Origin: a virus
Length of the DNA: 64,000 nucleotides
Reading direction: 5' to 3' (one strand)
Virus record (IMG/VR): IMGVR_UViG_3300035698_006643
Location: 1 to 64,000 of that record
Part shown: positions 1 to 64,000 of the stretch, one piece after another
Position numbering within the stretch: position 1 is the first letter of the stretch
How the letters are laid out: every line of letters begins with the position of its first letter
Position numbers and translations under genes: made by a program
The notes under the pieces: generated by a model
Database searches by the model: none
Told to the model about the DNA's origin: nothing
Seen by the model: only the letters and a program-made list of their open reading frames with translations

Positions 1-248
1 CGAAGGAACAATGGCCAACCCCCAAAGCTGCCAGTGCGGGGCCGGACCTTGCCAGTGCAACCAGACCGGGGACGGGCGGACCTTCCCTTCAGACGAAAGT
101 GGCGACTTCACAGACCCGACAGAAAACTGGCCAGTTGAATCCAGAGTGGGTCGAGTGGTTAATGGGATGGCCTGTCGGGTGGACAGACTTAAAGCCACTG
201 GCAACGGGCAGGTTCCAGCGGTGGCTCGAGTTGCATGGGAGGCACTAA
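1..248 (+). CDS. DNA (cytosine-5) methyltransferase, C-terminal end (5'-truncated by window)
   Basis: The frame beginning at base 3 is open from the window edge to a TAA at 246-248. It reads WPTPKAASAGPD, then TRPGTGGPSLQT, then LNPEWVEWLMGWPVGWTDL. This is the characteristic C-terminal end of phage Dcm-type cytosine-5 methyltransferases, which usually finish with an LNPxWVEWLMGxP motif and a short tail; here the tail is RFQRWLELHGRH. The catalytic PCQ motif and the SAM-binding part lie before the window. Such enzymes methylate phage DNA and usually protect it from host restriction. It is one of the few + strand genes here and is read towards the minus-strand array. Family assignment is firm; the target sequence is unknown. 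Confidence 0.9.
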   Translation, partial: KEQWPTPKAASAGPDLASATRPGTGGPSLQTKVATSQTRQKTGQLNPEWVEWLMGWPVGWTDLKPLATGRFQRWLELHGRH

Positions 249-302
249 TCTGGAAAGCTGTGGCATACGGTGGTTTGATTCTGAACCCCCCGCCCATTAA
301 CA

Positions 303-623
303 ATGACTAATGACCTAGCCCCAGTCCAAGTCCGAATCAAGTACACACCCTCCAAAATCATCGTCAAGTATTCTGGTACAATCCTAGATGGCTTCTTCCA
401 CCCAATGGCACAGTGCTGGTACTACCCACTCCCACAGGACTTATGGCTGGACTGTCTTCTACCAATTAGAGCCGCAGAATGGCAGTACTTGTGCCTCATT
501 AGACCTAAGAAGTCCGCTACACAGTCTGACGGTTGGTGGGAGACGGCTAATTGTGGGGTAGGAGTTCTGGGCTGGGCGATGATGCAAAAGCATGGATTCA
601 ACTGGAAGGGGCTACTGGGCTAG
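303..623 (+). CDS. Hypothetical protein, 106 aa
   Basis: I do not recognise this protein. The frame opens with ATG 54 bases after the methyltransferase stop and ends in TAG at 621-623, overlapping the 3' end of the convergent gene at 612 by 12 bases. Codon third positions favour C (ATC, GTC, TTC, TAC), as in neighbouring genes, which supports real coding. It is rich in aromatic residues (WYYPLP, WLDCLL, DGWWET) and has no obvious signal peptide or long membrane helix. No good ribosome binding site precedes the ATG, so it may be translated by coupling or start elsewhere. Confidence 0.55.
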   Translation: MTNDLAPVQVRIKYTPSKIIVKYSGTILDGFFHPMAQCWYYPLPQDLWLDCLLPIRAAEWQYLCLIRPKKSATQSDGWWETANCGVGVLGWAMMQKHGFNWKGLLG

Positions 624-1766
624 GACTTCGATGATTTGACGATTGATTTCGATAAGATAGCAAATGACTTGGGCCGACAAGCCACGGGCTTTTAGTTCCC
701 CGACAGGCAACAGGCATTTACCATCAACCTCACCTTTGTCATTTTCAGACAAATAGATGCTTGCCAACAGGTCTTTGAACCCGGCACTACGGGACTCAGC
801 CAGAATCGGCTTCCATTCTTCGATGGATTCAACCATCTGTACTTCCAACGGGTCGTCAAGACGGCTGAGAATCTTTGGCCAAATGACCGTGAAGAACCGT
901 TTGACTGACATGCTGCTTTCAAGCCTTTCTTGCCGGGGTTCATCCGACACAGCCTTCTGGACTTTAGGTGGAATCACCGCTTCTTGAATCTGACTCAAGA
1001 CGTGAGAAACGGTCAATTCTGAACCAACCCGCTTGTAGAAAGATTCCAAAGGATCCGGTTTGAAATCTTTTTTGGTCCAATTCCCCGTCTTGTTTCTTTC
1101 GTGCTCCACGTACTGGCGAATCTTGTACTTTCTCAACAACGCTATGACATCTTGCTGAACCACCCCGAAGAACTGGTCCCCAATCCGAGTTGATGGCAGC
1201 CGTTTCCTGACATACGCTTCGTACAAGAATTCTGGTGTGGCATCATCCGGGAATCGTAACGGGGAACCGAACTGAATCCCTCTGAGATACTGTCCCTGTT
1301 TAGGGATGACCACCCCATTGAGCTTCAACCATCTTTCGATGTTCTTTTCTGTTTCATCATAGAGAACCGCCAGCACACCGACAGGAGCACCTTCGTCAAG
1401 GTGTCTGTTTGCTGCGGTTTTAGTCAGACCAAACCCTGTCTGAGGACCCAAGGCTTCACCCCTTGGAACCAACTCAATACATTCACCGGCCTTCTGTCGA
1501 ACACGGCTTCGTCGAACACTTTGAGGCGGGTTGATATGACCCAAACGCCATGATTTTACCCAGTGGGACGCTGTGGTGGAACTCTTTCTTTTGTTCCCAC
1601 CCTTCCCGTAAGCCATACCAATGTCATCATATGAATGGCCAGCTTCAAGCAACTTCTTCAGGTCCTTTCTATAGACCCGAGCCCACTGACCAGCGAAGTC
1701 CCCGAAAATCGGCACCCCACAGTCAGTCATTGTCTTTGCAACACGATAGTAATGAACTGGGTCCAT
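612..1766 (-). CDS. Hypothetical protein, about 384 aa
   Basis: Function not recognised. The open frame begins at 1772, but the second ATG, at 1766, is the better start because GGGAGG lies six bases before it. The N-terminal third is basic and contains a possible helix-turn-helix (around 40-75, with DDIGMAYGKGG and TTASHWVKSWR). A second region at about 125-165 (NRHLDEGAPVGVLAVLYD, then ERWLKLNGV) resembles the short DNA-reading helices found near phage homing enzymes. A DNA-binding role is possible but is inference. It is the last minus-strand gene before the convergent + strand genes, 67 bases downstream of the endonuclease-methyltransferase fusion gene. Confidence 0.75.
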   Translation of the reverse strand: MDPVHYYRVAKTMTDCGVPIFGDFAGQWARVYRKDLKKLLEAGHSYDDIGMAYGKGGNKRKSSTTASHWVKSWRLGHINPPQSVRRSRVRQKAGECIELVPRGEALGPQTGFGLTKTAANRHLDEGAPVGVLAVLYDETEKNIERWLKLNGVVIPKQGQYLRGIQFGSPLRFPDDATPEFLYEAYVRKRLPSTRIGDQFFGVVQQDVIALLRKYKIRQYVEHERNKTGNWTKKDFKPDPLESFYKRVGSELTVSHVLSQIQEAVIPPKVQKAVSDEPRQERLESSMSVKRFFTVIWPKILSRLDDPLEVQMVESIEEWKPILAESRSAGFKDLLASIYLSENDKGEVDGKCLLPVGELKARGLSAQVICYLIEINRQIIEVLAQ

Positions 1767-1839
1767 TGTCATCCTCCCTGTCGTAGTTAATCAGCCTATT
1801 AAACTGATACAACACCAGAAGTGAGGTAGGGCCGCTAGG

Positions 1840-3771
1840 TTACTTGAATACCAGAATCGGTTCGGTTGGATTCTTACGATTGATCGTCGCTAGGGGCATC
1901 GCAAGTTGTTCAACTAAAGTCCACCCAACTGTCAATGCCGACTTGACCGTCAGTTCAACAAGAGGTGCCCCTTTGACATCAGCCACATTCAAGGCAAGAC
2001 AAGGAGCCACATCCCGAGCTTTTTCAAGGACTGGCAACAGGAAGTTAGAAATCCAGGAACCTAAGTCCGGATACTTCTGCCAAGACTGGTCTCCCCCGGC
2101 GTACTGTTCCTGTGTGAAATACGGTGGTGATGTGAAAACCAGGTCAACTTCTGGAGGACTAAACTGTTCAGCCGGACAGCAATGAATATCAACCCTATGG
2201 TCTAATCCAACTGTCCTAGCCAGATGACAATTCCCTTCCACAGTTTCTGATTCAACATCCGTTCCAATATACTGCATCCCTGACGCTAGAGCCCCTAACA
2301 GTCGGCCACCGTACCCAGAACACGGGTCCCACACCTTTCCACCAGGACTTCCGTAGCGTTCATAGATGAAATGAGCGATTGTGGGTCGAAATACTGTAGG
2401 AGTACGGCATATCAAATTCAATGCCCGCAAGACCCGATGTGGCTGAACAGGGTCACTGTACCGCAGTTGAAATCGGATAGCTTTCTCCAACCAATGGTCA
2501 GTATGCCACGCTTCAAAAGCCCCGATACCAGCAGTCTTTGAAACAGCATTATGCCGGTTGGGAAAGAATGGAGTACAGACTTTGAGTCCTAGACGCCTGT
2601 ATGGGCTGATAACCCCCCCATGAAGAGACATAGGGGCAGCTTGAACTTTCTGGATGCTGGAGCTAATCTGGGAACGGTCTGGGAAGTCTTGAACTGGAAA
2701 TGATATCAAACGTAGCTTCCCTAAAATCACTCGCACCCAGGCGTCTTGTTCAGTTCTAGGTAAAGTCTTCCAGACTTTCGAGTCATACCCATTGAGCCAG
2801 GTCATAGCCTGAACACTTGAGTCATTACTCTGGCATTTTGGCCCTCGACGATGATTCCGATTCACTCCAGCGGCTTGAAGGCGGCGACCCACTGTACTCG
2901 TACCAACTGAAGACATCGCTGCAATATCTTCAACAGAAACTCCGACCTGATACAGTTCAGCGGCTCGGTCTGGGGAAAGACGCCGAGCATTCTGATGTAC
3001 AGCCTGTCCAGGCAATCTATTCCCAGGCATTTTGTACAGCATCGACTGGACGATATAGGGTTCAACTAGGTCACGGAATACCAGACGCTGCTGGTCAAGA
3101 AAATGAATCGCCTGGTTTCCAGGTTTCCCATACACCGTAGGATTCAACCCAAGTACCTTCAATGCCGCACAAGCCCGTTTCAGACTCACAGTATCAAGCC
3201 CAAAAGTAATCCGAGGTTCGCCTGTACGGGCAACGATACTACCGTCGTCCATATACCAAACAGCCAGCATGAATGGTGTCATCAGGTCAGGCAGTGATTT
3301 TGGAAAGACCTTCTTTCGATGCGGTGCTGGATAAAACAGGTCATAGAGTGGTCTAAGCTGTGGACAAGACCTCGTTGAAAAAGTCCACCCAGAATAGGTC
3401 TTTGCCCCCCTAGTGTCTGTGTAATCGTAACTGGAACACACGAACGGTTCTAGGGCAGTTGCTTTCCACTGGCAGTACGGCTTCTGCTTCAAAGAATGGG
3501 ATTCAGTGAATCGAGCCGACTGGGCTGAAGGTGAAGACATCCCACCATCCCCCAGTAAAGACCCGGTTAGCAGTTCTTTCTGAAAGCTTGAAAGGTCAGG
3601 TAGTCTCAGGCCATTACGGCCTGTTTTACCTAAAGCTGGGATCCCCCACTTACGCCTGTAGTAGTTGACATTGCGTTGGCTTGTTCCTAAACGGATAGCG
3701 ATTTCAGATTCAGTCAGAAGTTCACTGAGGTACAACTGTTCAAGGACTTCCTGTGAAATTGGATTAGACAT
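1840..3771 (-). CDS. LAGLIDADG homing endonuclease fused to an N4/N6-type DNA methyltransferase
   Basis: A 643-residue protein with four parts. Residues 8-50 hold a helix-turn-helix (SEIAIRLGTSQRNVNYYRRK). Residues 67-250 match LAGLIDADG endonucleases of the intron/free-standing type, with LLTGSLLGDG at 67-76 and WYMDDGS at 172-178. Residues 265-310 hold a second helix-turn-helix (VEDIAAMSSVGTSTVGRRLQ). The C-terminal 220 residues are an amino-methyltransferase, with SAM motif I DPCSGYGG (482-489) and catalytic TSPPYF (547-552). There are no intein splice motifs, so the nuclease and methylase stay in one chain. The ATG at 3771 is preferred over an upstream TTG at 3801, because the TTG lies inside the promoter -10 and AGGTGGG precedes the ATG. 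It may be a mobile gene that also protects its own site. Confidence 0.85.
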   Translation of the reverse strand: MSNPISQEVLEQLYLSELLTESEIAIRLGTSQRNVNYYRRKWGIPALGKTGRNGLRLPDLSSFQKELLTGSLLGDGGMSSPSAQSARFTESHSLKQKPYCQWKATALEPFVCSSYDYTDTRGAKTYSGWTFSTRSCPQLRPLYDLFYPAPHRKKVFPKSLPDLMTPFMLAVWYMDDGSIVARTGEPRITFGLDTVSLKRACAALKVLGLNPTVYGKPGNQAIHFLDQQRLVFRDLVEPYIVQSMLYKMPGNRLPGQAVHQNARRLSPDRAAELYQVGVSVEDIAAMSSVGTSTVGRRLQAAGVNRNHRRGPKCQSNDSSVQAMTWLNGYDSKVWKTLPRTEQDAWVRVILGKLRLISFPVQDFPDRSQISSSIQKVQAAPMSLHGGVISPYRRLGLKVCTPFFPNRHNAVSKTAGIGAFEAWHTDHWLEKAIRFQLRYSDPVQPHRVLRALNLICRTPTVFRPTIAHFIYERYGSPGGKVWDPCSGYGGRLLGALASGMQYIGTDVESETVEGNCHLARTVGLDHRVDIHCCPAEQFSPPEVDLVFTSPPYFTQEQYAGGDQSWQKYPDLGSWISNFLLPVLEKARDVAPCLALNVADVKGAPLVELTVKSALTVGWTLVEQLAMPLATINRKNPTEPILVFK

Positions 3772-3800
3772 TCCACCCACCTTTTGACTTTCAGAGCACA

Positions 3801-3830
3801 ATCATACGCTCAGAAAATCAGGTGGTCAAC
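3801..3830 (-). promoter_or_regulatory. Sigma70-like promoter for the endonuclease-methyltransferase gene
   Basis: On the minus strand TTGACC (3829-3824) is followed after 17 bases by TATGAT (3806-3801), close to the sigma70 consensus with ideal spacing. It lies about 30 bases before the chosen ATG at 3771 and just downstream of the capsid-gene hairpin, so the mobile-looking gene seems to be transcribed independently of the late capsid operon. Not experimentally shown. Confidence 0.7.
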
Positions 3831-3894
3831 TATCGAGTGAAAGCAGATAGAAGAACTTGTCTAAAGACTAATTCGGGTACAAGGGGGGAAGTTT

Positions 3895-3922
3895 GGGGGT
3901 CACGACCGAAGCCGTAACCCCC
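3895..3922 (-). terminator. Strong UUCG-capped hairpin after the major capsid gene
   Basis: The minus strand reads GGGGGTTACG, then GCTTCGGT, then CGTGACCCCC. This makes a 10-bp stem extended by G-U and C-G pairs closing a UUCG tetraloop, 16 bases after the capsid stop codon. No U-tract follows (the next bases are AAACTTCC), so it may act as an mRNA 3'-end stabiliser rather than a classical intrinsic terminator. Confidence 0.6.
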
Positions 3923-3938
3923 TGAATTGATGGGGGAA

Positions 3939-4814
3939 CTAGCGGGCGACAATCATCCGAACGAGGCCACGGGGGTTGTGACACCCAATGCCCAGGTTCT
4001 CGAAAATCGAGTACCCGATGGTGCGTGCTTTGGGGTCGTCGGCACTGAGAACCGTCAATTCGGTACGAACAGGAATTCGTCCAAAATACTCGGGTTCCGT
4101 ACAGACGTACACGAACCCAGCGGGAACGAGACGACTGGTGATGATCTGTGCTCCCCAAAGGTTCCCCTGGATGCCTGTACGAAGCAGGACGGCCTGGGTT
4201 TCGGGGTCATAGATATCACGGCCCCACTTTCGCACGTCAGCATAGTCCACGGCATTCATGAAGATGCGGGCCACCCGCAGCGAATGTCGTTCGACCAATG
4301 CGAAGGCGTCTGCCATCACAGAAGGGGTCAGGGGGGCAGCGACGGGGATGTCGGGGTTGGTGCCACCGGCGATGCTGTCGAACCCGTTGACGGCCACGGC
4401 ATCCATGACAGCGAAGACTCGTTCGTCTTCGATGGCTTGAATCTGTGACTTTGCCAGGTCCTGGGCTCGCTGAAGCATGTCGTACCGACGTTCCTTCAAC
4501 TGCGTGATGGGGATTTCCGGGTTGGAAGCTGCCTCGAAGAGGGGGATAATCACTCGTCGGGACTTCTGTACCGACAGGATGTTCTCGCCTTCTTCACCGA
4601 CGATATAGGCCGTCACGTCGGGGTCCTTGTCATAGACAGGCATGGCTCCGTCAGGAAGGTCATCAACCAGGAAGGTTTTGCGCCCCACACTGGCGTAATC
4701 ACGCCGGGTCCGAAGGGGCTGAATCATGGAAGCGGCCAGCCGAGCTCGCCCGGAAGCGGTGCGCAGCATGGTGTTGATCATCTGTTGTCTTCGTGCATTT
4801 TCAGCAGCGTTCAT
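3939..4814 (-). CDS. Major capsid protein, HK97-fold type
   Basis: A 291-residue protein predicted to form the icosahedral shell. Evidence is its place next to scaffold-like, protease-like, portal and terminase genes, its length, and a C-terminal half typical of HK97-type capsid proteins: a helix (MADAFALVERHSLRVARIFM), then the YDPETQAVLLRTG loop, GNLWGAQIITSRLVPAG and a final strand-rich tail with YSIFENLGIG. A charged N-terminal helix (about 1-45) may be the segment handled during prohead maturation. The ATG is preceded by AGGGGGG at good spacing. It is 10 bases from the upstream gene, so the two are probably co-transcribed. The assignment relies on fold-like pattern and context rather than one invariant motif. 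Confidence 0.85.
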   Translation of the reverse strand: MNAAENARRQQMINTMLRTASGRARLAASMIQPLRTRRDYASVGRKTFLVDDLPDGAMPVYDKDPDVTAYIVGEEGENILSVQKSRRVIIPLFEAASNPEIPITQLKERRYDMLQRAQDLAKSQIQAIEDERVFAVMDAVAVNGFDSIAGGTNPDIPVAAPLTPSVMADAFALVERHSLRVARIFMNAVDYADVRKWGRDIYDPETQAVLLRTGIQGNLWGAQIITSRLVPAGFVYVCTEPEYFGRIPVRTELTVLSADDPKARTIGYSIFENLGIGCHNPRGLVRMIVAR

Positions 4815-4824
4815 AGTGGCCCCC

Positions 4825-5460
4825 CTAAATGCGAAGGTCTACGACAAGTTCGGGATGCGAAGCTTCCGGTGCGAACTTGACGATACCGATAACGGTGGCG
4901 TCTGCGTCAGCAAAGGAACCCTTCTGAACCTCGAAACTGTCATTGACCAGGTAGGTGAGGAAGCCGTTGACAGAGGCGTAAACCAACTGTCCAGGCTGCC
5001 AAGTCAGGTCGTCCCCAGCGACAATACCACCATCAGTGTACTGGGCTTCAGTCTCATAGAGACGAGTGCCGTAAGTACCGTTGGCGTGTACGTAGGGACC
5101 ACGATTGGATGCAACACCGGGGGTGTTTTCGTAGTTGTGACCGACTGCGTCGTTGATAAACAACCCGAGAGGTCGAATCAACGGCAGGAAGGTCCCACCT
5201 GCGCCCGAGTCGGGCCCACCGATGTAGTTGTTCCCTTCGTCTGGGCGGGAGAACGCCACGCTTCCGCTGAGAACGCCGACTTTCGTCACGCTCGCAAGCA
5301 TCGTCGCTTGGGTATTCGCCGCCAGACCTTCGGGAGGATTGGATTGGGTGAACGCATCTTCCGTCAGCTCACCGATGGTGTTGTGGATGCCCTTGTAGAG
5401 CTCCCGCAAATAGCTGTTGGATTCCGTCCATTCACCGCTGGCTTGTCCGTGCCAAGGCAT
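4825..5460 (-). CDS. Probable head decoration or minor capsid protein
   Basis: A 211-residue protein directly upstream of the major capsid gene, with a perfect GGAGG seven bases before its ATG. The sequence is rich in Gly, Thr, Asn and Asp and in beta-strand segments (TFLPLIRPLGLFINDAVG, GQLVYASVNGFLTYLV, VIGIVKFAPEASHPELVVDL), with no membrane segment or enzyme motif. Capsid-stabilising proteins are commonly encoded between scaffold and capsid genes, and a small domain that modifies the capsid surface (a segment resembling GVL-G-VA-F followed by a late beta-domain) would fit. Function is inferred from position and composition only; another structural role is possible. Confidence 0.55.
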   Translation of the reverse strand: MPWHGQASGEWTESNSYLRELYKGIHNTIGELTEDAFTQSNPPEGLAANTQATMLASVTKVGVLSGSVAFSRPDEGNNYIGGPDSGAGGTFLPLIRPLGLFINDAVGHNYENTPGVASNRGPYVHANGTYGTRLYETEAQYTDGGIVAGDDLTWQPGQLVYASVNGFLTYLVNDSFEVQKGSFADADATVIGIVKFAPEASHPELVVDLRI

Positions 5461-5505
5461 AATAGAACCTCCAGTTCAATGCCACTAAAAAATCCCGAGA
5501 GTCAG

Positions 5506-5539
5506 CCGACCTTACTGTGGCCTAGTAAGGTCGGTTTTT
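5506..5539. terminator. Long inverted repeat between scaffold-like and decoration genes
   Basis: CCGACCTTAC (5506-5515) and GTAAGGTCGG (5525-5534) form a 10-bp stem with a nine-base loop. On the + strand TTTTT follows at once, a textbook intrinsic terminator layout; on the minus strand a T6 run occurs only about 13 bases later. A second small hairpin (CCCC-AC-GGGG) adjoins it at 5540. It could stop antisense transcripts, partly attenuate late mRNA, or act as an RNA processing site. Confidence 0.6.
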
Positions 5540-5557
5540 CCCCACGGGGACAAAAAG

Positions 5558-6772
5558 CTACAGTTGCCCATTCACGTCAGGGTCTGATTTCCAGAGTCCT
5601 GACATTGCGTCGTCAGCCGAAGCCGAAGCGGTACGAACCCCACCCAAACGCTGAACACCTTCCTGGGAAGATGCCATCGTCGAATCGGGATTCAAGAGAA
5701 CATTCGCTGCCTGTGCCGCTGCCAGGTCGGGGCTGTCAAACAACCCATCAACTCCCTGGCCGTCGTCGAAATCTTCCTGGCCCTGATACTGCTGTTGCTG
5801 TTGCATCATCTGGGACATCTGGTCTTCTTCCTGGGCAAGAGCGTCCAGAGGAAAGTCTTCCTGGCCCCCGATTTCATCCTGAACCATCTGGTCCAGACCG
5901 GAGTCTTCGTCGAGGATGATGTCCTGGTCCGATTGAACCGGAGACTGTTGCTGCTGCATAATCTGGGCACGAAGGTCCTGGGCTTTGGCTTCGGTTTCGG
6001 CAAGACGGTTTTCCAGGTCGATGGAACTCGTTTTAGGGCAAGCTGGGGTTCCACCCCGAGGACCAGTACCATCAGGAACGCCCCTCACTTTCCCAGCGTC
6101 CTTACTCTTGTCGTCGTCGTCCTTCTTGTCGTCCTTCTTGTCGTCCTTCTTGTCGTCCTTCTTGTCGTCCTTCTTGCCCTTGCCCTCTTCCTTCTCTTTC
6201 TTGGCGTCGATCTTTTCCTGGATGAAGTCAGGCATCTTGCCAGCATCTTTGGAGTCCTGGTCCTGGTCGTCCGAAGCTTCCTGGCTCTGGTCGTCCTGGT
6301 CCTGGTCGTCGCCGGCCTGCATACTCTTCCAAGCTTCCGACCGGTGCTGTTGCATCGAAGCGGAGAATTCCATCAGAGCCTTGTCGTCCACATCCATCAT
6401 AGCAAAAGCAATGCGTTCAACGGCTTCTTCAGGAGCCGCATTCCCCAGGCACGCACTGACGATACGAGTTGCTTCCAGAGCCTTCCGGTTGAAGTACTCT
6501 GAGGCCACCCTACGATCTTCAGTTGAAGCCGTGGATCCCTTCTCGCCCCAGTTTGCACCAGGGAAAGTGTCTGAACGCATCTCAGGGAATCCTTCCAGCG
6601 GGGCGTCCATGTAGCCTTCGCCCGGGTCTTTCCAGCGTTCGTCAGTGTTGACATCTTCCTTAAATTCAGACGGCCCGCCGATCATATAATCAGCGACTGG
6701 TACTTCTGTGCTGCTGTCCCCCGGAATGGCGGGAGCGTCTGCCTTCCGATCCCATGTGCTTCGCTTTCGCAT
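5558..6772 (-). CDS. Scaffold-like acidic head assembly protein with KKDD repeats
   Basis: A 404-residue, highly charged, Gln- and Asp-rich protein between the probable protease and the capsid genes, where prohead core or scaffold proteins usually lie. The middle holds a run of KKDD repeats (encoded at 6116-6175) and long DQDQDD and EEKGKKDD tracts. The C-terminal third is Gln-rich (QMMQQQQQYQGQ), with helices likely to form coiled coils. The start was set at the ATG at 6772 because AGGAGG lies nine bases before it; an earlier ATG at 6802 overlaps the previous gene and lacks a site. Low-complexity composition fits a protein that is removed or degraded during maturation. The scaffold role is inference from position and composition. 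Confidence 0.6.
   Translation of the reverse strand: MRKRSTWDRKADAPAIPGDSSTEVPVADYMIGGPSEFKEDVNTDERWKDPGEGYMDAPLEGFPEMRSDTFPGANWGEKGSTASTEDRRVASEYFNRKALEATRIVSACLGNAAPEEAVERIAFAMMDVDDKALMEFSASMQQHRSEAWKSMQAGDDQDQDDQSQEASDDQDQDSKDAGKMPDFIQEKIDAKKEKEEGKGKKDDKKDDKKDDKKDDKKDDDDKSKDAGKVRGVPDGTGPRGGTPACPKTSSIDLENRLAETEAKAQDLRAQIMQQQQSPVQSDQDIILDEDSGLDQMVQDEIGGQEDFPLDALAQEEDQMSQMMQQQQQYQGQEDFDDGQGVDGLFDSPDLAAAQAANVLLNPDSTMASSQEGVQRLGGVRTASASADDAMSGLWKSDPDVNGQL
6116..6175 (-). repeat. Five tandem 12-bp repeats inside the scaffold-like gene
   Basis: GTCGTCCTTCTT is repeated five times without a change on the + strand, coding (Lys-Lys-Asp-Asp)5 on the minus strand. Exact nucleotide identity of all copies suggests recent slippage expansion, so copy number may vary between relatives. 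Confidence 0.9.
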
Positions 6773-6785
6773 GACGAATCTCCTC

Positions 6786-9557
6786 CTAGTGTGTGTCGCC
6801 AAGGGAGAACAGCTTACCCTTCACTACGAACGACGCTGCTTCTGCCTTTGCCAATTTTCTGCCCAGATGGGCTTCACAAGCTGAAATGAATTCTGTTGGC
6901 CCACTGAAGTGCTTCGTACCACCAACGGCGGCGATAGCAATATACCCTTCATATGTGATTGGGTACTTTGGCTTCGTGGTTCCATACTTATCAACGAAGT
7001 GCGCCAGTCCAAGAATGTTTGGCCCACTGAAGTTCGATGCCCCTACTCCCTTCCAACCATCTGTTGCCAAAATCTGAAGCCCCCTATAGATGACATTCAG
7101 ATTATCCTGAGAGAGGTCCGCTTTACCAAATCTACGGGCGAACACTTTGAAGTTGTCCTTTGACCCGTGGATGATACTCTGGTTGGTATCTTCAAGATTC
7201 TGTGGAACTGTTGGGGCGTCCTTGGGGAACATCTGGGACCGAGCTTTCTCTTTGGCTTTGTCCAATAGTTCGTTGGACAGTTCGTCTACCAGTTTATCTT
7301 TCTTCCCAGGGGTACTCGGGGCGTCACCCCCATTGTCCTTCTTGTCCCCACCGTCATCTGGCGTATCAAAGTCAAACGCCAGCTTACGGGCATTCTTAGG
7401 AAGCTGTATGACACTGGCTACTTTGGCGATTTGTTCTGGAGGAAGGCGGCGTACACCAACTTCGTAGGCCACTTGTATCTTCCTTGCCATTTCAGGATGG
7501 GTCGTAGAATCGACCTCTAGGATATTCCTGAGTACTGCCCCTACGAAAGCTGGGTCTCGTACCCAACTGGCCTCAATGAACTGGACACTATCAGGCTGAC
7601 TGTGGTGACCACACAGTTCAGCGATACGACGACGATGACCTGAAGCATCAATGAAGCTGTCACCCTTACTGTACTTGATACAGGGACACAGGTCTGTATC
7701 GTCAACGGCTACGTTGCCACACTTGGTGCAAATCGTGAAGGCGACAATGCAACCCATGGACAAGGTCGTCAGGCGTTCAAATTCAATGTCTTGAATGAGC
7801 CTGGTGTGCTTTCGGTCGGTAGCAACCAGGATGTCGCAATACAGCGACCCCCCAACGTCACGAATGACTGCGTCAACCAGTTTGCCACGACTCAGTTCAG
7901 GAATCTGGATATGCTCAACGTAGTTCTCACCGCCGATGAATGTCTTGTAGACCGACGCCAGCAGTTTTCGCTCGAATCCATCGCTGTTATGGACGGCAAT
8001 CCCACCAGCGATATAAGAGTGGTCCTCTTCCACATCAAAGTTGTAGACAAACCCTTCGTACTCTACAGGTTCCACCGATTCGAGCATTTGAAGGTGGGAG
8101 TCTTTGAAAAAACGAAGTTTCGGTACAGCCTGGACAGTACCCCTAATTTCTAGGTACTGGAGGTACTTGTCTTCATAGATCGTGTCCTGAACGATTTCGG
8201 AAATCCACCCAGCGCCGCACGAAACATCCCAACGATGAGACACCTTAGAAGCATCCGAAACCACTTGAATCTCATCATCAACCACTAGGCGCTTCCTACC
8301 AGAAGTTTTGCTATAGCACACCCGACTAGAAATGCCTAAACGAAGCAGCATAAACCAGACTTGGTTTGCCAGAGACTGGCTTGCAGTACACCCAGACAAT
8401 CGAAAATCTGAAGCTGTATCAAATGCTGACCCATCACCTTCAAACCACCCACGGAGGATTTCCATTTGGATATCTTTCGGTGCTGTGAAAAGGTCAGGAT
8501 GCAACGTCTTTGAGGTAGACCCACTGCCAAGAACCCAATGCGAAAAGAACTCCACGGCTTCTGGGCTACGATTCGTTGTGACGATGATTGCTTTTCCATC
8601 TTTCGCCTGAATCTGACAGTCGATCCCGAATTCTTGCTTCATTAAGTCAACGACTGTAGCTGCCAAGGTGTCAGTTTCATCTTCGTGGAAAGCCCAAATT
8701 GCCCCAGTACGTTCATTCTTTTCCACTTTACTAGCGGCGTACAGAACATAGTATCCTTCGGCAAGGAACAACCCAATTAAACGGGCCTTACCCAAAGTCA
8801 GGTCTACGCTTGTTTCACCCTGTGGAATTGGTGTCGTGGTAAAATCCCAATGATGTTTTAGATCGGCTACTTCAATGAAGTCCCCTGTCTTAGCAGCAAG
8901 AAGGGTTTCATTTGACACCCGAGTCTTCTGGTAACAAGCCGAAGAACAGTAGTACCTTGGCAAAAGGAAATTAATCGTGCGGTGGTTACGCACCACTGGG
9001 CCACCACAAGCAAAGCATGTTTCTGCTGGTCGATAAACGAATACAGGGTGCCCACCAGTGATGTAAAGACGCTGGTTGTTCCCACGATACTTCAATTCGT
9101 TGAGGTTCCCTGTTGCTGGGTGCTTAAATGTTTCCCGAACTCGACGAACTCTACCTAGATGCGTTAGCACCTGGTCATTAACTTTGACTTCTTCGACAGG
9201 TTTGACTGTCCCGTCAGCCATCGTAACCGGCGTGCCTGGAACCAAACAGTTGTTGTTGATAAAAGGCTGGCTGGCTTCAGTGACGAAGTATTCAGGATAG
9301 GTTCGATTGACTTCAAAGCCACTTTCAAGAACCTTCCCCAGTTGTTCGGAATTATCACCAGGCTCTACGTCTACAGAAGCTACGATAGTGCAATGAGTGA
9401 GGAGCCACTTGGCTGGGTCATATTCTGACGTGACCTTGCGGGACGCTACCCGTGTCATGCCCTTTTCTGCTAAAGACATGGCAACCACCAGGTTCCATTC
9501 ATCGTCCTTCCGGATAATGTTCTGAACTAAGGCATTCGCTGTCTTCAGAAAGGCCAT
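6786..9557 (-). CDS. Probable head maturation protease/morphogenesis protein, interrupted by an intein
   Basis: A 923-residue precursor. Residues 104-524 are an intein; the spliced product would be 502 residues. The extein lies between the portal side and scaffold-like genes, the usual position of a prohead protease. It contains THCTIVASVDVEPG and, after the intein, YKTFIGGENYVEHIQIPELS, a Cys-rich patch (CTKCG, then CPCIKYSKGD), RIAELCGHHSQ and FIEASWVRDPAFVGAVLRN. The last resembles the serine-protease-like end of phage prohead proteases. I cannot place catalytic residues with certainty, so protease is a working label; an unclassified virion protein is the alternative. The start overlaps nothing, being placed directly after the upstream TAG, with GGGG as a modest binding site. 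The C-terminal 150 residues are Asp/Lys-rich, then globular. Confidence 0.6.
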   Translation of the reverse strand: MAFLKTANALVQNIIRKDDEWNLVVAMSLAEKGMTRVASRKVTSEYDPAKWLLTHCTIVASVDVEPGDNSEQLGKVLESGFEVNRTYPEYFVTEASQPFINNNCLVPGTPVTMADGTVKPVEEVKVNDQVLTHLGRVRRVRETFKHPATGNLNELKYRGNNQRLYITGGHPVFVYRPAETCFACGGPVVRNHRTINFLLPRYYCSSACYQKTRVSNETLLAAKTGDFIEVADLKHHWDFTTTPIPQGETSVDLTLGKARLIGLFLAEGYYVLYAASKVEKNERTGAIWAFHEDETDTLAATVVDLMKQEFGIDCQIQAKDGKAIIVTTNRSPEAVEFFSHWVLGSGSTSKTLHPDLFTAPKDIQMEILRGWFEGDGSAFDTASDFRLSGCTASQSLANQVWFMLLRLGISSRVCYSKTSGRKRLVVDDEIQVVSDASKVSHRWDVSCGAGWISEIVQDTIYEDKYLQYLEIRGTVQAVPKLRFFKDSHLQMLESVEPVEYEGFVYNFDVEEDHSYIAGGIAVHNSDGFERKLLASVYKTFIGGENYVEHIQIPELSRGKLVDAVIRDVGGSLYCDILVATDRKHTRLIQDIEFERLTTLSMGCIVAFTICTKCGNVAVDDTDLCPCIKYSKGDSFIDASGHRRRIAELCGHHSQPDSVQFIEASWVRDPAFVGAVLRNILEVDSTTHPEMARKIQVAYEVGVRRLPPEQIAKVASVIQLPKNARKLAFDFDTPDDGGDKKDNGGDAPSTPGKKDKLVDELSNELLDKAKEKARSQMFPKDAPTVPQNLEDTNQSIIHGSKDNFKVFARRFGKADLSQDNLNVIYRGLQILATDGWKGVGASNFSGPNILGLAHFVDKYGTTKPKYPITYEGYIAIAAVGGTKHFSGPTEFISACEAHLGRKLAKAEAASFVVKGKLFSLGDTH
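7986..9248 (-). mobile_element. Intein with LAGLIDADG endonuclease in the probable head protease
   Basis: 421 residues. It begins with Cys (CLVPGTPVTMADGTVKPVEE), has block B at ITGGHPVFV and ends in SYIAGGIAVHN, with Ser as the first C-extein residue. All the usual splice positions are present, so self-splicing is expected. The endonuclease part has ARLIGLFLAEGYY and ILRGWFEGDGSAF. Between block B and the endonuclease is an unusual Cys pattern (CFACGG and CSSAC, 20 residues apart) that could bind zinc. The insertion point reads FINNN before and SDGFERK after. Confidence 0.93.
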
Positions 9558-10568
9558 CTATCTACCCCACACGTCGTCTGAAATTACTTCGCAGCCTACC
9601 AGGTACTTTTTGTCCCCGTTCAGGGACGCAGCGGCCTGATGAAGGGCTCTTGCTTCTACAGCGGCCCTGTAGGTATCAATGTTCCTCAATTCACTGTCTT
9701 CGAGCCGGTCAGCCATTTCCAGGGCTCGCTGTTCGGCTGTGTCTTTAAGGTCGGTGTCGAGTTTCCCTGGCAAAGCGATGCCTTCGTCCAGCACGTCTAC
9801 CACCACCCCAGCCATATCGTCATTGGGTCGCACACTGGCTTCAACGACAACCTGTTCTATTTCAGATTCAGGTGTCCACAGGTCTGAAGGATCAATCAAG
9901 AACAGACACTTAGGACAACCGTGAAGCTTAGTCTGCTTCCGGTAGCGTAGTTTCACCATAGGGGTGCCACAACGGGGACAGATGTACTGCTTTGAATCCT
10001 GCTCAGACTGATTCGGTCGGTACATCCGTCCTGGAGAATGCCAGTACAACCCAAACTTCGGGATTGTATCGTAGGCACAGTCCACAGCGGCTAAAACTTC
10101 TTTCTCTGAAAAACTAGATTCCCGATTCAAAGCCACGACGGCTTCTGAACGATTCTTACGGTGGAAACGATACTTTGAAGCCTGGGCCAGTAGGTAGTAC
10201 CCTCGCTGGGTTACATAAGTATTCGCCAGAGCCGCTGACACACCCTTTGAGGTTCCGTCCTGCCCCCTAGAGCGGCTTATACCCCAGGAAGGTGCTGACG
10301 TATCTTTGGCCGGAGCAATGGTTTCTACATTAAGGGCAGCCCGCACGACTTCATCCATAGAGCATTGCTCATTGCCCCACGGGAATTCAACATCAATCAC
10401 GCCCATCCCTCGAAAGACAGTTGTAACGATGCCAGCTATATTGATTGGGTCAACAGTAATCGGGTTGATTTTGTAAACCAGGTCGCCACGCTTGAAGTCA
10501 ACAGACCTGTCACGAATGTCATTTAGGATGCCGGCTCTTTTAGGGATGTTCAAAGCTAATCTCCCCAA
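9558..10568 (-). CDS. Hypothetical structural-module protein with zinc ribbon, 336 aa
   Basis: Not recognised by function. It sits directly upstream of the probable protease gene, with no gap between its TAG and the next ATG, so the two are translationally linked. A classical zinc ribbon (CPRCG at about residue 207, CPKC at about 228) follows a basic, aromatic segment. The N-terminal 80 residues look like a small beta barrel (FKRGDLVYKINP, GIVTTVFRGMGVIDVEFPWG) of the kind that binds nucleic acid or other proteins. The C-terminal 100 residues are acidic and helical. A DNA-contacting or assembly role in the head is possible. It starts a transcription unit with the upstream CGTTTATAG-like motif. 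Confidence 0.75.
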   Translation of the reverse strand: MGRLALNIPKRAGILNDIRDRSVDFKRGDLVYKINPITVDPINIAGIVTTVFRGMGVIDVEFPWGNEQCSMDEVVRAALNVETIAPAKDTSAPSWGISRSRGQDGTSKGVSAALANTYVTQRGYYLLAQASKYRFHRKNRSEAVVALNRESSFSEKEVLAAVDCAYDTIPKFGLYWHSPGRMYRPNQSEQDSKQYICPRCGTPMVKLRYRKQTKLHGCPKCLFLIDPSDLWTPESEIEQVVVEASVRPNDDMAGVVVDVLDEGIALPGKLDTDLKDTAEQRALEMADRLEDSELRNIDTYRAAVEARALHQAAASLNGDKKYLVGCEVISDDVWGR

Positions 10569-10607
10569 GCTTTAGGGGATCACCTTGGATCACCCCCATA
10601 CACTTCT

Positions 10608-10630
10608 GAGGGAACTATAAACAGAATAAC
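10608..10630 (-). promoter_or_regulatory. Putative promoter element (TTTATAG class)
   Basis: The minus strand reads GTTATTCTGTTTATAGTTCC about 50 bases before the gene starting at 10568. A nearly matching element lies before the genes at 12875 and 54563 (CGTTTATA), and looser copies lie before 25014 and 52374. The repeated occurrence upstream of unrelated genes suggests a phage-specific promoter recognised by one of its sigma-like proteins. Confidence 0.45.
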
Positions 10631-10695
10631 GGTGAGTGTGAGGAAAAGTTCCTCAGTTCATTGATTCAAACTGAAGTGGTGCGGCTGGAGTTGGC

Positions 10696-11073
10696 TTAGA
10701 CGAAAGGGTTGCCTTCTCGCCAATCACTTGCACTCCCGAACACATCAGACAGTTCTGTCGAAGTATCCGTATTGAATTCCTTCATATACGGTTCATCCGG
10801 CTGAATCAAGATGGGTTCCTGCGGGTTGTCCATGTCATCCAGGAATGTTTCACCAGGCTCGGACTCAAGGATTTCGGCCTTTCGAGTTTCCAATGACTGG
10901 GTTCCAAAGACCCCGGTCTCGATGACGTCGGATACTTTGTCCAACCCAGCGACAACCTGTGCCACTTGACCAGCGGTTAGGCCGAAGAACTTTGGGTTCT
11001 TTTCGACATTGCTTGCCAGCCGGTCCAGGTATCCGAGAATACTGTTGGCACCTTGTGTTGCAATCTTCTTCAT
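10696..11073 (-). CDS. Hypothetical protein, 125 aa
   Basis: Small acidic protein of unknown function. The N-terminal half is helical (ILGYLDRLASNVEKNP and LTAGQVAQVVAGLDKVSDVI); the C-terminal half is acidic and probably disordered (PGETFLDDMDNPQEP). Its ATG overlaps the TGA of the upstream lysine-rich gene (ATGA) and is preceded by a perfect GGAGG, so the two are coupled. The position between portal and protease genes suggests a virion or assembly protein. It is followed by a small hairpin (TGAGGAA/TTCCTCA, at about 10640-10656) that may end the message before the next promoter. Confidence 0.75.
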   Translation of the reverse strand: MKKIATQGANSILGYLDRLASNVEKNPKFFGLTAGQVAQVVAGLDKVSDVIETGVFGTQSLETRKAEILESEPGETFLDDMDNPQEPILIQPDEPYMKEFNTDTSTELSDVFGSASDWREGNPFV

Positions 11074-12875
11074 GGTCGAACCTCCTTCAGGGATTCATCA
11101 ATAGCTGAAAAAACGTCAGACACTAACTTCCCATAAAGGAAGCCATGTTTCAATCCTTCCTTCGACTGTCCTTTCTTCAAGGTAATCGAAGACCCGTCGC
11201 ACAGTAGGTCACGTATAAACGAATCAACACGAAGGGCGATTCGAGTGGAATCCAAATTCAATTCAACTGGGCCGGGGTCGTTTACAGCCAAAAGATTCCG
11301 AACTTGCTGGAAACGGGCGTTTGTTGCATTTCGTTCAATGACCTCCTGAAGTACTGACCCCTGGACTTCATCTTCCTGGTCGTCTTCCTCTTCAGAACTA
11401 TCCGTGTTCGCAGCAGACAAGGCCGCAGCGATGCTGTTTAGCTTGTAGGCCGTGTCAGGGTGTGTGCGAACCATCTTGCCAGCCGTAGCTGTAATGAAGG
11501 CCACAACAGATTCCCCAGTCCATTCAATGTCCATCACACCTGCCAGAAGGCGGTCATAGGTTCTCGCTGGTATCGGTGCCATGTTCCGGTCACGTTCCCA
11601 GGTACCGATAGCTTGGTCGAGGGCGTACCTGTAGGCACTGTCTTCAACCCACCCGTCTCCAGGGGGCATCAGTTCTTTTGCAAGCTTCACCAAGGCTTCC
11701 TCAGACTCCCGAGTCAGGTTCCTTACGTCCATAGATGGATTCCCACCACGAAGTGATTCAGTCGTGGGGTCATCAGCCTGAATAGGACCAGGGGGGCCAT
11801 TCTGCCTAGAGGTTACATTGTTCAAAGTTTCACCCCGCTTCTTCTTCTTCGGTTTCTTTTTTCGCTTCGGTTTCTTCTTCTTTTTCTTCGGTTTTGGTTT
11901 TGGCTTCTGGTCCTTCCGCAAGTTTTCTACTTCACGGGTTTTCTTGTCCAGCTTGTTCCGCAATTCATCCGAAGTATCGTCTGAGGGCTCACCAGGTACC
12001 ATCCGTTCAGGCGTCTTCCCTTCCCGGTCGTCCTTGGCCCGCTCCTGTTGCACATCTTCGTCAGGGATATCAGCGTCAGGATGTAGGCTCTTCATCACCC
12101 TACGAAGCAATTCTTTATTAGAGGGGTCACCCAGTTCGGCACTGTAATGGTCAGCTAGGTCCTGGTAGACTTCATCGTGAAGGCTAAGTAGCTGGGGAAC
12201 AGCTTTGATTTGGTCATCGTACCAGTTCTTGATTTCGTCATTTGATTCAAGCAACATTTCCCAGACAGCATCCGGGTCGTTATCTATCTGGTCTGCCTTG
12301 TTCTTGATTTCCCCAGTCTTCGCCCCAATCAGTTGGGAGTAGTAGTGTTTCTTCTCTGCTTCTGATGATGCTGACTTCGCTTTCTCTAAGACACCATCAT
12401 AGTCATAGTTACTGCCTTCAGAAGTGGCCTTGAAGGCTTGTTCAGCCATATTGCCCATATGTGTTTCCATCTGGGCGCCATCAAACTGGGAAAGGTCTGC
12501 CGGAGGGTCTTGTGGCCCAGTAGATGATTTACTGGAGCCCCCCAGGTCTTCTTTCTTGGTGTACCCTTCCTCAGTCCAGGTTTCTGCCGACTCCTTTGAA
12601 TCGAAGTACTGGGTCTCCCCATCACTTCGTGTCGCTTTCCATCTACCGTTGTCTGTTTGTTTTATCCCTGCCGCCGAGAAGTACCTTGTAGCGACTCTAG
12701 CCGCAATAGAAGCGGTGGTGTCAGGATCCTTCGTGTCAGTGTCTGGGTCTTTCTCTTTGACACGTTCCCGACGCAAATCCATTCTAGGAGGTTTCTTCTT
12801 AGGTGACGGGCGAACCAGGCGTTCAGCCTGGTCATCTTCACGTTCTGCTGGTGTTTTAGTACCTACACGGTTCAT
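11070..12875 (-). CDS. Hypothetical lysine-rich structural-module protein, 601 aa
   Basis: Unknown function. Three parts are visible: a basic, Lys/Arg/Asp-rich N-terminal 60 residues; a helical middle (about 130-300) with a short motif like a parasite of DNA-binding chaperones (SLHPDADIPDEDVQQ); and a strongly basic stretch at about 325-352 (PKPKPKKKKKK) followed by a more globular C-terminus (about 380-600). The lysine tract is encoded at 11836-11905 and could contact DNA inside the head. It lies just downstream of the portal gene with a GAGG site before its ATG. The CGTTTATAG motif sits about 25 bases upstream of the start, so it may begin its own transcript. Confidence 0.75.
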   Translation of the reverse strand: MNRVGTKTPAEREDDQAERLVRPSPKKKPPRMDLRRERVKEKDPDTDTKDPDTTASIAARVATRYFSAAGIKQTDNGRWKATRSDGETQYFDSKESAETWTEEGYTKKEDLGGSSKSSTGPQDPPADLSQFDGAQMETHMGNMAEQAFKATSEGSNYDYDGVLEKAKSASSEAEKKHYYSQLIGAKTGEIKNKADQIDNDPDAVWEMLLESNDEIKNWYDDQIKAVPQLLSLHDEVYQDLADHYSAELGDPSNKELLRRVMKSLHPDADIPDEDVQQERAKDDREGKTPERMVPGEPSDDTSDELRNKLDKKTREVENLRKDQKPKPKPKKKKKKPKRKKKPKKKKRGETLNNVTSRQNGPPGPIQADDPTTESLRGGNPSMDVRNLTRESEEALVKLAKELMPPGDGWVEDSAYRYALDQAIGTWERDRNMAPIPARTYDRLLAGVMDIEWTGESVVAFITATAGKMVRTHPDTAYKLNSIAAALSAANTDSSEEEDDQEDEVQGSVLQEVIERNATNARFQQVRNLLAVNDPGPVELNLDSTRIALRVDSFIRDLLCDGSSITLKKGQSKEGLKHGFLYGKLVSDVFSAIDESLKEVRP

Positions 12876-12889
12876 AGCTAACCTCTGTG

Positions 12890-12913
12890 AACCCTGTTCT
12901 ATAAACGAAAAAC
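12890..12913 (-). promoter_or_regulatory. Putative promoter element (CGTTTATAG class)
   Basis: The minus strand reads GTTTTTCGTTTATAGAACAG between the portal gene stop and the lysine-rich protein start. It shares TTNNGTTTATAG with the element before 10568 and CGTTTATA with the one before 54563. Lies 15-38 bases before the ATG at 12875. Confidence 0.45.
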
Positions 12914-12926
12914 AACAGGACAGACT

Positions 12927-14723
12927 TTACCCGCCAAAGCGGTCAGCTTCCTCTTTCTTCTTGACCTGGAGGTCTAGGTAGGTAGCGATACGTTCCCCGA
13001 CATCCGTGTTCTCAGCCATCCACCGCCCGACTTCGGAGTTCACAGACCGTAGAATCTCGTTGAAGGACGAATCATTGAGGGTGAAAACATCCTTCTCCAA
13101 TTCTTCCAGAGCAGCGTCAGCATCAACATTCAAGAGTTCAAGCATGAACCGGACTGGCATAGACCCTTTCTGGTAGAGGTTGTAGAAAGCGTCATAGGTT
13201 TCGGCATTGTCCCGAATGGCCAATCTGGTGAAGGACAACGATGGGTAGATAGCAATATCATCCCCATCTATGTCCCGGATGATGAACCCCTTCTTCCGAG
13301 CGACATGTTCAAATAGCATTTTCTCGACGTAGTGCTGGATTCGGTCTCGGAACAACATGTACCTGGTGTTAATGATTTCAACGCTGATACGGTCACCGCT
13401 GTAAACACCTTCACCAGTTAGCATCGTTTCAGTCACACCGTACCCAGCATAAATCTCACGGTTACCGGTTTCATGTTCTCTATCCAGGTCAAGAAGTCGG
13501 TCCCGGGCTCCAATATCTTCCCAATGAACTTCATAGTTGGTCACGATGGAAAAATCAGGGTCCATCAAAGCCAGGTCTACTTGTTCACGAAGGTTCTCTA
13601 CATCGGCTTCATCCAGGTCTTCAGCCCAGACCAGTCGCTTAGGTGTCATCGCTCGACTGGCAATCGAAGTCTGAGCTTGTCGGAGCTTGTCCTGGTACGT
13701 CAGGGTTCGTTCCAATCTTTCCATTCGGGGGATGACCCCAGCACGGTAGGTGTGCTTCCTTCTATAGACCTGGTGGACAAAGGATCCCTTCTCGGGGTTT
13801 GTCCCCAGGGGGATGTTTCTACCTTCTGATACATGCAGGAGCACTTCGTCTGGGATGTCCTTCACCTGTTCTTCAGCGTCAGGGTCCCTAGCCATCGCCC
13901 GATTTATCAGTTCCTTCGTCATTTCGTCGGGAATTAGATAGACCTTCTTACGCTTCGAGAACTGGAAGACTTCTTCCTGAACGCTTTCAGGGGGGAGGAT
14001 AATGATTTGGTCCCAACCACGGTACTTCTTCGTGAAGTGACCTTGCCAGGCTTTCTTCCCGGCTGCCGTCAGCTTCTTGCTGGTTCTAGTGGTGCCATCC
14101 GGCATCAACGACCCAACGTCTTCGGATTCAAAGTTCTCAATGCCAAGACCTGGGGTATCGCTGTCTTCAGCAAAGACCCAGGCTTCATCGTGAAGGTTGT
14201 ACTCAAACGAAATGTCCACCAGAACCTGGAAGAGGTTCAAGCGTTCTGTGAGCTTCCTAAAGAATCGGTACGACCGCTTGCAGAGGCGGTTATAATGGGC
14301 AACCGTTTCCTTACTGAGCTTCCCATCCTCGGCACGCTGTTCAGCCGCTTCAGGGGTATCCTCTTGCCCGTCAGCTAGTGACGGGTACATGTCAATCGCC
14401 CCACTAGGAATCTTTGGTTTAGCCAGGCGTAGCTTGGACAACGGAAGTTCAGTGTGGAGGTCTACAGCCTGCCCAATATAGGGGTGTGTTCTGTACCAGA
14501 ACTTCTGTCGTTCCAGCCGCTCGAAGCGAGACTGCGGAAGCTCCATGAAGTCTGTGGACATATACGGGGAATAGAAGTTCGTGCCGAACCCCATCTGGGT
14601 TCCCATTCCACCCAAACCGTAGGCACCGGCACCCATCGAAGCTAGGGCCACCCGTTTCGACTTATCAAGGTTAGCGTTGCCCTTGGTAGCTACTGCTTTT
14701 CCAGTCTTTTTCTTTGTAGCCAC
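12927..14723 (-). CDS. Portal protein
   Basis: A 598-residue protein matching the portal ring that sits at one head vertex, binds terminase and passes DNA. Typical features are a Gly/Met-rich N-terminal arm, SRFERLERQKFWYRTHPYIGQAVDLHTELP (two pieces), a long central domain, the stem-like segment EVHWEDIGARDRLLDLDREH, and YAGYGVTETMLTGEGVYSGD, found in many phage portal proteins. A C-terminal helix lies near the end (MAENTDVGERIATYLDLQVKK). Length is usual for the family. It starts with GTG at 14723, overlapping the upstream TAG by one base. Position between terminase and protease-like genes supports the call. Confidence 0.9.
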   Translation of the reverse strand: MATKKKTGKAVATKGNANLDKSKRVALASMGAGAYGLGGMGTQMGFGTNFYSPYMSTDFMELPQSRFERLERQKFWYRTHPYIGQAVDLHTELPLSKLRLAKPKIPSGAIDMYPSLADGQEDTPEAAEQRAEDGKLSKETVAHYNRLCKRSYRFFRKLTERLNLFQVLVDISFEYNLHDEAWVFAEDSDTPGLGIENFESEDVGSLMPDGTTRTSKKLTAAGKKAWQGHFTKKYRGWDQIIILPPESVQEEVFQFSKRKKVYLIPDEMTKELINRAMARDPDAEEQVKDIPDEVLLHVSEGRNIPLGTNPEKGSFVHQVYRRKHTYRAGVIPRMERLERTLTYQDKLRQAQTSIASRAMTPKRLVWAEDLDEADVENLREQVDLALMDPDFSIVTNYEVHWEDIGARDRLLDLDREHETGNREIYAGYGVTETMLTGEGVYSGDRISVEIINTRYMLFRDRIQHYVEKMLFEHVARKKGFIIRDIDGDDIAIYPSLSFTRLAIRDNAETYDAFYNLYQKGSMPVRFMLELLNVDADAALEELEKDVFTLNDSSFNEILRSVNSEVGRWMAENTDVGERIATYLDLQVKKKEEADRFGG

Positions 14724-15169
14724 TAGTCACCCTCAAATTCTGGGGATTCTTCAGCCATCTTCGTTAGTTCGGTTAGAACTTCTTCTTCAACATCCTCTTC
14801 AACAACAACTGCTTTGGAAGCTTCGGTTCCAGCTTCAGCTTCAGCTAGTTCACGTTGTCGTCTTCGGTTTTCAAGGATCATCTGAGCAGCTTCACGAATC
14901 TGTTTTTCCCGCTTCTCATCTTCTTTTCGACGGTCTTCATCACGGCGGTAAGCGAGGTCAATGCTGACAAGATGGTCTAAGCCCCGCAAAGACGCACCAA
15001 TGACCCGACGGGAAGCACGGGCATTGGATTGCGTCAAGCGGTTCTTTTGTTGGGTAGAGACTCGTTCTAGTTGTTCAGCGATGCCAAGTAACTTCTTGAA
15101 GCCCACCCGAATATCGGTTACACCCTTCTTGAAATCACTGACAAGCTGTTCGGCTGTTCTATTGTCCAT
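14723..15169 (-). CDS. Hypothetical coiled-coil protein, 148 aa
   Basis: Unknown small protein just upstream of portal. The start at 15169 (MDNRTAEQLV) was chosen because GGAGG precedes it; the longer frame starting at 15250 overlaps the previous gene and lacks a site. Residues 60-115 are a long charged helix (RRDEDRRKEDEKREKQIREA), probably a coiled coil, followed by an acidic tail (VVVEEDVEEEVLTEL). Small coiled-coil proteins near portal genes are often internal head or assembly factors; that is inference. Confidence 0.75.
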   Translation of the reverse strand: MDNRTAEQLVSDFKKGVTDIRVGFKKLLGIAEQLERVSTQQKNRLTQSNARASRRVIGASLRGLDHLVSIDLAYRRDEDRRKEDEKREKQIREAAQMILENRRRQRELAEAEAGTEASKAVVVEEDVEEEVLTELTKMAEESPEFEGD

Positions 15170-15215
15170 TGGTAAACTACCTCCGGCACATACTACACAG
15201 CCAACCACCAGAGGT

Positions 15216-16184
15216 CTACGATGCAGCGTGCTCGATGTCTTTGACCACACGGCTCAAACCGTTGATGCTGTCACGGAAGAAAGGTTCGGTGACAGTCTCG
15301 ACCATCTTCCGAATCCAATCGGCGGCGGCGGAACTCATTGTTCGCAGGCCACGAAGAACCTTCTGGAGGAAGTCCCAACTTCCGTACTTGTTCTGGTAGG
15401 CTTCAATCGCCATCGACGCCTGAAGGTGTCTGTTTGCGGAGAAAGGAACCTGTACAACTCCAGAACTTTCGTCACTGAAGGACAGTTTGACCTGAGCGAG
15501 CTTGACCTCGAAGGGGGCCTTCTTGCGCTTGTCTTCTTCGTCGTATTCGTCCCACGCCTGCACTTTCTGGTAACCCTTGACCAACGTCTTCATCGTCGCT
15601 TCGGATTCATCCAGAATCTTTTTCATGGCCGGTTCGGCTTCGACCATTGCAGCAACCACACGCTTGTAGTAGCTGATGTCCATCTTTTCGACGGCGGCAA
15701 CATCACGGACGCTCACGACCACGTCTTCCAGATGAAGAACTTGTTCACCGAGCTTCTTCATCCAGGTTTGGAATCGACCAGACATCCCGAGCTTCTTTCC
15801 AGCATCAGCAAATGGCTTGAGTTGTTTTTTCAAGTCATCAAGCTGCCGCTGGGCGTCGATAGACGCTTTCATGGTGTCGTTAACGAGCTTCGTGTACTCG
15901 CTGTCAGTCATCCCTTTCCCTGGTTCGTCATTCTTCTTTGCCGCAGTCGTCGGGTTGTCCACGACGCTGAGCCCTACCAATGTCTTCATAGATGCCTCCC
16001 GCTTTGTCAAATGTGACCGTACCACTTGCTTTAGACAGTACAGTGCTTCGTCATTTCCTTGAACGATATCTTCCCAAGTCCACTGACTTCCAAAGGTATC
16101 CAGTATGGCTTCGATGTCCCCCGGTTTCAATTCAGGGAGCCCCGCCTTCTTTGCTATGTTCTCAATGAACCGTTTCGCAAACAT
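15216..16184 (-). CDS. Hypothetical structural-module protein, 322 aa
   Basis: Function not recognised. It lies between terminase and portal in the head operon. The sequence is mostly alpha-helical, with a long charged middle (DAQRQLDDLKKQLKPFADAGKK, in two parts) and a C-terminal region with KLSFSDESSGVVQVPFSANRH followed by helices. There is no signal peptide, membrane segment or enzyme motif. AAGGT precedes the ATG at 16184. A virion or packaging role is suggested only by location. Confidence 0.75.
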   Translation of the reverse strand: MFAKRFIENIAKKAGLPELKPGDIEAILDTFGSQWTWEDIVQGNDEALYCLKQVVRSHLTKREASMKTLVGLSVVDNPTTAAKKNDEPGKGMTDSEYTKLVNDTMKASIDAQRQLDDLKKQLKPFADAGKKLGMSGRFQTWMKKLGEQVLHLEDVVVSVRDVAAVEKMDISYYKRVVAAMVEAEPAMKKILDESEATMKTLVKGYQKVQAWDEYDEEDKRKKAPFEVKLAQVKLSFSDESSGVVQVPFSANRHLQASMAIEAYQNKYGSWDFLQKVLRGLRTMSSAAADWIRKMVETVTEPFFRDSINGLSRVVKDIEHAAS

Positions 16185-16226
16185 CGTCTACCTTTCAATC
16201 ACAGATACGATGCCATAAACAAACTA

Positions 16227-19200
16227 CTACCTACGCCGCATCCTGCTTGCAATCCCAAGGGCAGACCCCCGTTGTGGGGCCATCCCTGTTTGACGGGCCT
16301 TCCGTATCTTCTGAGTGAGGGAATCCACCTTAGTCCTCGGGTGGCCAAAGACCGAAGACTTGGTAGCGTCTGATGCAAACTTCGTGTCCCTCAGTCGTTC
16401 TGTTGACAACCAGATTGACCTCACTAATGAATCTGCCCGGTCGTCGTGCATCCCAACAATTTTCGGGGCGTGAACAACAACGATGTTCCGGCTGGTCTGT
16501 TCTGCTTCCAGGGTACAAATCTCTTCGACCAAATAAGAATCTGAACTCCCTTTCTTGCCCTCAAACTCAGCCAGTTCGATTCTACTATCAAACAGCATCA
16601 TCTTTGTATTCTGGAACATCGACGATGCTAGAGCCGTCAGTATTCGCTGAGCCTCAAACTGGTTCAATCCCCTACGACGCAACGACTGTTCCAGCGGAAT
16701 CCCGTTCCACTGGTCGAGAACCCCTTTTCGGATAATGAAGCGCTTACTAAGTTGGTAGATCCATTCAGCGATATCTTCTAGTTCAAGGCGGTCCTTATCC
16801 AACGCCCAGTCATGTTTGAATAGGTCTCGTACCCCTGGAGGAAGGGGCTGACCAGCGTACACACATTCGTGGTAGTCAACTACAATGCTAGTTCCGTTAC
16901 CTGAAGGCCGTGACAGAGTGATAGCTGACCCATCAGTTACCAGCCCTAGATCCACCCCACAGTCGTAGGAAACCTTTGGCCCCTTAGACCGCTTCAAAGG
17001 CTTCCTACCTTCTACCACGCACTTCTGAACTTCTTCCTTACGTTCAATCCACCCACGGATTCGGTCAGCAAAGTTCGCCCCGAACTCGACCATGAATACT
17101 TCAGGGTCTTCGTGGTACTTCGTCCGAAGGTACTGGGATGGAATCGTAGGATTCATTTCAGCCGAAGGAGCTTGAATGACTAGGATATCCCCGGCACCTT
17201 CCCCACCCTGAAACCCAAGGTAGTACAGTTCAAAGAACTTACCGTCCCGCATCCCAGGAGAAGAAATAGCCAGAACACGACCATCAGTTGTTTCCTTCAG
17301 CTTCTTCGTGGAATCTTCGGGGTCCTTCGGTGTGAAGGATGCTGCTGATGGTGTTACAGCTTCCCAGACTGACTTACTCGACGCCCGCTTGCTGGAATCC
17401 TGGAAGTGTGCAAATTCATCAAGAATGATGACGATGTTACCAGGACCACGAAGCCCCTTAGCCACACAGCTACGGAAACCAACCTTAATGGAAGCTGGCC
17501 CCTTAGTGTCGTCATACCGTCCATAGTCGTCAATGTCCTTGGCCGTCTGAAGGGTTACGACTGACTGTGTGTGCCTAGCTAGATAGTCGGTAAAGTACCC
17601 AACCGACTTGAAATGTGTTTGCACAGACGAAAAGAGGATCCCAGCCTGTTCCTTATCAGTAGCCACCGTGATGACCTGAAAGGGGTTACCCCGAGCCAAA
17701 CCGTAGTACAGGTACGGGTCTGCGATGTGGAGGATGCGGTAGGTCTCATACGACGCCACCGTAGAGGAGAGGAACGTATTGTGGTTGACGACCCCCCCAG
17801 CCACGAATGATGGTTCAGCATCATCTGGCATTGACAAGTCGGCAACTTCAGCTAGTTCAATCTGCCTGTCTGTAACTTCTACCCAGAAGTAATCCTGGTC
17901 AGCCAATTCCCGAAGATGGTCTGTCTCTGGGAACCCCTGAAGCTCTGGTTGGGCTAAGATTCGTTCCAATCTGGAATATGTGAGGTCATTCCGGCTCTGG
18001 TCTTTAACAACTGGGCCAAAAACCCTTCTCACCTTAGATTTCACTTTGTCAGTTGAAATCATCTGACCAGTCTTCTGGTCCTGCTTCCTTGTATCTGGGA
18101 TTCGATTCAAAAGACGACGGCACCAGTCTCGTTGAAAGGGAATGCTCTCGGCGGTTCCACCTTCCTTCGACTTACGGCACGACACTTCCAACTGGCTCTG
18201 CTTTTTCTGAGACCGGAAACCGATCAAATCAAGGAACAACTGCTTACTACGAAGCCCCTGAAGTGTCAGCGTGTAGTAGTTTCGTTCGTACTTTTTATTC
18301 CACTTGGGGCGAATCCCAGACACAATCCCGAGATTCAAGAGTAGAGCCTGGACCTGACGGACTAGAAGTCTTGATGAACTGGTCAGAGTCACTTTCTTCT
18401 GGCCTTCGACACACCCATCAGCTTCAAACAATGACCGTATGAACCAGCAGACAACCTTCTGAGGAGACTGCATCACTACCCAAGGAACCTGCTTCGTTTC
18501 ATTGGTCGCTACCAGACTAAACCCGCACCAATCTAAGAAGTGGCGAACGGGCTTCGACGCTAGGTAAACACAACCGGTGTTTTCACGACGCTTATCTTTC
18601 CTGACACTGTACCGCCTGAATAGCCGGGTGAAAAGTTCTCGGAGGTCTTCCCAGGTTTCGTGGTGGTCTACAGCAACTTCGACACGGTTGTCGTAGTTCC
18701 ATAGCCCGTCACCTACTAGATACCCCAAAAGAGTTGTCCAATCTTCATCCAGCACTGAGGGAACATCAAACAACTTTGCCGACGCCCCCCACTTAGGGGG
18801 ACTGTAAGCTAGGAGGTCAACTTCATCCCCCCAGACCCCAGCACCACGATGGATAGCGACGTAGTCCCCTGGTTCAAGGTCTACTACCTTTTTCCACCCA
18901 GGAACCCCGTCAGATTGCATTGCTACAACCTGGTGCCTATCAGCACTACCTGTCACTTCTAATCCGAGCTTTGTCTGAAGAACGACAGTCTCTTTCAAGC
19001 CGCCGTCATAGTAATAGGCTGGTTCGACTAATCCACTAGGTTGAACCACCTGGAACGGGTCAGTAATGTACTGAACTTCAGCCCCTGTTCCCTGGTCTAA
19101 ATCAGCGACTGCAACCAGACCCTTTGACGTGGGAATCAAGGTATCTGTTCGGACACACTTCCCGCCTCGCCGGCCGCACGGAAGAATCAAGGTACGGCGG

Positions 19201-19502
19201 TCGTGGTCTTGTTCCTTGATATTGCATCGGCCTTCTTCAAACAGGTAAGTCAGGTATTCTTTTTCAGTCAGTCGGTAGATGATGTTTTCATTGAAGATGT
19301 CTGGAACGCACACGTTCTTGTCAGTATCATTCAAAGGTAGGTTATAGAACATCTTCAGGATAAACCGCTGTACTGGGTACAACCGTAACCCCAACCCCCA
19401 GGGCTGTTCTACATACTCAATGATGTTCGGGATATCGAGGTCGCCTGCCCTCACAGTCATCCTGGCATTTCGCCTGACAATGTCTGAAAGGTCTTGTGAC
19501 AT
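16227..19502 (-). CDS. terL: Terminase large subunit, interrupted by an intein in Walker A
   Basis: The DNA packaging motor ATPase and nuclease. The 1091-residue precursor would give a 631-residue enzyme after splicing. Walker A is LPCGRRGGK, then the intein, then TFLSS. Walker B is IVIILDEFAHF, and ISSPG is the coupling motif. The C-terminal RNase H-like nuclease begins VSYDCGVDLGLVTDGSAI, whose Asp residues fit metal binding, and further acidic residues follow (DAWALDKDRLELEDI region, with conserved GVLDQWNG). The start at 19502 (MSQDLSD) overlaps the upstream stop as TAATG; a start at 19544 would lie inside that gene. The family is certain; the packaging mode cannot be told from the sequence. 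Confidence 0.95.
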   Translation of the reverse strand: MSQDLSDIVRRNARMTVRAGDLDIPNIIEYVEQPWGLGLRLYPVQRFILKMFYNLPLNDTDKNVCVPDIFNENIIYRLTEKEYLTYLFEEGRCNIKEQDHDRRTLILPCGRRGGKCVRTDTLIPTSKGLVAVADLDQGTGAEVQYITDPFQVVQPSGLVEPAYYYDGGLKETVVLQTKLGLEVTGSADRHQVVAMQSDGVPGWKKVVDLEPGDYVAIHRGAGVWGDEVDLLAYSPPKWGASAKLFDVPSVLDEDWTTLLGYLVGDGLWNYDNRVEVAVDHHETWEDLRELFTRLFRRYSVRKDKRRENTGCVYLASKPVRHFLDWCGFSLVATNETKQVPWVVMQSPQKVVCWFIRSLFEADGCVEGQKKVTLTSSSRLLVRQVQALLLNLGIVSGIRPKWNKKYERNYYTLTLQGLRSKQLFLDLIGFRSQKKQSQLEVSCRKSKEGGTAESIPFQRDWCRRLLNRIPDTRKQDQKTGQMISTDKVKSKVRRVFGPVVKDQSRNDLTYSRLERILAQPELQGFPETDHLRELADQDYFWVEVTDRQIELAEVADLSMPDDAEPSFVAGGVVNHNTFLSSTVASYETYRILHIADPYLYYGLARGNPFQVITVATDKEQAGILFSSVQTHFKSVGYFTDYLARHTQSVVTLQTAKDIDDYGRYDDTKGPASIKVGFRSCVAKGLRGPGNIVIILDEFAHFQDSSKRASSKSVWEAVTPSAASFTPKDPEDSTKKLKETTDGRVLAISSPGMRDGKFFELYYLGFQGGEGAGDILVIQAPSAEMNPTIPSQYLRTKYHEDPEVFMVEFGANFADRIRGWIERKEEVQKCVVEGRKPLKRSKGPKVSYDCGVDLGLVTDGSAITLSRPSGNGTSIVVDYHECVYAGQPLPPGVRDLFKHDWALDKDRLELEDIAEWIYQLSKRFIIRKGVLDQWNGIPLEQSLRRRGLNQFEAQRILTALASSMFQNTKMMLFDSRIELAEFEGKKGSSDSYLVEEICTLEAEQTSRNIVVVHAPKIVGMHDDRADSLVRSIWLSTERLRDTKFASDATKSSVFGHPRTKVDSLTQKIRKARQTGMAPQRGSALGIASRMRRR
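17778..19157 (-). mobile_element. Intein with LAGLIDADG endonuclease splitting terminase Walker A
   Basis: 460 residues. It begins Cys-Val-Arg-Thr (CVRTDTLIPTSKGLVAVADL), has the block-B-like TGSADRHQVVAM and ends FVAGGVVNHN, with Thr as the first C-extein residue. The endonuclease part has TLLGYLVGDGLW and WFIRSLFEADGCVEG. It sits exactly between Lys and Thr of the Walker A loop (GRRGGK/T), one of the most conserved points in the gene and a common intein site. Splicing must occur before packaging can work. Confidence 0.95.
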
Positions 19503-19987
19503 TAGCTCAGTGCCTTCATCTTGTATTCGGCGTCCGCTTCCCAACCTTCCATAGCTTCAGCGAACCTAGTCATCACATCGCCAATCTGGGGGCTGGATAT
19601 ACTGGACGACACCATTGCCTCTTTGAACTTTTCAAGGAGCATTTCAAAGAGTAGCTGAAAGGCTCGGCCCTTTACGTCAATGACCTTCGACGCCATTTCG
19701 GAACGCCGCCGAAGCCACATTGACCCCAAAGTCTCCAGGGCCTTGATTCGTTTTGAGATGATGTCGATGCTCATTTCCCCATTCAGTTCAAGCTGTTCTT
19801 CCTCGTAACGAAGCTTTGCTTGTTCCATAGAGATTTCACGCATCAACCAGTCCATGAAGTCGTCCGATACTGGACTGTTCATGGCTTCCCGGATGACAGG
19901 GTCCTTCAGAATCTTCCGTTTCTTTTGGTCAAGACGCTTTCTGGGGTCATCCGACCCTGGGAGCGGGATCACTTTACTATTCGACAT
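19502..19987 (-). CDS. Possible terminase small subunit
   Basis: A 161-residue, mainly helical protein directly upstream of and overlapping the terminase large subunit gene (TAATG), the usual place for the DNA-recognition subunit. It has an N-terminal basic segment (DDPRKRLDQKKRKILKDP), a helical core (EEQLELNGEMSIDIISKRIK) that may form the oligomerising helix pair, and a C-terminal helix that could contact the large subunit. I do not see a clear helix-turn-helix, so the assignment rests on position, size and predicted helices. AGGAGG lies seven bases before the ATG. Confidence 0.4.
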   Translation of the reverse strand: MSNSKVIPLPGSDDPRKRLDQKKRKILKDPVIREAMNSPVSDDFMDWLMREISMEQAKLRYEEEQLELNGEMSIDIISKRIKALETLGSMWLRRRSEMASKVIDVKGRAFQLLFEMLLEKFKEAMVSSSISSPQIGDVMTRFAEAMEGWEADAEYKMKALS

Positions 19988-19996
19988 ACCGACCTC

Positions 19997-21826
19997 CTAC
20001 AGGACGAATTCGTCTCCAAGAATCATACTAGCGTCTTGAAGGTCTTCGAGTGGGGCTTCGGTTCCCTGGGAATCGGTGGGGATATCAATAGCTGCGGGGC
20101 GAAGGTCAAAATCATCCTTGTAAGCCGGGGCCTCTGAGGAAGCCACCCGCCGATTCAGAACCATCTTCTGGGCCTGGACCTTACCACCGAAGGCTTCATA
20201 GTCTACCGACGACACCAACTTCGTTCGGAACAAACGACAGGTACTGGCCAAACAATTCGAGCAAGTACCACAAGCGGTCTTACGGATACCCACTGGGGTA
20301 GATGCTGTCTTGACTCTACGGTCACGGTGGTACTGAACCGCCCCTTCTTTACAGTTCGGATATGCGTCCAGGTCAATGTAGTAGTACCCAGCGAGCCCCT
20401 GTTCTGCCAGGACAGGTCGTAATGCTTCTTTGGAAGCTGCGACCCGACTTCTCCCAAACTTCTTCAAGACGGCCCGCTTCAGGAGTTCCCCGTACAGACC
20501 TTCATTCATCAACTTCTTCGTGAAGGCCACGACTGGACCATGCCCCTGCTTCCGCACTTCAATCTTGTCAGCTTCCCCAGGAAGAATGAGGTCGGCGGCT
20601 GGACGATGTGATGCTTGTACCCCTTCAATAGTTGTGCGGCCCAACTGTGGGGCATTCTTCATAGCGATGCCAGCCAACTTCTTGACCCCGTGTTTTCTGA
20701 GACCAGCTTCGATTGCTTCTGGGGAGAACCCACGAGATTGCAGGTAGGAAGTGGCAATCAGACGAAGGGGAAGGCCCTGTGGGGACGCTGCCTTTCCGAC
20801 AGGACGAATGACTGGGGCGGGGGGCTTCACGTCCTGAAGGCTGGCTAGAGCGTCCTCAAACGATACATCTGAGCCAAAGTACCGTTGTACTGGTTTGCCA
20901 TCAAGCTTCGGGTCAACAGATGCGGCTCGCTGTTGGGACACAAAGTACGACTTCAAAGTTTCCTTGATGTCGCTCCCCGTCTTCAACCCAAATCGCTGGA
21001 GGAGTTCTTCGGTATAGGGGACTTCCAGAACCACTTGCTTGTAAAACTGAGCCAGAGCATCATTCGTTGCCCACTGTCTTTTTCCAGAGATTACAAACGG
21101 GGCTTTCAGAATCTGGACTTCAGCCGGCACTTTCGACCCATGGCCAAAATCTTCAGCGAAGATGTAGACAGGCCCCAGCACTCCCTGTTCGGATTCCAGC
21201 CCAGCTAGACGCTTGTGGGAAATCCGAATGACCTTCTCTTCAAGACTTCCTAAACGAAGGTCTCTGATTGCTTGTGTCGCTGCACCAGCGGCGTACTGGA
21301 ACGAAGCCCCCTTGTACATCAGGCGGCGAGTGCATTGGGTAGCGTGTTTAACAGCATTCTTCAGGGTCTCGGCCATCGCTTCATATTCTGGAACAGAGCT
21401 TGTACGTTCTGCGGCCTGCCTGTTCGGAAGTAGGTGTACCCCTGGCTCTGAATCAGAATGGTCCCACATTTCAGCCAGGTCGGGACTGATGTCCAGATTC
21501 TGTCTGGGGAGGGCTTCCATTTCACGGTCGGAAGGTGCGTTCAACCAGGACAGGTCCTGTAGCGGGGACTGTTGGAAGAAACCATCCATTGACCCCAATG
21601 GCGTGGCATTGCTGGCGTTATCCGCTGCATCCAGGATATTGATGCCCAGGTTCTCTACCAGGTTCCAGATCACGTCCGAAGCCAGGACAGCGGGCTGACC
21701 ACTTTCCCGAAGGAAAGCAAGGACGTGTGACCGGCTGAGTCCAGACCCCATCTTCAGGTCGTACATCGCCACTAACCCATTGACTGCATCCAGAACCCGG
21801 TCTACGACTATTGCGTTCTTCTTCAT
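19997..21826 (-). CDS. Hypothetical structural-module protein, 609 aa
   Basis: Unknown. It precedes the possible small terminase subunit by nine bases. Residues 180-300 hold a helical and strand mixture with IRISHKRLAGLESEQGVLG and a likely compact domain; residues 490-530 contain a Cys cluster (CGTCSNCLASTC) that could bind zinc or a metal centre. The C-terminal 60 residues are acidic. The N-terminus (VLDAVNGLVAMYDLKMGSG) is helical. AGAGGGG precedes the ATG. No known packaging or virion family is apparent. Confidence 0.75.
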   Translation of the reverse strand: MKKNAIVVDRVLDAVNGLVAMYDLKMGSGLSRSHVLAFLRESGQPAVLASDVIWNLVENLGINILDAADNASNATPLGSMDGFFQQSPLQDLSWLNAPSDREMEALPRQNLDISPDLAEMWDHSDSEPGVHLLPNRQAAERTSSVPEYEAMAETLKNAVKHATQCTRRLMYKGASFQYAAGAATQAIRDLRLGSLEEKVIRISHKRLAGLESEQGVLGPVYIFAEDFGHGSKVPAEVQILKAPFVISGKRQWATNDALAQFYKQVVLEVPYTEELLQRFGLKTGSDIKETLKSYFVSQQRAASVDPKLDGKPVQRYFGSDVSFEDALASLQDVKPPAPVIRPVGKAASPQGLPLRLIATSYLQSRGFSPEAIEAGLRKHGVKKLAGIAMKNAPQLGRTTIEGVQASHRPAADLILPGEADKIEVRKQGHGPVVAFTKKLMNEGLYGELLKRAVLKKFGRSRVAASKEALRPVLAEQGLAGYYYIDLDAYPNCKEGAVQYHRDRRVKTASTPVGIRKTACGTCSNCLASTCRLFRTKLVSSVDYEAFGGKVQAQKMVLNRRVASSEAPAYKDDFDLRPAAIDIPTDSQGTEAPLEDLQDASMILGDEFVL

Positions 21827-21858
21827 GACACCCCTCTTATCAATCCTACCAGAGAAAC

Positions 21859-22863
21859 TTACTGACTGGTAGTTTCTCGAAACTTCCTGGAAGCGATTCT
21901 GCTGGCGACCGTGTCCCCACTAGGGGGTACCAGCCGAAGTCTAAGTTTTCCCTTCACATACCCTACTTTCCACCCAGACCGTCTGAAAGCATCAAACACC
22001 CTGACAAACACAGATTCCATTCGGTCGGCATTCGACCGAGGAAGTGCCTTCACAGCCTTCCTGACCGAATCAACCATGCGGTCAGTCACGGGGGTGTCCC
22101 CATCAAAGTGAAGAACCTTCACCTGGAAGATTCCTTCACGGGGAGTCTCCCCCAAAGACAGGTCAAAGTATGAAGTTCCTTTACCAGACTTGTACTTCCA
22201 CCAGCTAGACCCGACGACCCGATGACTCGAAGCTTTCGTCGGTTCTGGAGGAAGGTCAGGCATTTCTGGTGGTCGGTCCTTATCTGCGTTAGCTATGGCT
22301 TCCCCGTCAGTATCGGATTCTGACTTGGCTTCGGCTTCGACATCGTCAGCAACGTCGGAATCTTCAACTACGTCGCTTACGGACTCTGGGCTGTCCATCA
22401 CCTTTTCTGCTTCTTCAATCAATGACCGGTACTTGCGTTGTTCACGGTCAGGAAGAACCTTCACTTCCTCTTCCCAATGCGGCGCCCTGATTTCGTCAAA
22501 GATAGTGTCAGTCACGTCCGACAAATTCTCCAAAGATTCAGACACACGTTTCCGCATTTCCTTGATAGACTGGATGTACCCACGCCCACCCATAAGCCCG
22601 TCGGGTGAGATAGTTGCAGACTTCAGCTTTGAGAACAACCGGTAGGCTGTATGAAGATGCCCCATCGACATTGACATTGACCATAGTGCCCCAGCCAACG
22701 GTTGTATGGCTTTGGGGTTAACCTCAAAGTTCCCCTCGAAGTTCCGCTTCAGTTGCCCTGCTTGTTCCCATTCCTTGACGAATTTGACTTCACCAGCCGT
22801 CCGGGATGTTCCACCCATCTGTTTTTGCTGGTATCGTGCAGCAATCCGTTCGTGCAACTTCAT
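21859..22863 (-). CDS. Hypothetical protein, 334 aa
   Basis: Unknown function. An N-terminal helical domain (about 1-150, with LHTAYRLFSKLK and MRKRVSESLENLSDVTDTIF) is followed by an acidic, probably flexible linker (about 160-200, SVSDVVEDSDVADDVEAEA). The C-terminal domain of about 120 residues, with SSWWKYKSGKGTSYFDLSL and IFQVKVLHFDG, has a mixed strand and helix pattern. It lies in the structural operon with an AAGG-type site before the ATG. A two-domain tether in the virion is possible but unproved. Confidence 0.72.
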   Translation of the reverse strand: MKLHERIAARYQQKQMGGTSRTAGEVKFVKEWEQAGQLKRNFEGNFEVNPKAIQPLAGALWSMSMSMGHLHTAYRLFSKLKSATISPDGLMGGRGYIQSIKEMRKRVSESLENLSDVTDTIFDEIRAPHWEEEVKVLPDREQRKYRSLIEEAEKVMDSPESVSDVVEDSDVADDVEAEAKSESDTDGEAIANADKDRPPEMPDLPPEPTKASSHRVVGSSWWKYKSGKGTSYFDLSLGETPREGIFQVKVLHFDGDTPVTDRMVDSVRKAVKALPRSNADRMESVFVRVFDAFRRSGWKVGYVKGKLRLRLVPPSGDTVASRIASRKFRETTSQ

Positions 22864-22873
22864 CCTTCAACCT

Positions 22874-23248
22874 CTACACGTAGTTATAGACCGTAGTGCG
22901 GAACCCCAGCCTCTGTAAAAACTTCTCAACTGTTTCCTGGGCATACGTCGCTGTGTCGTCTGGGAAGAAAGCATAAACTGTACACCCAGTAGACACCACA
23001 ATTTTGCCACCTTCCGATGTGAAACTAGGTTCTGGGGAGACCACCACCCGGTCTACAGGAACCATTGACTTGATTTCCTTACACACCTTTTCGACGGCAC
23101 CTTGCAGAAAACGGCTAGTGCCAACCATGTCTTTCAGACCAGCTTCAACAAACGAAGAATCCAACCCGACTTCAACCATAGCGTTCGACACCGTAATACT
23201 AGCCCGGTTTGAACTCGCTATCCTTCGGTTGTAGTTGTATCGTTTCAT
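22874..23248 (-). CDS. Hypothetical protein, 124 aa
   Basis: Small protein with a basic N-terminus (MKRYNYNRRIASSNR) and a compact core of strands and helices (EKVCKEIKSMVPVDRVVVSP, GGKIVVSTGCTVYAFFPD). It is nearly adjacent to its neighbours: the upstream stop is one base before its ATG. The ending (FLQRLGFRTTVYNYV) resembles a folded domain edge. Some similarity in feel to the C-terminal domain of the next gene (strand-turn-strand with ending aromatic residues) is noted, but no family is recognised. Confidence 0.7.
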   Translation of the reverse strand: MKRYNYNRRIASSNRASITVSNAMVEVGLDSSFVEAGLKDMVGTSRFLQGAVEKVCKEIKSMVPVDRVVVSPEPSFTSEGGKIVVSTGCTVYAFFPDDTATYAQETVEKFLQRLGFRTTVYNYV

Positions 23249-23827
23249 CTACCCGTCTACCGGGCCTTCGCCTTCAAACAGACGTTCGATGACGTACCCA
23301 GCCTCTGTAGATTTCAGACTCCAGAGGTCAGTTTCAGACTTCCGAATCAGATGGCTGTCCCCACGACGACTGAATCCAGCCGCTAAGAATTCATCAATCG
23401 TTGAAGCAACATACCGCCGTCTGGAAGCTGTCTTTGGATCCATCTTGAACAGCTTCCCAAAGTTCTTCTGGCCCCAGGAGTTGAACGCCCCTTCCATAGA
23501 AGGGGAGAGGTAAAGCGTCTTCTTGACCCGTTCCCACCCGGCTTCGTTTTTGAACTCGAATACTGCAACCCCGAAGTCAAAGAGAATCTCACTGTCAGTC
23601 ACAATCAGTTCACAAGGAAGGCCCTGGAGTTTCTTGTTCCCTTTCAAAAACTCTGAGGGGACTTTCACCCGTGACGAAGCGGTACGTTTGTCATCGAAGA
23701 AGGGGTCCACAGAAGACAATGTGGCTAGTGTCTCTACATCCATATAGGATTCTTCAGCCTCTTCAACGAAAGTTGCGTCAAAGCCTGGGCTTTCAAATTC
23801 AATACCTGCCGGGTCCCAATCTTGCAT
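23249..23827 (-). CDS. Hypothetical protein, 192 aa
   Basis: Unknown. The frame opens with TTG at 23842, but the ATG at 23827 (MQDWDPAG) has GGAGGG seven bases before it and is preferred. The first 60 residues are acidic (FVEEAEESYMDVETL); the remainder is a mixed domain with ELIVTDSEILFDFGVAVFEF, and a small basic motif at DPKTASRRRYVASTIDEFL. It shares the tightly packed arrangement of the structural operon. No enzyme motif or membrane segment is visible. Confidence 0.7.
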   Translation of the reverse strand: MQDWDPAGIEFESPGFDATFVEEAEESYMDVETLATLSSVDPFFDDKRTASSRVKVPSEFLKGNKKLQGLPCELIVTDSEILFDFGVAVFEFKNEAGWERVKKTLYLSPSMEGAFNSWGQKNFGKLFKMDPKTASRRRYVASTIDEFLAAGFSRRGDSHLIRKSETDLWSLKSTEAGYVIERLFEGEGPVDG

Positions 23828-23842
23828 CCTGTGTCCCTCCAA

Positions 23843-24721
23843 CTAAGAAACAACCAGCGTCACTACCACTGTCTGTGGGCTATTAGACGCAGTTTCGTCA
23901 ATGATTCTAATCGTACCTGTGTAAGTTCCAGCGACAAGACCTGTCAAGTCTACAGCCACTGTGAGGTTTTCTGTTGCTGCCGATGCCAGGGGGCCACCAC
24001 TAGATGGAACCACTGATAGCCAGGTAGCGGCTACTTCGATGACCCCAGCGGTGAAGTTCAAGAGAGAATCCACCGGCCCTGTATTTTCCACAACCAATGT
24101 CTGGTCGGCTGGGTCTGCCCCCCCAACGGTACCTGTGAACGACATCGTTGCCCGGTCAGTGTCAATTTCAGCCTGGGGTAGAATGGTCACTGTAGCTACG
24201 ACAGTCTGAGGGGTGTTTGTAGCGGCGGCGTCCGTAAACGAAATCGTCGCCACGCTATCTCCGACAGGAAGCTCTGAGGTTGACACATAGACTGAGACTT
24301 CTGTTTCAGCGTTCTTCTTCTCACCACCATCGGAAGTTGGAAGTGTCTGAGCCCAATCCACGTCGGAAGTAGCGTCCCACGACAGGAGGCTCCCGAAAGC
24401 TCCTACATTCCCAACAGTAACTATCTGGGCGTCTGGCGACGGGCCTTCATATACCGCCTGGAATGTTAGCGTCGCCAAGTCCAAATCAAAAGTAGGGTCG
24501 TAGTGTGTCTTCAGTTCTGTGATAGCTGTTTGAATGTCAGTGGCCACCTGGTCGGGGTAGGAAGCGACCCGTTCGCCAAACGGGTCGGTCACATCAACGA
24601 CAGAATAGGTTGGCACTGTTGGGGACCAGTCAACCCTCACGATGAAGGTGTACTCCCCGGCAGTAGTTTCGCTTTCAAAAGTGAATTCCTGACGTGACAG
24701 TAGTTCTGAAGCTGTAGCCAT
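23843..24721 (-). CDS. Virion protein with two BACON/Ig-like domains
   Basis: A 292-residue beta-rich protein. After a short N-terminal domain (1-95) come two repeated units of about 95 residues. Each has a hydrophobic strand, an AxxATW/DxDWAQ turn, SSGG or TSDGG, a PVGDSVATISF or AGTYTGTIRI strand and then NTPQTVVATVTI or NSPQTVVVTLVV. This is the pattern of BACON-type Ig-like domains, used by phages and bacteria for carbohydrate or surface attachment. It may decorate the head or help weak adhesion to host or mucus. Its ATG overlaps the upstream TAA (TAATG). The Ig-like character is visible directly; the ligand is not known. Confidence 0.8.
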   Translation of the reverse strand: MATASELLSRQEFTFESETTAGEYTFIVRVDWSPTVPTYSVVDVTDPFGERVASYPDQVATDIQTAITELKTHYDPTFDLDLATLTFQAVYEGPSPDAQIVTVGNVGAFGSLLSWDATSDVDWAQTLPTSDGGEKKNAETEVSVYVSTSELPVGDSVATISFTDAAATNTPQTVVATVTILPQAEIDTDRATMSFTGTVGGADPADQTLVVENTGPVDSLLNFTAGVIEVAATWLSVVPSSGGPLASAATENLTVAVDLTGLVAGTYTGTIRIIDETASNSPQTVVVTLVVS

Positions 24722-25014
24722 TATTCAATTACCTGGGCTGGGACGCCGGTATCAGTGGCGAATTTGAACAATGCAATCAGAGACCCACGGTCAGAACCTG
24801 TGAAGTGAATGCGGTCTTTCTTCAGAAGATAAACCACACTCCCAGTCCTAATCGAGTCCCCAATCCCTTCCTGATTCTGCAAAGATGCTATGAAAGCTTC
24901 CTTGTCCTGAACCTGGACAGCGACATAGAGTCCTGGGGGTTCAGCCAGTTCTTCAAGGAACTTACAGGCTACCCGTTTGGACATTGCGATTCGTCGAACG
25001 ATATTCTGGTTCAT
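24721..25014 (-). CDS. Hypothetical protein, 97 aa
   Basis: Small protein at the start of the structural operon. The frame begins at 25032, but the ATG at 25014 (MNQNIVRRIAM) has GGAGG seven bases before it. A basic helix (RRIAMSKRVACKFLEELAE) is followed by alternating strands (GLYVAVQVQD, SVVYLLKKDRIHF). No recognised family. A TTTATAA motif upstream may be the operon promoter. Confidence 0.7.
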   Translation of the reverse strand: MNQNIVRRIAMSKRVACKFLEELAEPPGLYVAVQVQDKEAFIASLQNQEGIGDSIRTGSVVYLLKKDRIHFTGSDRGSLIALFKFATDTGVPAQVIE

Positions 25015-25035
25015 CGTGAACCTCCGACACACTAC

Positions 25036-25053
25036 GACTTATAAAGGAATTAC
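25036..25053 (-). promoter_or_regulatory. Putative promoter element (TTTATAA class)
   Basis: The minus strand reads GTAATTCCTTTATAAGTC, 22-39 bases before the ATG at 25014. It resembles, more loosely, the CGTTTATAR elements before 10568, 12875 and 54563, and begins the long structural transcription unit. Confidence 0.35.
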
Positions 25054-25061
25054 AACCTGAG

Positions 25062-25634
25062 CTAGCTGAAGGGGTGCTGAGGCTTGATTTCGTGAAGAAT
25101 GTTACAGTTGTCCTGAATGGACCGAAACGCCCGAGCATAGTCTTCATACTTGTCGTCAGCCTCCTCAACCAGGAACTCCACAGATTTCAAAAACCGGTGA
25201 CGAACCATCCCTTGAGTAAGATTCAACCGATTAGCGACCTCTGACTGACAGGTCGTCTGATACATTTCGACCAGGATGTCAATGTCGTCATCCCGCATAC
25301 CAGCTTCAGCGAGGTCTGCCCTCATTTCATCTAGTTCAAAGCTAGGAAAGGTCAACAGGAACCGTAGACGGGTCATCCCACGACGAATACGGTAGTGGAC
25401 CGCTGGCTGCTTTATCTTGAATATACGAGCAATATCCGTCTGAGTCTTGCCCTTGAAATAGGCCATCCTGATGCAATCCGCTTCAATCTTCGGGATACGG
25501 GATAGCAAGAAGTCTACCCGTTCAAGGTCAACTAAACGCTCCTTGGACATCTCTGAGAATGACGGGAGGGCGTCGTCAGTGGTGAAGATTCGTTCCATCA
25601 CAGAAGGGTCGGTAGTGACTACAAATCCTGACAT
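25062..25634 (-). CDS. Sigma-70 region-4-like DNA-binding protein with two helix-turn-helix units
   Basis: A 190-residue protein. Residues 40-95 closely resemble sigma factor region 4, with LERVDFLLSRIPKIEADCIR followed by TDIARIFKIKQPAVHYRIRR, the helix-turn-helix that reads a -35 element. Residues 118-160 carry a second helix-turn-helix (SEVANRLNLTQGMVRHRFLK). No region 2 is seen, so it may act with core RNA polymerase and another subunit, or as a separate activator. It lies between the head operon and the replication genes, near the NusG-like gene, suggesting control of middle or late transcription. GGAGG precedes the ATG; a TTGTATAGT element lies about 20 bases upstream. Confidence 0.75.
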   Translation of the reverse strand: MSGFVVTTDPSVMERIFTTDDALPSFSEMSKERLVDLERVDFLLSRIPKIEADCIRMAYFKGKTQTDIARIFKIKQPAVHYRIRRGMTRLRFLLTFPSFELDEMRADLAEAGMRDDDIDILVEMYQTTCQSEVANRLNLTQGMVRHRFLKSVEFLVEEADDKYEDYARAFRSIQDNCNILHEIKPQHPFS

Positions 25635-25680
25635 GGTTAACCTCCGTCAAGAAAACTATACAAGAACCCAGGGACTAGAG

Positions 25681-26469
25681 TCAAACTGGCTCTACAAACA
25701 GCTTCGGAAGGATGATTTCGGATGTCATCGTATCCAGGTGAACAATCACGCTCACGGTATCTCGAGTAAACCCAGTCACTTCCCCTTCCAGATTTCGATG
25801 GATTCCACCGAGTATGCGTACCGATTGCCCCAGTTTAAACTGAGAAAATAGCTGCTGTAGGTTCCTCCTGAACTGGTCAATCTTTGCCTGAGATAAGTAG
25901 TGAATCTGAGTCCCACCTTTTTTCGGGTGGTCACACATTAGTTCCAGGACAAATGGGCTGGCTTCCAGGTCTTTCGGATGAAACGAACGCTTCCCCATCC
26001 AGAACCTACCCTTGATCGGCCCCGAAGACCTGTTCGCTTCTTTCATCCGTCCAAGAGCCGTGTACACTACTTGCTGCTTCTGCGTATGGGTTTCTCTGGT
26101 GAGACAGTCTGGATTGATTTCCAGAATCATGTCCACTAGGTTCCGGGTAGTGAATACAACCCCAGGATTTCGCTTGAAAATCGTCAGGAGGGCTTGCTTG
26201 ATTTGGCTCCGAGGGTTCTTTACGAAAGTTGCTACAGTCCAGGGTGGGGCGGGGCTAACCTTCGGGATGATATACGAACGGACATCAACAAAGACATACC
26301 CTTCCATCATCCAGGAGATAAGCGTCTGATTATCGTAGGTTGCACTCACGGCAGGAACAAAGACATTGTCAGCACCAAATGACTTCAAACTATCAGAGAT
26401 TTCACGAAGACTAGAAACCCGTTCACCGGCTGGCGACAATTCAAGAATCACCCAAGTTCGGTCTGACAT
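25681..26469 (-). CDS. NusG/RfaH-like transcription elongation factor
   Basis: A 262-residue protein. The N-terminal 90 residues match a NusG NGN domain: WVILELSPAGERVSS (start of strand 1 and helix 1), GADNVFVPAVSATYD, then MMEGYVFVDV, the usual landing strand. The C-terminal 55 residues form a KOW domain: FKLGQSVRILGGIHRNLEGE, then VSVIVHLDTM and PKLFVEPV. Between them is an added winged-helix-like segment (about 105-190, with IKQALLTIFKRN and TRNLVDMILEI). NusG proteins hold RNA polymerase in a processive state, and RfaH or LoaP types act only on chosen operons. The ATG at 26469, after AAGG, is preferred to an upstream ATG inside dnaX. A phage antiterminator is the best guess. Confidence 0.8.
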   Translation of the reverse strand: MSDRTWVILELSPAGERVSSLREISDSLKSFGADNVFVPAVSATYDNQTLISWMMEGYVFVDVRSYIIPKVSPAPPWTVATFVKNPRSQIKQALLTIFKRNPGVVFTTRNLVDMILEINPDCLTRETHTQKQQVVYTALGRMKEANRSSGPIKGRFWMGKRSFHPKDLEASPFVLELMCDHPKKGGTQIHYLSQAKIDQFRRNLQQLFSQFKLGQSVRILGGIHRNLEGEVTGFTRDTVSVIVHLDTMTSEIILPKLFVEPV

Positions 26470-27793
26470 GCACCTTTTCCTCAAGGATACGGTCAAATAC
26501 TGAAGTAAACTCCCCGGTAGACAGTAGTTTTTTATCACAACTACGTGGCGGGTCAATAGGGATTATACCGTCAGGTATTCTCCTTTCAACCTTTCTAGGA
26601 GTTAATGGCTTGCGATTGACAGCCTTAGCTTCCAATGCCGCCATTCGATCGGACCGTGTCACCTGTAAGGATTCTGAAGGGGTTTCCTCTGAGGAAGCCG
26701 ATTCTGTCTTCGGTGTCTGAAGAGACGAAGCCTGGGCTACTGGATTTCCGTGATGAAGGACATGCCCTAGATACAGGAGATGCCCTTCAACAACTTCTTT
26801 AGGGAACCGACCGTATCTATTGGCCACATACGCTGCAATCGTCAACAACCGGGGACCAAGGACTGTGAAGGCATGTTGCGCCGCATCCTTGTCGTGGGAT
26901 GAAACATCTTCACCAAAATCAAACCCTAGCCTGTAGCTCATAATCGCCGCCTGGCCCAGCCGCTTCATTACGTCGTCTGGAGTCGTCTTTTCCAGCATCT
27001 TGCGAAGCAACCCTACAACTTCAACGACTGAATCGTCAGACAAGCAAACCAGGAGTTCGTAAGCAAGGCTGGATACATCTAGGTGGAGGTACTCCCTGAC
27101 TAAGGCTACGGTGATGTCCCCAATCCTGGACACCATTTCAGCTTTCTTGAAGCAGTCCCGGACATGAGACCCAGATTCCTGAACAATCAGCCGCAAAGCT
27201 TCCTCTTCAACGGAGATACCTTCAGCCTCACATATCCGCTGAAGCCGCTTAATGATGTCGTTCTCAAGAACTATCTGTACTGGGAAATCATCGCAACGGG
27301 ACCGGATGGTTGGCTGTATCTTGGAAGGTTCAGTCGTACAGAAGATGCAGACCAGCCGCCGTTCTTCAATAGGCTTTAGGAGTGCATCCTGGCTTTCCTT
27401 CGACATCCGATGGGATTCGTCAAATACCACCAGCTTCGGTCGGTCTGATACATAGTCTAGGGTCGAAATAATCGCCCGCACGTCTTCCAGCGTCCCCCTA
27501 CTGGCAGCGTCCCGTTCTTCGTAGTACGGAGACTTCCCCTCAAGAAACGACAGACAGTAGCTACACTGATTACACGGGCTCCCATCAGGCTGGATGTCCT
27601 TACAGATTGTAGCCCTGGACAGAATTCGAGCAAGGGTGGTCTTACCAGACCCTCTAGGCCCAGAGAAGATGTAGGACTGGTTCATTGCTGAACCGTCCTT
27701 CAGTCGGGTCTGAAGGACACGCTTTGTCACATCCTGTCCCAGAACATCCTCAAAGACAACCGGTCGGTATTTCAGGTCCCAGGACTCATTCAT
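26441..27793 (-). CDS. dnaX: DNA polymerase III clamp-loader gamma/tau subunit (DnaX-like)
   Basis: ATPase that opens the sliding clamp. A 450-residue protein with LKYRPVVFEDVLGQD, Walker A SGPRGSGKTT (about 45-54), a four-Cys zinc motif (Cys-Lys-Asp, then PCNQCSYC), Walker B KLVVFDESHRM, and TIRSRCDDF, the arginine-finger SRC motif. The C-terminal 120 residues are Pro/Ser/Arg-rich and end with a basic tail, much shorter than E. coli tau, so this is closer to gamma. The start at 27793 overlaps the previous stop (ATGAATGA). It overlaps the NusG-like start at its other end. Works with the delta (43031), delta-prime (44080) and clamp (31276) genes. Confidence 0.9.
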   Translation of the reverse strand: MNESWDLKYRPVVFEDVLGQDVTKRVLQTRLKDGSAMNQSYIFSGPRGSGKTTLARILSRATICKDIQPDGSPCNQCSYCLSFLEGKSPYYEERDAASRGTLEDVRAIISTLDYVSDRPKLVVFDESHRMSKESQDALLKPIEERRLVCIFCTTEPSKIQPTIRSRCDDFPVQIVLENDIIKRLQRICEAEGISVEEEALRLIVQESGSHVRDCFKKAEMVSRIGDITVALVREYLHLDVSSLAYELLVCLSDDSVVEVVGLLRKMLEKTTPDDVMKRLGQAAIMSYRLGFDFGEDVSSHDKDAAQHAFTVLGPRLLTIAAYVANRYGRFPKEVVEGHLLYLGHVLHHGNPVAQASSLQTPKTESASSEETPSESLQVTRSDRMAALEAKAVNRKPLTPRKVERRIPDGIIPIDPPRSCDKKLLSTGEFTSVFDRILEEKVHVRPNLGDS

Positions 27794-28298
27794 GCGTTTC
27801 AATCCAGTGGCGAGCATCCAAAAGGTACTTATTGAACTGGTCCGGTTGCAGCCGGATGTCTAGGTACTTCCCATACAAGTCGAAGACCAGTTCCTCAAGC
27901 GACGTCAGAAGATAGAACCGTTCCATCACCTTTTCAAAGAGAGTCTCACTCAGCAGGTCTGGGAGTTTAATCCCACCCATTTCAAATTTTGGGCCGTTGA
28001 AGTCGAGGTCCCAGGTCTTGCCATCATACATGACAGACATCTTGGCCTGTTCAAGCATCTTGCCTGAACGGAGGGCTTCAAACATCTCAGTACTGTCGAA
28101 GGGTGACCCACCACGAAAGGACACCTGAACCTCCGTGTCAAGCATAGACCGGAGACGCATCGTATCGTCGAACCAGACTTCCATTTTCTTGGTCTTCCCT
28201 TCCACAACACCATCGTTGGTCACCGACTGGTAAAGTAGCCAGGTGAGGAATTCAATCCCAAGACCCCGTGTGCGGTCAATTTTTGCTGCGAGTTCCAT
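27786..28298 (-). CDS. RdgC-like protein, C-terminal part encoded as a separate gene
   Basis: A 170-residue protein that completes the upstream RdgC-N gene. It starts with GLGIEFLTWLLYQS, close to the FLTWLW motif of RdgC proteins, followed by strands (KKMEVWFDDTMRL, EVQVSFRGGSP) and a helical C-terminus. In bacteria RdgC is one chain of about 300 residues that forms a ring on DNA and restrains RecA; here N and C portions are separate, in different frames, 11 bases apart. GGGGG precedes the ATG, so it is a true gene start rather than a frameshift. The RdgC C-part match is weaker than that of the N-part. Confidence 0.7.
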   Translation of the reverse strand: MELAAKIDRTRGLGIEFLTWLLYQSVTNDGVVEGKTKKMEVWFDDTMRLRSMLDTEVQVSFRGGSPFDSTEMFEALRSGKMLEQAKMSVMYDGKTWDLDFNGPKFEMGGIKLPDLLSETLFEKVMERFYLLTSLEELVFDLYGKYLDIRLQPDQFNKYLLDARHWIETHE

Positions 28299-28308
28299 TG
28301 GTATCCCC

Positions 28309-28917
28309 CTATTCGGCCATTAGCGGTTCTGTAGACAGGTCCGTCAAATTCTCTGCATCAGTCGGGTTCATGAAGAGCCGTGCCACCGTAAAGGGGGAAT
28401 CCGGCACCAGGATCGAACTGAAGGTTTCGTTGAAGAGGTCTTCAAAGACCTGGACAACCGCCGTAGACTTCCCAAAGAACCATACCCGTTTGTTCTTCAG
28501 GTCTACAGTGACTTCGTAGAGCTTGATTGTCGGGAAGACTTTCAGCCGCATTTCAGCGACAATGTCTTCCTTGAGTTCTTCTTGTTCCTTGCGTGGCATC
28601 TTGTCACGCCCGTCTTCCAGAAGACGACTCCGGACACGTTCATTCAGTCGGAACTTCACTTGTGCCGATGGGACGTTGATTTTGTCTTCACGCAACGCAA
28701 AGGACAACAGATGCTCCCCGAAGTAGACCGTCGTAGGTTTCAGGTCTGTGTTGTCGTGTTCTGTTGCCTGGACCCATCCGTATGACACTATCCGGTCTGA
28801 ATCCTTCGGAATAGGGTGGAAGACCCGCCGCTGCAATTCAGGAATAAATAGGTCAGGATTGAAATCCCCATACAGGATGTAGCTGGTTGGGGCCATCGCC
28901 CCAGTAAACGCACCCAT
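28309..28917 (-). CDS. RdgC-like recombination-associated protein, N-terminal part
   Basis: A 202-residue protein matching RdgC from near its N-terminus to about two thirds of its length. Similar points are FHPIPKDSDRIVSYGWVQAT (the F-P-x(n)-GWV turn), ALREDKINVPSAQVKFRLNE, a charged RKEQEELKEDIVAEM helix and LKVFPTIKLYEVTVDLKN, then a helix where RdgC has the DNA-binding ring helix and PDSPFTVARLF near the end. The ATG at 28917 was chosen over 28992 because GAGGAGG lies just before it and the longer form overlaps the primase gene. RdgC binds double-stranded DNA and inhibits RecA; a phage role in shielding or recombination control is inferred. Confidence 0.8.
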   Translation of the reverse strand: MGAFTGAMAPTSYILYGDFNPDLFIPELQRRVFHPIPKDSDRIVSYGWVQATEHDNTDLKPTTVYFGEHLLSFALREDKINVPSAQVKFRLNERVRSRLLEDGRDKMPRKEQEELKEDIVAEMRLKVFPTIKLYEVTVDLKNKRVWFFGKSTAVVQVFEDLFNETFSSILVPDSPFTVARLFMNPTDAENLTDLSTEPLMAE

Positions 28918-28927
28918 TAAAGCCTCC

Positions 28928-29626
28928 TCATATTGCGACCCCCAAACGACCAGCTTCCCTCTGAAAATGGCGTTTGAAGTCCATTTCTCCACGGTCTGCC
29001 CAGAATTCCCCAGGGTCTTTGCCTGGATACTGGGCTACCCTTACATCAAAATCAGGTCCGAAACGCTTCTTAGCTATCTCGACACCTTTCTTACCAGCTT
29101 CGTCCTGGTCTATGGCCAATACTACAACATCTGCGTACCGCTTCACGAATTGGATCTGTTTCCACCCAGGAGAATCAAACGTGATTGCCACAGTGTTGGG
29201 GATTACCCGCTGAAGTGGAAACCAATCGAACACTCCTTCGACAAGCCAAACGACCTTTGTGTCCCAGATAGACTGGATTGCCAGCGGTAATCCAAACAAG
29301 AACGCAGTTGATGTGGCGTGGCTCATTGTAAACTTGGAATAGTTCTTTTCGATGTGGTCACCGGTCAAGACACCGACGACATCACCTGCCTGGTCTGTCA
29401 ATGGGTATGAAATGTGGTCCCTTATCCGCTTGAGGCCCCATGACCACTTCTTGAAAGCTACCTGGTCCGGATCATTCGTTGGGGTGAATGCCCCAAAGAC
29501 AGACCCTAAAGACAACCCATCAATCTGGTCTTCGGAAGCTCCCCGTCCGCACAAGTACTCGAAGTGCTCAAGGTCTAGTCGGAGCGAGAACCGGCGAACC
29601 AGGTCAGCTAGAAATCTTCCCTGCAA
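28928..29626 (-). CDS. DnaG-like primase core (TOPRIM)
   Basis: About 232 residues. The TOPRIM fold is visible: VVWLVEGVFDWFPLQ (catalytic Glu) and VVVLAIDQDEAGKKGVE (Asp-x-Asp), with an N-terminal helical part containing YPLTDQAGDVVGVLTG, the pre-TOPRIM strand pair of bacterial DnaG. It would make RNA primers for lagging-strand synthesis. There is no zinc-binding N-terminal domain or C-terminal helicase-binding domain, so it is a minimal core. The frame opens at 29800, but the upstream part looks non-coding and overlaps another gene; a TTG at 29626 after AAGGGG is the best start, and ATG 29674 is an alternative. It overlaps nothing downstream. Confidence 0.8.
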   Translation of the reverse strand: MQGRFLADLVRRFSLRLDLEHFEYLCGRGASEDQIDGLSLGSVFGAFTPTNDPDQVAFKKWSWGLKRIRDHISYPLTDQAGDVVGVLTGDHIEKNYSKFTMSHATSTAFLFGLPLAIQSIWDTKVVWLVEGVFDWFPLQRVIPNTVAITFDSPGWKQIQFVKRYADVVVLAIDQDEAGKKGVEIAKKRFGPDFDVRVAQYPGKDPGEFWADRGEMDFKRHFQREAGRLGVAI

Positions 29627-30224
29627 GAACCACCCCTTGAAGGTTGTGAACCATGTATCCAGCGTCAGTACCATAGTCGTGATACAACCCGACAAACTCA
29701 GGATGTGCCGTGAATAGCCACAGTCCCTTTGGAATCTCTTCCGTGAACAACGTCGGCAGACCTGCTTCAAACAGCAAATGATTGCAGACGCTGTCTTCAT
29801 CTTTGGCCCGGTCTAACTTGAATGTGTCTGGGTGAACGAACAGCTTGTTCACCACAAGCTCATTTTCCCCAAACCGTACAAGGACGTCATCCACCCCTTG
29901 AAGGGTCATTGGCTGTGCTTGCACGCATCCCCAGCCGTATAATCGTCCCTGGTCGTAGATGAACTTCACCAGTTCCCCAAAAACCCCTGTGGCAGTCTTA
30001 CAGTAGACCCCATAGCGGACTAAGCCGTTGTTAGTGTCGCCGTCTTCAGCACTCTTGGACCGGAACCCAGGGTGAACTACAGGTTTCGCCCGACTGTTGG
30101 AAACGATGAATGGTTTCAAGGAGAGGTCTATGGGTGCCTGAACAAAGCCGACAAACGGCTTATTCGGGTCGCCTGGAACCGTCTCTTTGTTGTACAGCAG
30201 CATTTGTTTGAAAAGTTCATCCAT
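29604..30224 (-). CDS. Hypothetical protein, 206 aa
   Basis: Unknown, in the replication operon directly upstream of the primase. It overlaps both neighbours: its start lies within the previous stop as ATGGATGA, and its stop lies inside the primase N-terminus by 23 bases. Sequence is mixed strand and helix (RYGVYCKTATGVFGELVKFIY, DVLVRFGENELVVNKLFVHP). Could be a partner providing what the minimal primase lacks, since the two are translationally linked; it has only two Cys residues, so a zinc domain is unlikely. GGGGG precedes the ATG. Confidence 0.75.
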   Translation of the reverse strand: MDELFKQMLLYNKETVPGDPNKPFVGFVQAPIDLSLKPFIVSNSRAKPVVHPGFRSKSAEDGDTNNGLVRYGVYCKTATGVFGELVKFIYDQGRLYGWGCVQAQPMTLQGVDDVLVRFGENELVVNKLFVHPDTFKLDRAKDEDSVCNHLLFEAGLPTLFTEEIPKGLWLFTAHPEFVGLYHDYGTDAGYMVHNLQGVVLAGKISS

Positions 30225-30681
30225 AGAGCCACCCCCAGAAAGCCACCCACGCCATCACAAAAGGATTCGGACGTTGGAGGTCAGTATCTATCGTGGCTTC
30301 CCCGAGGACCCAAAGGAGGGACCGAACATCCCTGAACTCAGGGTCAGTCCGATAGTTACGGTTGATATGCTGTATCAATTCAGCGTAAAGACTGTCTAAA
30401 TTTTTCTTGAAAATGAATGACCTACAGGATTGAGCCTGTTCCGGGCGGTTGCAATCAACTACGAGTTCCTGAGTGGACAGAAGGTTGCAGACACAGAACG
30501 GGGTCCCGTCTGGGAAGTCAACACTCGTTTCTTGATTGAAAGCACAGTTCGACGGTAGTGGCTTGAGTGCTGATTTTGAATAGCGCTGGTAGTGCCGAAA
30601 GACGACTCTACGCAGCTTCTTCGTCACTTGGGTCTGGTTCTTCACACCGTACCTGCTTGTAGGTCGTTTCCCCTTCCCCAT
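30217..30681 (-). CDS. Hypothetical protein with possible metal-binding cysteines, 154 aa
   Basis: Not recognised. The N-terminus is strongly basic (MGKGKRPTSRYGVKN, KKLRRVVFRHYQR). Five or six Cys residues lie between 45 and 86 (SNCAFNQE, FCVCNLL, VVDCNRP, AQSC), a spacing that may bind zinc or an Fe-S cluster. The C-terminal half is helical. Its start overlaps the end of the Rad50-like gene by 74 bases and no clear ribosome site precedes it, so the true start might be a GTG about 60 bases further in. It overlaps the next gene by eight bases. Primase or recombination partner is a guess. Confidence 0.65.
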   Translation of the reverse strand: MGKGKRPTSRYGVKNQTQVTKKLRRVVFRHYQRYSKSALKPLPSNCAFNQETSVDFPDGTPFCVCNLLSTQELVVDCNRPEQAQSCRSFIFKKNLDSLYAELIQHINRNYRTDPEFRDVRSLLWVLGEATIDTDLQRPNPFVMAWVAFWGWLYG

Positions 30682-31273
30682 TTATGCTGGCGTTATAAGC
30701 CGTATGGGCATGTTCGAGAAATTCAGTAATGTGGGTCACCATCAGGAGATTCAGTCCAGTCTTCGCACAGAACTTCCGGAGGAACTCCCCCATCGCTGTG
30801 CGGTACTTTTCTGACAGAGCTCCCAACGGTTCATCAGCCACAACGAGCGGAACCAACCCAAGGCGAAGCGTAGTGAACAAGCGAAGGATAAGCCCCTGAC
30901 TGACGGCAATACCGCCGCCAAAGGCTTCCATCACATCACCCTGGACTTCCCCATAGGCTTTTTCTTCGATAGTCTCCAGGTCAACATTGACCCGGTTTCT
31001 CTTCACCGAAATCTGAGGCTGTACCGATAGCTTCTTGTCCGTAAAAATGGCCCGCATCCCTTCAGTTAGAAGGGACGCAAGGTCTTCGGCTTTGGACTTC
31101 AGCATCAGGTCCAATAACGTGTGAAGTACCGCCACGACCTTTGTGTACAGGTCTACGGACTCCGTGATTTGAATAATCTGAGCTTCAGTCGCCTTCACAC
31201 GACTTTTAGCACCATCACGGAGCCCCTGAAGACGGCTAGATTCAGCCATCAACTGTTCGATTCGTTCTTGCAT
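30608..31273 (-). CDS. SbcC/Rad50-like ATPase, C-terminal half encoded separately
   Basis: A 221-residue protein that supplies the second half of an SMC-type ATPase. It begins with a coiled coil (QERIEQLMAESSRLQGLRD) and contains the ABC signature region (EAFGGGIAVSQGLILRLF), Walker B with catalytic Glu (VPLVVADEPLGALS) and the H-loop (LNLLMVTHI). It has no Walker A, which is in the gene at 34601. Together they would form the ATPase head that works with SbcD/Mre11 (33627) to process DNA ends, like T4 gp46/gp47. Its ATG lies two bases after the clamp TAG. The split of a normally single chain is discussed as a finding. Confidence 0.85.
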   Translation of the reverse strand: MQERIEQLMAESSRLQGLRDGAKSRVKATEAQIIQITESVDLYTKVVAVLHTLLDLMLKSKAEDLASLLTEGMRAIFTDKKLSVQPQISVKRNRVNVDLETIEEKAYGEVQGDVMEAFGGGIAVSQGLILRLFTTLRLGLVPLVVADEPLGALSEKYRTAMGEFLRKFCAKTGLNLLMVTHITEFLEHAHTAYNASINGEGETTYKQVRCEEPDPSDEEAA

Positions 31274-31275
31274 CG

Positions 31276-32472
31276 CTAGTCCTTCAACGCCGTGAACAAT
31301 GTCAGACGGACTTCTTGTCCACCGGCAATGTCTTCAACGGACCGGAAACGGATGAACTGGCCTGGAGACATCAGGATATCAAATTCATCCGGCATTCCGA
31401 CAAGACCCTGTAAGCATCTCTTCCATAGCACAGGAATGCTTCACGGGCCGGCTTCATCTTCCCGAACAACCGGAACGATTAGTCCAAACGGCTTCCGTCT
31501 GTCTGGCGTCATAGCCTGAAGGCCCAGATTGATTGCACCTGATTCGTCACCCAGTGTCAGGGCGATATAGGAAGAAGAACCCCCCCCGACGCTCTTCGTT
31601 GTATCCATCGCTGACTTCAGTATCATCAAGTTGGAGTGGAGGTCATCCCTCTTGACTCTCAATACCACAGGTTCCTTCAGGTCAGCCGTCGGGTTGATTG
31701 TAGTCGGTGGTGGGAAGGACGCTGACTTCTTGATACCGAACGTACACCCTCCACACATGAAGTGGTACATATCCGGCGCTTCCAGAACTTCGACATCTGT
31801 CCCGTCGATTTCGTCTTCATCGGCAGACTTGAGCTTCGACAAAACAGATACGAGCTTTGTGCAGTCACTCTCTTGAAGCAGGAACTTCTTCTTGTCAACA
31901 ATCCCAGGAGTCTGATACGCCCCGACAATCTTTCCATTCATCCCGATGAAGAACCCGTTCATGCTTTCAACGAAAGCGAAATTGGGGTCTTTCTTGGAGA
32001 CGAACTCTTTCGTGAAGGCCAATCCCATCTCCAGCGTTTTCAACTTGAAGATGTCCATGGGTTCAGCCGTGGACATAGTCCCTTCGTAGCTGAAATGTTC
32101 GTTCGTTTCCCAGAACTGGTACGGGATAGGCTGTCGGTTTCCAAAAGTGACGCTAACATACTTCCCGCCACCTTCTTCCTGGACTTCCATCAGAATGGAA
32201 TCTTCCTTGGCGTATGGAAGGGCCGCTGTCATCCGGGCACATTCCATCGAGAAAACTTCACCACCGCTCACGTCTTCCGATTCCATCGGAATCGTAAGTC
32301 TTGACATGAACCGCCCGTCATATCCTGCAATTTCCAGTTCGGTAGGGCTCAGGCAACGGAACATCAAGCCTTTCCGCCACATCCATTCGTCTCTGGGTTC
32401 AACAACAGCACAGGCGATACCTGCGATTGTCACCGCTCGTTGAAATTCTTCAGTGTTGACTCTAACCTTCAT
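31276..32472 (-). CDS. dnaN: DNA polymerase sliding clamp (DnaN-like) with one in-frame TGA
   Basis: Ring protein that tethers DNA polymerase. The first 343 codons (32472-31444) give a beta-clamp-like chain rich in strands and ending FGLIVPVVREDEAGP. Codon 344 is TGA (31443-31441). The same frame then continues for 54 codons, with LWKRCLQGLVGMPDEFDILM, SPGQFIRFRSVEDIAGG and EVRLTLFTALKD, to TAG at 31278-31276. The pattern of a helix followed by strands, with MSPGQFIRF corresponding to the SPLSPVLI region and a final strand where MPMRL lies, is what a clamp C-terminus should look like. So the gene is either read through, damaged, or carries a sequence error. GGAGG precedes the ATG at 32472. 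It sits among recombination genes. Confidence 0.75.
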
Positions 32473-32737
32473 CGGTTTCCTCCGTAAATTTCTTCAGGCT
32501 TTCCTCTGCAATAGTGAGGTCGGCCTCAAATGATTCAAGGGAGCCCTGGAGTGCTTCCTTCTTTTCCTTCAATACATCCTGAATCGTATCGGGGTCATAC
32601 CCTGCTTCCGTAATCTCAGAACGCAGGCGTTTCTGTTCTGATTCCAGATGGTCTTTACGACCCACCAGTGCCGCTTTCTGGGAAGCCAGGCTGTCCCGCC
32701 GTTTCTTCAAAGATTCAAGTTCCTGTACTGTTGCCAT
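32462..32737 (-). CDS. Small coiled-coil protein, 91 aa
   Basis: Almost wholly a charged helix: LESLKKRRDSLASQKAALVG and ESEQKRLRSEITEAG, then a short turn (YDPDTIQDVL) and a second helix (KKEALQGSLESFEADL). It could fold as a helical hairpin. Lying among the separated Rad50 halves, it could complete or brace the shortened Rad50 coil. That is inference; it has no CxxC hook. It overlaps the clamp start by 11 bases, so translation is coupled. AGGGG precedes its ATG. Confidence 0.8.
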   Translation of the reverse strand: MATVQELESLKKRRDSLASQKAALVGRKDHLESEQKRLRSEITEAGYDPDTIQDVLKEKKEALQGSLESFEADLTIAEESLKKFTEETDEG

Positions 32738-32748
32738 ATCCTACACCC

Positions 32749-33627
32749 CTAAAGTTTCAGGACCCCCTTGGGTCCAAAGTCAATCTTATCATCAGGCTTA
32801 GTTCTTGCGGCCTTCCGCTTTACCTGCATTGCACTATATGGGATACAACTCCCAGCGACCTGGGCGTAGCGACAATAACGACAAGCCGAAGGCGTTGGGG
32901 TCGCATCAAATTCTTCACGCTTCACCGCATTTGTCATCTGAATCAGGCGGTCACGAAGGTCTCTTAGGTCCGCTGCCGTCCAGAAGATTTCGTCCCACAT
33001 CTTGCCTGTGTCCCAAACCCCGGCTTCATTTCGTTCAGCGAAACGATACCACCAGAAAACCAGCTTCTTGGGTACTATCTGTTCGGACAAGAACGTGGCC
33101 AAAGCATAGAACAGCAACTGGTCACTAGAATTGAATCTGCCCTTCTTGCGGCCAGCTTTTCCGTCCACAATCCAGACTTCGTCAGCAGATGCGTAACGAA
33201 AGTCAATCCGCCCCCCGACTTCGTCTTCATTCGTCAGCTTTCCCTTCACAAAGATTTCGACATCGGTCTGAGGAGCTAGAAGCTTGTAGTCCTTTACGGA
33301 CTGCAAGATACCGGGAAGGATGTCCTGTACCCCCTGAATAATCGTTTCAGGTGTGTCATTGAAGAACGGGGCTTCCCAATTCACATAGATGTCCCGAAGA
33401 CACAAGTCGAGAACTTCTGGAACAGCATCCACCATCCTCTGTAAAACCGAAGACCCGTCAAGGTACCATCGTTCCTTGTAGAACAGTTCCATCAACTTCT
33501 GGGTGACTGTCCCAAAGATAGCGTAATGGTGGCTGTCGTCGCCCTTCCCTTCATCCATTATCCACTTTCGGTAGAATCGTGAAGGACACTCTTTGAAGTC
33601 GCTGTAGGAACTGTACGAAACAAACAT
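32749..33627 (-). CDS. Cas4/RecB-like PD-(D/E)XK nuclease with predicted Fe-S cluster
   Basis: A 292-residue nuclease. It begins YSSYSDFKECPSRFYRKWIM, where Cys14 would be the first cluster ligand, and ends with ACRYCRYAQVAGSC, giving Cys-x2-Cys-x8-Cys: the arrangement in Cas4, AddB and RecB-family nucleases. The active site is visible as GGRIDFRY (Asp) and WIVDGKAG (Asp-x-Lys). A helical segment, SSDQLLFYALATFL, matches the conserved Q-x(2)-x-Y helix of RecB nucleases. It probably resects DNA ends or degrades host DNA beside SbcCD and RecA. The start overlaps the SbcD stop (TGATG). There is no helicase domain, so it is a stand-alone nuclease. Confidence 0.88.
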   Translation of the reverse strand: MFVSYSSYSDFKECPSRFYRKWIMDEGKGDDSHHYAIFGTVTQKLMELFYKERWYLDGSSVLQRMVDAVPEVLDLCLRDIYVNWEAPFFNDTPETIIQGVQDILPGILQSVKDYKLLAPQTDVEIFVKGKLTNEDEVGGRIDFRYASADEVWIVDGKAGRKKGRFNSSDQLLFYALATFLSEQIVPKKLVFWWYRFAERNEAGVWDTGKMWDEIFWTAADLRDLRDRLIQMTNAVKREEFDATPTPSACRYCRYAQVAGSCIPYSAMQVKRKAARTKPDDKIDFGPKGVLKL

Positions 33628-34604
33628 CAGGAAGCCTCCTCCGCTTCACCACGAAGGAGTTCAAGAACGACAGACCGGACATCGTCCGCTATGTCTATGT
33701 CCTTGAGCATCCCTTCCAGGTCGTCTTTCGTACTTACAGTCGCTTCGTGTTTGAGGCGGGCCACAAAGGTTTCAATCTGCTTGTCTTCGTATTGCTGTTG
33801 CTGTCGTTCTTCCACCTTGAAGATATTGCTTGCCGGTTCTACTTCAAGAGGGACAACTTCGACCGCTACCCCATCCTTCTTGATATCCAAGACAGCGACT
33901 TTGGGGATTCGGTCCATCGTTTCGTAGCGTAGCGACCCACGACTAACCGCCCCCAGATTTACAAACACCTTCCCATCAATCTCTTCTACGCCCTGGTCCA
34001 TGTGCCAGTGCCCAAAGCACCAGACATCGACCCAGGGGAATTCAGAAATCAGGTCATAGTACTTGAACACTGGGGTACCGTAGAACTCACCACCAGCTTT
34101 GGAGGCAAAGTAGTGAACCACAGCCACCGTCTTATCAACTGGGTAAGCAGGCGGGTAAAGTGCTTCCTTTAGGTCCTCTAGGGTCATTCGCTTCTGGTAT
34201 GGGACGGCCCGCACACTAATCTTACCAGCTTTTTCGTGGATGATGCCGGGGCCAGCCCGCAACAGTGTCACCGCCCCAGATTCAGCCAGTACCTGAAGCG
34301 GCTGCTTATCCAAAGAGTCGAGACTGTCGTGGGTGATGTCGTGGTTCCCAGGAACCACGAAGGTCGGAATCTTTGCTTCCTTGTGGACTCGAATCAGGTC
34401 AACCATCAACGAATGGCTATTCCGACTCGGGCTCTTCAAGTAAAAGAGGTCACCGCCGTCAAGAATCGCATCAGCCCCACGGTCCTGTGCTATGCGATTA
34501 ATCTGTCGGAGCTTTCCCAGTATGGTTGCCTTCCAGTCGTCGGTACGACTTTCTGGAGCCCGGTCTGCAATGTGGACGTCTGTCCTAAAAACGAATCGAC
34601 TCAT
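33627..34604 (-). CDS. sbcD: SbcD/Mre11-like metallophosphatase nuclease
   Basis: A 325-residue nuclease subunit of the SbcCD (Mre11-Rad50) complex, corresponding to T4 gp47. Metal-binding motifs are in order: RTDVHIAD (D-x-H), DAILDGGDLFY (GGD), VPGNHDITHDS (GNHD), AVVHYFA, and CFGHWHMDQG (GHxH). It makes cuts at blocked or hairpin ends and coordinates with the ATPase. The start overlaps the stop of SbcC-N (ATGA), the usual order for this pair. The C-terminal 80 residues form a helical extension that may hold the Rad50 coiled coil. Length is near the usual value. Confidence 0.92.
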   Translation of the reverse strand: MSRFVFRTDVHIADRAPESRTDDWKATILGKLRQINRIAQDRGADAILDGGDLFYLKSPSRNSHSLMVDLIRVHKEAKIPTFVVPGNHDITHDSLDSLDKQPLQVLAESGAVTLLRAGPGIIHEKAGKISVRAVPYQKRMTLEDLKEALYPPAYPVDKTVAVVHYFASKAGGEFYGTPVFKYYDLISEFPWVDVWCFGHWHMDQGVEEIDGKVFVNLGAVSRGSLRYETMDRIPKVAVLDIKKDGVAVEVVPLEVEPASNIFKVEERQQQQYEDKQIETFVARLKHEATVSTKDDLEGMLKDIDIADDVRSVVLELLRGEAEEAS

Positions 34605-35773
34605 TTGACCTCCCGTTCACATAAGGGACATACAGTCCCGAGTGCTTCGGTCCAGTCTTCCTCAGTCTGATGAATCTCATCGTTCAATTCAGTTAGGTCT
34701 TTCATTGTCGTTGAAAGTGCGTACTGAAGCGACTGACCCGCTGACAGCCAGAGTTCCATCCGTTGTATGCCCTTCACCATCGAAGAGACATCTTTGTCCT
34801 GGGGGACTTCAACATCTTCGACGCCTATGAGGTTCTGAAGAAGCCCGCCGATAGATTTCAGGCGCTGACTAAATGCTTCAGCATCTACAATTTCCTGGTG
34901 AAGTTCCCGGAAGTCCACCGATTCAGGGATACTGACTCCAGACACACCAGTAAGTGAATCAATCGTTTCCTGACCAGCTACCATCAACATAGCAAAACGC
35001 CCGACGGTCTTGACATCTTCCAGAAGCCCTTCGACCGAATCAGCACTGGGGATTGCCACAAGATTGATACCATCAAGAGTCGCCACATCTACCATAAGGG
35101 TCTGAAAGGTCTTCTGCTGGACCTGAAGGGCCTGGTACGCCCTCCCTTCAACCTGGATAGACTTCCACCTACCCTTGACTAATTCAACGCCCTGTACCGC
35201 ATCGTCAAGACCTTCATAGACCAGAAGTTCAGCCTGGTCGTCTTCCAGGTCAGAAGTGCGGACTTTAAGCTGGCTCTTGAAGTCTCGGAGTCGTTTCTCA
35301 CCCATCCGAATAGCAGGGTTCACCCGTTCAATCCCAGTCACCGAACAGATTGCTTCAGCGATGAAGGACCCGGACTTGTCCAATAGAAACGGTCGGCTAC
35401 TGTCGTGCTGGTCGGCTATCTGAGGGACAACCCTATCGGACCCCGACACAAGTTCCCCGAACCCCAGACCTTCCAGAAAGTCTGGACGGCCCCGATTCAC
35501 AGAACTCAGAAGGTCACCGTTTACAGTGTACTGGTTGACTCCCTTTCCCTTTTCCCAAATGACATCGACCTTGTCTCCGTCATTCAATTCCACACGGACA
35601 ACCCCCTTACCCTTATGGATGAAGTGGTTGCCCCCCTGGTTGGTCATCAATCCCTTTACGGACCGAACCAATGCCGACTTGCCGACATTGGTTTCACCGG
35701 CGACAACTGTAAACCCTTTCACCTGGATTTCAGTGTCCTTGATGGACTGGTAGTTTTGAATCCGGATTTTCAT
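34601..35773 (-). CDS. sbcC: SbcC/Rad50-like ATPase, N-terminal half ending at a zinc hook
   Basis: A 390-residue protein. Walker A is VVAGETNVGKSALV (around residues 23-36), within an N-terminal lobe typical of Rad50/SbcC (MKIRIQNYQSIKDTEI, then strands). A long helical, coiled-coil region follows. The chain ends TVCPLCEREVK; CPLC (382-385) is a Rad50 zinc-hook CxxC, usually found in the middle of the chain. The second half of the ATPase, with signature and Walker B, is encoded 3.3 kb downstream at 30608. The coil is short, so the arm is much smaller than bacterial SbcC. It starts by ATGA overlap with recA. Confidence 0.88.
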   Translation of the reverse strand: MKIRIQNYQSIKDTEIQVKGFTVVAGETNVGKSALVRSVKGLMTNQGGNHFIHKGKGVVRVELNDGDKVDVIWEKGKGVNQYTVNGDLLSSVNRGRPDFLEGLGFGELVSGSDRVVPQIADQHDSSRPFLLDKSGSFIAEAICSVTGIERVNPAIRMGEKRLRDFKSQLKVRTSDLEDDQAELLVYEGLDDAVQGVELVKGRWKSIQVEGRAYQALQVQQKTFQTLMVDVATLDGINLVAIPSADSVEGLLEDVKTVGRFAMLMVAGQETIDSLTGVSGVSIPESVDFRELHQEIVDAEAFSQRLKSIGGLLQNLIGVEDVEVPQDKDVSSMVKGIQRMELWLSAGQSLQYALSTTMKDLTELNDEIHQTEEDWTEALGTVCPLCEREVK

Positions 35774-37056
35774 GTTTGTTCCTCATCGACGGGCAAAAGG
35801 TCGGGGTCTTCTTCATCCTTGGCAACCTTTCCATCTACACCGGGCATATCATCCATGTCCTCGTTTTTGGCGAACTTTGCCCGGTCTTCGTCGGTGATAT
35901 ACAAGTCGTCTTCTTCGTCATCGTCGTCAGTTCCGGCCCCCTTCGCCTCGATCCGCTTCAAGTCCGAATCAGAGACTTGCATCTGAGTCTTTGAAAGCTT
36001 CTCGACAAGTGTCATCAGCGACTTTTCGATTTCGAGATAGACGGCCTCATTATCTTGCATGAAGGTTCGGACCTGTTCAATCCCTTGAACCTTCATCAGT
36101 TCTTCGCCTGTAGCAGTCTTGTAGCTGTACCAAGACCCGGACTTCACAACCAATTCGTGAAGCTGAGCCAGGTCCAGCACAGTTCTGGACTTATCAAACC
36201 CTTCACCAAACCGCATCATAGCCACAACGCTTGACCCTTGCTGAGCCGTAACCTTGTTCTTCACGCAAATGAAACGGACCTTCATATTCAGGGGAATCTT
36301 CTTATTGGTCTTTTCCAGGGGGTCCACAAATTCCTTCAGTTCCTTACCGATGACTTTCATCGACATCCGAATGGAAGCGTAGTGACGAAGCGCCTTACCG
36401 CCTGTCGTGGTTTCAAAGGCGCTGTTTCCCCCACCGGCTGTCAGATTGATTCCAGTTCGCATCTGGTTCAGGAAGAGAACTGCCGTTTGTTTCCCATACT
36501 TCGTGTTCCAGTAGTTCAGGAGCTTGCAGAAACGGCCTGTGAGGGCGGCGTGGAGGCCAAGACGGTCATCTTTGTCAATGATGTTGTCAGACTCCAGAAT
36601 CTTCCTGGGAACCATCGCTGCCAACGAATCGTAAATTATCAGGTCAACACCAGCCGCTAAGAACTGGCCAGCGATATGGGCTCCTTGTTCAAAGTACTCA
36701 GGCTGGTACAGGAAGAAGTTGTCGTCGTCGAAATCCATCCCAAGGGTACGGACATACTGGTGCCGCATCGTGTGTTCGTAATCGTTGTAAACTACTGTCC
36801 CACCCTTCCGAAGACAGTCGATAGCAATCTGGGCTGCCAAAGTGGATTTCCCACACGACTCTGGGCCATAGAGTTCGATGATGTGCCCCCGTGGGAGACC
36901 AGAACATTGAAACCCACCGAACCCATAATCAATGAGGGGGTTTCCAGTGGATACCGCTGGGAGTTCGTCCTTCCCTTCTTTCATAGGAATGAGTCCCAGG
37001 GTTTTTTCAAGGGCCTTGACTGCTGCCAGTGACCTTGGTCGTGCTTTCTTCGCCAT
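35770..37056 (-). CDS. recA: RecA-like recombinase with acidic tail
   Basis: A 428-residue strand-exchange protein. It has an N-terminal helix, STGNPLIDYGFG, GHIIELYGPESCGKST (Walker A, 64-72), YNDYEHTM, DLIIYDSLAAMVPR (Walker B and the strand-exchange Ser), and QTAVLFLNQMRTGIN with the glutamine switch, then loop 2 (GGGNSAFETTTGGKALRHYA). This fits bacterial RecA more than T4 UvsX. The C-terminal 70 residues are very acidic (GAGTDDDDEEDDLYITDEDR), like the regulatory tail of RecA but longer. It starts by TAATG overlap with ruvC and overlaps the next gene. With SbcCD, RuvC, RecD2 and the nuclease it makes a full recombination set. Confidence 0.93.
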   Translation of the reverse strand: MAKKARPRSLAAVKALEKTLGLIPMKEGKDELPAVSTGNPLIDYGFGGFQCSGLPRGHIIELYGPESCGKSTLAAQIAIDCLRKGGTVVYNDYEHTMRHQYVRTLGMDFDDDNFFLYQPEYFEQGAHIAGQFLAAGVDLIIYDSLAAMVPRKILESDNIIDKDDRLGLHAALTGRFCKLLNYWNTKYGKQTAVLFLNQMRTGINLTAGGGNSAFETTTGGKALRHYASIRMSMKVIGKELKEFVDPLEKTNKKIPLNMKVRFICVKNKVTAQQGSSVVAMMRFGEGFDKSRTVLDLAQLHELVVKSGSWYSYKTATGEELMKVQGIEQVRTFMQDNEAVYLEIEKSLMTLVEKLSKTQMQVSDSDLKRIEAKGAGTDDDDEEDDLYITDEDRAKFAKNEDMDDMPGVDGKVAKDEEDPDLLPVDEEQT

Positions 37057-37733
37057 TAGGAAACCTCCGGTGATTCTAAGTCATCCTTTGAAAAAATGAA
37101 GTAACGGTCCCCTTCTCTGAAGACCAGACCCTTCTTCAATACAAGCCCCGCCCGTAGTCCCTTCGTAATTCGGTACTCTCTTAGGTACACGTGGGTTTCG
37201 ACGACATTGAGGTCGTCGTCACTGAGGTCACCAGCTAAGTACTTGAAGAACCTGGCTCCAAACCAACCAGCTACCATAGCGTCGGCTTCATGGTTGTTCA
37301 ACCGCATCTTTGCTTTCTTCACCCCAGGAGGCGCCACCAGCTTCTTTGCCCAATCAATCATGTCCTGTTTGAACATCTTCCGACCGCCCTGATGCCCGCG
37401 AGCCAGCGCTTTAAGCTGGCCTGGAGCAAACAGAACAACATCGCAACGACAGTCCCGAAGTGCCTGGAGATAGTACAGGTACAGCCCATACAGACCTTCT
37501 GAATAGGATGAACCAAAGACAGGTGATTCTGTCCCGACCAAACGCACATCAGGATACCGTTGGAGAAGTGTTCTTACCTGGTCTTGAAGATATTTGTAGC
37601 GGTCTACGAAGAACATTCGAGGAGTCGTGTGGAACGTCCCCCTGTCAACTATTCGGCCAACAGGAGGAGCGTCTGAATCCACAAGAACCCAACCGAAATT
37701 TCGGAGTGATGGGTCGAATCCGAATGCAAGCAT
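37056..37733 (-). CDS. ruvC: RuvC-like Holliday junction resolvase
   Basis: A 225-residue RNase H-fold nuclease. Catalytic acidic residues are in the right order: FGFDPSLRNFGW (Asp7), LVGTESPVF (Glu69) and NNHEADAMVAGW (His148, Asp151). Between them, QALRDCRCDVVLFAPGQLKA matches the strand that fits a substrate groove. It is about 50 residues longer than bacterial RuvC, with a basic C-terminal extension. It would cut four-way junctions during recombination-based replication or clear branches before packaging. The ATG lies five bases after the upstream TAG, overlapping recA at the other end. Confidence 0.87.
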   Translation of the reverse strand: MLAFGFDPSLRNFGWVLVDSDAPPVGRIVDRGTFHTTPRMFFVDRYKYLQDQVRTLLQRYPDVRLVGTESPVFGSSYSEGLYGLYLYYLQALRDCRCDVVLFAPGQLKALARGHQGGRKMFKQDMIDWAKKLVAPPGVKKAKMRLNNHEADAMVAGWFGARFFKYLAGDLSDDDLNVVETHVYLREYRITKGLRAGLVLKKGLVFREGDRYFIFSKDDLESPEVS

Positions 37734-37738
37734 CCTGA

Positions 37739-38401
37739 CTAGGTGCCGGCAATGAGGTCGTCGAAGTTTGCGGAAGATTCGCTTCCAGTGCTGGCAGAAG
37801 GAGCGTCCACACCCAACTTCTCTCGGACTTCTTCGATGGTGACTTTGCGGCCAACCTGCACTTTCTTCGCAAGGATACGAACCTTGGACAGAACCTTGGC
37901 CTTGAGTTCAGGCTTCATCTGCCAGATGGACTCGTTCTGGACGAAGAATTCCATGTTCTGGAACTTGGGGTCCTTGTCCTTGGGAGCCCGAATCTTGAGG
38001 TCGTGCTTCGCAAGCGGCGTGACTTTGTTGTGTTCACGAAGCGTGTCGAACTTGCCCTTGTCCATGTACCACGGGACAATAGTGAAGTTGAGTGGCTTCG
38101 TGGGCTGTCCGTTCTTGTCGGTATTGTAAATAAGGGCCAGCGTACCGATTCGGGCCTTGCCGGTTCCCAACAGTCCAGCGATTTCATCGCTAGAGAGAAT
38201 CATCCCAAGGTCGGGATGGAAGTGAGTCTCGCCACCGACAAAGGTGACGTGTTCAGTGTCGAGGTTTCCGTCCTTGTCCTCGTCGAACATCACGATGGCC
38301 ACCCGCTCGGTCTGACCTCGGGCTTCCATCTTGAAAGGTTTGTCGCTGTCGAGCAAATCCTTTGGTGCGTTGTCGAATCCGAATTTCATCTGGTCAGTCA
38401 T
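37739..38401 (-). CDS. Probable single-stranded DNA-binding protein
   Basis: A 220-residue protein with a GGAGGAG site before the ATG at 38401; an open frame upstream to 38656 is not coding. The core is beta-rich (RVAIVMFDEDKDG, TEHVTFVGGETH, IGTLALIYNTDK, LNFTIVPWYMDKGKF), followed by a basic segment (KVLSKVRILAKKVQVGRK). The final residues are SSANFDDLIAGT, a short acidic/hydrophobic tip like the C-terminal partner-binding tail of SSB proteins. It lies between RuvC and recombination genes, where phages often place their SSB. The function is inferred; an alternative is a recombination mediator. The same tail occurs in the next gene. Confidence 0.6.
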   Translation of the reverse strand: MTDQMKFGFDNAPKDLLDSDKPFKMEARGQTERVAIVMFDEDKDGNLDTEHVTFVGGETHFHPDLGMILSSDEIAGLLGTGKARIGTLALIYNTDKNGQPTKPLNFTIVPWYMDKGKFDTLREHNKVTPLAKHDLKIRAPKDKDPKFQNMEFFVQNESIWQMKPELKAKVLSKVRILAKKVQVGRKVTIEEVREKLGVDAPSASTGSESSANFDDLIAGT

Positions 38402-38465
38402 TTGGTCTCCTCCGTGTTTGGACCTACTATCTGATACAGTTCTAGTTCTTTCCTCACAGTTCCCC

Positions 38466-39836
38466 TCACAGTCCTTCGAGCAAATCATCGAAATTGAGTT
38501 CAGACCCAGTGTCAATCTTGCCCGCACTGTTGTCTTCATCCTGGGTTGGAACCACATCGTTGGGTACTTCAATCTTGTCAAGAATCGTTTGGGTGTTGCT
38601 ATCCAACAGGTCTGAATCTTCTGAAGCATCAGCACTATCGGATTGAGGAAGCCCATCTAATGGGTCTGAATCTTCCGCACCCTCTTCGTCAGCATCTTCG
38701 TCAACTTCGTTGTCAACTTCTTCAGCCTCTTCAGCTTCTTCGTCAGGTTCTTCTTCGTCAGGTTCTTCATCGCTACCACCCCCGCTATCCAATAGGTCGA
38801 GCCAGCCCTGATTAGAAGCCGTTACAGCAACTAATTCACCCGTCTCAGCGTCTTTGAATCCTACCGGTTCGGATTCGGGCTCTTGCTTTGCAGCAGCCAC
38901 GACGTCTTGTACCAGTGAAGCCTCGAATTCCCGTTCAGCGGCACCCTCCCAGGATTCTTTTTGTTCTGGTTCAGGGTCTGGGTCTGGTTCAGGGTCTGGT
39001 TCAGGGTCTGGTTCAGGGTCTGGTTCAGGGTCTGGTTCAGGGTCTGGTTCAGGGTCTGGTTCTGGTTCAGGGTCTGGGTCTGGGTCTGGGTCTGGGTCTG
39101 GTTCTGGCTCGGGCTCGGGGTCTGACAACAGGTCATTCAGGTCGAGTGCCAATTCTTCGAGCTTGGACGATTCCCCTGGTGGGGGTGATTCACGAAAATC
39201 TTTTAGCTGGTCAACAGGGTCACCTTCCACTGGAAGTTCGACCGGGTCTTCCGACATCTCTTCGTCAATGTCTTCGATAGTAGGAAGGTCCTTCGCTGGC
39301 ATACTGTCAGTTTCAGACCCAGTAAGACTACGGTCTGGGTCTTCACGAAGAATCCACTTCTGAAGATTCAGGTCAGACCGCACCCCTTTCAGGTCAGAAG
39401 TTTTTGTCTTGATTACATCTTCGACAGCGGCGAGGTCTTCTGCAATCAGCGACAGGTTATCAATTTCACGCACTGATTCGTGAAGTAGGTGTTCAGCCAT
39501 AGCCTTGCGGTCTGATAGCGATGGCTGCCGACGAACCTTGTCGTCTTCGGCCAGCATCTCTGTCATCTTGATTCGGAAGATGGCCTTCTTGCGTCGTACC
39601 GCATCCAGCACCAGACGCTGGGCTTTTCGGAGTTCAATCTGGAATTCTGTGGCCTGGGTCAAAGCATTACGGACGACAGCGATTTTCGTTTGAAGGCTAC
39701 CCCAGTTCGGGAGTTCATCCAATTCAATGACCATCCCATCAAGGGCCGTAAACATCGCCTCTATCCGGTCACCACTGACAAGGTCTTCAAACCGCTTCAA
39801 ATAGTCTGTAGGGCTTCCACCACCGCTGTCTGTCAT
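38466..39836 (-). CDS. Acidic repeat protein with SSB-like C-terminal tail, 456 aa
   Basis: The first 170 residues are helical, with [20 protein letters not shown] and a long charged helix ([14 protein letters not shown]), likely a coiled coil. Then comes a very acidic region with a Pro-Glu/Asp repeat ([20 protein letters not shown]) encoded at 38966-39120, further Glu/Asp-rich segments ([20 protein letters not shown]) and a tail ending [13 protein letters not shown]. The NFDDL ending matches the probable SSB upstream in the operon order (NFDDLIAGT), so both may bind one partner. It may mimic DNA or act as a flexible tether. It starts by ATGA overlap with its upstream gene. No enzyme motif. 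Confidence 0.75.
38966..39120 (-). repeat. Tandem 12-bp and 6-bp repeats coding an acidic Pro-rich tract
   Basis: On the + strand GGTTCAGGGTCT recurs many times with variants (GGGTCT, GGTTCT), coding Asp-Pro-Glu-Pro and Asp-Pro units on the minus strand. The near identity suggests expansion by slippage; length probably varies between relatives. It is part of the coding region above, not a CRISPR. Confidence 0.9.
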
Positions 39837-40150
39837 TCTTTCACCTTTTCGACGGATTTGATCAACGCATCATACCGAAACATCGCAGCCGTCAAACGAC
39901 CACGGAACTGTCCCTCGGTCAGTGCTCCACGGGCGAACGCAGCCATCAACGCCCCTTTCGTGGACTTCTTTCCCACCATCAACATCGCCAAATCAACCTC
40001 TGCCAACGTGAGGTTCGCTTTAGCATCCTCCGACAATGAAGCACCAGCCGAACAGAAAACCTTTTCCCGGCCAACACGCAGTTCAAAAGAAGCGGTATCG
40101 GTCACACGGTTGAAACGAAGTCGGGATTCCAAATCTTTTTGAGTGCACAT
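39833..40150 (-). CDS. Hypothetical protein, 105 aa
   Basis: Small helical protein. The ATG at 40150 ([10 protein letters not shown]) has GGAGG seven bases before it and is preferred to one at 40180 that overlaps the helicase stop. It has strands ([18 protein letters not shown]) followed by helices ([37 protein letters not shown]). No known family. It is coupled to the downstream acidic repeat gene through ATGA. A TGTATAGGT element lies about 40 bases upstream. Confidence 0.72.
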
Positions 40151-40184
40151 AGTCAATCCTCCTGTAGCCTTCAATGGCACCTAC

Positions 40185-42377
40185 CTATACAGCTACCTCA
40201 AGAATCCGATTAGAGAGGTAGGTGTTGCGGGATTTGACACGGCTATTCCCGACAGCACGAACGATAGCGTTCCAGTTCCCATAGATGAAAACCTTCTTCT
40301 TTGCTCTGGTCACCGCCGTATAGAACAGATTCCGTTGAAGCATTATCCCAAAGGCACTGACAAACGGCATAATGACCATGTCGTGTTCCTGACCTTGTGA
40401 CTTGTGAACTGTGATGGCATACGCCAGCTTCAGGATGGTACGTGCCTCTGACTTCGGCAGCGTGATACGAATCGGTTGAACGGCGGATTCGATGTCGATA
40501 ACAAGGTTGTTATCTATGATGGCAACGATACGCCCTACGTCACCGTTATAGACTTCCCGTTCATAGTCATTTCGAGTGATCATCACCCGGTCGTGTTCTC
40601 GGAAAGTCCTGTCTCTTGAAACTTTCAATTCAGCCTGACCAGACAGCGGATTCAATCTATCCCGAATAGCGTCATTCAGGTTTGACACCCCCAGCGTCCC
40701 GGCGTGCCTTGGACTAATGACCTGGAATTGTTTGTCTAACGCCGTCAGTCGTTCGCAAGCGTGCAAGATATGACCAAGTATCTGGTCTTCGTCCTGCATA
40801 TTGAAGAAGTGGAAGTCCTTGTCCTTGCCCTCCAGAATCTCAGGGGCCAGCCCGTGAACGATTCGATGTGAATTCGTCACAATGTCTGAAGCCTTTTCTT
40901 GCCTGTAGATTTCAGTGAGGGCGACATGCGGTATCAGCCCAACCTGGGTCAGTTCCCAAAGGACATTCCCAGGACCAACTGAGGGAAGCTGTGAAGGGTC
41001 ACCGACCATCAATAGTCGGGCTTCAGGACGGAGCCCATTCAAAAGATGGTAGAAGACTTCCTGGTCTACCATCGAAAATTCGTCAATCACAGCGGCGTCT
41101 GCCGGAAGGGGTTCTTGGCTGTTGACATCCCAGGTAGCACCCTTGTACCGCAGACAGCGATGAATTGTCTTCGCTGGGAACTTCGTGATTTCACTGAGCC
41201 GCTTTGCAGCAATACCCGTCGGGGCCATCAACTGGAAATCAAGCCCCCGGTCAGTGTAGTAGTCAACCACGGCTTTCATTAGAGTGGTTTTACCAGTCCC
41301 TGGAAGCCCTGTAAGCACCATGATGCGGTTGTTGACAGCCATCCTGAACCCGGACAACTGTTGTTCACTGAAATTGATGCTGTTCCGGTCCTGGTACTTC
41401 GTGAGGAAGCTTTCAACTACCTCGTCAGTACCGATACGATGGTCTTCCCCGGATTCTATCATATCGACGACACGCTGTGCGGAATAGCGTTCGTGGTCGT
41501 AGGACCACCGAGGGTAGATTCGATTCTCTTCAATATGAAGACGACACCACTGATTTTCTACCGCTGCCATCCGAATACACATTTCCCGAATCTCTGATTC
41601 CAGGATGTCACGACCAAAACGCCGCACACCCGGTCGGTTAGCCAGGTCTAGGACATTGGAGTACACTTCACTTCGAGTAAGGTACACGTGACCGTTACGT
41701 TGTCCGACATCTACGATGGAATGGTAGATAGCGGCCATAATCCGGTTAGGGTCGTCAGCAGAAACACCGAGACTGTAGGCGACCTTGTCTGCGGCAATAA
41801 AGCCAAACCGGTCAATCGCCATCAACTTGTATGGGTTCTCCTTGACGATATCAATGGCCTTGTCACCCCACTTTCGGAACAGAGACCTTGACTGGTCAAC
41901 CCCAAGCCCACTACCCATAAAGAACGACATCACGACGGCTTCACGGGAAGTTTGCTGGAAAGATTTGACAATTCTTTTCAAACGGGCGGCACCAGCAGCG
42001 GTGGTGAACTCTGGGAATTCTTTCAAGCGTTTGGGTTCATTCATCATCACGTTGACCGTATCCACCCCAAACTTATCAACGATTCTCTTGGCTGTAATCG
42101 GGCCGATTGATTCGACCATCGACTGTAGGTAACAGACAATCCCCTGGACAGTGTTATCCTTCTTCAGCCCAAAGCGTTTGAAGACAAAAGTCTTCCCGTA
42201 CTTCGTGTCTTCAAAATCCCCTTCGAGATGGATATTCAACCCACGAAGGAGATTGTGGGTCGGAACGACCCCTCTGGCACCGCAGCGGCCACCGGATTCC
42301 AGCTTCATTTTGAAGATGAAAACCCGTTCGTCTACGTCACTCCAAACGATATGTTCAACTTGTCCTGATATAATCAC
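40185..42377 (-). CDS. RecD2-like 5'-3' DNA helicase (SF1B)
   Basis: A 730-residue helicase. The N-terminal 300 residues have the RecD2 pattern, including the OB-like start and paired helix-hairpin-helix motifs (ESIGPITAKRIVDKFG, then FPEFTTAAGAARLKRI). The motor has Walker A LTGLPGTGKTTLM (about 350), QLMAPTGIAAKRLSE (motif Ia), DAAVIDEFSMVD (Walker B), LMVGDPSQLPSVGPG (motif III), ALTEIYRQ (motif IV) and AYAITVHKSQGQEHDMVIMP (motif V). The last motif is FYTAVTRAKK. It probably unwinds forks or helps recombination; whether it is the main replicative helicase is not clear, as no DnaB gene is seen here. It starts with GTG, with GAGG nearby. Confidence 0.9.
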   Translation of the reverse strand: MIISGQVEHIVWSDVDERVFIFKMKLESGGRCGARGVVPTHNLLRGLNIHLEGDFEDTKYGKTFVFKRFGLKKDNTVQGIVCYLQSMVESIGPITAKRIVDKFGVDTVNVMMNEPKRLKEFPEFTTAAGAARLKRIVKSFQQTSREAVVMSFFMGSGLGVDQSRSLFRKWGDKAIDIVKENPYKLMAIDRFGFIAADKVAYSLGVSADDPNRIMAAIYHSIVDVGQRNGHVYLTRSEVYSNVLDLANRPGVRRFGRDILESEIREMCIRMAAVENQWCRLHIEENRIYPRWSYDHERYSAQRVVDMIESGEDHRIGTDEVVESFLTKYQDRNSINFSEQQLSGFRMAVNNRIMVLTGLPGTGKTTLMKAVVDYYTDRGLDFQLMAPTGIAAKRLSEITKFPAKTIHRCLRYKGATWDVNSQEPLPADAAVIDEFSMVDQEVFYHLLNGLRPEARLLMVGDPSQLPSVGPGNVLWELTQVGLIPHVALTEIYRQEKASDIVTNSHRIVHGLAPEILEGKDKDFHFFNMQDEDQILGHILHACERLTALDKQFQVISPRHAGTLGVSNLNDAIRDRLNPLSGQAELKVSRDRTFREHDRVMITRNDYEREVYNGDVGRIVAIIDNNLVIDIESAVQPIRITLPKSEARTILKLAYAITVHKSQGQEHDMVIMPFVSAFGIMLQRNLFYTAVTRAKKKVFIYGNWNAIVRAVGNSRVKSRNTYLSNRILEVAV

Positions 42378-42386
42378 AGCGATTCC

Positions 42387-42677
42387 TCACTTCGGTTCTG
42401 GGGGGACGTACTTTGGGTTCCGTTTGGGTGGGTTCACTTCTGCCAGTGGGGGCTCAATTCCCCGTTCAGCTTCAAGCAAAGCCGCAAGACGGGCTGCGTC
42501 TTCCAATGACACCAGGACCAACCGAACTTCTTCACCTTCCAGGTTTGAAAAGAGGTCTTCGACCTGGGTCGCTTCTTCACCTGATGGGGTAATGACCCAA
42601 CGGTTAGCTACCTTCGTGAGGGTTCCTTCCTTAATGAAAATCCGACTCCCGATGACTTCCGTAGTATCTTCTTTCAT
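42387..42677 (-). CDS. Hypothetical protein, 96 aa
   Basis: Small protein directly upstream of the helicase. The ATG at 42677 overlaps the previous TGA (ATGA), which is a natural coupled start; the frame extends ten codons further to 42707. Strands (SRIFIKEGTLTKVANRWVIT) and a helix (LEDAARLAALLEAERGI) are seen, with a Pro-rich basic tail (NPPKRNPKYVPPEPK). Function unknown. Confidence 0.68.
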   Translation of the reverse strand: MKEDTTEVIGSRIFIKEGTLTKVANRWVITPSGEEATQVEDLFSNLEGEEVRLVLVSLEDAARLAALLEAERGIEPPLAEVNPPKRNPKYVPPEPK

Positions 42678-43027
42678 GCCTTTGCCTTTGCCTCTGAAAC
42701 GTTCCATTGCTTCCCCATAATCCGCCGATGGGCATCGTCTTCATCAACGACTACACCGCCCCGGCGTTGAATCACGGTCAGGACAAGTGACTTGTATTGG
42801 GCCCCGACCACTTCTAGGTCCTGCCCTGTCTGGACCGTATCAGTCAAAAAAGAACGCTCCGTCATCGCTGACAGACCGTCCTTCTTATAGGCTTCGTAGG
42901 GGCTCCGATAGCGTTTGATAACAACGTGCATCCGACCCGATTCAGTGATTTTACCGCAGAAGTAAATTCCCATGACGGTTGTCGGGTTCCCACGTTTGTC
43001 GTTCATAACCAGCAAAACTTTGGCCAT
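42674..43027 (-). CDS. Hypothetical protein, 117 aa
   Basis: Small basic protein between the helicase side and the clamp-loader delta gene. It starts with strands (AKVLLVMNDKRGNPTTVMGI, then YFCGKITESGRMHVVIKRYR) and ends with a Lys-rich helix (EAKAKA). AGGGGG lies close before the ATG, and only three bases separate it from the delta gene stop. Possible replication accessory protein; no family recognised. Confidence 0.72.
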   Translation of the reverse strand: MAKVLLVMNDKRGNPTTVMGIYFCGKITESGRMHVVIKRYRSPYEAYKKDGLSAMTERSFLTDTVQTGQDLEVVGAQYKSLVLTVIQRRGGVVVDEDDAHRRIMGKQWNVSEAKAKA

Positions 43028-43030
43028 TTT

Positions 43031-44083
43031 CTAACCCCCTTCGTAGTCATATACAACTTCGAGGCGAGTTGTGCCCTTTTTTCTTCCAACGAGTTCCAGG
43101 ACAATGGCTTCGACTAAGAGGCGACCCTGTGACCCGGACTTCACTTTATAGTCAGCTTCACATAGACGGGCCAGGGCTTGTACCAGTACCATCGGCTTCA
43201 TTTTCCTCAGTTGCCTGAACATAATCTTCTCTACGACAAACTGAGGGAGGCTGACCATTTCAGCGATTTCTTCAAATGGCACATTCCGACTGGCCATTGT
43301 CAGAACCTTGAACCAGATAAGGACATTCCGCTGTAGAGCCCCTAGAATCAAAAGAGTAGGGTCACCCACTTCCAATGAAGTAGACTCGTAGATTGACTGG
43401 AGGGTCTTCATTGCAGAAGTAGCCCGCCGTTGAAGTATCATATCACACAGGTCAAAGGCGGTTAGATTTCGACGGTGGGTCATCACCTTCCAGAATTCAT
43501 CCGATGAAATCTGACGCCCATTGGCAAAAGTGAGGAGCTTCCGACACTCTGATTCAAGCCCAAAGAGGTCACTCCCGACATGTTCGTGGATTGCAAGACA
43601 CAATTCGTGCGGAAGATTCAGTCCCCTGTCCATCAGATATTCACTAATCCAGTCGGCATACTGGTTCACCTTCCGGTTAGCTACAAGCTTCTTTGCCTCA
43701 AAATGAACCCCAGAAGTCGCAGCAGCGGTCAAAAAAGCTCCACCCGCCCTTGACCCCTGACTCACTACAAAGACTGCCGTGGTGGTGTCACAGGGGTCGT
43801 CCAGATAGGCTTTTAGGTGTTTGTTCCGGTCTTTGACCTTCTCGACATACCAAACGAAAATGGCTACACGGGAAAATCCGGTCATAAAGAAGGGGCGGTG
43901 CTCCAGTTCAAGTAGGACTTCTCCACCCCTAGTCTTGTCCGTACACCACACGTCTGTTATCTGGTGGGTCCGTGACAGTCTTTCCCGAAGGTACTCCAGC
44001 GACTTGGCGTAGAAGTAGGGTTCATCACCAGACACAAGAATCGAATCAGGGGGCTTCAGCGGATTGATAGTAGCGATTGTCAC
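43031..44083 (-). CDS. holA: DNA polymerase III delta-like clamp-loader subunit (HolA-like)
   Basis: A 350-residue protein with the three-domain layout of HolA: a P-loop-like but non-ATPase domain (ILVSGDEPYFYAKSLEYLRE), the segment FSRVAIFVWYVEKVKD, TTTAVFVVSQGS, a central part with ADWISEYLMDRGLNLP, SDLFGLESECRKLLTFA (the delta family N-x-L-x(2)-E pattern) and a collar domain with TAFDLCDMILQR and LGALQRNVLIWFKVL. It opens the clamp ring. It starts with GTG overlapping the delta-prime TGA (GTGA). With DnaX, delta-prime and the clamp, the phage has a complete bacterial-type loader. Confidence 0.85.
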   Translation of the reverse strand: MTIATINPLKPPDSILVSGDEPYFYAKSLEYLRERLSRTHQITDVWCTDKTRGGEVLLELEHRPFFMTGFSRVAIFVWYVEKVKDRNKHLKAYLDDPCDTTTAVFVVSQGSRAGGAFLTAAATSGVHFEAKKLVANRKVNQYADWISEYLMDRGLNLPHELCLAIHEHVGSDLFGLESECRKLLTFANGRQISSDEFWKVMTHRRNLTAFDLCDMILQRRATSAMKTLQSIYESTSLEVGDPTLLILGALQRNVLIWFKVLTMASRNVPFEEIAEMVSLPQFVVEKIMFRQLRKMKPMVLVQALARLCEADYKVKSGSQGRLLVEAIVLELVGRKKGTTRLEVVYDYEGG

Positions 44084-44997
44084 TTTGACCCCCCCATACG
44101 AACCCGAACCCTGGACAGCACAATCAGGGTTTCCAACTGGAATCTCATATTGATTGGCCGACCCGAAATTTGAAAGAGGTTGCAGAACCCTTCGAGAACA
44201 TCGGCTGCCTTATCTCCGAACTCTGTACCTAGTTCCCGGTACAGGTCTATTCCATCCACACCTGACACAGCATCAAACCCGCCGGCACGAAACCGAATCA
44301 CGTCATTCAAAATGCTGACCATTTCCTGGAGGATTGGTAGCAAGGATTCGTCGGGGTACGTAGCTAGAACCTGACCAACATTTTCAAGTGGCCCTTTCAC
44401 TATCGCCTGAACCATAGCCATCGACCTTTTCCTGACTGACCCCAAAGACTTATTCATGTGGGCTAGGGCTCTACCGATTGAACCTTCTGCGTAGGCTAGA
44501 GCCGTCTTGACGTTACCGGCCTGTACCCCCCGACTGATTAGGAATGGAGTCAGGACTTCATCTGATAGACGGTAGAAGGGAATCGGGGCACACCTGGAAC
44601 GAACTGTGCCTGGAACATTATGAAGCTGATTGGTCACTAGAAAGAACCGGCACTGGGCTGGCCCCTCTTCAAGCGACTTCAATAGTGCATCTGCCCCAGC
44701 CGTTGTCATCCGGTCCACCCCTTCAATGACAAACAGCCGATAGGGAGCCCTGGGGATTAACGACATCAACCCCAGGAGCTCCCGCACCTGAGCAATCTTG
44801 AGGGAATTGCCGTCGGGCTTGAACCAGTGTACGTCTTCGTGGGGACCTTTCCCGTACAGTTCAAGGACGACTTTCTTCACGACAGTCCGCTTTCCGACCC
44901 CTTCATCCCCGTACAGAAGAAAGGAGACCGTATCAGACTGTTGAAAGCCGTCCTTTAGCCGCTGGTAGGCTACTTCGTGTCCAACTACCTTGGGCAT
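44080..44997 (-). CDS. holB: DNA polymerase III delta-prime-like clamp-loader subunit (HolB-like)
   Basis: A 305-residue AAA+ protein. MPKVVGHEVAYQRLKDGFQQ is the usual opening. Its Walker A region reads YGDEGVGKRTVVKK, still ATP-binding-like although bacterial delta-prime does not hydrolyse ATP. Then VFVIEGVDRMTTAGADALLK (the sensor and Walker B region without the usual catalytic Glu), FFLVTNQLHNV and TVRSRCAPIPF (SRC) follow. The C-terminal part is helical. The start at 44997 overlaps the zinc-ribbon gene stop as TAATG; the frame upstream to 45123 lies in that gene. It is coupled to delta. Confidence 0.88.
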   Translation of the reverse strand: MPKVVGHEVAYQRLKDGFQQSDTVSFLLYGDEGVGKRTVVKKVVLELYGKGPHEDVHWFKPDGNSLKIAQVRELLGLMSLIPRAPYRLFVIEGVDRMTTAGADALLKSLEEGPAQCRFFLVTNQLHNVPGTVRSRCAPIPFYRLSDEVLTPFLISRGVQAGNVKTALAYAEGSIGRALAHMNKSLGSVRKRSMAMVQAIVKGPLENVGQVLATYPDESLLPILQEMVSILNDVIRFRAGGFDAVSGVDGIDLYRELGTEFGDKAADVLEGFCNLFQISGRPINMRFQLETLIVLSRVRVRMGGSK

Positions 44998-45200
44998 TAG
45001 TGATTGAAACCCCCGCCGACCTGGACGGAATAGGTGTACCCACACTCGGCACACTTGAACCGGGTGCATCCACCCACCTGTGAAGTCGTACATCGGATAC
45101 TGGTACAACCAGGCCGACGGCACGCAGCGTGAACATACTTCTCATCCGGTTTAGGGTCACGACCTTCTCTTGGGATTGACGGAACTCGGTTGTCTGACAT
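44997..45200 (-). CDS. Small zinc-ribbon protein, 67 aa
   Basis: A 67-residue protein with a basic, Pro-rich start (PSIPREGRDPKPDEKYVHAA) and six cysteines in a tight region (CRRPGCTSIRCTTSQ and FKCAECGY), fitting a zinc ribbon or double-knuckle. Similar small zinc proteins in phages act as transcription or replication adaptors. GAGGAGG precedes the ATG and the stop overlaps delta-prime. A TTGTATAGT element lies about 36 bases upstream. The family is unclear. Confidence 0.82.
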   Translation of the reverse strand: MSDNRVPSIPREGRDPKPDEKYVHAACRRPGCTSIRCTTSQVGGCTRFKCAECGYTYSVQVGGGFNH

Positions 45201-45230
45201 TGGAACCTCCTCAGTTAATGTCCATGATTA

Positions 45231-45644
45231 CTATACAAAGATACGGGTGAGTTCCGTTTGAATTTTTGACCTGAAGGCGTCTGGGTCGTAGGTAATCAAC
45301 CGAAGATTGATTGGAGTTCTCGGATTGAAGCGGTGTTGAACACGGGTAGCGGACTTAGGTTTCAAGTAGGTACCCAGACGATAGGGCATTGAAGACGAAG
45401 GAACCGCTGGACCCCCCACTTCATCTTCACCGTCTGAAATCGTTTCAGGGTCGTACAGAATGTTATCCATCAAAAGGTTCCAGTCGTCGATATGAAGGGT
45501 CATCTGGAACCTAGTGCCACTGATGATGGCTACCTTCACCGTTCCAACCCTTGAAACCTTTGCAGTCAACTGATGCCGAAGAAGTCCAATGATGACTCCC
45601 GGCAAGGTAGCCACAGCTTCAGTTGATGTCAGTCTGTTTACCAT
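45231..45644 (-). CDS. Hypothetical protein, about 137 aa
   Basis: Unknown. The frame is open to 45755, but the ATG at 45644 (MVNRLTSTEAV) has AGGGG seven bases before it and the upstream stretch is not clearly coding. A strand-rich first half (GTVKVAIISGTRFQMTLHID) precedes an acidic turn (ISDGEDEVGG) and a basic end (LKPKSATRVQHRFNPRTPIN). It is the last gene before the long gene-free stretch. The actual start is uncertain. Confidence 0.6.
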   Translation of the reverse strand: MVNRLTSTEAVATLPGVIIGLLRHQLTAKVSRVGTVKVAIISGTRFQMTLHIDDWNLLMDNILYDPETISDGEDEVGGPAVPSSSMPYRLGTYLKPKSATRVQHRFNPRTPINLRLITYDPDAFRSKIQTELTRIFV

Positions 45645-46365
45645 TGAAGCACCCCTACCACCTGAAATCCATAAATCCATTACCGCTGAAATCCCTTGAC
45701 TTCCCCATCTTCCTTGATGAAACTGGTTCCCGGTTGGACGAATCATCCTTTTCATCGTTCAACTGAGGCCCGAAGGGGAGGACCTAGAGGCAATGTTGAT
45801 GATGCAATATCACATTGAACCGACAAATGATTTCGAGTCACTTCGATTTCTATCACCTATGCTATCAGGGGCAGCTTCACGGGATGATGATTCACGAATG
45901 AATCGAAGCCGCCATTTGGGGGGAAAGCTCTTAGGGCTTCCACGGAAGGATTACGGAATGAATACCCCCAAGGGAAAGTGTCTGATTCAGAAGGGACTTA
46001 ATCATGAATCCGATAGGACGAACCAGGTTCCCAACCTGGCTGGCCCTATTACAAGTGAAAAAGGAAAAGGGACTGTGCATCCAGATACCTTAACTAAATT
46101 AACTTGTAATGACTTTTCTTCCTACCCGTTAAATTTCAGTGCTGAAGAAGATGATGTGATGATGATTCCAGTTACAGTAGTTAGCGTAGCGATAATGACA
46201 AGCGAGAGACGCAGTCAGGGTTAACCTGTCAGGAAGGGTTTTAGGTACCTTCAACTGCAAAATCACCTGAATTGAAGCGGGTTTCCTTCATCGAAGTCGC
46301 TTCCTCACACACCCCCATTTACGCCCGAAGTGTATTCAAACAACAAGTGAGGTAGGATTTGGGTT
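45645..46365. other. Gene-free stretch of about 720 bases; possible control or replication region
   Basis: No convincing gene on either strand. The + strand frame at 45793-46224 has no ribosome site and odd composition. It holds a perfect hairpin (CCAGGTT-CCC-AACCTGG, 46023-46039), a near-palindrome CAGGGTTAACCTG (46215-46227), AT-rich stretches (around 46087-46135) and similar short words such as GAATGAATCG (45896) and GAATGAATAC (45956). Set within the replication genes, it could be an origin or promoter area; I see no classical DnaA boxes or clear iterons. Confidence 0.4.
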
Positions 46366-46857
46366 CTATCGGGCGGTAGGAGCCTTGGGGAAGCTGACTC
46401 TGGGTTCATTCGTCTTGTATTCAATCGAAGCCGCCACCTTGATTTTGACTGGACTGTTCAACACAGATGCACTCAGGGATTCATCGAAGGTCTTCTTTGG
46501 GGTGTAAGTCGTCTTCGTCTCGAACAGCTTGTCGAAGACTTCATCACCAAGCTGTTCCTTAATCGCATCAATGTCAGCACCTTTCTTGATGACGACTTTC
46601 GTGTCAGTGAAGGTAACGGATACCACCCCAAGCTTCCCATCAAGAACTGCTTGCCGGTCGGTTGGATTCAATTCAACGAGTCCACGCTGTCGAAGTGTCC
46701 CTTTCAGGATGTCCTGCTTCCCTTTAGCGTTCTTTATCATCCAGTCAAGGGCTGTACCCTGGTCAATGTCAGAATCACCGGCTACTTCAAGCAAAGCAGC
46801 GAGGCTACTCCCAATCACGGTCTTGATTTGTTTCGTCAGGTTTTTGTCTTCAGCCAT
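46366..46857 (-). CDS. Hypothetical protein, 163 aa
   Basis: Unknown. An N-terminal helical half (KQIKTVIGSSLAALLEVAG, ALDWMIKNAKGKQDILKG) is followed by strands (KLGVVSVTFTDTKVVIKKG) and a basic tail. It starts with ATG overlapping the upstream TAA (TAATG), so it is coupled to the small gene before it. It precedes the gene-free stretch and has no hairpin terminator directly after it that I can see. Confidence 0.75.
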   Translation of the reverse strand: MAEDKNLTKQIKTVIGSSLAALLEVAGDSDIDQGTALDWMIKNAKGKQDILKGTLRQRGLVELNPTDRQAVLDGKLGVVSVTFTDTKVVIKKGADIDAIKEQLGDEVFDKLFETKTTYTPKKTFDESLSASVLNSPVKIKVAASIEYKTNEPRVSFPKAPTAR

Positions 46858-47177
46858 TAGATGTCCCTCTTGAATGATGGTGTTGCTGTAGTCGGGTCAT
46901 CAACCATGTCAATGACCTCAGACGCCATGACCCCATCGGTTTTTACGTCAGCGTCTCGAATCAACTGAGCCCTTCGTTCTAGGGCTTCAATTCGTAGTTG
47001 TTCCTGGGTTTCAATTTCATCACCGACGACAGATACAAGAATTGCAGTCCTAACCCGGCACTGGTCAGTGAAGTCACAGAATTCTTCTGAGCATTCTTCA
47101 ACGGCAGCGTCAAAGTTCCCATAGCAAGGAACGATGGCTTTGATTTCGTTGTCGGTCATTTGTTCAAGCTTCTTCAT
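46857..47177 (-). CDS. Hypothetical protein, 106 aa
   Basis: Small acidic protein with four Cys residues (VPCYGNFDAAVEECSEEFCD and QCRVRT) near the N-terminus, which may bind metal, followed by a long helix (IETQEQLRIEALERRAQLIR). It lies eight bases after the VWA protein gene stop and is presumably co-transcribed with the CobT/CobS-like pair; its pattern could suit a small adaptor to that pair, but this is speculation. Confidence 0.72.
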   Translation of the reverse strand: MKKLEQMTDNEIKAIVPCYGNFDAAVEECSEEFCDFTDQCRVRTAILVSVVGDEIETQEQLRIEALERRAQLIRDADVKTDGVMASEVIDMVDDPTTATPSFKRDI

Positions 47178-47184
47178 CAGGTAC

Positions 47185-49494
47185 CTATACAGTGGCCCTC
47201 AGTTTGTAATCAACGAGGAGTTCATTCAGTTTTTGGCACAATGCCATCGGAAGCTGGTCCATACTCTCTTCAAGTATGTAGTCCGGGAAGATGGTACTAA
47301 GGTAACTACAATTCCCGCCAGCCCCCACGCCGATGACGTGGATGCCCATACTTTTGGCTTCATCGCACATCCGGCGGATGATACTGAAGTACCTAGCGTT
47401 CTGTTCAGGGTCAGGGTCAGGATTGCCATAGCCGTAGTACGGAGTACCGTCTGTGATAACGAAGACCACCTTGCGGTCTTCTGGACGATTCATCACCGCT
47501 TTGACCGCCGCTTCTACCCCTTCACAAAGGGGCGTGTACGAATCAGTGCGGGTGCATCCAAGGCGATTCTTGACAGCCTGGTAGGATTCACCCCAATCCT
47601 TGTAGATACGGTAACGGACACCAACCATCCGATGGAACCTTTTGTTCACTTCCTGTAGGTCCATTCCAGGAACAATGCTGTCTACATTATCCCTGGGATT
47701 ATTACCATCCTGGGGGGTTCCCCACCCAAACAGGAACGAAGGGATGTTCACTTGCGACAGCGGCTCAGATAGACTGATTGCGATTTGACGGGCGATATTG
47801 GCATCCATAGACCCCGATTCATCCAGGGACACAGCCACACAAGTGGACTTCTTAGGGGACAGTATCTTCTGTCGGAAGGAACGGGGGTTTTCTTCGGTGA
47901 CGACTCGGTGAGCATTCCTTGGGTCAAATCGTCCCCGGACTTGCTTCCTCACAGTGCGAGACTTTCGCATCCCAAGAAGCGTGTTCACGAACCGCTGTCT
48001 GTAATAGCTGATTTGTTTCAGCACTTCCTGACGTGAAGCTTCATAGGCCGAAGCATCCGTTTCAGTTACGTAGTGGACTTCGTCAAATTCTGTCGTTAAA
48101 GGGTACATCGAAGTCTGACTTGAAGCCTGTCCCTGTGACCCCTTCTGGGATTCTTCGACAAGGTCTGTTAATGCCTTCAGGACATCCCTGCCCCGGACAT
48201 TCAATTCAACTGGAGTCCCAGATTCATCCGTTCCCTCTTCTATCAAGTCTTTGAGTAATTCAGCAACTTTGGACTGGAGGTCCCCTTCAGAAACTCTAGG
48301 ACTGTCACCACTAGAGTTTTCACCCGATTGAGGCCCAGCGTCTGGAGAAGGGCTTGATTGCCCTGAATTGCCCTGTTCTGTTCCTTCAGACCCTGGTTCT
48401 TCGCCCTTTTCTCCCTGTCCTTCGCCCTTTTCTTCCCCTTCATCCTTTGAAGGGTCAGATTCCGTGTCTTTCATCAGGTCGTCAAGCAAGTCATTCAGTG
48501 AATCCGCATCAAGTTCTTCGTCGTCCTTGTTCTCACTATCTCCTTTTTGTCCCTTTCCTTTCCCCCCTTTACCTTTCCCCTTGCTGTCCTGATTGGGGTC
48601 GTCCTCACCGGCACAATCCTGTTCTTCGTCCTGGTCACCAGTACTACTGTCCTCTTGCTGGTCTTGCTGGTCTTCTTTCCTTTTCTGGAACAGGTCGTGA
48701 AGCCGGTTACAAGTCTGCATCACTAAGGCCAGTGTCCCATAGGAAGATTCGGACTTGACCGCATCTGCCAGGATGTCTTCAAAGTTGTCTTTCACGAATT
48801 GAAGTACTGTTGGGGTGTAGTACTCGGATAGGTCAATAGGGTCTGGCTCGTAGTTCACATTCAGTAGCAAGTCTCGGATGCAACAGGATACCTGAGCCAT
48901 TGCCTGACCGTCACCGGTTGCTGGGCTGGACTTTTCAATGGCAAGGATGAATAGAGCCAGTTCCTTTAGCTGCCGTCTGGCCCCACGATGCCTTAGACAT
49001 TCAAGCCGTTCTACCATTTCATCTTCGTAGATGCCCACCCACTTCTGGAAGCCCTGCTTGGAATAGTCAACTTCCTTCTTCCAGTGCATACGGATGAAGG
49101 AATTCAGTTCAGCTTGGTCTAATCTCCCACGCTGACTGAAAAGGCTGTGTGCGATTTCGTGTTTGATGCCACCTTCAAGGGCGTTGATCATCTCCTGGGT
49201 CAAATCGGAATCTGGTGGGGTCCTTGCGATAACGATAGTGTTGTTCCCGTGTGTCTTTACCTGTCGTTGAATCTCTTGTTCTGACAGGAAAGCGATACTT
49301 GATACAGTAGAAGGGCCTGGGAACGCACCGGGGTTGTCCTTCATCCAGGTCTCAATACGCTCACTGAAAGGAAGGAACGTGAAGTCGTTGAAGTTGTAGA
49401 ATTCAACCCCCTGCGAAATCAGCCGCACATCCGCATCAGCCGCAAGGATTCGTGCCACACGTTCATGGGTGTATTCAAAGTATTTACGGGACAT
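47185..49494 (-). CDS. CobT-like VWA-domain protein with an HExxH motif
   Basis: A 769-residue protein. The N-terminal domain includes GGIKHEIAHSLFSQRG, where HEIAH (112-116) has the zinc metallopeptidase-like HExxH pattern. A long acidic Lys/Glu/Gly/Ser linker lies at about 275-420. The C-terminal VWA domain has a complete MIDAS: VSLDESGSMD (about 555-564), SYTPLCEG for the threonine ligand, and FVITDGTPY for the aspartate. This layout resembles CobT of the aerobic cobaltochelatase and other VWA partners of MoxR-type ATPases. It probably works with the AAA+ protein encoded next to it to remodel a target. A cobalt-insertion role is possible but not shown. AGGAG precedes the ATG. Confidence 0.82.
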   Translation of the reverse strand: MSRKYFEYTHERVARILAADADVRLISQGVEFYNFNDFTFLPFSERIETWMKDNPGAFPGPSTVSSIAFLSEQEIQRQVKTHGNNTIVIARTPPDSDLTQEMINALEGGIKHEIAHSLFSQRGRLDQAELNSFIRMHWKKEVDYSKQGFQKWVGIYEDEMVERLECLRHRGARRQLKELALFILAIEKSSPATGDGQAMAQVSCCIRDLLLNVNYEPDPIDLSEYYTPTVLQFVKDNFEDILADAVKSESSYGTLALVMQTCNRLHDLFQKRKEDQQDQQEDSSTGDQDEEQDCAGEDDPNQDSKGKGKGGKGKGQKGDSENKDDEELDADSLNDLLDDLMKDTESDPSKDEGEEKGEGQGEKGEEPGSEGTEQGNSGQSSPSPDAGPQSGENSSGDSPRVSEGDLQSKVAELLKDLIEEGTDESGTPVELNVRGRDVLKALTDLVEESQKGSQGQASSQTSMYPLTTEFDEVHYVTETDASAYEASRQEVLKQISYYRQRFVNTLLGMRKSRTVRKQVRGRFDPRNAHRVVTEENPRSFRQKILSPKKSTCVAVSLDESGSMDANIARQIAISLSEPLSQVNIPSFLFGWGTPQDGNNPRDNVDSIVPGMDLQEVNKRFHRMVGVRYRIYKDWGESYQAVKNRLGCTRTDSYTPLCEGVEAAVKAVMNRPEDRKVVFVITDGTPYYGYGNPDPDPEQNARYFSIIRRMCDEAKSMGIHVIGVGAGGNCSYLSTIFPDYILEESMDQLPMALCQKLNELLVDYKLRATV

Positions 49495-49503
49495 AGGGGT
49501 CTC

Positions 49504-50667
49504 CTAGAAGTTGCTTTCAACGAGCCGCTTCAAGATTTCACGGGTTTCACCGGAGTACCAATCCAGAATCGTTTGAGAAGCCGCTTCCCTAGCCAGTTCG
49601 TCAAGATTCTGGGAAGAACCTGAGTCCTTCGTGAAGTCGAACAAGTCTTCCAGAGCCTCCAGAAAATTTACCATCGGGCGATGACCGAAGTTGATTAGGA
49701 TAGACTTGTCGTCAATGGCCTGACGGATGTCATTGGAAAGGCCAATCAAACTGGACAGAATCCCCGGCATCTTGGCTTCAATGTTTGGGAACTTGTGTGT
49801 CAGAATCTTTCGCTCGAATTCCTCTGACATATATTCCATTTTTACGACTCGATGGTACCGGTCGAGAAGGGACGTGTCTTGAACTTCCACAGAAGAAAAC
49901 AGACCCGTATCATCCCCCCGTCCACTAGAGTTAGCCGTTGCCCAGATTACAGTTTCAGGGTGAACATCAACCCACGTGTTGCACTCAGGGATGAACGCTT
50001 GACGGGCTTCTGAATCAAGAATCGACCGAAGCACTTCTGCAATGGCAGCGGGGGCCCTATCAGCATCATCCATCACAATGAAGACTGGACGACGTTTCCC
50101 GGTCACAGGGTCCAATCTGCCTTGAAGGTCTTCGGCCAATGTCCCCAACTTAGGAACGGTTGTCCCTTCAACGACTTCGATAGTCCCCAGTGTGATTTCG
50201 ATGTCCAGATTGTCACGAAGATTGTAGAGGCTGAACTCGTAGTTCAAGTCAGCAGCAATAGCCCGACCCATAGCCGTCTTACCTGTACCGGCTGCCCCCC
50301 AGACATAGATGTTTCGGGGCTGACCAGCCTGACAGCGTTTCAGCATCAACGCTGCAATGCGGGCTTGATTAGGCGGATATTCATACATTGACGGACGCTT
50401 TGACCCACGGAGAACTGATGCGGGACTTTTCTTCAACCGGACACCAGCAATGCTAATCGTGTCTTTGTAACGTTTAGACCCTTCGCGTTTGGGTGCCTTT
50501 TGGAAGTGTTGTTTTTTGGCTTCATCCGTTGCCCAAGGGGCTCCAGGATAGGAATCAACGTATTGACTAACGGACATTGAATGTTCCGTTCGTAGGTGGT
50601 CTACGAGAACTGGGCTTTCAAAGTCGCACCCAGGTACCCGACATTTGACTGTTTTCATTGTAGGCAT
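49504..50667 (-). CDS. CobS/MoxR-like AAA+ ATPase with N-terminal zinc finger
   Basis: A 387-residue ATPase. The N-terminal 45 residues are a Ros/MucR-like zinc finger (VKCRVPGCDF, then HLRTEHSMSVSQYVDSYPGA). The AAA+ core has Walker A IYVWGAAGTGKTAMG, Walker B PVFIVMDDADRAP, sensor 1 TVIWATANSSGRGD and a DRYHR arginine-finger region. It resembles CobS, which hydrolyses ATP for CobT-mediated metal insertion, and MoxR proteins that act with VWA partners. It lies ten bases upstream of the VWA gene, so the two form a working pair. AAGGG precedes the ATG. A shared promoter-like element (see 50691) is just upstream. Confidence 0.85.
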   Translation of the reverse strand: MPTMKTVKCRVPGCDFESPVLVDHLRTEHSMSVSQYVDSYPGAPWATDEAKKQHFQKAPKREGSKRYKDTISIAGVRLKKSPASVLRGSKRPSMYEYPPNQARIAALMLKRCQAGQPRNIYVWGAAGTGKTAMGRAIAADLNYEFSLYNLRDNLDIEITLGTIEVVEGTTVPKLGTLAEDLQGRLDPVTGKRRPVFIVMDDADRAPAAIAEVLRSILDSEARQAFIPECNTWVDVHPETVIWATANSSGRGDDTGLFSSVEVQDTSLLDRYHRVVKMEYMSEEFERKILTHKFPNIEAKMPGILSSLIGLSNDIRQAIDDKSILINFGHRPMVNFLEALEDLFDFTKDSGSSQNLDELAREAASQTILDWYSGETREILKRLVESNF

Positions 50668-50690
50668 TGAACCCTTCTGGTTGTTCTATA

Positions 50691-50722
50691 GTAGATACAC
50701 TCTGGCTCTGGAGTTATGCCCT
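50691..50722 (-). promoter_or_regulatory. Shared promoter-like element (GGGCAYAACTC ... GAGTGTATCTAC class)
   Basis: The minus strand reads GGGCATAACTC, then 8 variable bases, then GAGTGTATCTAC before the AAA+ gene at 50667. The element at 56611-56642 is the same length and nearly identical, and 53077-53108 is a looser copy with one base less. The TGTAT block sits at a -10-like place and GGGCA at a -35-like place, 17 bases apart. Probably a phage-specific promoter. Confidence 0.6.
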
Positions 50723-50726
50723 ATTT

Positions 50727-51074
50727 TTAGAGCAGGGGGAATACCGGGATGGAGTTCATCTTCTTGTCTTCGAGTTTGAAGCAAGTCTGGGCGGCGTCAA
50801 TCAGTGCCTGAAGGTCCATGACTACGTCTTCCAGGCACAAGTAGTAAGATTGAGCCCCACGGTACAGTATAACTGGGACAGTCAGGGATGCCGGCAATAG
50901 GAGCTTGTACTGGAAGGACGCCTGACTGAATATGAAAGTGTGGTAGCTTGCCCCGAGGGTCTCTTCCTCAAAGATACCGGCGTACCCCCAGTCAGACCGT
51001 TTCTCAAGGAACTGAACAAACCTTTTCCAGAACTCCAGCTTGAAAATCGGGATGACACAGATGGCACTCCCCAT
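50727..51074 (-). CDS. Hypothetical protein, 115 aa
   Basis: Unknown small protein rich in aromatic residues and beta strands (GSAICVIPIFKLEFW, YHTFIFSQASFQYKLLLPAS, VPVILYRGAQSYYLCL), ending VFPLL. No good ribosome binding site is seen before the ATG at 51074, so the start is uncertain. It is the last gene before the promoter of the AAA+/VWA pair. A soluble, compact fold seems likely. Confidence 0.62.
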   Translation of the reverse strand: MGSAICVIPIFKLEFWKRFVQFLEKRSDWGYAGIFEEETLGASYHTFIFSQASFQYKLLLPASLTVPVILYRGAQSYYLCLEDVVMDLQALIDAAQTCFKLEDKKMNSIPVFPLL

Positions 51075-51122
51075 CTTGAAAAGCTTTTCACTGTCAGGCT
51101 GTGCTTGTAAGTGGATAATGGG

Positions 51123-51404
51123 CTAACCTTCCAGTTCGTAGACCAGGCGGTCTACTAGTAGGTACCAGAGTGCTATCGCCCGTTCTTCACCCATTTCATT
51201 CTGGATGTAGGGGCTTCTAGCCCGTTCAATCAACTTCTGATAAAACCAGACGGTCAGACGTTCTTCAACCCTTGCCCCGTACCCAATGAAGCTGGCACAG
51301 AAAAGAACAATCGAACAGAGGACAGTCAGTACTAACCGATAGGCCAGTAGTCCGCTAGGAAGTTCAATCCCTTTCATCAAAGCTGTAGCTGTTTTATGGT
51401 CCAT
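51123..51404 (-). CDS. Small membrane protein, 93 aa
   Basis: One clear hydrophobic helix, YRLVLTVLCSIVLFCASFIG, lies at residues 22-41, preceded by a short polar start and followed by an Arg-containing segment. The N-terminus is probably inside or outside depending on charges I cannot settle. The soluble part is helical (EERAIALWYLLVDRLVYEL). It might be a holin-like or membrane accessory protein, but a holin usually has a second helix or clearer tail. GGAGG precedes the ATG. Function unknown. Confidence 0.75.
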   Translation of the reverse strand: MDHKTATALMKGIELPSGLLAYRLVLTVLCSIVLFCASFIGYGARVEERLTVWFYQKLIERARSPYIQNEMGEERAIALWYLLVDRLVYELEG

Positions 51405-51477
51405 AAACCTTCAACCTCCATCCTATCATACAGAGGAAACTTGAGGTTTAGCGATTATTGGGCCTGGGAATGGGCGA

Positions 51478-52374
51478 TTAGTCGCTGACTAGGTCGAAGA
51501 ATTCTTCAAGCTGTCCTTCCCTTTGAAGTGACTTGATGACGACGTCGATGATGTTTTGAACCTTGTCCCTGACCTTGCGGGCACGGTTTCGGACTGTCCT
51601 CCAATCCTTAACCTCTATATCTTCATTCAGTCGAATCAGTTCCTTGGCAGCCTGTGAAGTTGTCATCCCGTTCTCAAAGACCAATTCAAAAAGCTTCAGG
51701 TACGAAATCGTGATTCCAGACTTCGTCTTGTTCTCTTCTTCACGGTCTCTTCGGATAAGGTCTTTGTAGATGTTGTCTACGACACTTCTCCACGCCGGGT
51801 GCTTCCACCAGTCTTTCTGCTTGATTCCTTTCTCCTGTGTGTCGTCGAGTACCTTTTCGACGACCTGGAGCATCAGCCTTTCATCCGGGTGGCCTTCGTC
51901 ATTCTTTACTGTGTCCAGACTAACTTCCTTACGTACCTTGACCCCTTCGTTCTTCAAATAGGTGTAAGCGGCGTTCTTCATAGCGACTAGGACATACGCC
52001 TTTGCATCAGCGAAATCCTTGCCGTCCAGATTTGACTGGAGATGGTGGAATTTTGTCCCCAGGAATTCAGTCAGTTTGTTCTGGATGATTTCTTCAGCAA
52101 TGTCAGTCCGTTGGGAAATCTTGACTACGGTATTGAAAATTTGGTTCCCGAAGTTCCGGATGTCAGGGTGCTTGCGGTCGATACGTCCGTTTGGAAGGGT
52201 GGGTACAATGACACCAGCCCGTTGGAGGACTTTGGCGATACCCAACCCGAGGCTGTTGTATGTTGTTGATGCCAACATATCGGAGTACGCAATCCTTAGC
52301 CGCATAGGTTCTGGAATTGACGCCCATTTTTCCATAGCGGCTTCACGAAGACAGAAAGCATTGACTTGGTTCAT
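51478..52374 (-). CDS. Sigma-70-family-like protein (region 2-like and C-terminal helix-turn-helix)
   Basis: A 298-residue protein. The middle looks like a sigma region 2: a helix (DIAEEIIQNKLTEFLGT), then DAKAYVLVAMKNAAYTYLKN, corresponding to the AYLYTIARNxAIDYLR motif that binds core polymerase and melts promoters. The C-terminal part has helices with TTSQAAKELIRLNEDIEVKD, a possible helix-turn-helix of region 4 type, next to basic helices (RTVRNRARKVRDKVQNI). It is more divergent than the proteins at 52413 and 54611. Likely a phage sigma factor for middle or late genes. GGAGG precedes the ATG, and a CTATTTATAG element lies just upstream. Confidence 0.6.
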   Translation of the reverse strand: MNQVNAFCLREAAMEKWASIPEPMRLRIAYSDMLASTTYNSLGLGIAKVLQRAGVIVPTLPNGRIDRKHPDIRNFGNQIFNTVVKISQRTDIAEEIIQNKLTEFLGTKFHHLQSNLDGKDFADAKAYVLVAMKNAAYTYLKNEGVKVRKEVSLDTVKNDEGHPDERLMLQVVEKVLDDTQEKGIKQKDWWKHPAWRSVVDNIYKDLIRRDREEENKTKSGITISYLKLFELVFENGMTTSQAAKELIRLNEDIEVKDWRTVRNRARKVRDKVQNIIDVVIKSLQREGQLEEFFDLVSD

Positions 52375-52395
52375 AGCAACCCTCCACTAGAAGGG

Positions 52396-52414
52396 AGGCT
52401 ATAAATAGACAACT
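52396..52414 (-). promoter_or_regulatory. Putative promoter element (TATTTATAG)
   Basis: The minus strand reads GTTGTCTATTTATAGCCTC, 22-40 bases before the ATG at 52374. It is a looser version of the CGTTTATAR class seen before 10568, 12875 and 54563. Confidence 0.35.
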
Positions 52415-52976
52415 AAACTGTCAAGGCGTCTTGTATCGCCAGACGGCTCTTTTCTACGGTTTTGATGGGAACCTTGAGGTCCATGGCAATCTGCCGAGAC
52501 GTCTTTCCTTCAAGGATGTCCTGAAGAATCGTAGTCCCGTACTTGATACCCAGTGTCCGGACCCTTGCGAAAGTGTCCTTCACAATCAACTTTTCGAGGG
52601 GGTCGTCTTTCGTCGAAACCCCGTAGTACTCGTAACTAGAACCACCATCACCAGCATCATAGCCATCAGTGGTCAGGGCGAAAGTGTTGGGATTCCGATT
52701 GATTTTCGACATCTGATTCAGGAGATGATTTCGGACTGTGGTAATGAGGTAGGCTCTGAAGGGTCTGGATTTCCGACCTTCAATCACCCATTCCTCATTC
52801 AGGATGTGGTACCGCCCGATAATATCGTTGTCGATAAGGCGGGTCACAACATCCTGGAACATATCATCAACCGCCGAATTCCAGATTCGGTGTCGAAAGA
52901 TCACGCTCTTGATGCAGCCGGTGTACATTTGAACGAGCTCTGTGTAGTTTTGAGGTAGGTCACGGTAGATTTCCAT
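52413..52976 (-). CDS. Sigma-70-family (ECF-like) sigma factor
   Basis: A 187-residue protein with the two domains of an ECF sigma factor. Region 2 is seen in RIWNSAVDDMFQDVVTRLID and FRAYLITTVRNHLLNQM, which match the DLxQDVFxRL and AYLxxxxRNxxxD patterns. Region 4 is LQDILEGKTSRQIAMDLKVP followed by IKTVEKSRLAIQDAL, a helix-turn-helix for the -35 element. No signal for an anti-sigma factor is seen nearby. GGGGG lies before the ATG at 52976. It may direct host polymerase to one class of phage promoters. A shared promoter-like element lies about 110 bases upstream (53077). Confidence 0.82.
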   Translation of the reverse strand: MEIYRDLPQNYTELVQMYTGCIKSVIFRHRIWNSAVDDMFQDVVTRLIDNDIIGRYHILNEEWVIEGRKSRPFRAYLITTVRNHLLNQMSKINRNPNTFALTTDGYDAGDGGSSYEYYGVSTKDDPLEKLIVKDTFARVRTLGIKYGTTILQDILEGKTSRQIAMDLKVPIKTVEKSRLAIQDALTV

Positions 52977-53076
52977 CTGTTTCCCCCAGTGCTGGGGCTG
53001 TGCAAGATGCAGAGCCCGAGTCTGTTTCAGTTAGGCCGAACAGTGGTTCTTTGAACCGGGTCGGCCAGGGTTCAAC

Positions 53077-53108
53077 TTAAATACACCTAGTTTTCAGTCT
53101 GTGCCCTA
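53077..53108 (-). promoter_or_regulatory. Shared promoter-like element, looser copy
   Basis: The minus strand reads AGGGCACAGACTG, then about 9 bases, then GGTGTATTTAAG, upstream of the sigma gene at 52976 and overlapping the end of the small gene at 53087. GGGCA and TGTAT are 16-17 bases apart, as in the two closer copies at 50691 and 56611. Confidence 0.4.
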
Positions 53109-53305
53109 TAAACTTCATTCCGGCAAACGACATCGGACCAATTCAGTCCCAATGAGTTGACCGTATCACGAAGGCGGGAATAGGACGCATGGTCCCGCTT
53201 CAGTTTTTCTCGGATGGAAGTATAAGGGAGGTTCCGGAGCCGACACTCTTTGTGGAGCGACGTCTGCTTTTCCAGTAGCATTGCTCTTACGGTATGGTAA
53301 ACCAT
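53087..53305 (-). CDS. Hypothetical small basic protein, 72 aa
   Basis: Helical, basic protein (YHTVRAMLLEKQTSLHKECR, SIREKLKRDHASYSRLRDTV) that could include a helix-turn-helix-like pair (YTSIREKLKRDHAS). The ATG at 53305 was chosen since GGGGGGAG precedes it; an in-frame start lies at 53326. It sits between a virion-like protein and a sigma-like gene. A regulatory or DNA-binding role is possible. Confidence 0.65.
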   Translation of the reverse strand: MVYHTVRAMLLEKQTSLHKECRLRNLPYTSIREKLKRDHASYSRLRDTVNSLGLNWSDVVCRNEVYRAQTEN

Positions 53306-53377
53306 TATCTCCCCCCCTACCCGCACAAACTACTGGGTAGGTACGAAGGTGTCAAGGAAAAAGAAAGGGAGATGGTA

Positions 53378-54256
53378 TCAGATGAAATTGAGTGTCATTT
53401 GGTAGGCCGCTACCCCGCCACTACCCCGAACAAGTAGCTGCTTCGTAGCCCCCGATTCTCGGGCTAGAAACTCACCGGCTGGAATCAGGAATTCGTCACC
53501 TTCATCGTCATAGGCAACGTAGATGTCATTCAAGCTCAGGTTCTCAAGACGTATCCACCAGATTTGTCTGGGGAACACAATTAACTGACTGTCTGCGATG
53601 GTAGCCCCATTAGGGGCTGTCCCCTGAACCAACAGCACAGGAGCAGCGGTACGACCAATCAGTGAGTCAGTGACCATGTAGATTGCTTCACTGTAGGTTT
53701 CGGTTTCATAGACCTGGTAGGTATTGTTCAAGGAAGGGGCTGGAAGGGCCGGAGCCCCCGAAGTAGTAATCAGCGTCCCTAAAGCCGCTGCGATTGGGTA
53801 AGTCGTGATCACTGTTCCGAGTCCTTCCCCGACAAGCAATGTGTCTGTAGCTACCACTCCCAGGGCCGCAAAGTCTTTGCCAGGGCCTACAAAGGTATTC
53901 GCCCCTGTAATTGAGCCAGCTAAGGCCGCACCAGCGTACCGCTGGGGGGTAAGTTTCGTCACCTTCAGATAGAAGGTATGGTCAACGTCCAACGAATAGG
54001 TCGCTGGTGCAAAGATGAAGGAACAGCCTTTCTTACGGGCTGCCCCACAGATTTCCTGGGCGGCTTGCTTCACGCTATTCTGGTCAACAAAACCGTAGTT
54101 GCTGTGGAACCTCTTGATTTCAGTGTACGAACCACTGAGGGTCTGACTTGCTTCTACGATGTAGATGACGCCGGGGGTCGTATGGTCATTGAATAGGAGT
54201 TCAATAACACCCCGAGCTTTCGTCAGGTTGTTGTAGGGCTGTGTCAGTTGAAGCAT
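53378..54256 (-). CDS. Virion-like beta-rich protein, 292 aa
   Basis: A Gly/Ala/Thr-rich, strand-rich protein: GVIELLFNDHTTPGVIYIVE, KKGCSFIFAPATYSLDVDHT, GAALAGSITGANTFVGPG, AAVLLVQGTAPNGATIADSQ-like segments and a neat C-terminus (RGSGGVAAYQMTLNFI). Such composition is usual for tail or surface virion proteins. There is no signal peptide or enzyme motif. AGAGGG lies before the ATG. A structural protein within an otherwise regulatory stretch suggests a new transcription unit. Exact role unknown. Confidence 0.68.
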   Translation of the reverse strand: MLQLTQPYNNLTKARGVIELLFNDHTTPGVIYIVEASQTLSGSYTEIKRFHSNYGFVDQNSVKQAAQEICGAARKKGCSFIFAPATYSLDVDHTFYLKVTKLTPQRYAGAALAGSITGANTFVGPGKDFAALGVVATDTLLVGEGLGTVITTYPIAAALGTLITTSGAPALPAPSLNNTYQVYETETYSEAIYMVTDSLIGRTAAPVLLVQGTAPNGATIADSQLIVFPRQIWWIRLENLSLNDIYVAYDDEGDEFLIPAGEFLARESGATKQLLVRGSGGVAAYQMTLNFI

Positions 54257-54314
54257 TGGTTCCCTCTTAGGCCGTCACTTTCCATTTGCCACCACGGTAG
54301 GTCAGTTCAGCGAA

Positions 54315-54563
54315 TCACGTCTGCGTCTGGTTCGTCACAATGAGTTCTGTCCAACCTTTGTAATTCCGGTACTCTTCCGGGGTTCCGTAGGGCCCTCGAG
54401 CACCTTCAGACATATCCAACGGTGGATTTTCAGGGTTGTTCTTGACGATTTCTTTCAAGGCTTTCTTCGTCTTTGCCTTGCTGTAGATTGCTAGATTCAG
54501 CGTCGGGGAGTACCCGGCCATTTTCCGTGAAGCGACCCGATTAGCGATAGTAGAGCAATTCAT
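54315..54563 (-). CDS. Hypothetical small basic protein, 82 aa
   Basis: Short protein with a basic N-terminal part (IANRVASRKMAGYSPTLNLA) and a Pro/Gly/Asp-rich end (NPENPPLDMSEGARGPYGTP). The ASRKMAG and AKTKKALKEIV segments suggest contact with DNA or RNA. AAGGAGG precedes the ATG and a CGTTTATAAC element lies upstream, so it is likely well expressed under the same class of promoter as head genes. Confidence 0.7.
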   Translation of the reverse strand: MNCSTIANRVASRKMAGYSPTLNLAIYSKAKTKKALKEIVKNNPENPPLDMSEGARGPYGTPEEYRNYKGWTELIVTNQTQT

Positions 54564-54589
54564 TAGGAACCTCCTTGCTACCAGTCCCC

Positions 54590-54612
54590 AGTTATAAACG
54601 AAGTATGAAGTC
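54590..54612 (-). promoter_or_regulatory. Putative promoter element (CGTTTATAA)
   Basis: The minus strand reads CATACTTCGTTTATAACTGG just upstream of the gene at 54563, sharing TTCGTTTATA with the element before 12875. The motif sits 30-50 bases before the ATG. Confidence 0.45.
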
Positions 54613-55120
54613 AGGCTTCGATGAAGATGTTCTGCCAGATGGTCGTTTCCATATCAGCGATAGCGTTCCTTGTCCTGGGTAGGCTCCAGGCCAACTGTCG
54701 AGAAATCTCAGTATCTGATTTCTGTTCGCACCACCGTAATCGGAAAAGGAAACGGAATAGGAAGGTCGGGGCTAGGAAAGCGTCGATTTGGTGTACCACT
54801 TCTCGGTTTTCAAATCCCTTCATCATCTCTTCGTGCCACACGTCCATTTTTCGCTCGGAAGTGTTGCACAGTACTTCCTTCGAGTAGCGTCGGTTGTGTC
54901 GATTAAGATTCAAAGCCGTAGACCGGGCGACCATATAGATGTACGACGACGGCTTCATCCCACGGGCGGTATCAAATGAATTAGACCCCTTGTTTTTCTT
55001 CAAAAGGGCTACACAGACTTCCTGAATCAAATCCTCTGGGGGGATGCCATAGGTTCGGAACCTCTTGTGGACCATTCGTACCACGTCAGGATAGTAGGTA
55101 TTCAAGTCTATGCCCGCCAA
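54611..55120 (-). CDS. Sigma-70-family (ECF-like) sigma factor, TTG start
   Basis: A 169-residue protein with a clear region 2: RTYGIPPEDLIQEVCVALLK, then SSYIYMVARSTALNLNRHNR, matching the DLxQEVxxxLL and YIYxVARxxALxxxR patterns. The C-terminal half has WCEQKSDTEISRQLAWSLPR followed by TRNAIADME, a helix-turn-helix like region 4. It starts with TTG at 55120 after AGAGGGGG, an unusual start that may keep expression low. It lies opposite and next to the candidate RNA gene. Third clear sigma-type protein here. Confidence 0.78.
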   Translation of the reverse strand: MAGIDLNTYYPDVVRMVHKRFRTYGIPPEDLIQEVCVALLKKNKGSNSFDTARGMKPSSYIYMVARSTALNLNRHNRRYSKEVLCNTSERKMDVWHEEMMKGFENREVVHQIDAFLAPTFLFRFLFRLRWCEQKSDTEISRQLAWSLPRTRNAIADMETTIWQNIFIEA

Positions 55121-55186
55121 TTTTTCCCCCTCTATACCTGTTTTCTACACGTCTGGGTGGGGTTGGGTCAAGAGAAAAATCCCCAC

Positions 55187-55216
55187 TTTCCAAAACAATA
55201 GTTGAAATGGTATAAT
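55187..55216 (+). promoter_or_regulatory. Sigma70-like promoter pointing into the candidate RNA
   Basis: On the + strand TTTCCA (55187-55192) is followed after 18 bases by a perfect TATAAT (55211-55216). This is against the direction of nearly all genes here. No + strand gene follows, but a structured stretch does. Confidence 0.6.
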
Positions 55217-55221
55217 AGGGT

Positions 55222-55370
55222 CTAGACTGGCACGCTAAACTTTGGATCGACCCGGTGGTCTAGCTACCAGCCGGCGACACTGAAGTCTTCAGCGAACGGT
55301 GTGAGTAACCAGCCGCCAGGAATGGTACTTGGCCAGTCGTCCAGCACGGGACGGCTGGCCTCTATTCGTT
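55222..55370 (+). ncRNA. Candidate structured non-coding RNA of about 150 nt
   Basis: Between the sigma gene at 55120 and the gene ending at 55362 there is no reading frame, but there is dense self-complementarity. CCGGTGGT (55252-55259) pairs with ACCA-G-CCGG (55266-55274); CTAGAC (55222-55227) can pair with GTCTAG (55258-55263); and ACAC (55277-55280) can pair with GTGT (55299-55302) around CTGAAGTCTTCAG. A 12-bp hairpin (55331-55360) with a U-containing tail (TCTATTCGTT) could end it. It follows a TATAAT promoter on the same strand. I do not recognise it as a known riboswitch or RNA class. Confidence 0.5.
55331..55360. terminator. 12-bp inverted repeat, probable two-way terminator
   Basis: GGCCAGTCGTCC, AGCACG, GGACGGCTGGCC: twelve pairs with one G-U. 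It lies one base after the stop of the minus-strand gene at 55362 and at the end of the candidate + strand RNA, so it may serve both. U-rich tail is weak on + (TCTATTCGTT) and absent on minus. Confidence 0.6.
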
Positions 55371-55745
55371 AATGTCACCGATGATGATGTAATTGGGTTT
55401 GCATAGCGGGTTAGAATCTAAGAAGAAGGTGTACCACAGAATCGTGGTCATTATCGGGTTGTCCGTGTACACCGGTGAATCCCCGATCCAAATGCGATGA
55501 ACTTTACTACCACCTACCGGGAAATCAATCCGTTCCTGATTGCGGTTGTGGACAACCTTACAGGGTTTCAGTCCAGTATCGTTCAGTATGAACCAGTTCT
55601 TGATGGTCACGATGTCCTGACTGTGGCAGAGAACTAGTGACTGCCAGACCCGTGACCCTTCTTGCAGGATTGAGTCCTTGATACCTTGTAGAAGTATCGG
55701 GACAGAAGGGTCCCACCAATCAGGTTCTAGGTTTACTTGAGCCAT
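55362..55745 (-). CDS. Hypothetical protein, 127 aa
   Basis: Strand-rich small protein with SVPILLQGIKDSILQEGSRV, WQSLVLCHSQDIVTIKNWFI and YIIIGDINE at the end. The ATG at 55745 is chosen; a GTG two codons earlier also has the GGCGGG context. The start overlaps the end of the upstream gene. The pattern of conserved-looking Trp and Asp residues (EPDWWDPSVP) is suggestive of a folded domain, but nothing is recognised. Confidence 0.66.
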   Translation of the reverse strand: MAQVNLEPDWWDPSVPILLQGIKDSILQEGSRVWQSLVLCHSQDIVTIKNWFILNDTGLKPCKVVHNRNQERIDFPVGGSKVHRIWIGDSPVYTDNPIMTTILWYTFFLDSNPLCKPNYIIIGDINE

Positions 55746-56581
55746 ACCCACCCGCCAGCGCCTCGTTGGACTTCAGCCATACGAAGAATTGCAGTACATA
55801 CCGACCCTTGATAGTTCTTCGCCGGGGTCGTGGGTTTCTTGTGGCCGTTCTTGATCAAGATATTGGCAAGGTCACGGTAGTGCATCGCCATCCCAGGGGG
55901 ACTTGTTTCCAGGATTTCATAGACGAAATGCGAAATCCCAAGCCCCCGTTTTTTGCTAAGGGTGGTTTGAATTCGGTACGTGTCAAGCAGGGCAATCCCT
56001 TCGATGGGTCGAGGGGACAAGTCACCTGAATTGATTTTGATTGCACTACCCCTACTACCCTTCATCATATAAGCCCTATCAGCGGCGGCTGAAGAGGCGG
56101 CTGCTTCAGCCGCTTCCTTCATCGTAATTTTTCGACGGTCTTCAAGGACAGCCCTTTTCTCAGCAGCCCCTGGAACGACTTGCTTGTTCACTGGGACCAT
56201 CGGAAGAATCTTGGACTGGTCTACATCTTCAGGTTCGATTCCCAAGGTTTTGGCAAAAGCCAGCAAAGCTTCAGTCCCGACGTGTGGCGGTTCTTCTCCA
56301 GCCAACCATTGACGGACATAGTGTTCAGCGGTCAGTTCCAGATATTCTGGGGTCCAGTTGGTATCAGCAGACAAAGGAATTCTCAGTGCCCGACATTCAC
56401 GAATGAGCATCAAGCATCTTTCCTTGGTTTCAACTATCCAGCCGAAACAGTCGTCTTTGTTCCGGTAATACGATGACTGGTCTTTTCGGGACACCTTCCC
56501 ACAGAAGGTAGCCCACCAGCCCATACCAGCGGTATAGGTTGGACCTGTAGTGTCAAAATGCGGTGACTGTGGCATTGCCAT
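55733..56581 (-). CDS. HARE-HTH-like DNA-binding protein, 282 aa
   Basis: The N-terminal part (about 1-100) is a mixed domain with SRKDQSSYYRNKDDCFGWIV; a central linker is rich in Ala and Lys (TMKEAAEAAASSAAADRAYM). The C-terminal 75 residues look like a HARE-HTH winged helix: HFVYEILETSPPGMAMHYRD, LANILIKNGHKK and AKNYQGSVCTAILRMAE, the region used in RNA polymerase delta subunit and chromatin proteins to read DNA. It may be a transcription regulator. GGAGG precedes the ATG and a strong shared promoter-like element lies upstream. Confidence 0.66.
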   Translation of the reverse strand: MAMPQSPHFDTTGPTYTAGMGWWATFCGKVSRKDQSSYYRNKDDCFGWIVETKERCLMLIRECRALRIPLSADTNWTPEYLELTAEHYVRQWLAGEEPPHVGTEALLAFAKTLGIEPEDVDQSKILPMVPVNKQVVPGAAEKRAVLEDRRKITMKEAAEAAASSAAADRAYMMKGSRGSAIKINSGDLSPRPIEGIALLDTYRIQTTLSKKRGLGISHFVYEILETSPPGMAMHYRDLANILIKNGHKKPTTPAKNYQGSVCTAILRMAEVQRGAGGWVWLK

Positions 56582-56610
56582 TGTGGACCTCCGTCGTAGT
56601 TTCTACTGAG

Positions 56611-56642
56611 GTAGATACACTCTGAGGTCAGAGTTGTGCCCC
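56611..56642 (-). promoter_or_regulatory. Shared promoter-like element, close copy of 50691
   Basis: The minus strand reads GGGCACAACTC, then 8 variable bases, then GAGTGTATCTAC before the gene at 56581, the same layout and spacing as at 50691-50722. Conservation is high at the ends and low in the middle, as expected for a promoter. Confidence 0.6.
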
Positions 56643-56660
56643 AAAAAGTTTGAAGCCGCC

Positions 56661-56933
56661 CTAATCGAAGTCTGGATTCTCCACGACCTGCCAGTGCCAA
56701 ACCGGTTGTCGGTCCTTGGTGTGGTACAGCATCCTTCTGAGTAAGCCCTGTTCAGCCATCCTCAAAAGTATCTTCCCATTCCGGTCTAAGAATCGTTTCC
56801 GATGTTCCCCACCCTTGGCCCATTCCGTGAAATTGAACCGGTCTATCAAAAATGCGGCCCGCCTGGTCGTGAACCACAAATTCCTGAAGTTGTTCCACAG
56901 AATCATAGCAGCGTCTGTGTACATTGGGTTCAT
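56661..56933 (-). CDS. Hypothetical small protein, 90 aa
   Basis: Helical, basic protein with NNFRNLWFTTRRAAFLIDRF and RKRFLDRNGKILLRMAEQGL, then LLRRMLYHTKDRQPVWHW, which resembles a small winged-helix end. ATGA overlap with the gene before it shows coupling. It may be a transcription factor subunit. No family recognised. Confidence 0.68.
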   Translation of the reverse strand: MNPMYTDAAMILWNNFRNLWFTTRRAAFLIDRFNFTEWAKGGEHRKRFLDRNGKILLRMAEQGLLRRMLYHTKDRQPVWHWQVVENPDFD

Positions 56934-57718
56934 GGGATGAACAGGTCGATGACTGGGCCGAAGTACAGAACTTCGGCTGGTAGGGGTGGAATAGGAATTG
57001 GAACCAACTTCGAGACATCAAGATGGGGTGCTGGTTGTTCAAAGGGAATGTAGCTGTCGAACTCCGTGTGGAGCTTTGTCTTTGGGATGAATAGTTCAGC
57101 ATCAAACGGGACCAGGAGGACGGTTCGGTAGATACTACGGGAGAACTCCAACTTGCAAACGAATTGAAGATTCGTCTTCGACCGCTCCCACATAAATTCT
57201 ATCGGGCCTTCCTTCCACAGTCCCAAGATTTCAATGAGGTCCCTGGCTTCACCCCAATCCAACAGGAAAGCCAAAGTACCGCCCGATGTAGGCTTCGACG
57301 CTACAACGAAGTCCATTATGTGTCTGGCGTACAGGTACAGATACGGACATTGCTGAGCCGTTGTAGCCGCCCTGAGATTCCGAGGCTGTCGAAGGAATGG
57401 GCTTGAATACCCCCGAGAAGAACAAGCCATCTTCCCGGCTTGGGTCAGTAGTTTCCTAACGGTAGATGAACGTGCCCCAAGTGGGATGGGAACTCTTCCC
57501 ATCACTTCGCCTTGTCCGTCCCTCACGGTAAACATCAGCCCGTACATCGTCTCGGCCCCGGTTCTTACCTGGACTTCGTCAAAATGAATGGTCTTCTTGT
57601 AGGGGTGGGTGTGAACCTGGTATGGGGCGATGGTGTTGCCGAAGGCATTCGATACAGCACCTATGATGATATTCCGTTCACTGGAATCGTAGGTGTATGA
57701 GACTGTAGCTTCAACCAT
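56930..57718 (-). CDS. Hypothetical protein, 262 aa
   Basis: Unknown. It is strand-rich at the start (TVSYTYDSSERNIIIGAVSN) and has a helical middle with QCPYLYLYARHIMDFVVASK, then a Pro-rich C-terminus (VPIPIPPLPAEVLYFGPVID). It follows nrdJ by six bases and is probably co-transcribed; whether it has a link to nucleotide metabolism is not clear. It overlaps the next gene by ATGA. No catalytic motif identified. Confidence 0.72.
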   Translation of the reverse strand: MVEATVSYTYDSSERNIIIGAVSNAFGNTIAPYQVHTHPYKKTIHFDEVQVRTGAETMYGLMFTVRDGQGEVMGRVPIPLGARSSTVRKLLTQAGKMACSSRGYSSPFLRQPRNLRAATTAQQCPYLYLYARHIMDFVVASKPTSGGTLAFLLDWGEARDLIEILGLWKEGPIEFMWERSKTNLQFVCKLEFSRSIYRTVLLVPFDAELFIPKTKLHTEFDSYIPFEQPAPHLDVSKLVPIPIPPLPAEVLYFGPVIDLFIP

Positions 57719-57724
57719 CCTGAA

Positions 57725-60268
57725 TCACCCACAGCCACCGACGTTGTCCCCACAGTTGGTACAGGTGTAGCAAGTGCCGGTCTGCATCAGAACATGCCCA
57801 CAACGATTGCACAGTCGATTCGACATTTTGGGTTCGTCCTGGACTCCCTGATTCATCCCTGATACTTCCTCCAGGAACCGGAACAGGTAATCAAGGGTCG
57901 AAGTAGCCATCTTGATACTGGGGTGTCCTTCAATCACCATCCCAGAGGGCTCAAAGGTCATTGCCTTCATCTTGTCGGCCATGATTGACAGGGGAACCCC
58001 ATACTGGAGGGCAATCGAACAAATCGTAGCATGAGCGTCGGCCCAACCAGCGAGAGCTCCCCCATGCTTCGTTAGGTCTACGAAGAACTCTTTGATTTCC
58101 CCGTCTTCATTCTTCCCGATATGGATGTATCCTTCTTGCCCCCCGATGTTGAACTTGTGTGTGAATCCTTCACGGATATTGGGGAGCTTTTCCCGACGGG
58201 CTTTCAAACGGAAGCGGGCTTTCTTCCCTTCCAGGGGCTGACTGGCCTTTGACCCGTCCCGATAGATGGTGACGCTCTTCAGACCCAATTCCCATGCCGT
58301 TTGGTAGGTCCAGGCAACGTCTTCCTCTGTAGCCTGATGGGGAAGGTTCACAGTCTTCGAGATACTTCCTGACAAGAATGGCTGTACCGCTGCCATCATC
58401 CCAAGGTGCCCTCGAATCGTAATCTGGTTAGACTGTGAAAGGGCTGTCTGGAATACAGGCTTGTCTTCGACTCGAAGCCGGTCAAGGAATGTCACTTCAT
58501 CGGGGGAGTCTCCGATGATGTCTTCAATGTTCTTGTACCCCAGAGCCTGAAGCCCCAGATTCACGCATTTGTTCTTCAGGATTAGTTCCCCGCCACCGAC
58601 AAGCTCTTTCTGAGTTGACAGCATCAGCAAGGGTTCGATTCCAGTCGTGTCAGCCCCAGAGAGGAATGAAATCGTTCCGGTGGGGGCCAGAAGCGTAACC
58701 TGTGCATTCCTGACTGGCTGGCCTTGACGCTTCATCACCTTCCGCCACATTTTACAGACCGAAGGGTGAGCCGCTTTGGATTTGTGGTTGTCCCAAACTT
58801 CAGCGTGTTGTTCAATGACCTTCCAAAGCCTGGTACAGTCGAAAAGACCTTCTGGTTCGGCGCCAGCGTCGTGGTTGGAATTTTCCCAAACACGGTGAGC
58901 TAGATCCATGCTCACATCATAGGCTACAGCGGTCATAAAGGAGGTCAGGGCAGAAGCTATGTCTCGACCCCTATCAGAGTCATACGCAATCCCACTACTC
59001 ACCAGCAGCCCGCCAAGGTCCATGTAGCCCAATCCTAGCGGTCGGTACTTCAGGCTGTTCGCTGTGATTTCTTCTGTGGGGTAGATTGACTTCCCAACTA
59101 GGATGTCCTGAGCAATAACCAGGATGCGTACCGTTTGGGCGAAGTCAGCAGCCTTGAAGCCCTGCTCCAGATTAGAAGTCGGTCTTGCCGGCTTGTACGG
59201 GCTTAGACTGATACTGGATAGATTGCACGCTGAGTTGTCGATGAATGTGAATTCCCCGCATGGGTTAGACCCATTGATAGGTTCGTCAACAGTTCGCCAC
59301 TGGTCAACCGTATCGTGGAATTGAAGTCCGGGGTCGCCACATTCCCAGGCTGACCTAGCAATTTCCTTCCACAACTTGGTGGCAGGGATAGGTACCTTGC
59401 TTCCATCGCCCCGGTTAATCAGGTAGAAGGTCGCTTCATCTGCTACGGCTTGCATGAAGCTGTCCGTCATCCGGACTGAATTGTTTGCGTTCTGGAAGAA
59501 GATGGATTGGTAGGCGTCCCCGTCAATCCCGCCAGAATATCCAATGGCAATCAGTTCACGGGCCTTCTGTTCTTCCTTCGACTTGCACTTGATGAACTGT
59601 TCGATGTCGGGGTGGTCGATATTGAGGACGATAATCTTAGCCGCCCTTCGTGTGCGTCCCCCACTCTTGATAACGCCGGCAAACGAATCGTAACCCCGCA
59701 TGAAGCTGACAGGCCCCGAAGCATAACCACCGCCACTGAGTGGTTCATTGCTACCACGAAGCACTGAAAGGTTGACCCCAGCCCCACTACCACGCTTGAA
59801 GATGTTCGCTTCCGTGGAAGCCAGCTTCATAATCGAGTCCATGTCGTCTTCAACGGAATTGATGAAGCAAGCCGAGCATTGGGATTCATCGAAGATACCG
59901 ACGTTGTACCAGACTGGGCTATTGAAGAAAGCCCGTCCGGTCACGAAGAGGAACATCAATTCGTCGTAGAAGATGACCGCTTCTTCAGGGGTCAGGATTC
60001 CGTCAGCTACGCCCCAGTCTCGGATATTGCTTGCGACCCGGTCGAAGGCTGTCTTGAAGGACTTTTCCTGTTCGCCTTTGTTGTCTTGTCTCAGGTAGTG
60101 TCTGGAACAGATGTTGATTTGGTTCTTGTTCCACCAGGCCGGGACTTCAATACCTAGCATTTCGTAGAGGACTTCTTTCTTGGACCCAAGTAGCTGGGTG
60201 TCGGTGGTGACCCAGTCTGTGGCTTCAAGTGCAGTTCCTGGTTCTGGTACAAAATGTCGTTTTATCAT
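57725..60268 (-). CDS. nrdJ: Class II (adenosylcobalamin-dependent) ribonucleoside reductase
   Basis: Makes deoxyribonucleotides from ribonucleotides. The 847-residue chain has the class II pattern: RAFFNSPVWYNVGI, CSACFINSVEDDMDSIM with the first redox Cys, GSGAGVNLSVLRG, NPCGE (335-339, active-site Cys), PLGLGYMDLGG, and LAPTGTISFLSGADTTGIEP. It ends with cysteines (CNRCGHVLMQTGTC, CTNCGDNVGGC) for electron transfer, as in NrdJ. There is no N-terminal ATP-cone and no NrdB partner here, consistent with the B12 enzyme. The use of B12 means the phage works under low or variable oxygen but needs host cobalamin. AGAGGG precedes the ATG; a TTGTATTATG element is about 35 bases upstream. Confidence 0.93.
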   Translation of the reverse strand: MIKRHFVPEPGTALEATDWVTTDTQLLGSKKEVLYEMLGIEVPAWWNKNQINICSRHYLRQDNKGEQEKSFKTAFDRVASNIRDWGVADGILTPEEAVIFYDELMFLFVTGRAFFNSPVWYNVGIFDESQCSACFINSVEDDMDSIMKLASTEANIFKRGSGAGVNLSVLRGSNEPLSGGGYASGPVSFMRGYDSFAGVIKSGGRTRRAAKIIVLNIDHPDIEQFIKCKSKEEQKARELIAIGYSGGIDGDAYQSIFFQNANNSVRMTDSFMQAVADEATFYLINRGDGSKVPIPATKLWKEIARSAWECGDPGLQFHDTVDQWRTVDEPINGSNPCGEFTFIDNSACNLSSISLSPYKPARPTSNLEQGFKAADFAQTVRILVIAQDILVGKSIYPTEEITANSLKYRPLGLGYMDLGGLLVSSGIAYDSDRGRDIASALTSFMTAVAYDVSMDLAHRVWENSNHDAGAEPEGLFDCTRLWKVIEQHAEVWDNHKSKAAHPSVCKMWRKVMKRQGQPVRNAQVTLLAPTGTISFLSGADTTGIEPLLMLSTQKELVGGGELILKNKCVNLGLQALGYKNIEDIIGDSPDEVTFLDRLRVEDKPVFQTALSQSNQITIRGHLGMMAAVQPFLSGSISKTVNLPHQATEEDVAWTYQTAWELGLKSVTIYRDGSKASQPLEGKKARFRLKARREKLPNIREGFTHKFNIGGQEGYIHIGKNEDGEIKEFFVDLTKHGGALAGWADAHATICSIALQYGVPLSIMADKMKAMTFEPSGMVIEGHPSIKMATSTLDYLFRFLEEVSGMNQGVQDEPKMSNRLCNRCGHVLMQTGTCYTCTNCGDNVGGCG

Positions 60269-60329
60269 CGGTAGGCCCTCTTGTTAGCGTCAAGTATTTC
60301 ATAATACAACGCTTTGGCCCTAAACCGAA

Positions 60330-60524
60330 CTACTTTGCCCCAAAAAACAGGGCTGTACCCAACACAGCCCAGGACCCCCAAAGGGCCATCGGGAAATCCA
60401 GGAACATCTCTACCGAGAATGTCCCATTGGAAACCGTTGCCGCCCCAACTACAGCCACAATACTCCCGGCTCCCAGCATTGACAGAAACCCAAACCCTTT
60501 GAGATAGCTCGTCTTTTCATACAT
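60330..60524 (-). CDS. Small membrane protein, 64 aa
   Basis: Two hydrophobic segments: GFGFLSMLGAGSIVAVVGAA (10-29) and FPMALWGSWAVLGTALFF (44-61), separated by a polar loop. GGAGG lies seven bases before the ATG, and a TTGACG-N16-TTTAAT promoter lies upstream, so it is likely a real, separately expressed gene. Two-helix small proteins in phages include holins and membrane regulators; nothing here fixes the role. Positioned between a methyltransferase and nrdJ. Confidence 0.75.
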   Translation of the reverse strand: MYEKTSYLKGFGFLSMLGAGSIVAVVGAATVSNGTFSVEMFLDFPMALWGSWAVLGTALFFGAK

Positions 60525-60543
60525 GGCAGAACCTCCACCTACG

Positions 60544-60571
60544 ATTAAACCACAGCTACGGGGTTCGTCAA
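60544..60571 (-). promoter_or_regulatory. Sigma70-like promoter for the small membrane gene
   Basis: On the minus strand TTGACG (60571-60566) and TTTAAT (60549-60544) are 16 bases apart, close to consensus. The -35 overlaps the stop of the upstream methyltransferase gene, and the ATG at 60524 follows 20 bases later. Confidence 0.55.
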
Positions 60572-62115
60572 CTTTTTGGGTTGTTTATTGTAGTGAGGAG
60601 GCTGACCACATCAACCGTAGTGGTCTTGATACGGGCTTTAGCGATTTTGAAGTAGTGAGGTTCCTTCTCGACTCCAATGAATCCCAGCGCCTTCTTGCGG
60701 GCGGCGATTCCTGTCGTACCTGACCCCATGAATGGGTCTAGTACAGTACCCCCCTGGGGAGTCACAAGCTCGACAAGGTAACACATCAACCGAACAGACT
60801 TCACCGTAGGGTGGGTGTTCTTCTTTTCATTTCCACCACGGTTGTACGGGTTGTTGCTTCCTGCCTGTCCTTTGATTCGACTGGCATCCCGCTGACCGGT
60901 CTTGAAGTCTTCCAGACCAGCCTGTTTCTCCGACGACGATGCCTTGACCGTGTAGAAGAACTGTTGGAAGAAACTGGAAGGCTGGTTCCCTTCAGAATAA
61001 AGCACCTGGTCATCAAGCTGCTTCACAGGACAGTCTTCGTGGCACGTCTTCCCACACTTGGGGTGGTGGGTCAGCATCAGGTGTGCCGGCCACCGACCTT
61101 CGTTCAGTGTCTCTTCGTAGGGCTCCCCAACAGCGTCACCAAACGGTTTGGCCCCATTCACGAACCTGTTGATTTGTACAGGGTCAGACCCGACCCGGGT
61201 GTCTTTCAGGTTCATCCCCCCAGTACCAAACTTCAAGGTGTTTGCAGCCAGGTTTAGAATCTGTCCTTTCCGGTATGGCCAGGTTTGTTTGAACTCACCT
61301 TTAGCCCCCTTCAGTAGCCAACCACTGTCGTCTTCGGGGCATAGGGCCACCCATCGTTCTTCGTGAATCCAACGAAGAACTTGCCCGTCTTCCAGGACTT
61401 CCACTTGCGGGGCCAAATCCTGGTCCTGACACAATCTGTAGCATCTGGACCGTTTCCAAGAAGCAGCGTCTGGTTTCCCAGACCACTTGACCGAATCCTT
61501 TGCTGTGTACCACCTGGTCCAACCTGTAATCTTGTGAAGGTCTTCGTAGCTGACTGGGGCCAGCGGTTTTTGGGCTAGTATCCAATGTTCAACTGCGGGC
61601 TTCAAGGCCGTGCCTTCCCCAGAAGTACGAAGGACTTTTCTGTCGTCCCCAGCCGCAGCGTCAATCGCTTTTCCAATGTCTTTACTATGCGGGAATCCAG
61701 ACCCAAACAGGTGACACAGGATTGAGTCATCCGGCAGCAACCGATAGAACGCATCAAGCTGAACTTCGTCAAGGCTGTCCAGGAAATCATTCAAGTGGGA
61801 ACTGGGTGGAAGGATGTCGTGGATACGGTCTCGTACCCTGAAGCCAGCTTCTTCAATCGCCAGCGCCGTCCAATGTGACGTACGGGGGATGCCCCAGACT
61901 AGGATATGCCCACCAGGTTTCAATACCCGAAAGCACTCCAGCATCACTGTTGTCAACCAGGCGACCCACTGGTCACGACCACCAAGGTCACCGTCCCATT
62001 CCTTTCCCATAAAGGAAATGCCAGCGGGCGGGTCAGTGACAACTGAATCAACAGAGTCGTCTGGGATGTCCTTCAATGCTTCAGGACATTCGCCCTGTCG
62101 GAGGTCTAAAATCAC
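60568..62115 (-). CDS. N4/N6-type DNA methyltransferase
   Basis: A 515-residue SAM-dependent enzyme. Catalytic motif IV is near the start: SVVTDPPAGISFMGKEWDGD (DPP followed by Ala instead of the usual Tyr or Trp). Motif I is near the end: GGTVLDPFMGSGTTGIAARK. This is the beta class order (motif IV before motif I). A large insert at about 190-330 with Cys/His (KCGKTCHEDCPVK at about 357-369) may recognise DNA or bind zinc. It may protect phage DNA from restriction. It starts with GTG overlapping the exonuclease TGA (GTGA), so the two are coupled. DPPAG is found in other phage methylases, so activity is likely. Confidence 0.87.
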   Translation of the reverse strand: MILDLRQGECPEALKDIPDDSVDSVVTDPPAGISFMGKEWDGDLGGRDQWVAWLTTVMLECFRVLKPGGHILVWGIPRTSHWTALAIEEAGFRVRDRIHDILPPSSHLNDFLDSLDEVQLDAFYRLLPDDSILCHLFGSGFPHSKDIGKAIDAAAGDDRKVLRTSGEGTALKPAVEHWILAQKPLAPVSYEDLHKITGWTRWYTAKDSVKWSGKPDAASWKRSRCYRLCQDQDLAPQVEVLEDGQVLRWIHEERWVALCPEDDSGWLLKGAKGEFKQTWPYRKGQILNLAANTLKFGTGGMNLKDTRVGSDPVQINRFVNGAKPFGDAVGEPYEETLNEGRWPAHLMLTHHPKCGKTCHEDCPVKQLDDQVLYSEGNQPSSFFQQFFYTVKASSSEKQAGLEDFKTGQRDASRIKGQAGSNNPYNRGGNEKKNTHPTVKSVRLMCYLVELVTPQGGTVLDPFMGSGTTGIAARKKALGFIGVEKEPHYFKIAKARIKTTTVDVVSLLTTINNPKS

Positions 62116-62888
62116 GCCATCAACCTCTGTTCTTCTTGTTCTTCAAGTCGCTTTTTCTCTCGGTATATCCAGTAGGACTTATTCTGCCTATACAAGTCCT
62201 GTCTGAGTTGGGCTTCAGCGAACTTGTGGTTCGCTAGTATTCGCTTGGCTACTGGACCGTACTCCCGGTCCTTCAGCAGGAACAAGAGGGCCTTAGCCGT
62301 CATTTCGGAATCGTACTGAGCCCTATGGGCAAGACCTTCAGCTTTGAGTTCAAAGCGTTCAGCAAGGCTCACCATTTTATGGCGCCCACGACCAGGCCAG
62401 CGGCCTCCAATATCATCGTTGTGTACCAGGGGGTAAGTGTCGATTACAGAGGTATCCAGCATCACCTTTTCCCAAGGGAGACCTAGCTGTCTGTCCAACA
62501 CCTTCAAGTCGTAGGCATAGAAGTTGTGGCCCACAATCACATCAACGGACCGAACTAGGTTGCACAGCCAGGGAGATAATTGAGAGATTGACTTTTCGCC
62601 CGCCGTAGTGAACTCCGTCATCCCGTGAGCTTCTATAGCACTGAACTCAATCGGGAACGGTTCTGTCACAGGTTCATTGCTTTCATCTAGTAGAACTTCC
62701 CCGTCGGCGTCTAGGACAGGCCGTACTCCAGGGTCAACTAGCCTAGATTCTCGGTGGGTGATTTCAAGACCCTGTACTAGACACACACCGATTTCGATTA
62801 TTCGACAGGTGCTAGTGTCCAGGCCCGTCGTTTCAATGTCGAGCGCTAACCAAGGTCGTTCCCACCAGTAAGTACCTTTCTGATTCAT
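62112..62888 (-). CDS. DEDD-family 3'-5' exonuclease (DnaQ-like)
   Basis: A 258-residue exonuclease. ExoI is LALDIETTGLDTST with Asp-x-Glu; ExoII is VIVGHNFYAYDLKVLDRQ with Asp; and ExoIII reads LAHRAQYDSEMTAKALLFL with His and Asp, making a DEDDh enzyme. It might proofread for a polymerase lying outside the window, or trim DNA or RNA. A charged C-terminal helix (REKKRLEEQEEQRLMA) is probably a partner-binding tail. AGGGGGG precedes the ATG. It is translationally coupled to the methyltransferase. Confidence 0.9.
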   Translation of the reverse strand: MNQKGTYWWERPWLALDIETTGLDTSTCRIIEIGVCLVQGLEITHRESRLVDPGVRPVLDADGEVLLDESNEPVTEPFPIEFSAIEAHGMTEFTTAGEKSISQLSPWLCNLVRSVDVIVGHNFYAYDLKVLDRQLGLPWEKVMLDTSVIDTYPLVHNDDIGGRWPGRGRHKMVSLAERFELKAEGLAHRAQYDSEMTAKALLFLLKDREYGPVAKRILANHKFAEAQLRQDLYRQNKSYWIYREKKRLEEQEEQRLMA

Positions 62889-62941
62889 TTGGATACCCCC
62901 CTTTCGGAAGGATTCTACAACCTGAACCTCAGATAGAAGAT

Positions 62942-63598
62942 TTAGAGGTAGGAATCAAGAACAGCCCCTATCTTATAGGATGGAATTACAGCACTGTTTT
63001 CAGTCAGTATCCGAAAGACCTTCCATCCCCGTGCCGACAGGTCAGCATCACGAAGCATATCTTCAGCTTCAATTTCAGGATTCTGGTGGTACCGACCATC
63101 GAATTCAATGACAGCCCGCTGGTCAGGTAGAACAAGGTCAACGATGTAAGGGCCAATAGGTTCTTCAAATTGGTAGGGTACTTCCATTTCATCAAGTAGT
63201 ACCTTGATTTCAACATACTTCCAGGCTTCTCGTAGCCGAAGAATTTCGTGAATAGGTAAGGCATTATCACAGTGCTGTCTTCCAGCTTCCCACCGTCGTT
63301 CTTTAGCTTCAGGGGATACGCACCTGTATCGAAGATAGTCGGCACATTCATCTGAACAAGTCCTCCTGGCTTTACAGGTGTCCTTTACCTGGAAGACGGC
63401 CCCACAGACTACACACTTCTTGTCAATGATTTTGGCTGTTCGTCCCAAGAACTTGTTAGCGTGAATGGCACAACATGTCCTGCAACAGTACATCCCTCGG
63501 CCCTTTTTCAGAGCCCGGTTGACTTCACTCAATGCTTTCAGGTGCATCTTGCCGCAGTCAGGATTCTGACAACGGACTTCAGTCATTGTTCGTCCCAT
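62942..63598 (-). CDS. Zinc-finger plus Vsr/DUF559-like nuclease, possible free-standing homing endonuclease
   Basis: A 218-residue protein. The first 90 residues hold four or more Cys pairs (CQNPDCGK, CCRTCCAIH, CVVCGAVF, CSDEC), two zinc fingers used for DNA reading. The C-terminal half has PYIVDLVLPDQRAVIEFDGR, YHQNPEIEAEDMLRDADLSA, then RGWKVFRIL, matching the Vsr/DUF559-like fold with Asp, Glu and His at the usual metal positions. Vsr-like homing nucleases of phages (I-Bth0305I type) have this layout. It lies directly downstream of the tmRNA gene. Start is uncertain between 63598 and ATG 63586, as no strong ribosome site is seen. Confidence 0.75.
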   Translation of the reverse strand: MGRTMTEVRCQNPDCGKMHLKALSEVNRALKKGRGMYCCRTCCAIHANKFLGRTAKIIDKKCVVCGAVFQVKDTCKARRTCSDECADYLRYRCVSPEAKERRWEAGRQHCDNALPIHEILRLREAWKYVEIKVLLDEMEVPYQFEEPIGPYIVDLVLPDQRAVIEFDGRYHQNPEIEAEDMLRDADLSARGWKVFRILTENSAVIPSYKIGAVLDSYL

Positions 63599-63689
63599 TT
63601 GACACCTGGTTTCAAGAACTTGGACAGTCAGTTGATGGAAGTGTCAAGGGGTAGTGAAACCCAGGGACAGCCTAATGAAATCGGTATAG

Positions 63690-64000
63690 TGGAGGTGGCG
63701 TGAATCGAACACGCGTCCGTTAAAGGGTCACTCTGCACGTCTACGTGTGTAGGCAAAAGTGTTTGGGTTTCCCCATCTCGCCCTACGACCATCACTCTTG
63801 CCAGAAGTGTTCGTCAGGCTACCCTCGTTTGTCTTGTTTCCATCAGCCCCGTGGGTACGGACTTCAGGCAGCAGACCGAATAAATGACGAAAGGGTCCAG
63901 GTCACAGTCTTCCCTGGTCTTTCGGGCTACGAGTTTTTACGCAGCCATGCGAACTGGTGTGTTTGCATTTAGTGTTTGCAACGCTTTTGACAGGGTGCGT
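63690..64000 (-). ncRNA. ssrA: tmRNA (5' end outside the window)
   Basis: The minus strand ends GGACGCGTGTTCGATTCACG then CCACCTCC-A: a T-arm (GCGTG, TTCGATT, CACGC) and the 3' side of a tRNA-like acceptor with discriminator A at 63690. CCA is not encoded (CTA follows), so it must be added. The tag frame begins with Ala GCA at 63966-63964 and reads ANTPVRMAA, ending with TAA at 63939-63937. The hydrophobic MAA end suits ClpXP or other protease recognition. The region between holds several pseudoknot-like helices. About 311 of perhaps 360 bases lie in the window; the 5' acceptor half is beyond 64000. Confidence 0.9.

Follow-up and report, generated by a model that had tools for sequence, protein, structure and literature searches.

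The window analyzed here (64,000 nucleotides, taken from a linear IMG/VR virus record of 72.7 kb, with its main genes on the minus strand) contains a gene that is the phage's own bacterial-type beta sliding clamp, divergent but recognizable as such, and its reading frame is interrupted by one in-frame TGA. Judged by comparison of the sequences, the clamp was ancestrally full length, and the TGA that breaks it occurs in this contig but in none of the relatives fetched. The likely explanation is a nonsense mutation of recent date or else an error of consensus or assembly, with no conserved control element at the site; we consider these two origins about equally likely. The beta clamp is the ring that keeps the replicative polymerase on DNA. 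The gene, its parts and the neighboring and clamp loader genes are as follows.

31276-32472, minus strand: beta sliding clamp (DnaN-type) frame of 398 codons with one internal TGA, recognized by a family profile against DnaN in PDB, a fold model and Foldseek.
31441-31443, minus strand: the in-frame TGA, codon 344, at an alignment position occupied by Phe in 13 of the 15 relatives aligned; the 46 related records show no internal stop.
31276-31440, minus strand: 54 codons and a TAG, very probably encoding the C-terminal half of clamp domain III (codon usage, fold model and aligned relatives; no gain in a relatives-only HMM).
32462-32737, minus strand: 91-aa coiled-coil protein adjoining the clamp, a conserved neighbor.
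32749-33627, minus strand: PD-(D/E)XK exonuclease, a conserved neighbor.
30608-31273, minus strand: C-terminal half of an SbcC/Rad50-like ATPase, directly downstream of the clamp.
26441-27817, minus strand: DnaX-like clamp loader subunit.
43031-44083, minus strand: delta clamp loader subunit.
44080-45123, minus strand: delta-prime clamp loader subunit.

When the region was re-read on the minus strand, 32472-31276 formed a single 398-codon frame whose sole break is the TGA, at exactly the positions given in the original prediction. The frame opens with the ATG at 32472 and runs for 343 codons to the TGA (31443-31441), beyond which 54 sense codons lead to a TAG at 31278-31276, and the gene carries no other disruption. 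With standard termination the product stops at residue 343, so that the complete C-terminal half of domain III is absent from the 343-aa protein. The window's only single-base run of at least 8, a G8 tract at 31580-31587 (minus strand), also lies within the clamp gene. A frameshift at this tract was considered and rejected, the frame being the same on either side of the TGA and the other two frames being closed.

The gene had been named a DnaN sliding clamp from the letters alone, and this proved correct, although searches with the single sequence missed it. Alone, the clamp sequence had no relevant match in Pfam, PHROGs, NCBIfam or the PDB and fell below every curated cut-off, peptide-pattern scans of viral and genome collections with it returned nothing, and single-sequence AlphaFold2 (AF2) gave a useless model (pLDDT 34.7). 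The profile of a 16-member family, however, matched bacterial DnaN structures in PDB with an E value of 6.9e-14; PF00712 was detected in 5 of the 16 members and not in the window clamp alone. AF2 run on the family alignment, with the window clamp in the readthrough frame, gave a model with a pLDDT of 81.5 and a pTM of 0.83, and Foldseek matched this model to DnaN crystal structures along its entire length (best match 8dt6, E 7.7e-23, TM 0.76; TM 0.70-0.77 over 400+ alignment columns in the readthrough frame) as well as to phage DnaN models. The ancestral product would have been full length, about 398 aa in three domains. Compared with bacterial DnaN (TIGR00663; PF00712/PF02767/PF02768), the window clamp shares the three-domain fold over its full length, the family profile match and the presence of clamp loader genes in the contig, and differs in being only 10-16% identical to the matched structures, below the curated cut-offs on its own and interrupted by a stop. 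DnaN-like clamps of other tailed phages (BFVD A0A6J5SHT1) have the same fold.

Besides the loader subunits the contig encodes a primase-like Toprim protein. The DnaX, delta and delta-prime proteins of the phage itself presumably load the clamp; no second clamp was found in the contig. The order exonuclease, coiled coil of about 90 aa, clamp and SbcC-type C-terminal half is the same in LR745208.1, L094 and L102, and the clamp homologue of LR745208.1 (L120) has the same neighbors as the window clamp. This conserved neighborhood places the clamp among recombination genes. The SbcC/Rad50-like protein is itself encoded on the minus strand in two separate halves, between which the exonuclease, coiled-coil and clamp genes are located; the half at 34601-35773 carries the Walker-A motif and ends in a CPLC zinc-hook motif, and the half at 30608-31273, which follows the clamp directly in several relatives too, carries the signature, Walker-B and H-loop motifs.

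The portal protein gave access to the relatives, its alignment leading to 80 related IMG/VR loci. Searching the whole records of 50 of these loci with the clamp yielded four homologues, an alignment of the four found homologues in 32 of the 50 records (E below 1e-5), and a profile of 16 rows brought in a further 14, LR745208.1 among them, to give 46 in total. A search for contigs nearly identical to the window, whatever their codon at the TGA site, returned none, though such records may have been withheld from the collection searched. None of the clamp homologues in these 46 related phage records contained an internal stop, several of the records looking like repeat assemblies of one phage and one being a contig-end fragment; apart from that fragment, the open frames were 373-493 aa long. 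By portal and terminase the contig is a relative of LR745208.1 (485 kb), an uncultured huge phage, and a more remote one of Tunturi_5; the portal adds a link to Bacillus phage G. The window clamp is 17-20% identical to those of its relatives and the portal 44-52%; in other pairs with portal identity near 51-55%, the clamps were 19-26% identical. Relatives in which the clamp ends at the TGA site with unrelated sequence beyond, the case that would have told against an interrupted gene, were looked for and not found. Gp9 of Tunturi_5 (342 aa, annotated as a processivity factor), a candidate for a naturally short relative, could not be aligned to the clamp family and was set aside. The terminase gene (16227-19544, minus strand) has a LAGLIDADG domain and thus probably an intein, and the DnaX gene of LR745208.1 contains an intein-like insert as well (L003:20817-22703).

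The 54 codons past the TGA had been said to fit a DnaN C-terminus, and they very probably are the clamp's real C-terminus, as indicated by the fold model, the length, the codon usage and the gene spacing. In the AF2 model, residues 344-398 form a strand, a helix and three strands that are part of domain III, with good confidence (pLDDT about 77-87 with the alignment, lower only at the final residues), and the TGA stands where the strand beginning the second half of this domain has its first residue. Fully matched relatives end 49-57 residues past the TGA column, an interval into which the next stop would fall by chance in about 3% of cases by simple arithmetic. An open stretch of 54 codons by itself is weak evidence, being expected by chance at about 7% (3/64 stops per codon). 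Codon usage of the tail is coding-like in the clamp frame only; its score exceeds that of 98% of off-frame stretches of 54 codons and that of 96% of the open ones, and reaches only the 18th percentile of true in-frame stretches. A mere 2 nt separate the TAG from the next gene's ATG, which fits a tightly packed operon and so argues for a real tail, whereas termination at the TGA would leave a 167-nt gap; if the TGA is real, this gap might uncouple translation of the downstream ATPase half.

Conservation among relatives, which the original prediction had put forward as a check, held in part: the length of the tail was matched, but the TGA was absent from the 46 records and the 54-residue tail had no significant score in an HMM built from the relatives only (window left out), where 56 of 500 shuffles scored as well. 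Every relative tested gained 12-49 bits from its tail in this test, and the window tail added no score. Since the window clamp is the most divergent member (77 bits, compared with 196-386 bits for the other members), the test has less power here, but its outcome still counts as negative.

Three origins had been offered for the TGA, namely programmed readthrough, a recent mutation and a sequencing error; the latter two stand, and readthrough is disfavored. A leaky or programmed UGA, at which ribosomes pause on Gly-Pro-UGA-A and some continue to give truncated and full-length clamp in a set ratio, is unlikely, whether little full-length clamp suffices or the ratio regulates replication. The tail has kept its coding character and can still fold in the model, with no second lesion, as readthrough would have it. 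Bacterial proteins end in Gly-Pro less often than expected (odds ratio 0.43), and slow release at Pro or Gly has been reported (PMC7246954), so this context might terminate poorly. On the other hand, TGAA closes 6 further genes here, and two others have Pro as their last residue, which makes the context an ordinary one. The stop is missing from the 46 relatives, RNA structure around the TGA did not exceed chance (z -0.33), no Rfam element matched there, and the 72.7-kb contig yielded no UGA-suppressor tRNA (anticodon UCA). A lineage-specific functional stop is nevertheless possible, because the nearest clamps are only 17-20% identical. The stronger proposal, that this huge phage doses functional clamp by inefficient termination at Gly-Pro-UGA-A, making mostly truncated protein as a lineage-specific replication switch, is quite improbable; were the TGA both genuine and leaky, termination efficiency would be setting the dose of a core replication protein, which is rare.

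A truncation might be tolerated, with a stable and useful 343-aa product or use of the host clamp while the tail decays; hosts carry their own DnaN. The window clamp being the most divergent member also agrees with this, but we give the idea little credence. Neither the codon usage nor the predicted fold of the tail shows decay, and the divergence of the clamp (17-20% identity) roughly matches the deep position of the contig as seen from the portal (44-52%). Clamps close head to tail through their C-terminal region (PMC11139829), and the truncated product lacks half of domain III; without its last helix and the surrounding strands it probably cannot form a normal working ring. A split clamp, in which translation restarts just past the TGA and a small fragment completes domain III, is very improbable: an in-frame GTG at tail codon 3 and an ATG at tail codon 15 could serve as starts, but no clear ribosome-binding site was seen by eye and none of the relatives has a split clamp.

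That TGA generally encodes an amino acid in the phage or its host, for which one in-frame TGA in a conserved gene might speak, is barely credible. It is the terminator of 22 further genes, which in 7 cases overlap the start that follows; recognized genes such as those for ribonucleotide reductase and RecA span their whole domains before reaching their final TGA; and no UCA-anticodon tRNA turned up in the contig. Both the prior judgment that such reassignment was improbable and the use of TGA as a normal stop at 25681 and 28928 were borne out. Stop-codon recoding is known in phages; PMC9523058 and PMC10607447 describe TAG read as Gln (code 15), and in the latter TAG lies within 41 ORFs of one genome. 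An in-frame stop inside a phage gene is common to these cases and the clamp, but here a single gene carries one in-frame TGA, TGA is a regular terminator and no UGA-suppressor tRNA was found.

We therefore favor a private TGA of recent or technical origin in an ancestrally full-length clamp, the homologues found in related phages being uninterrupted. Elsewhere in the contig the recognized genes appear undamaged, which speaks against an assembly that is error-prone overall. On this explanation the TGA itself most likely teaches little, and what is gained is a phage-encoded DnaN clamp family in a huge-phage clade whose members, as single sequences, are often missed by standard profile libraries.

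A few further features of the contig were recorded. A CobT-like VWA protein adjoins an AAA ATPase, and a class II (B12-dependent) ribonucleotide reductase is encoded on the same contig (47185-50667, 57725-60268, minus strand). The tRNAs found were those for Leu, Ser and Thr only. The tRNA-Leu lies beside a phage-encoded tmRNA at contig positions 63687-64058 (L002:1688-2059, minus strand; Rfam RF00023, 144.9 bits), for which ARAGORN gives the tag ANTPVRMAA, and tRNA-Ser and tRNA-Thr lie further on.
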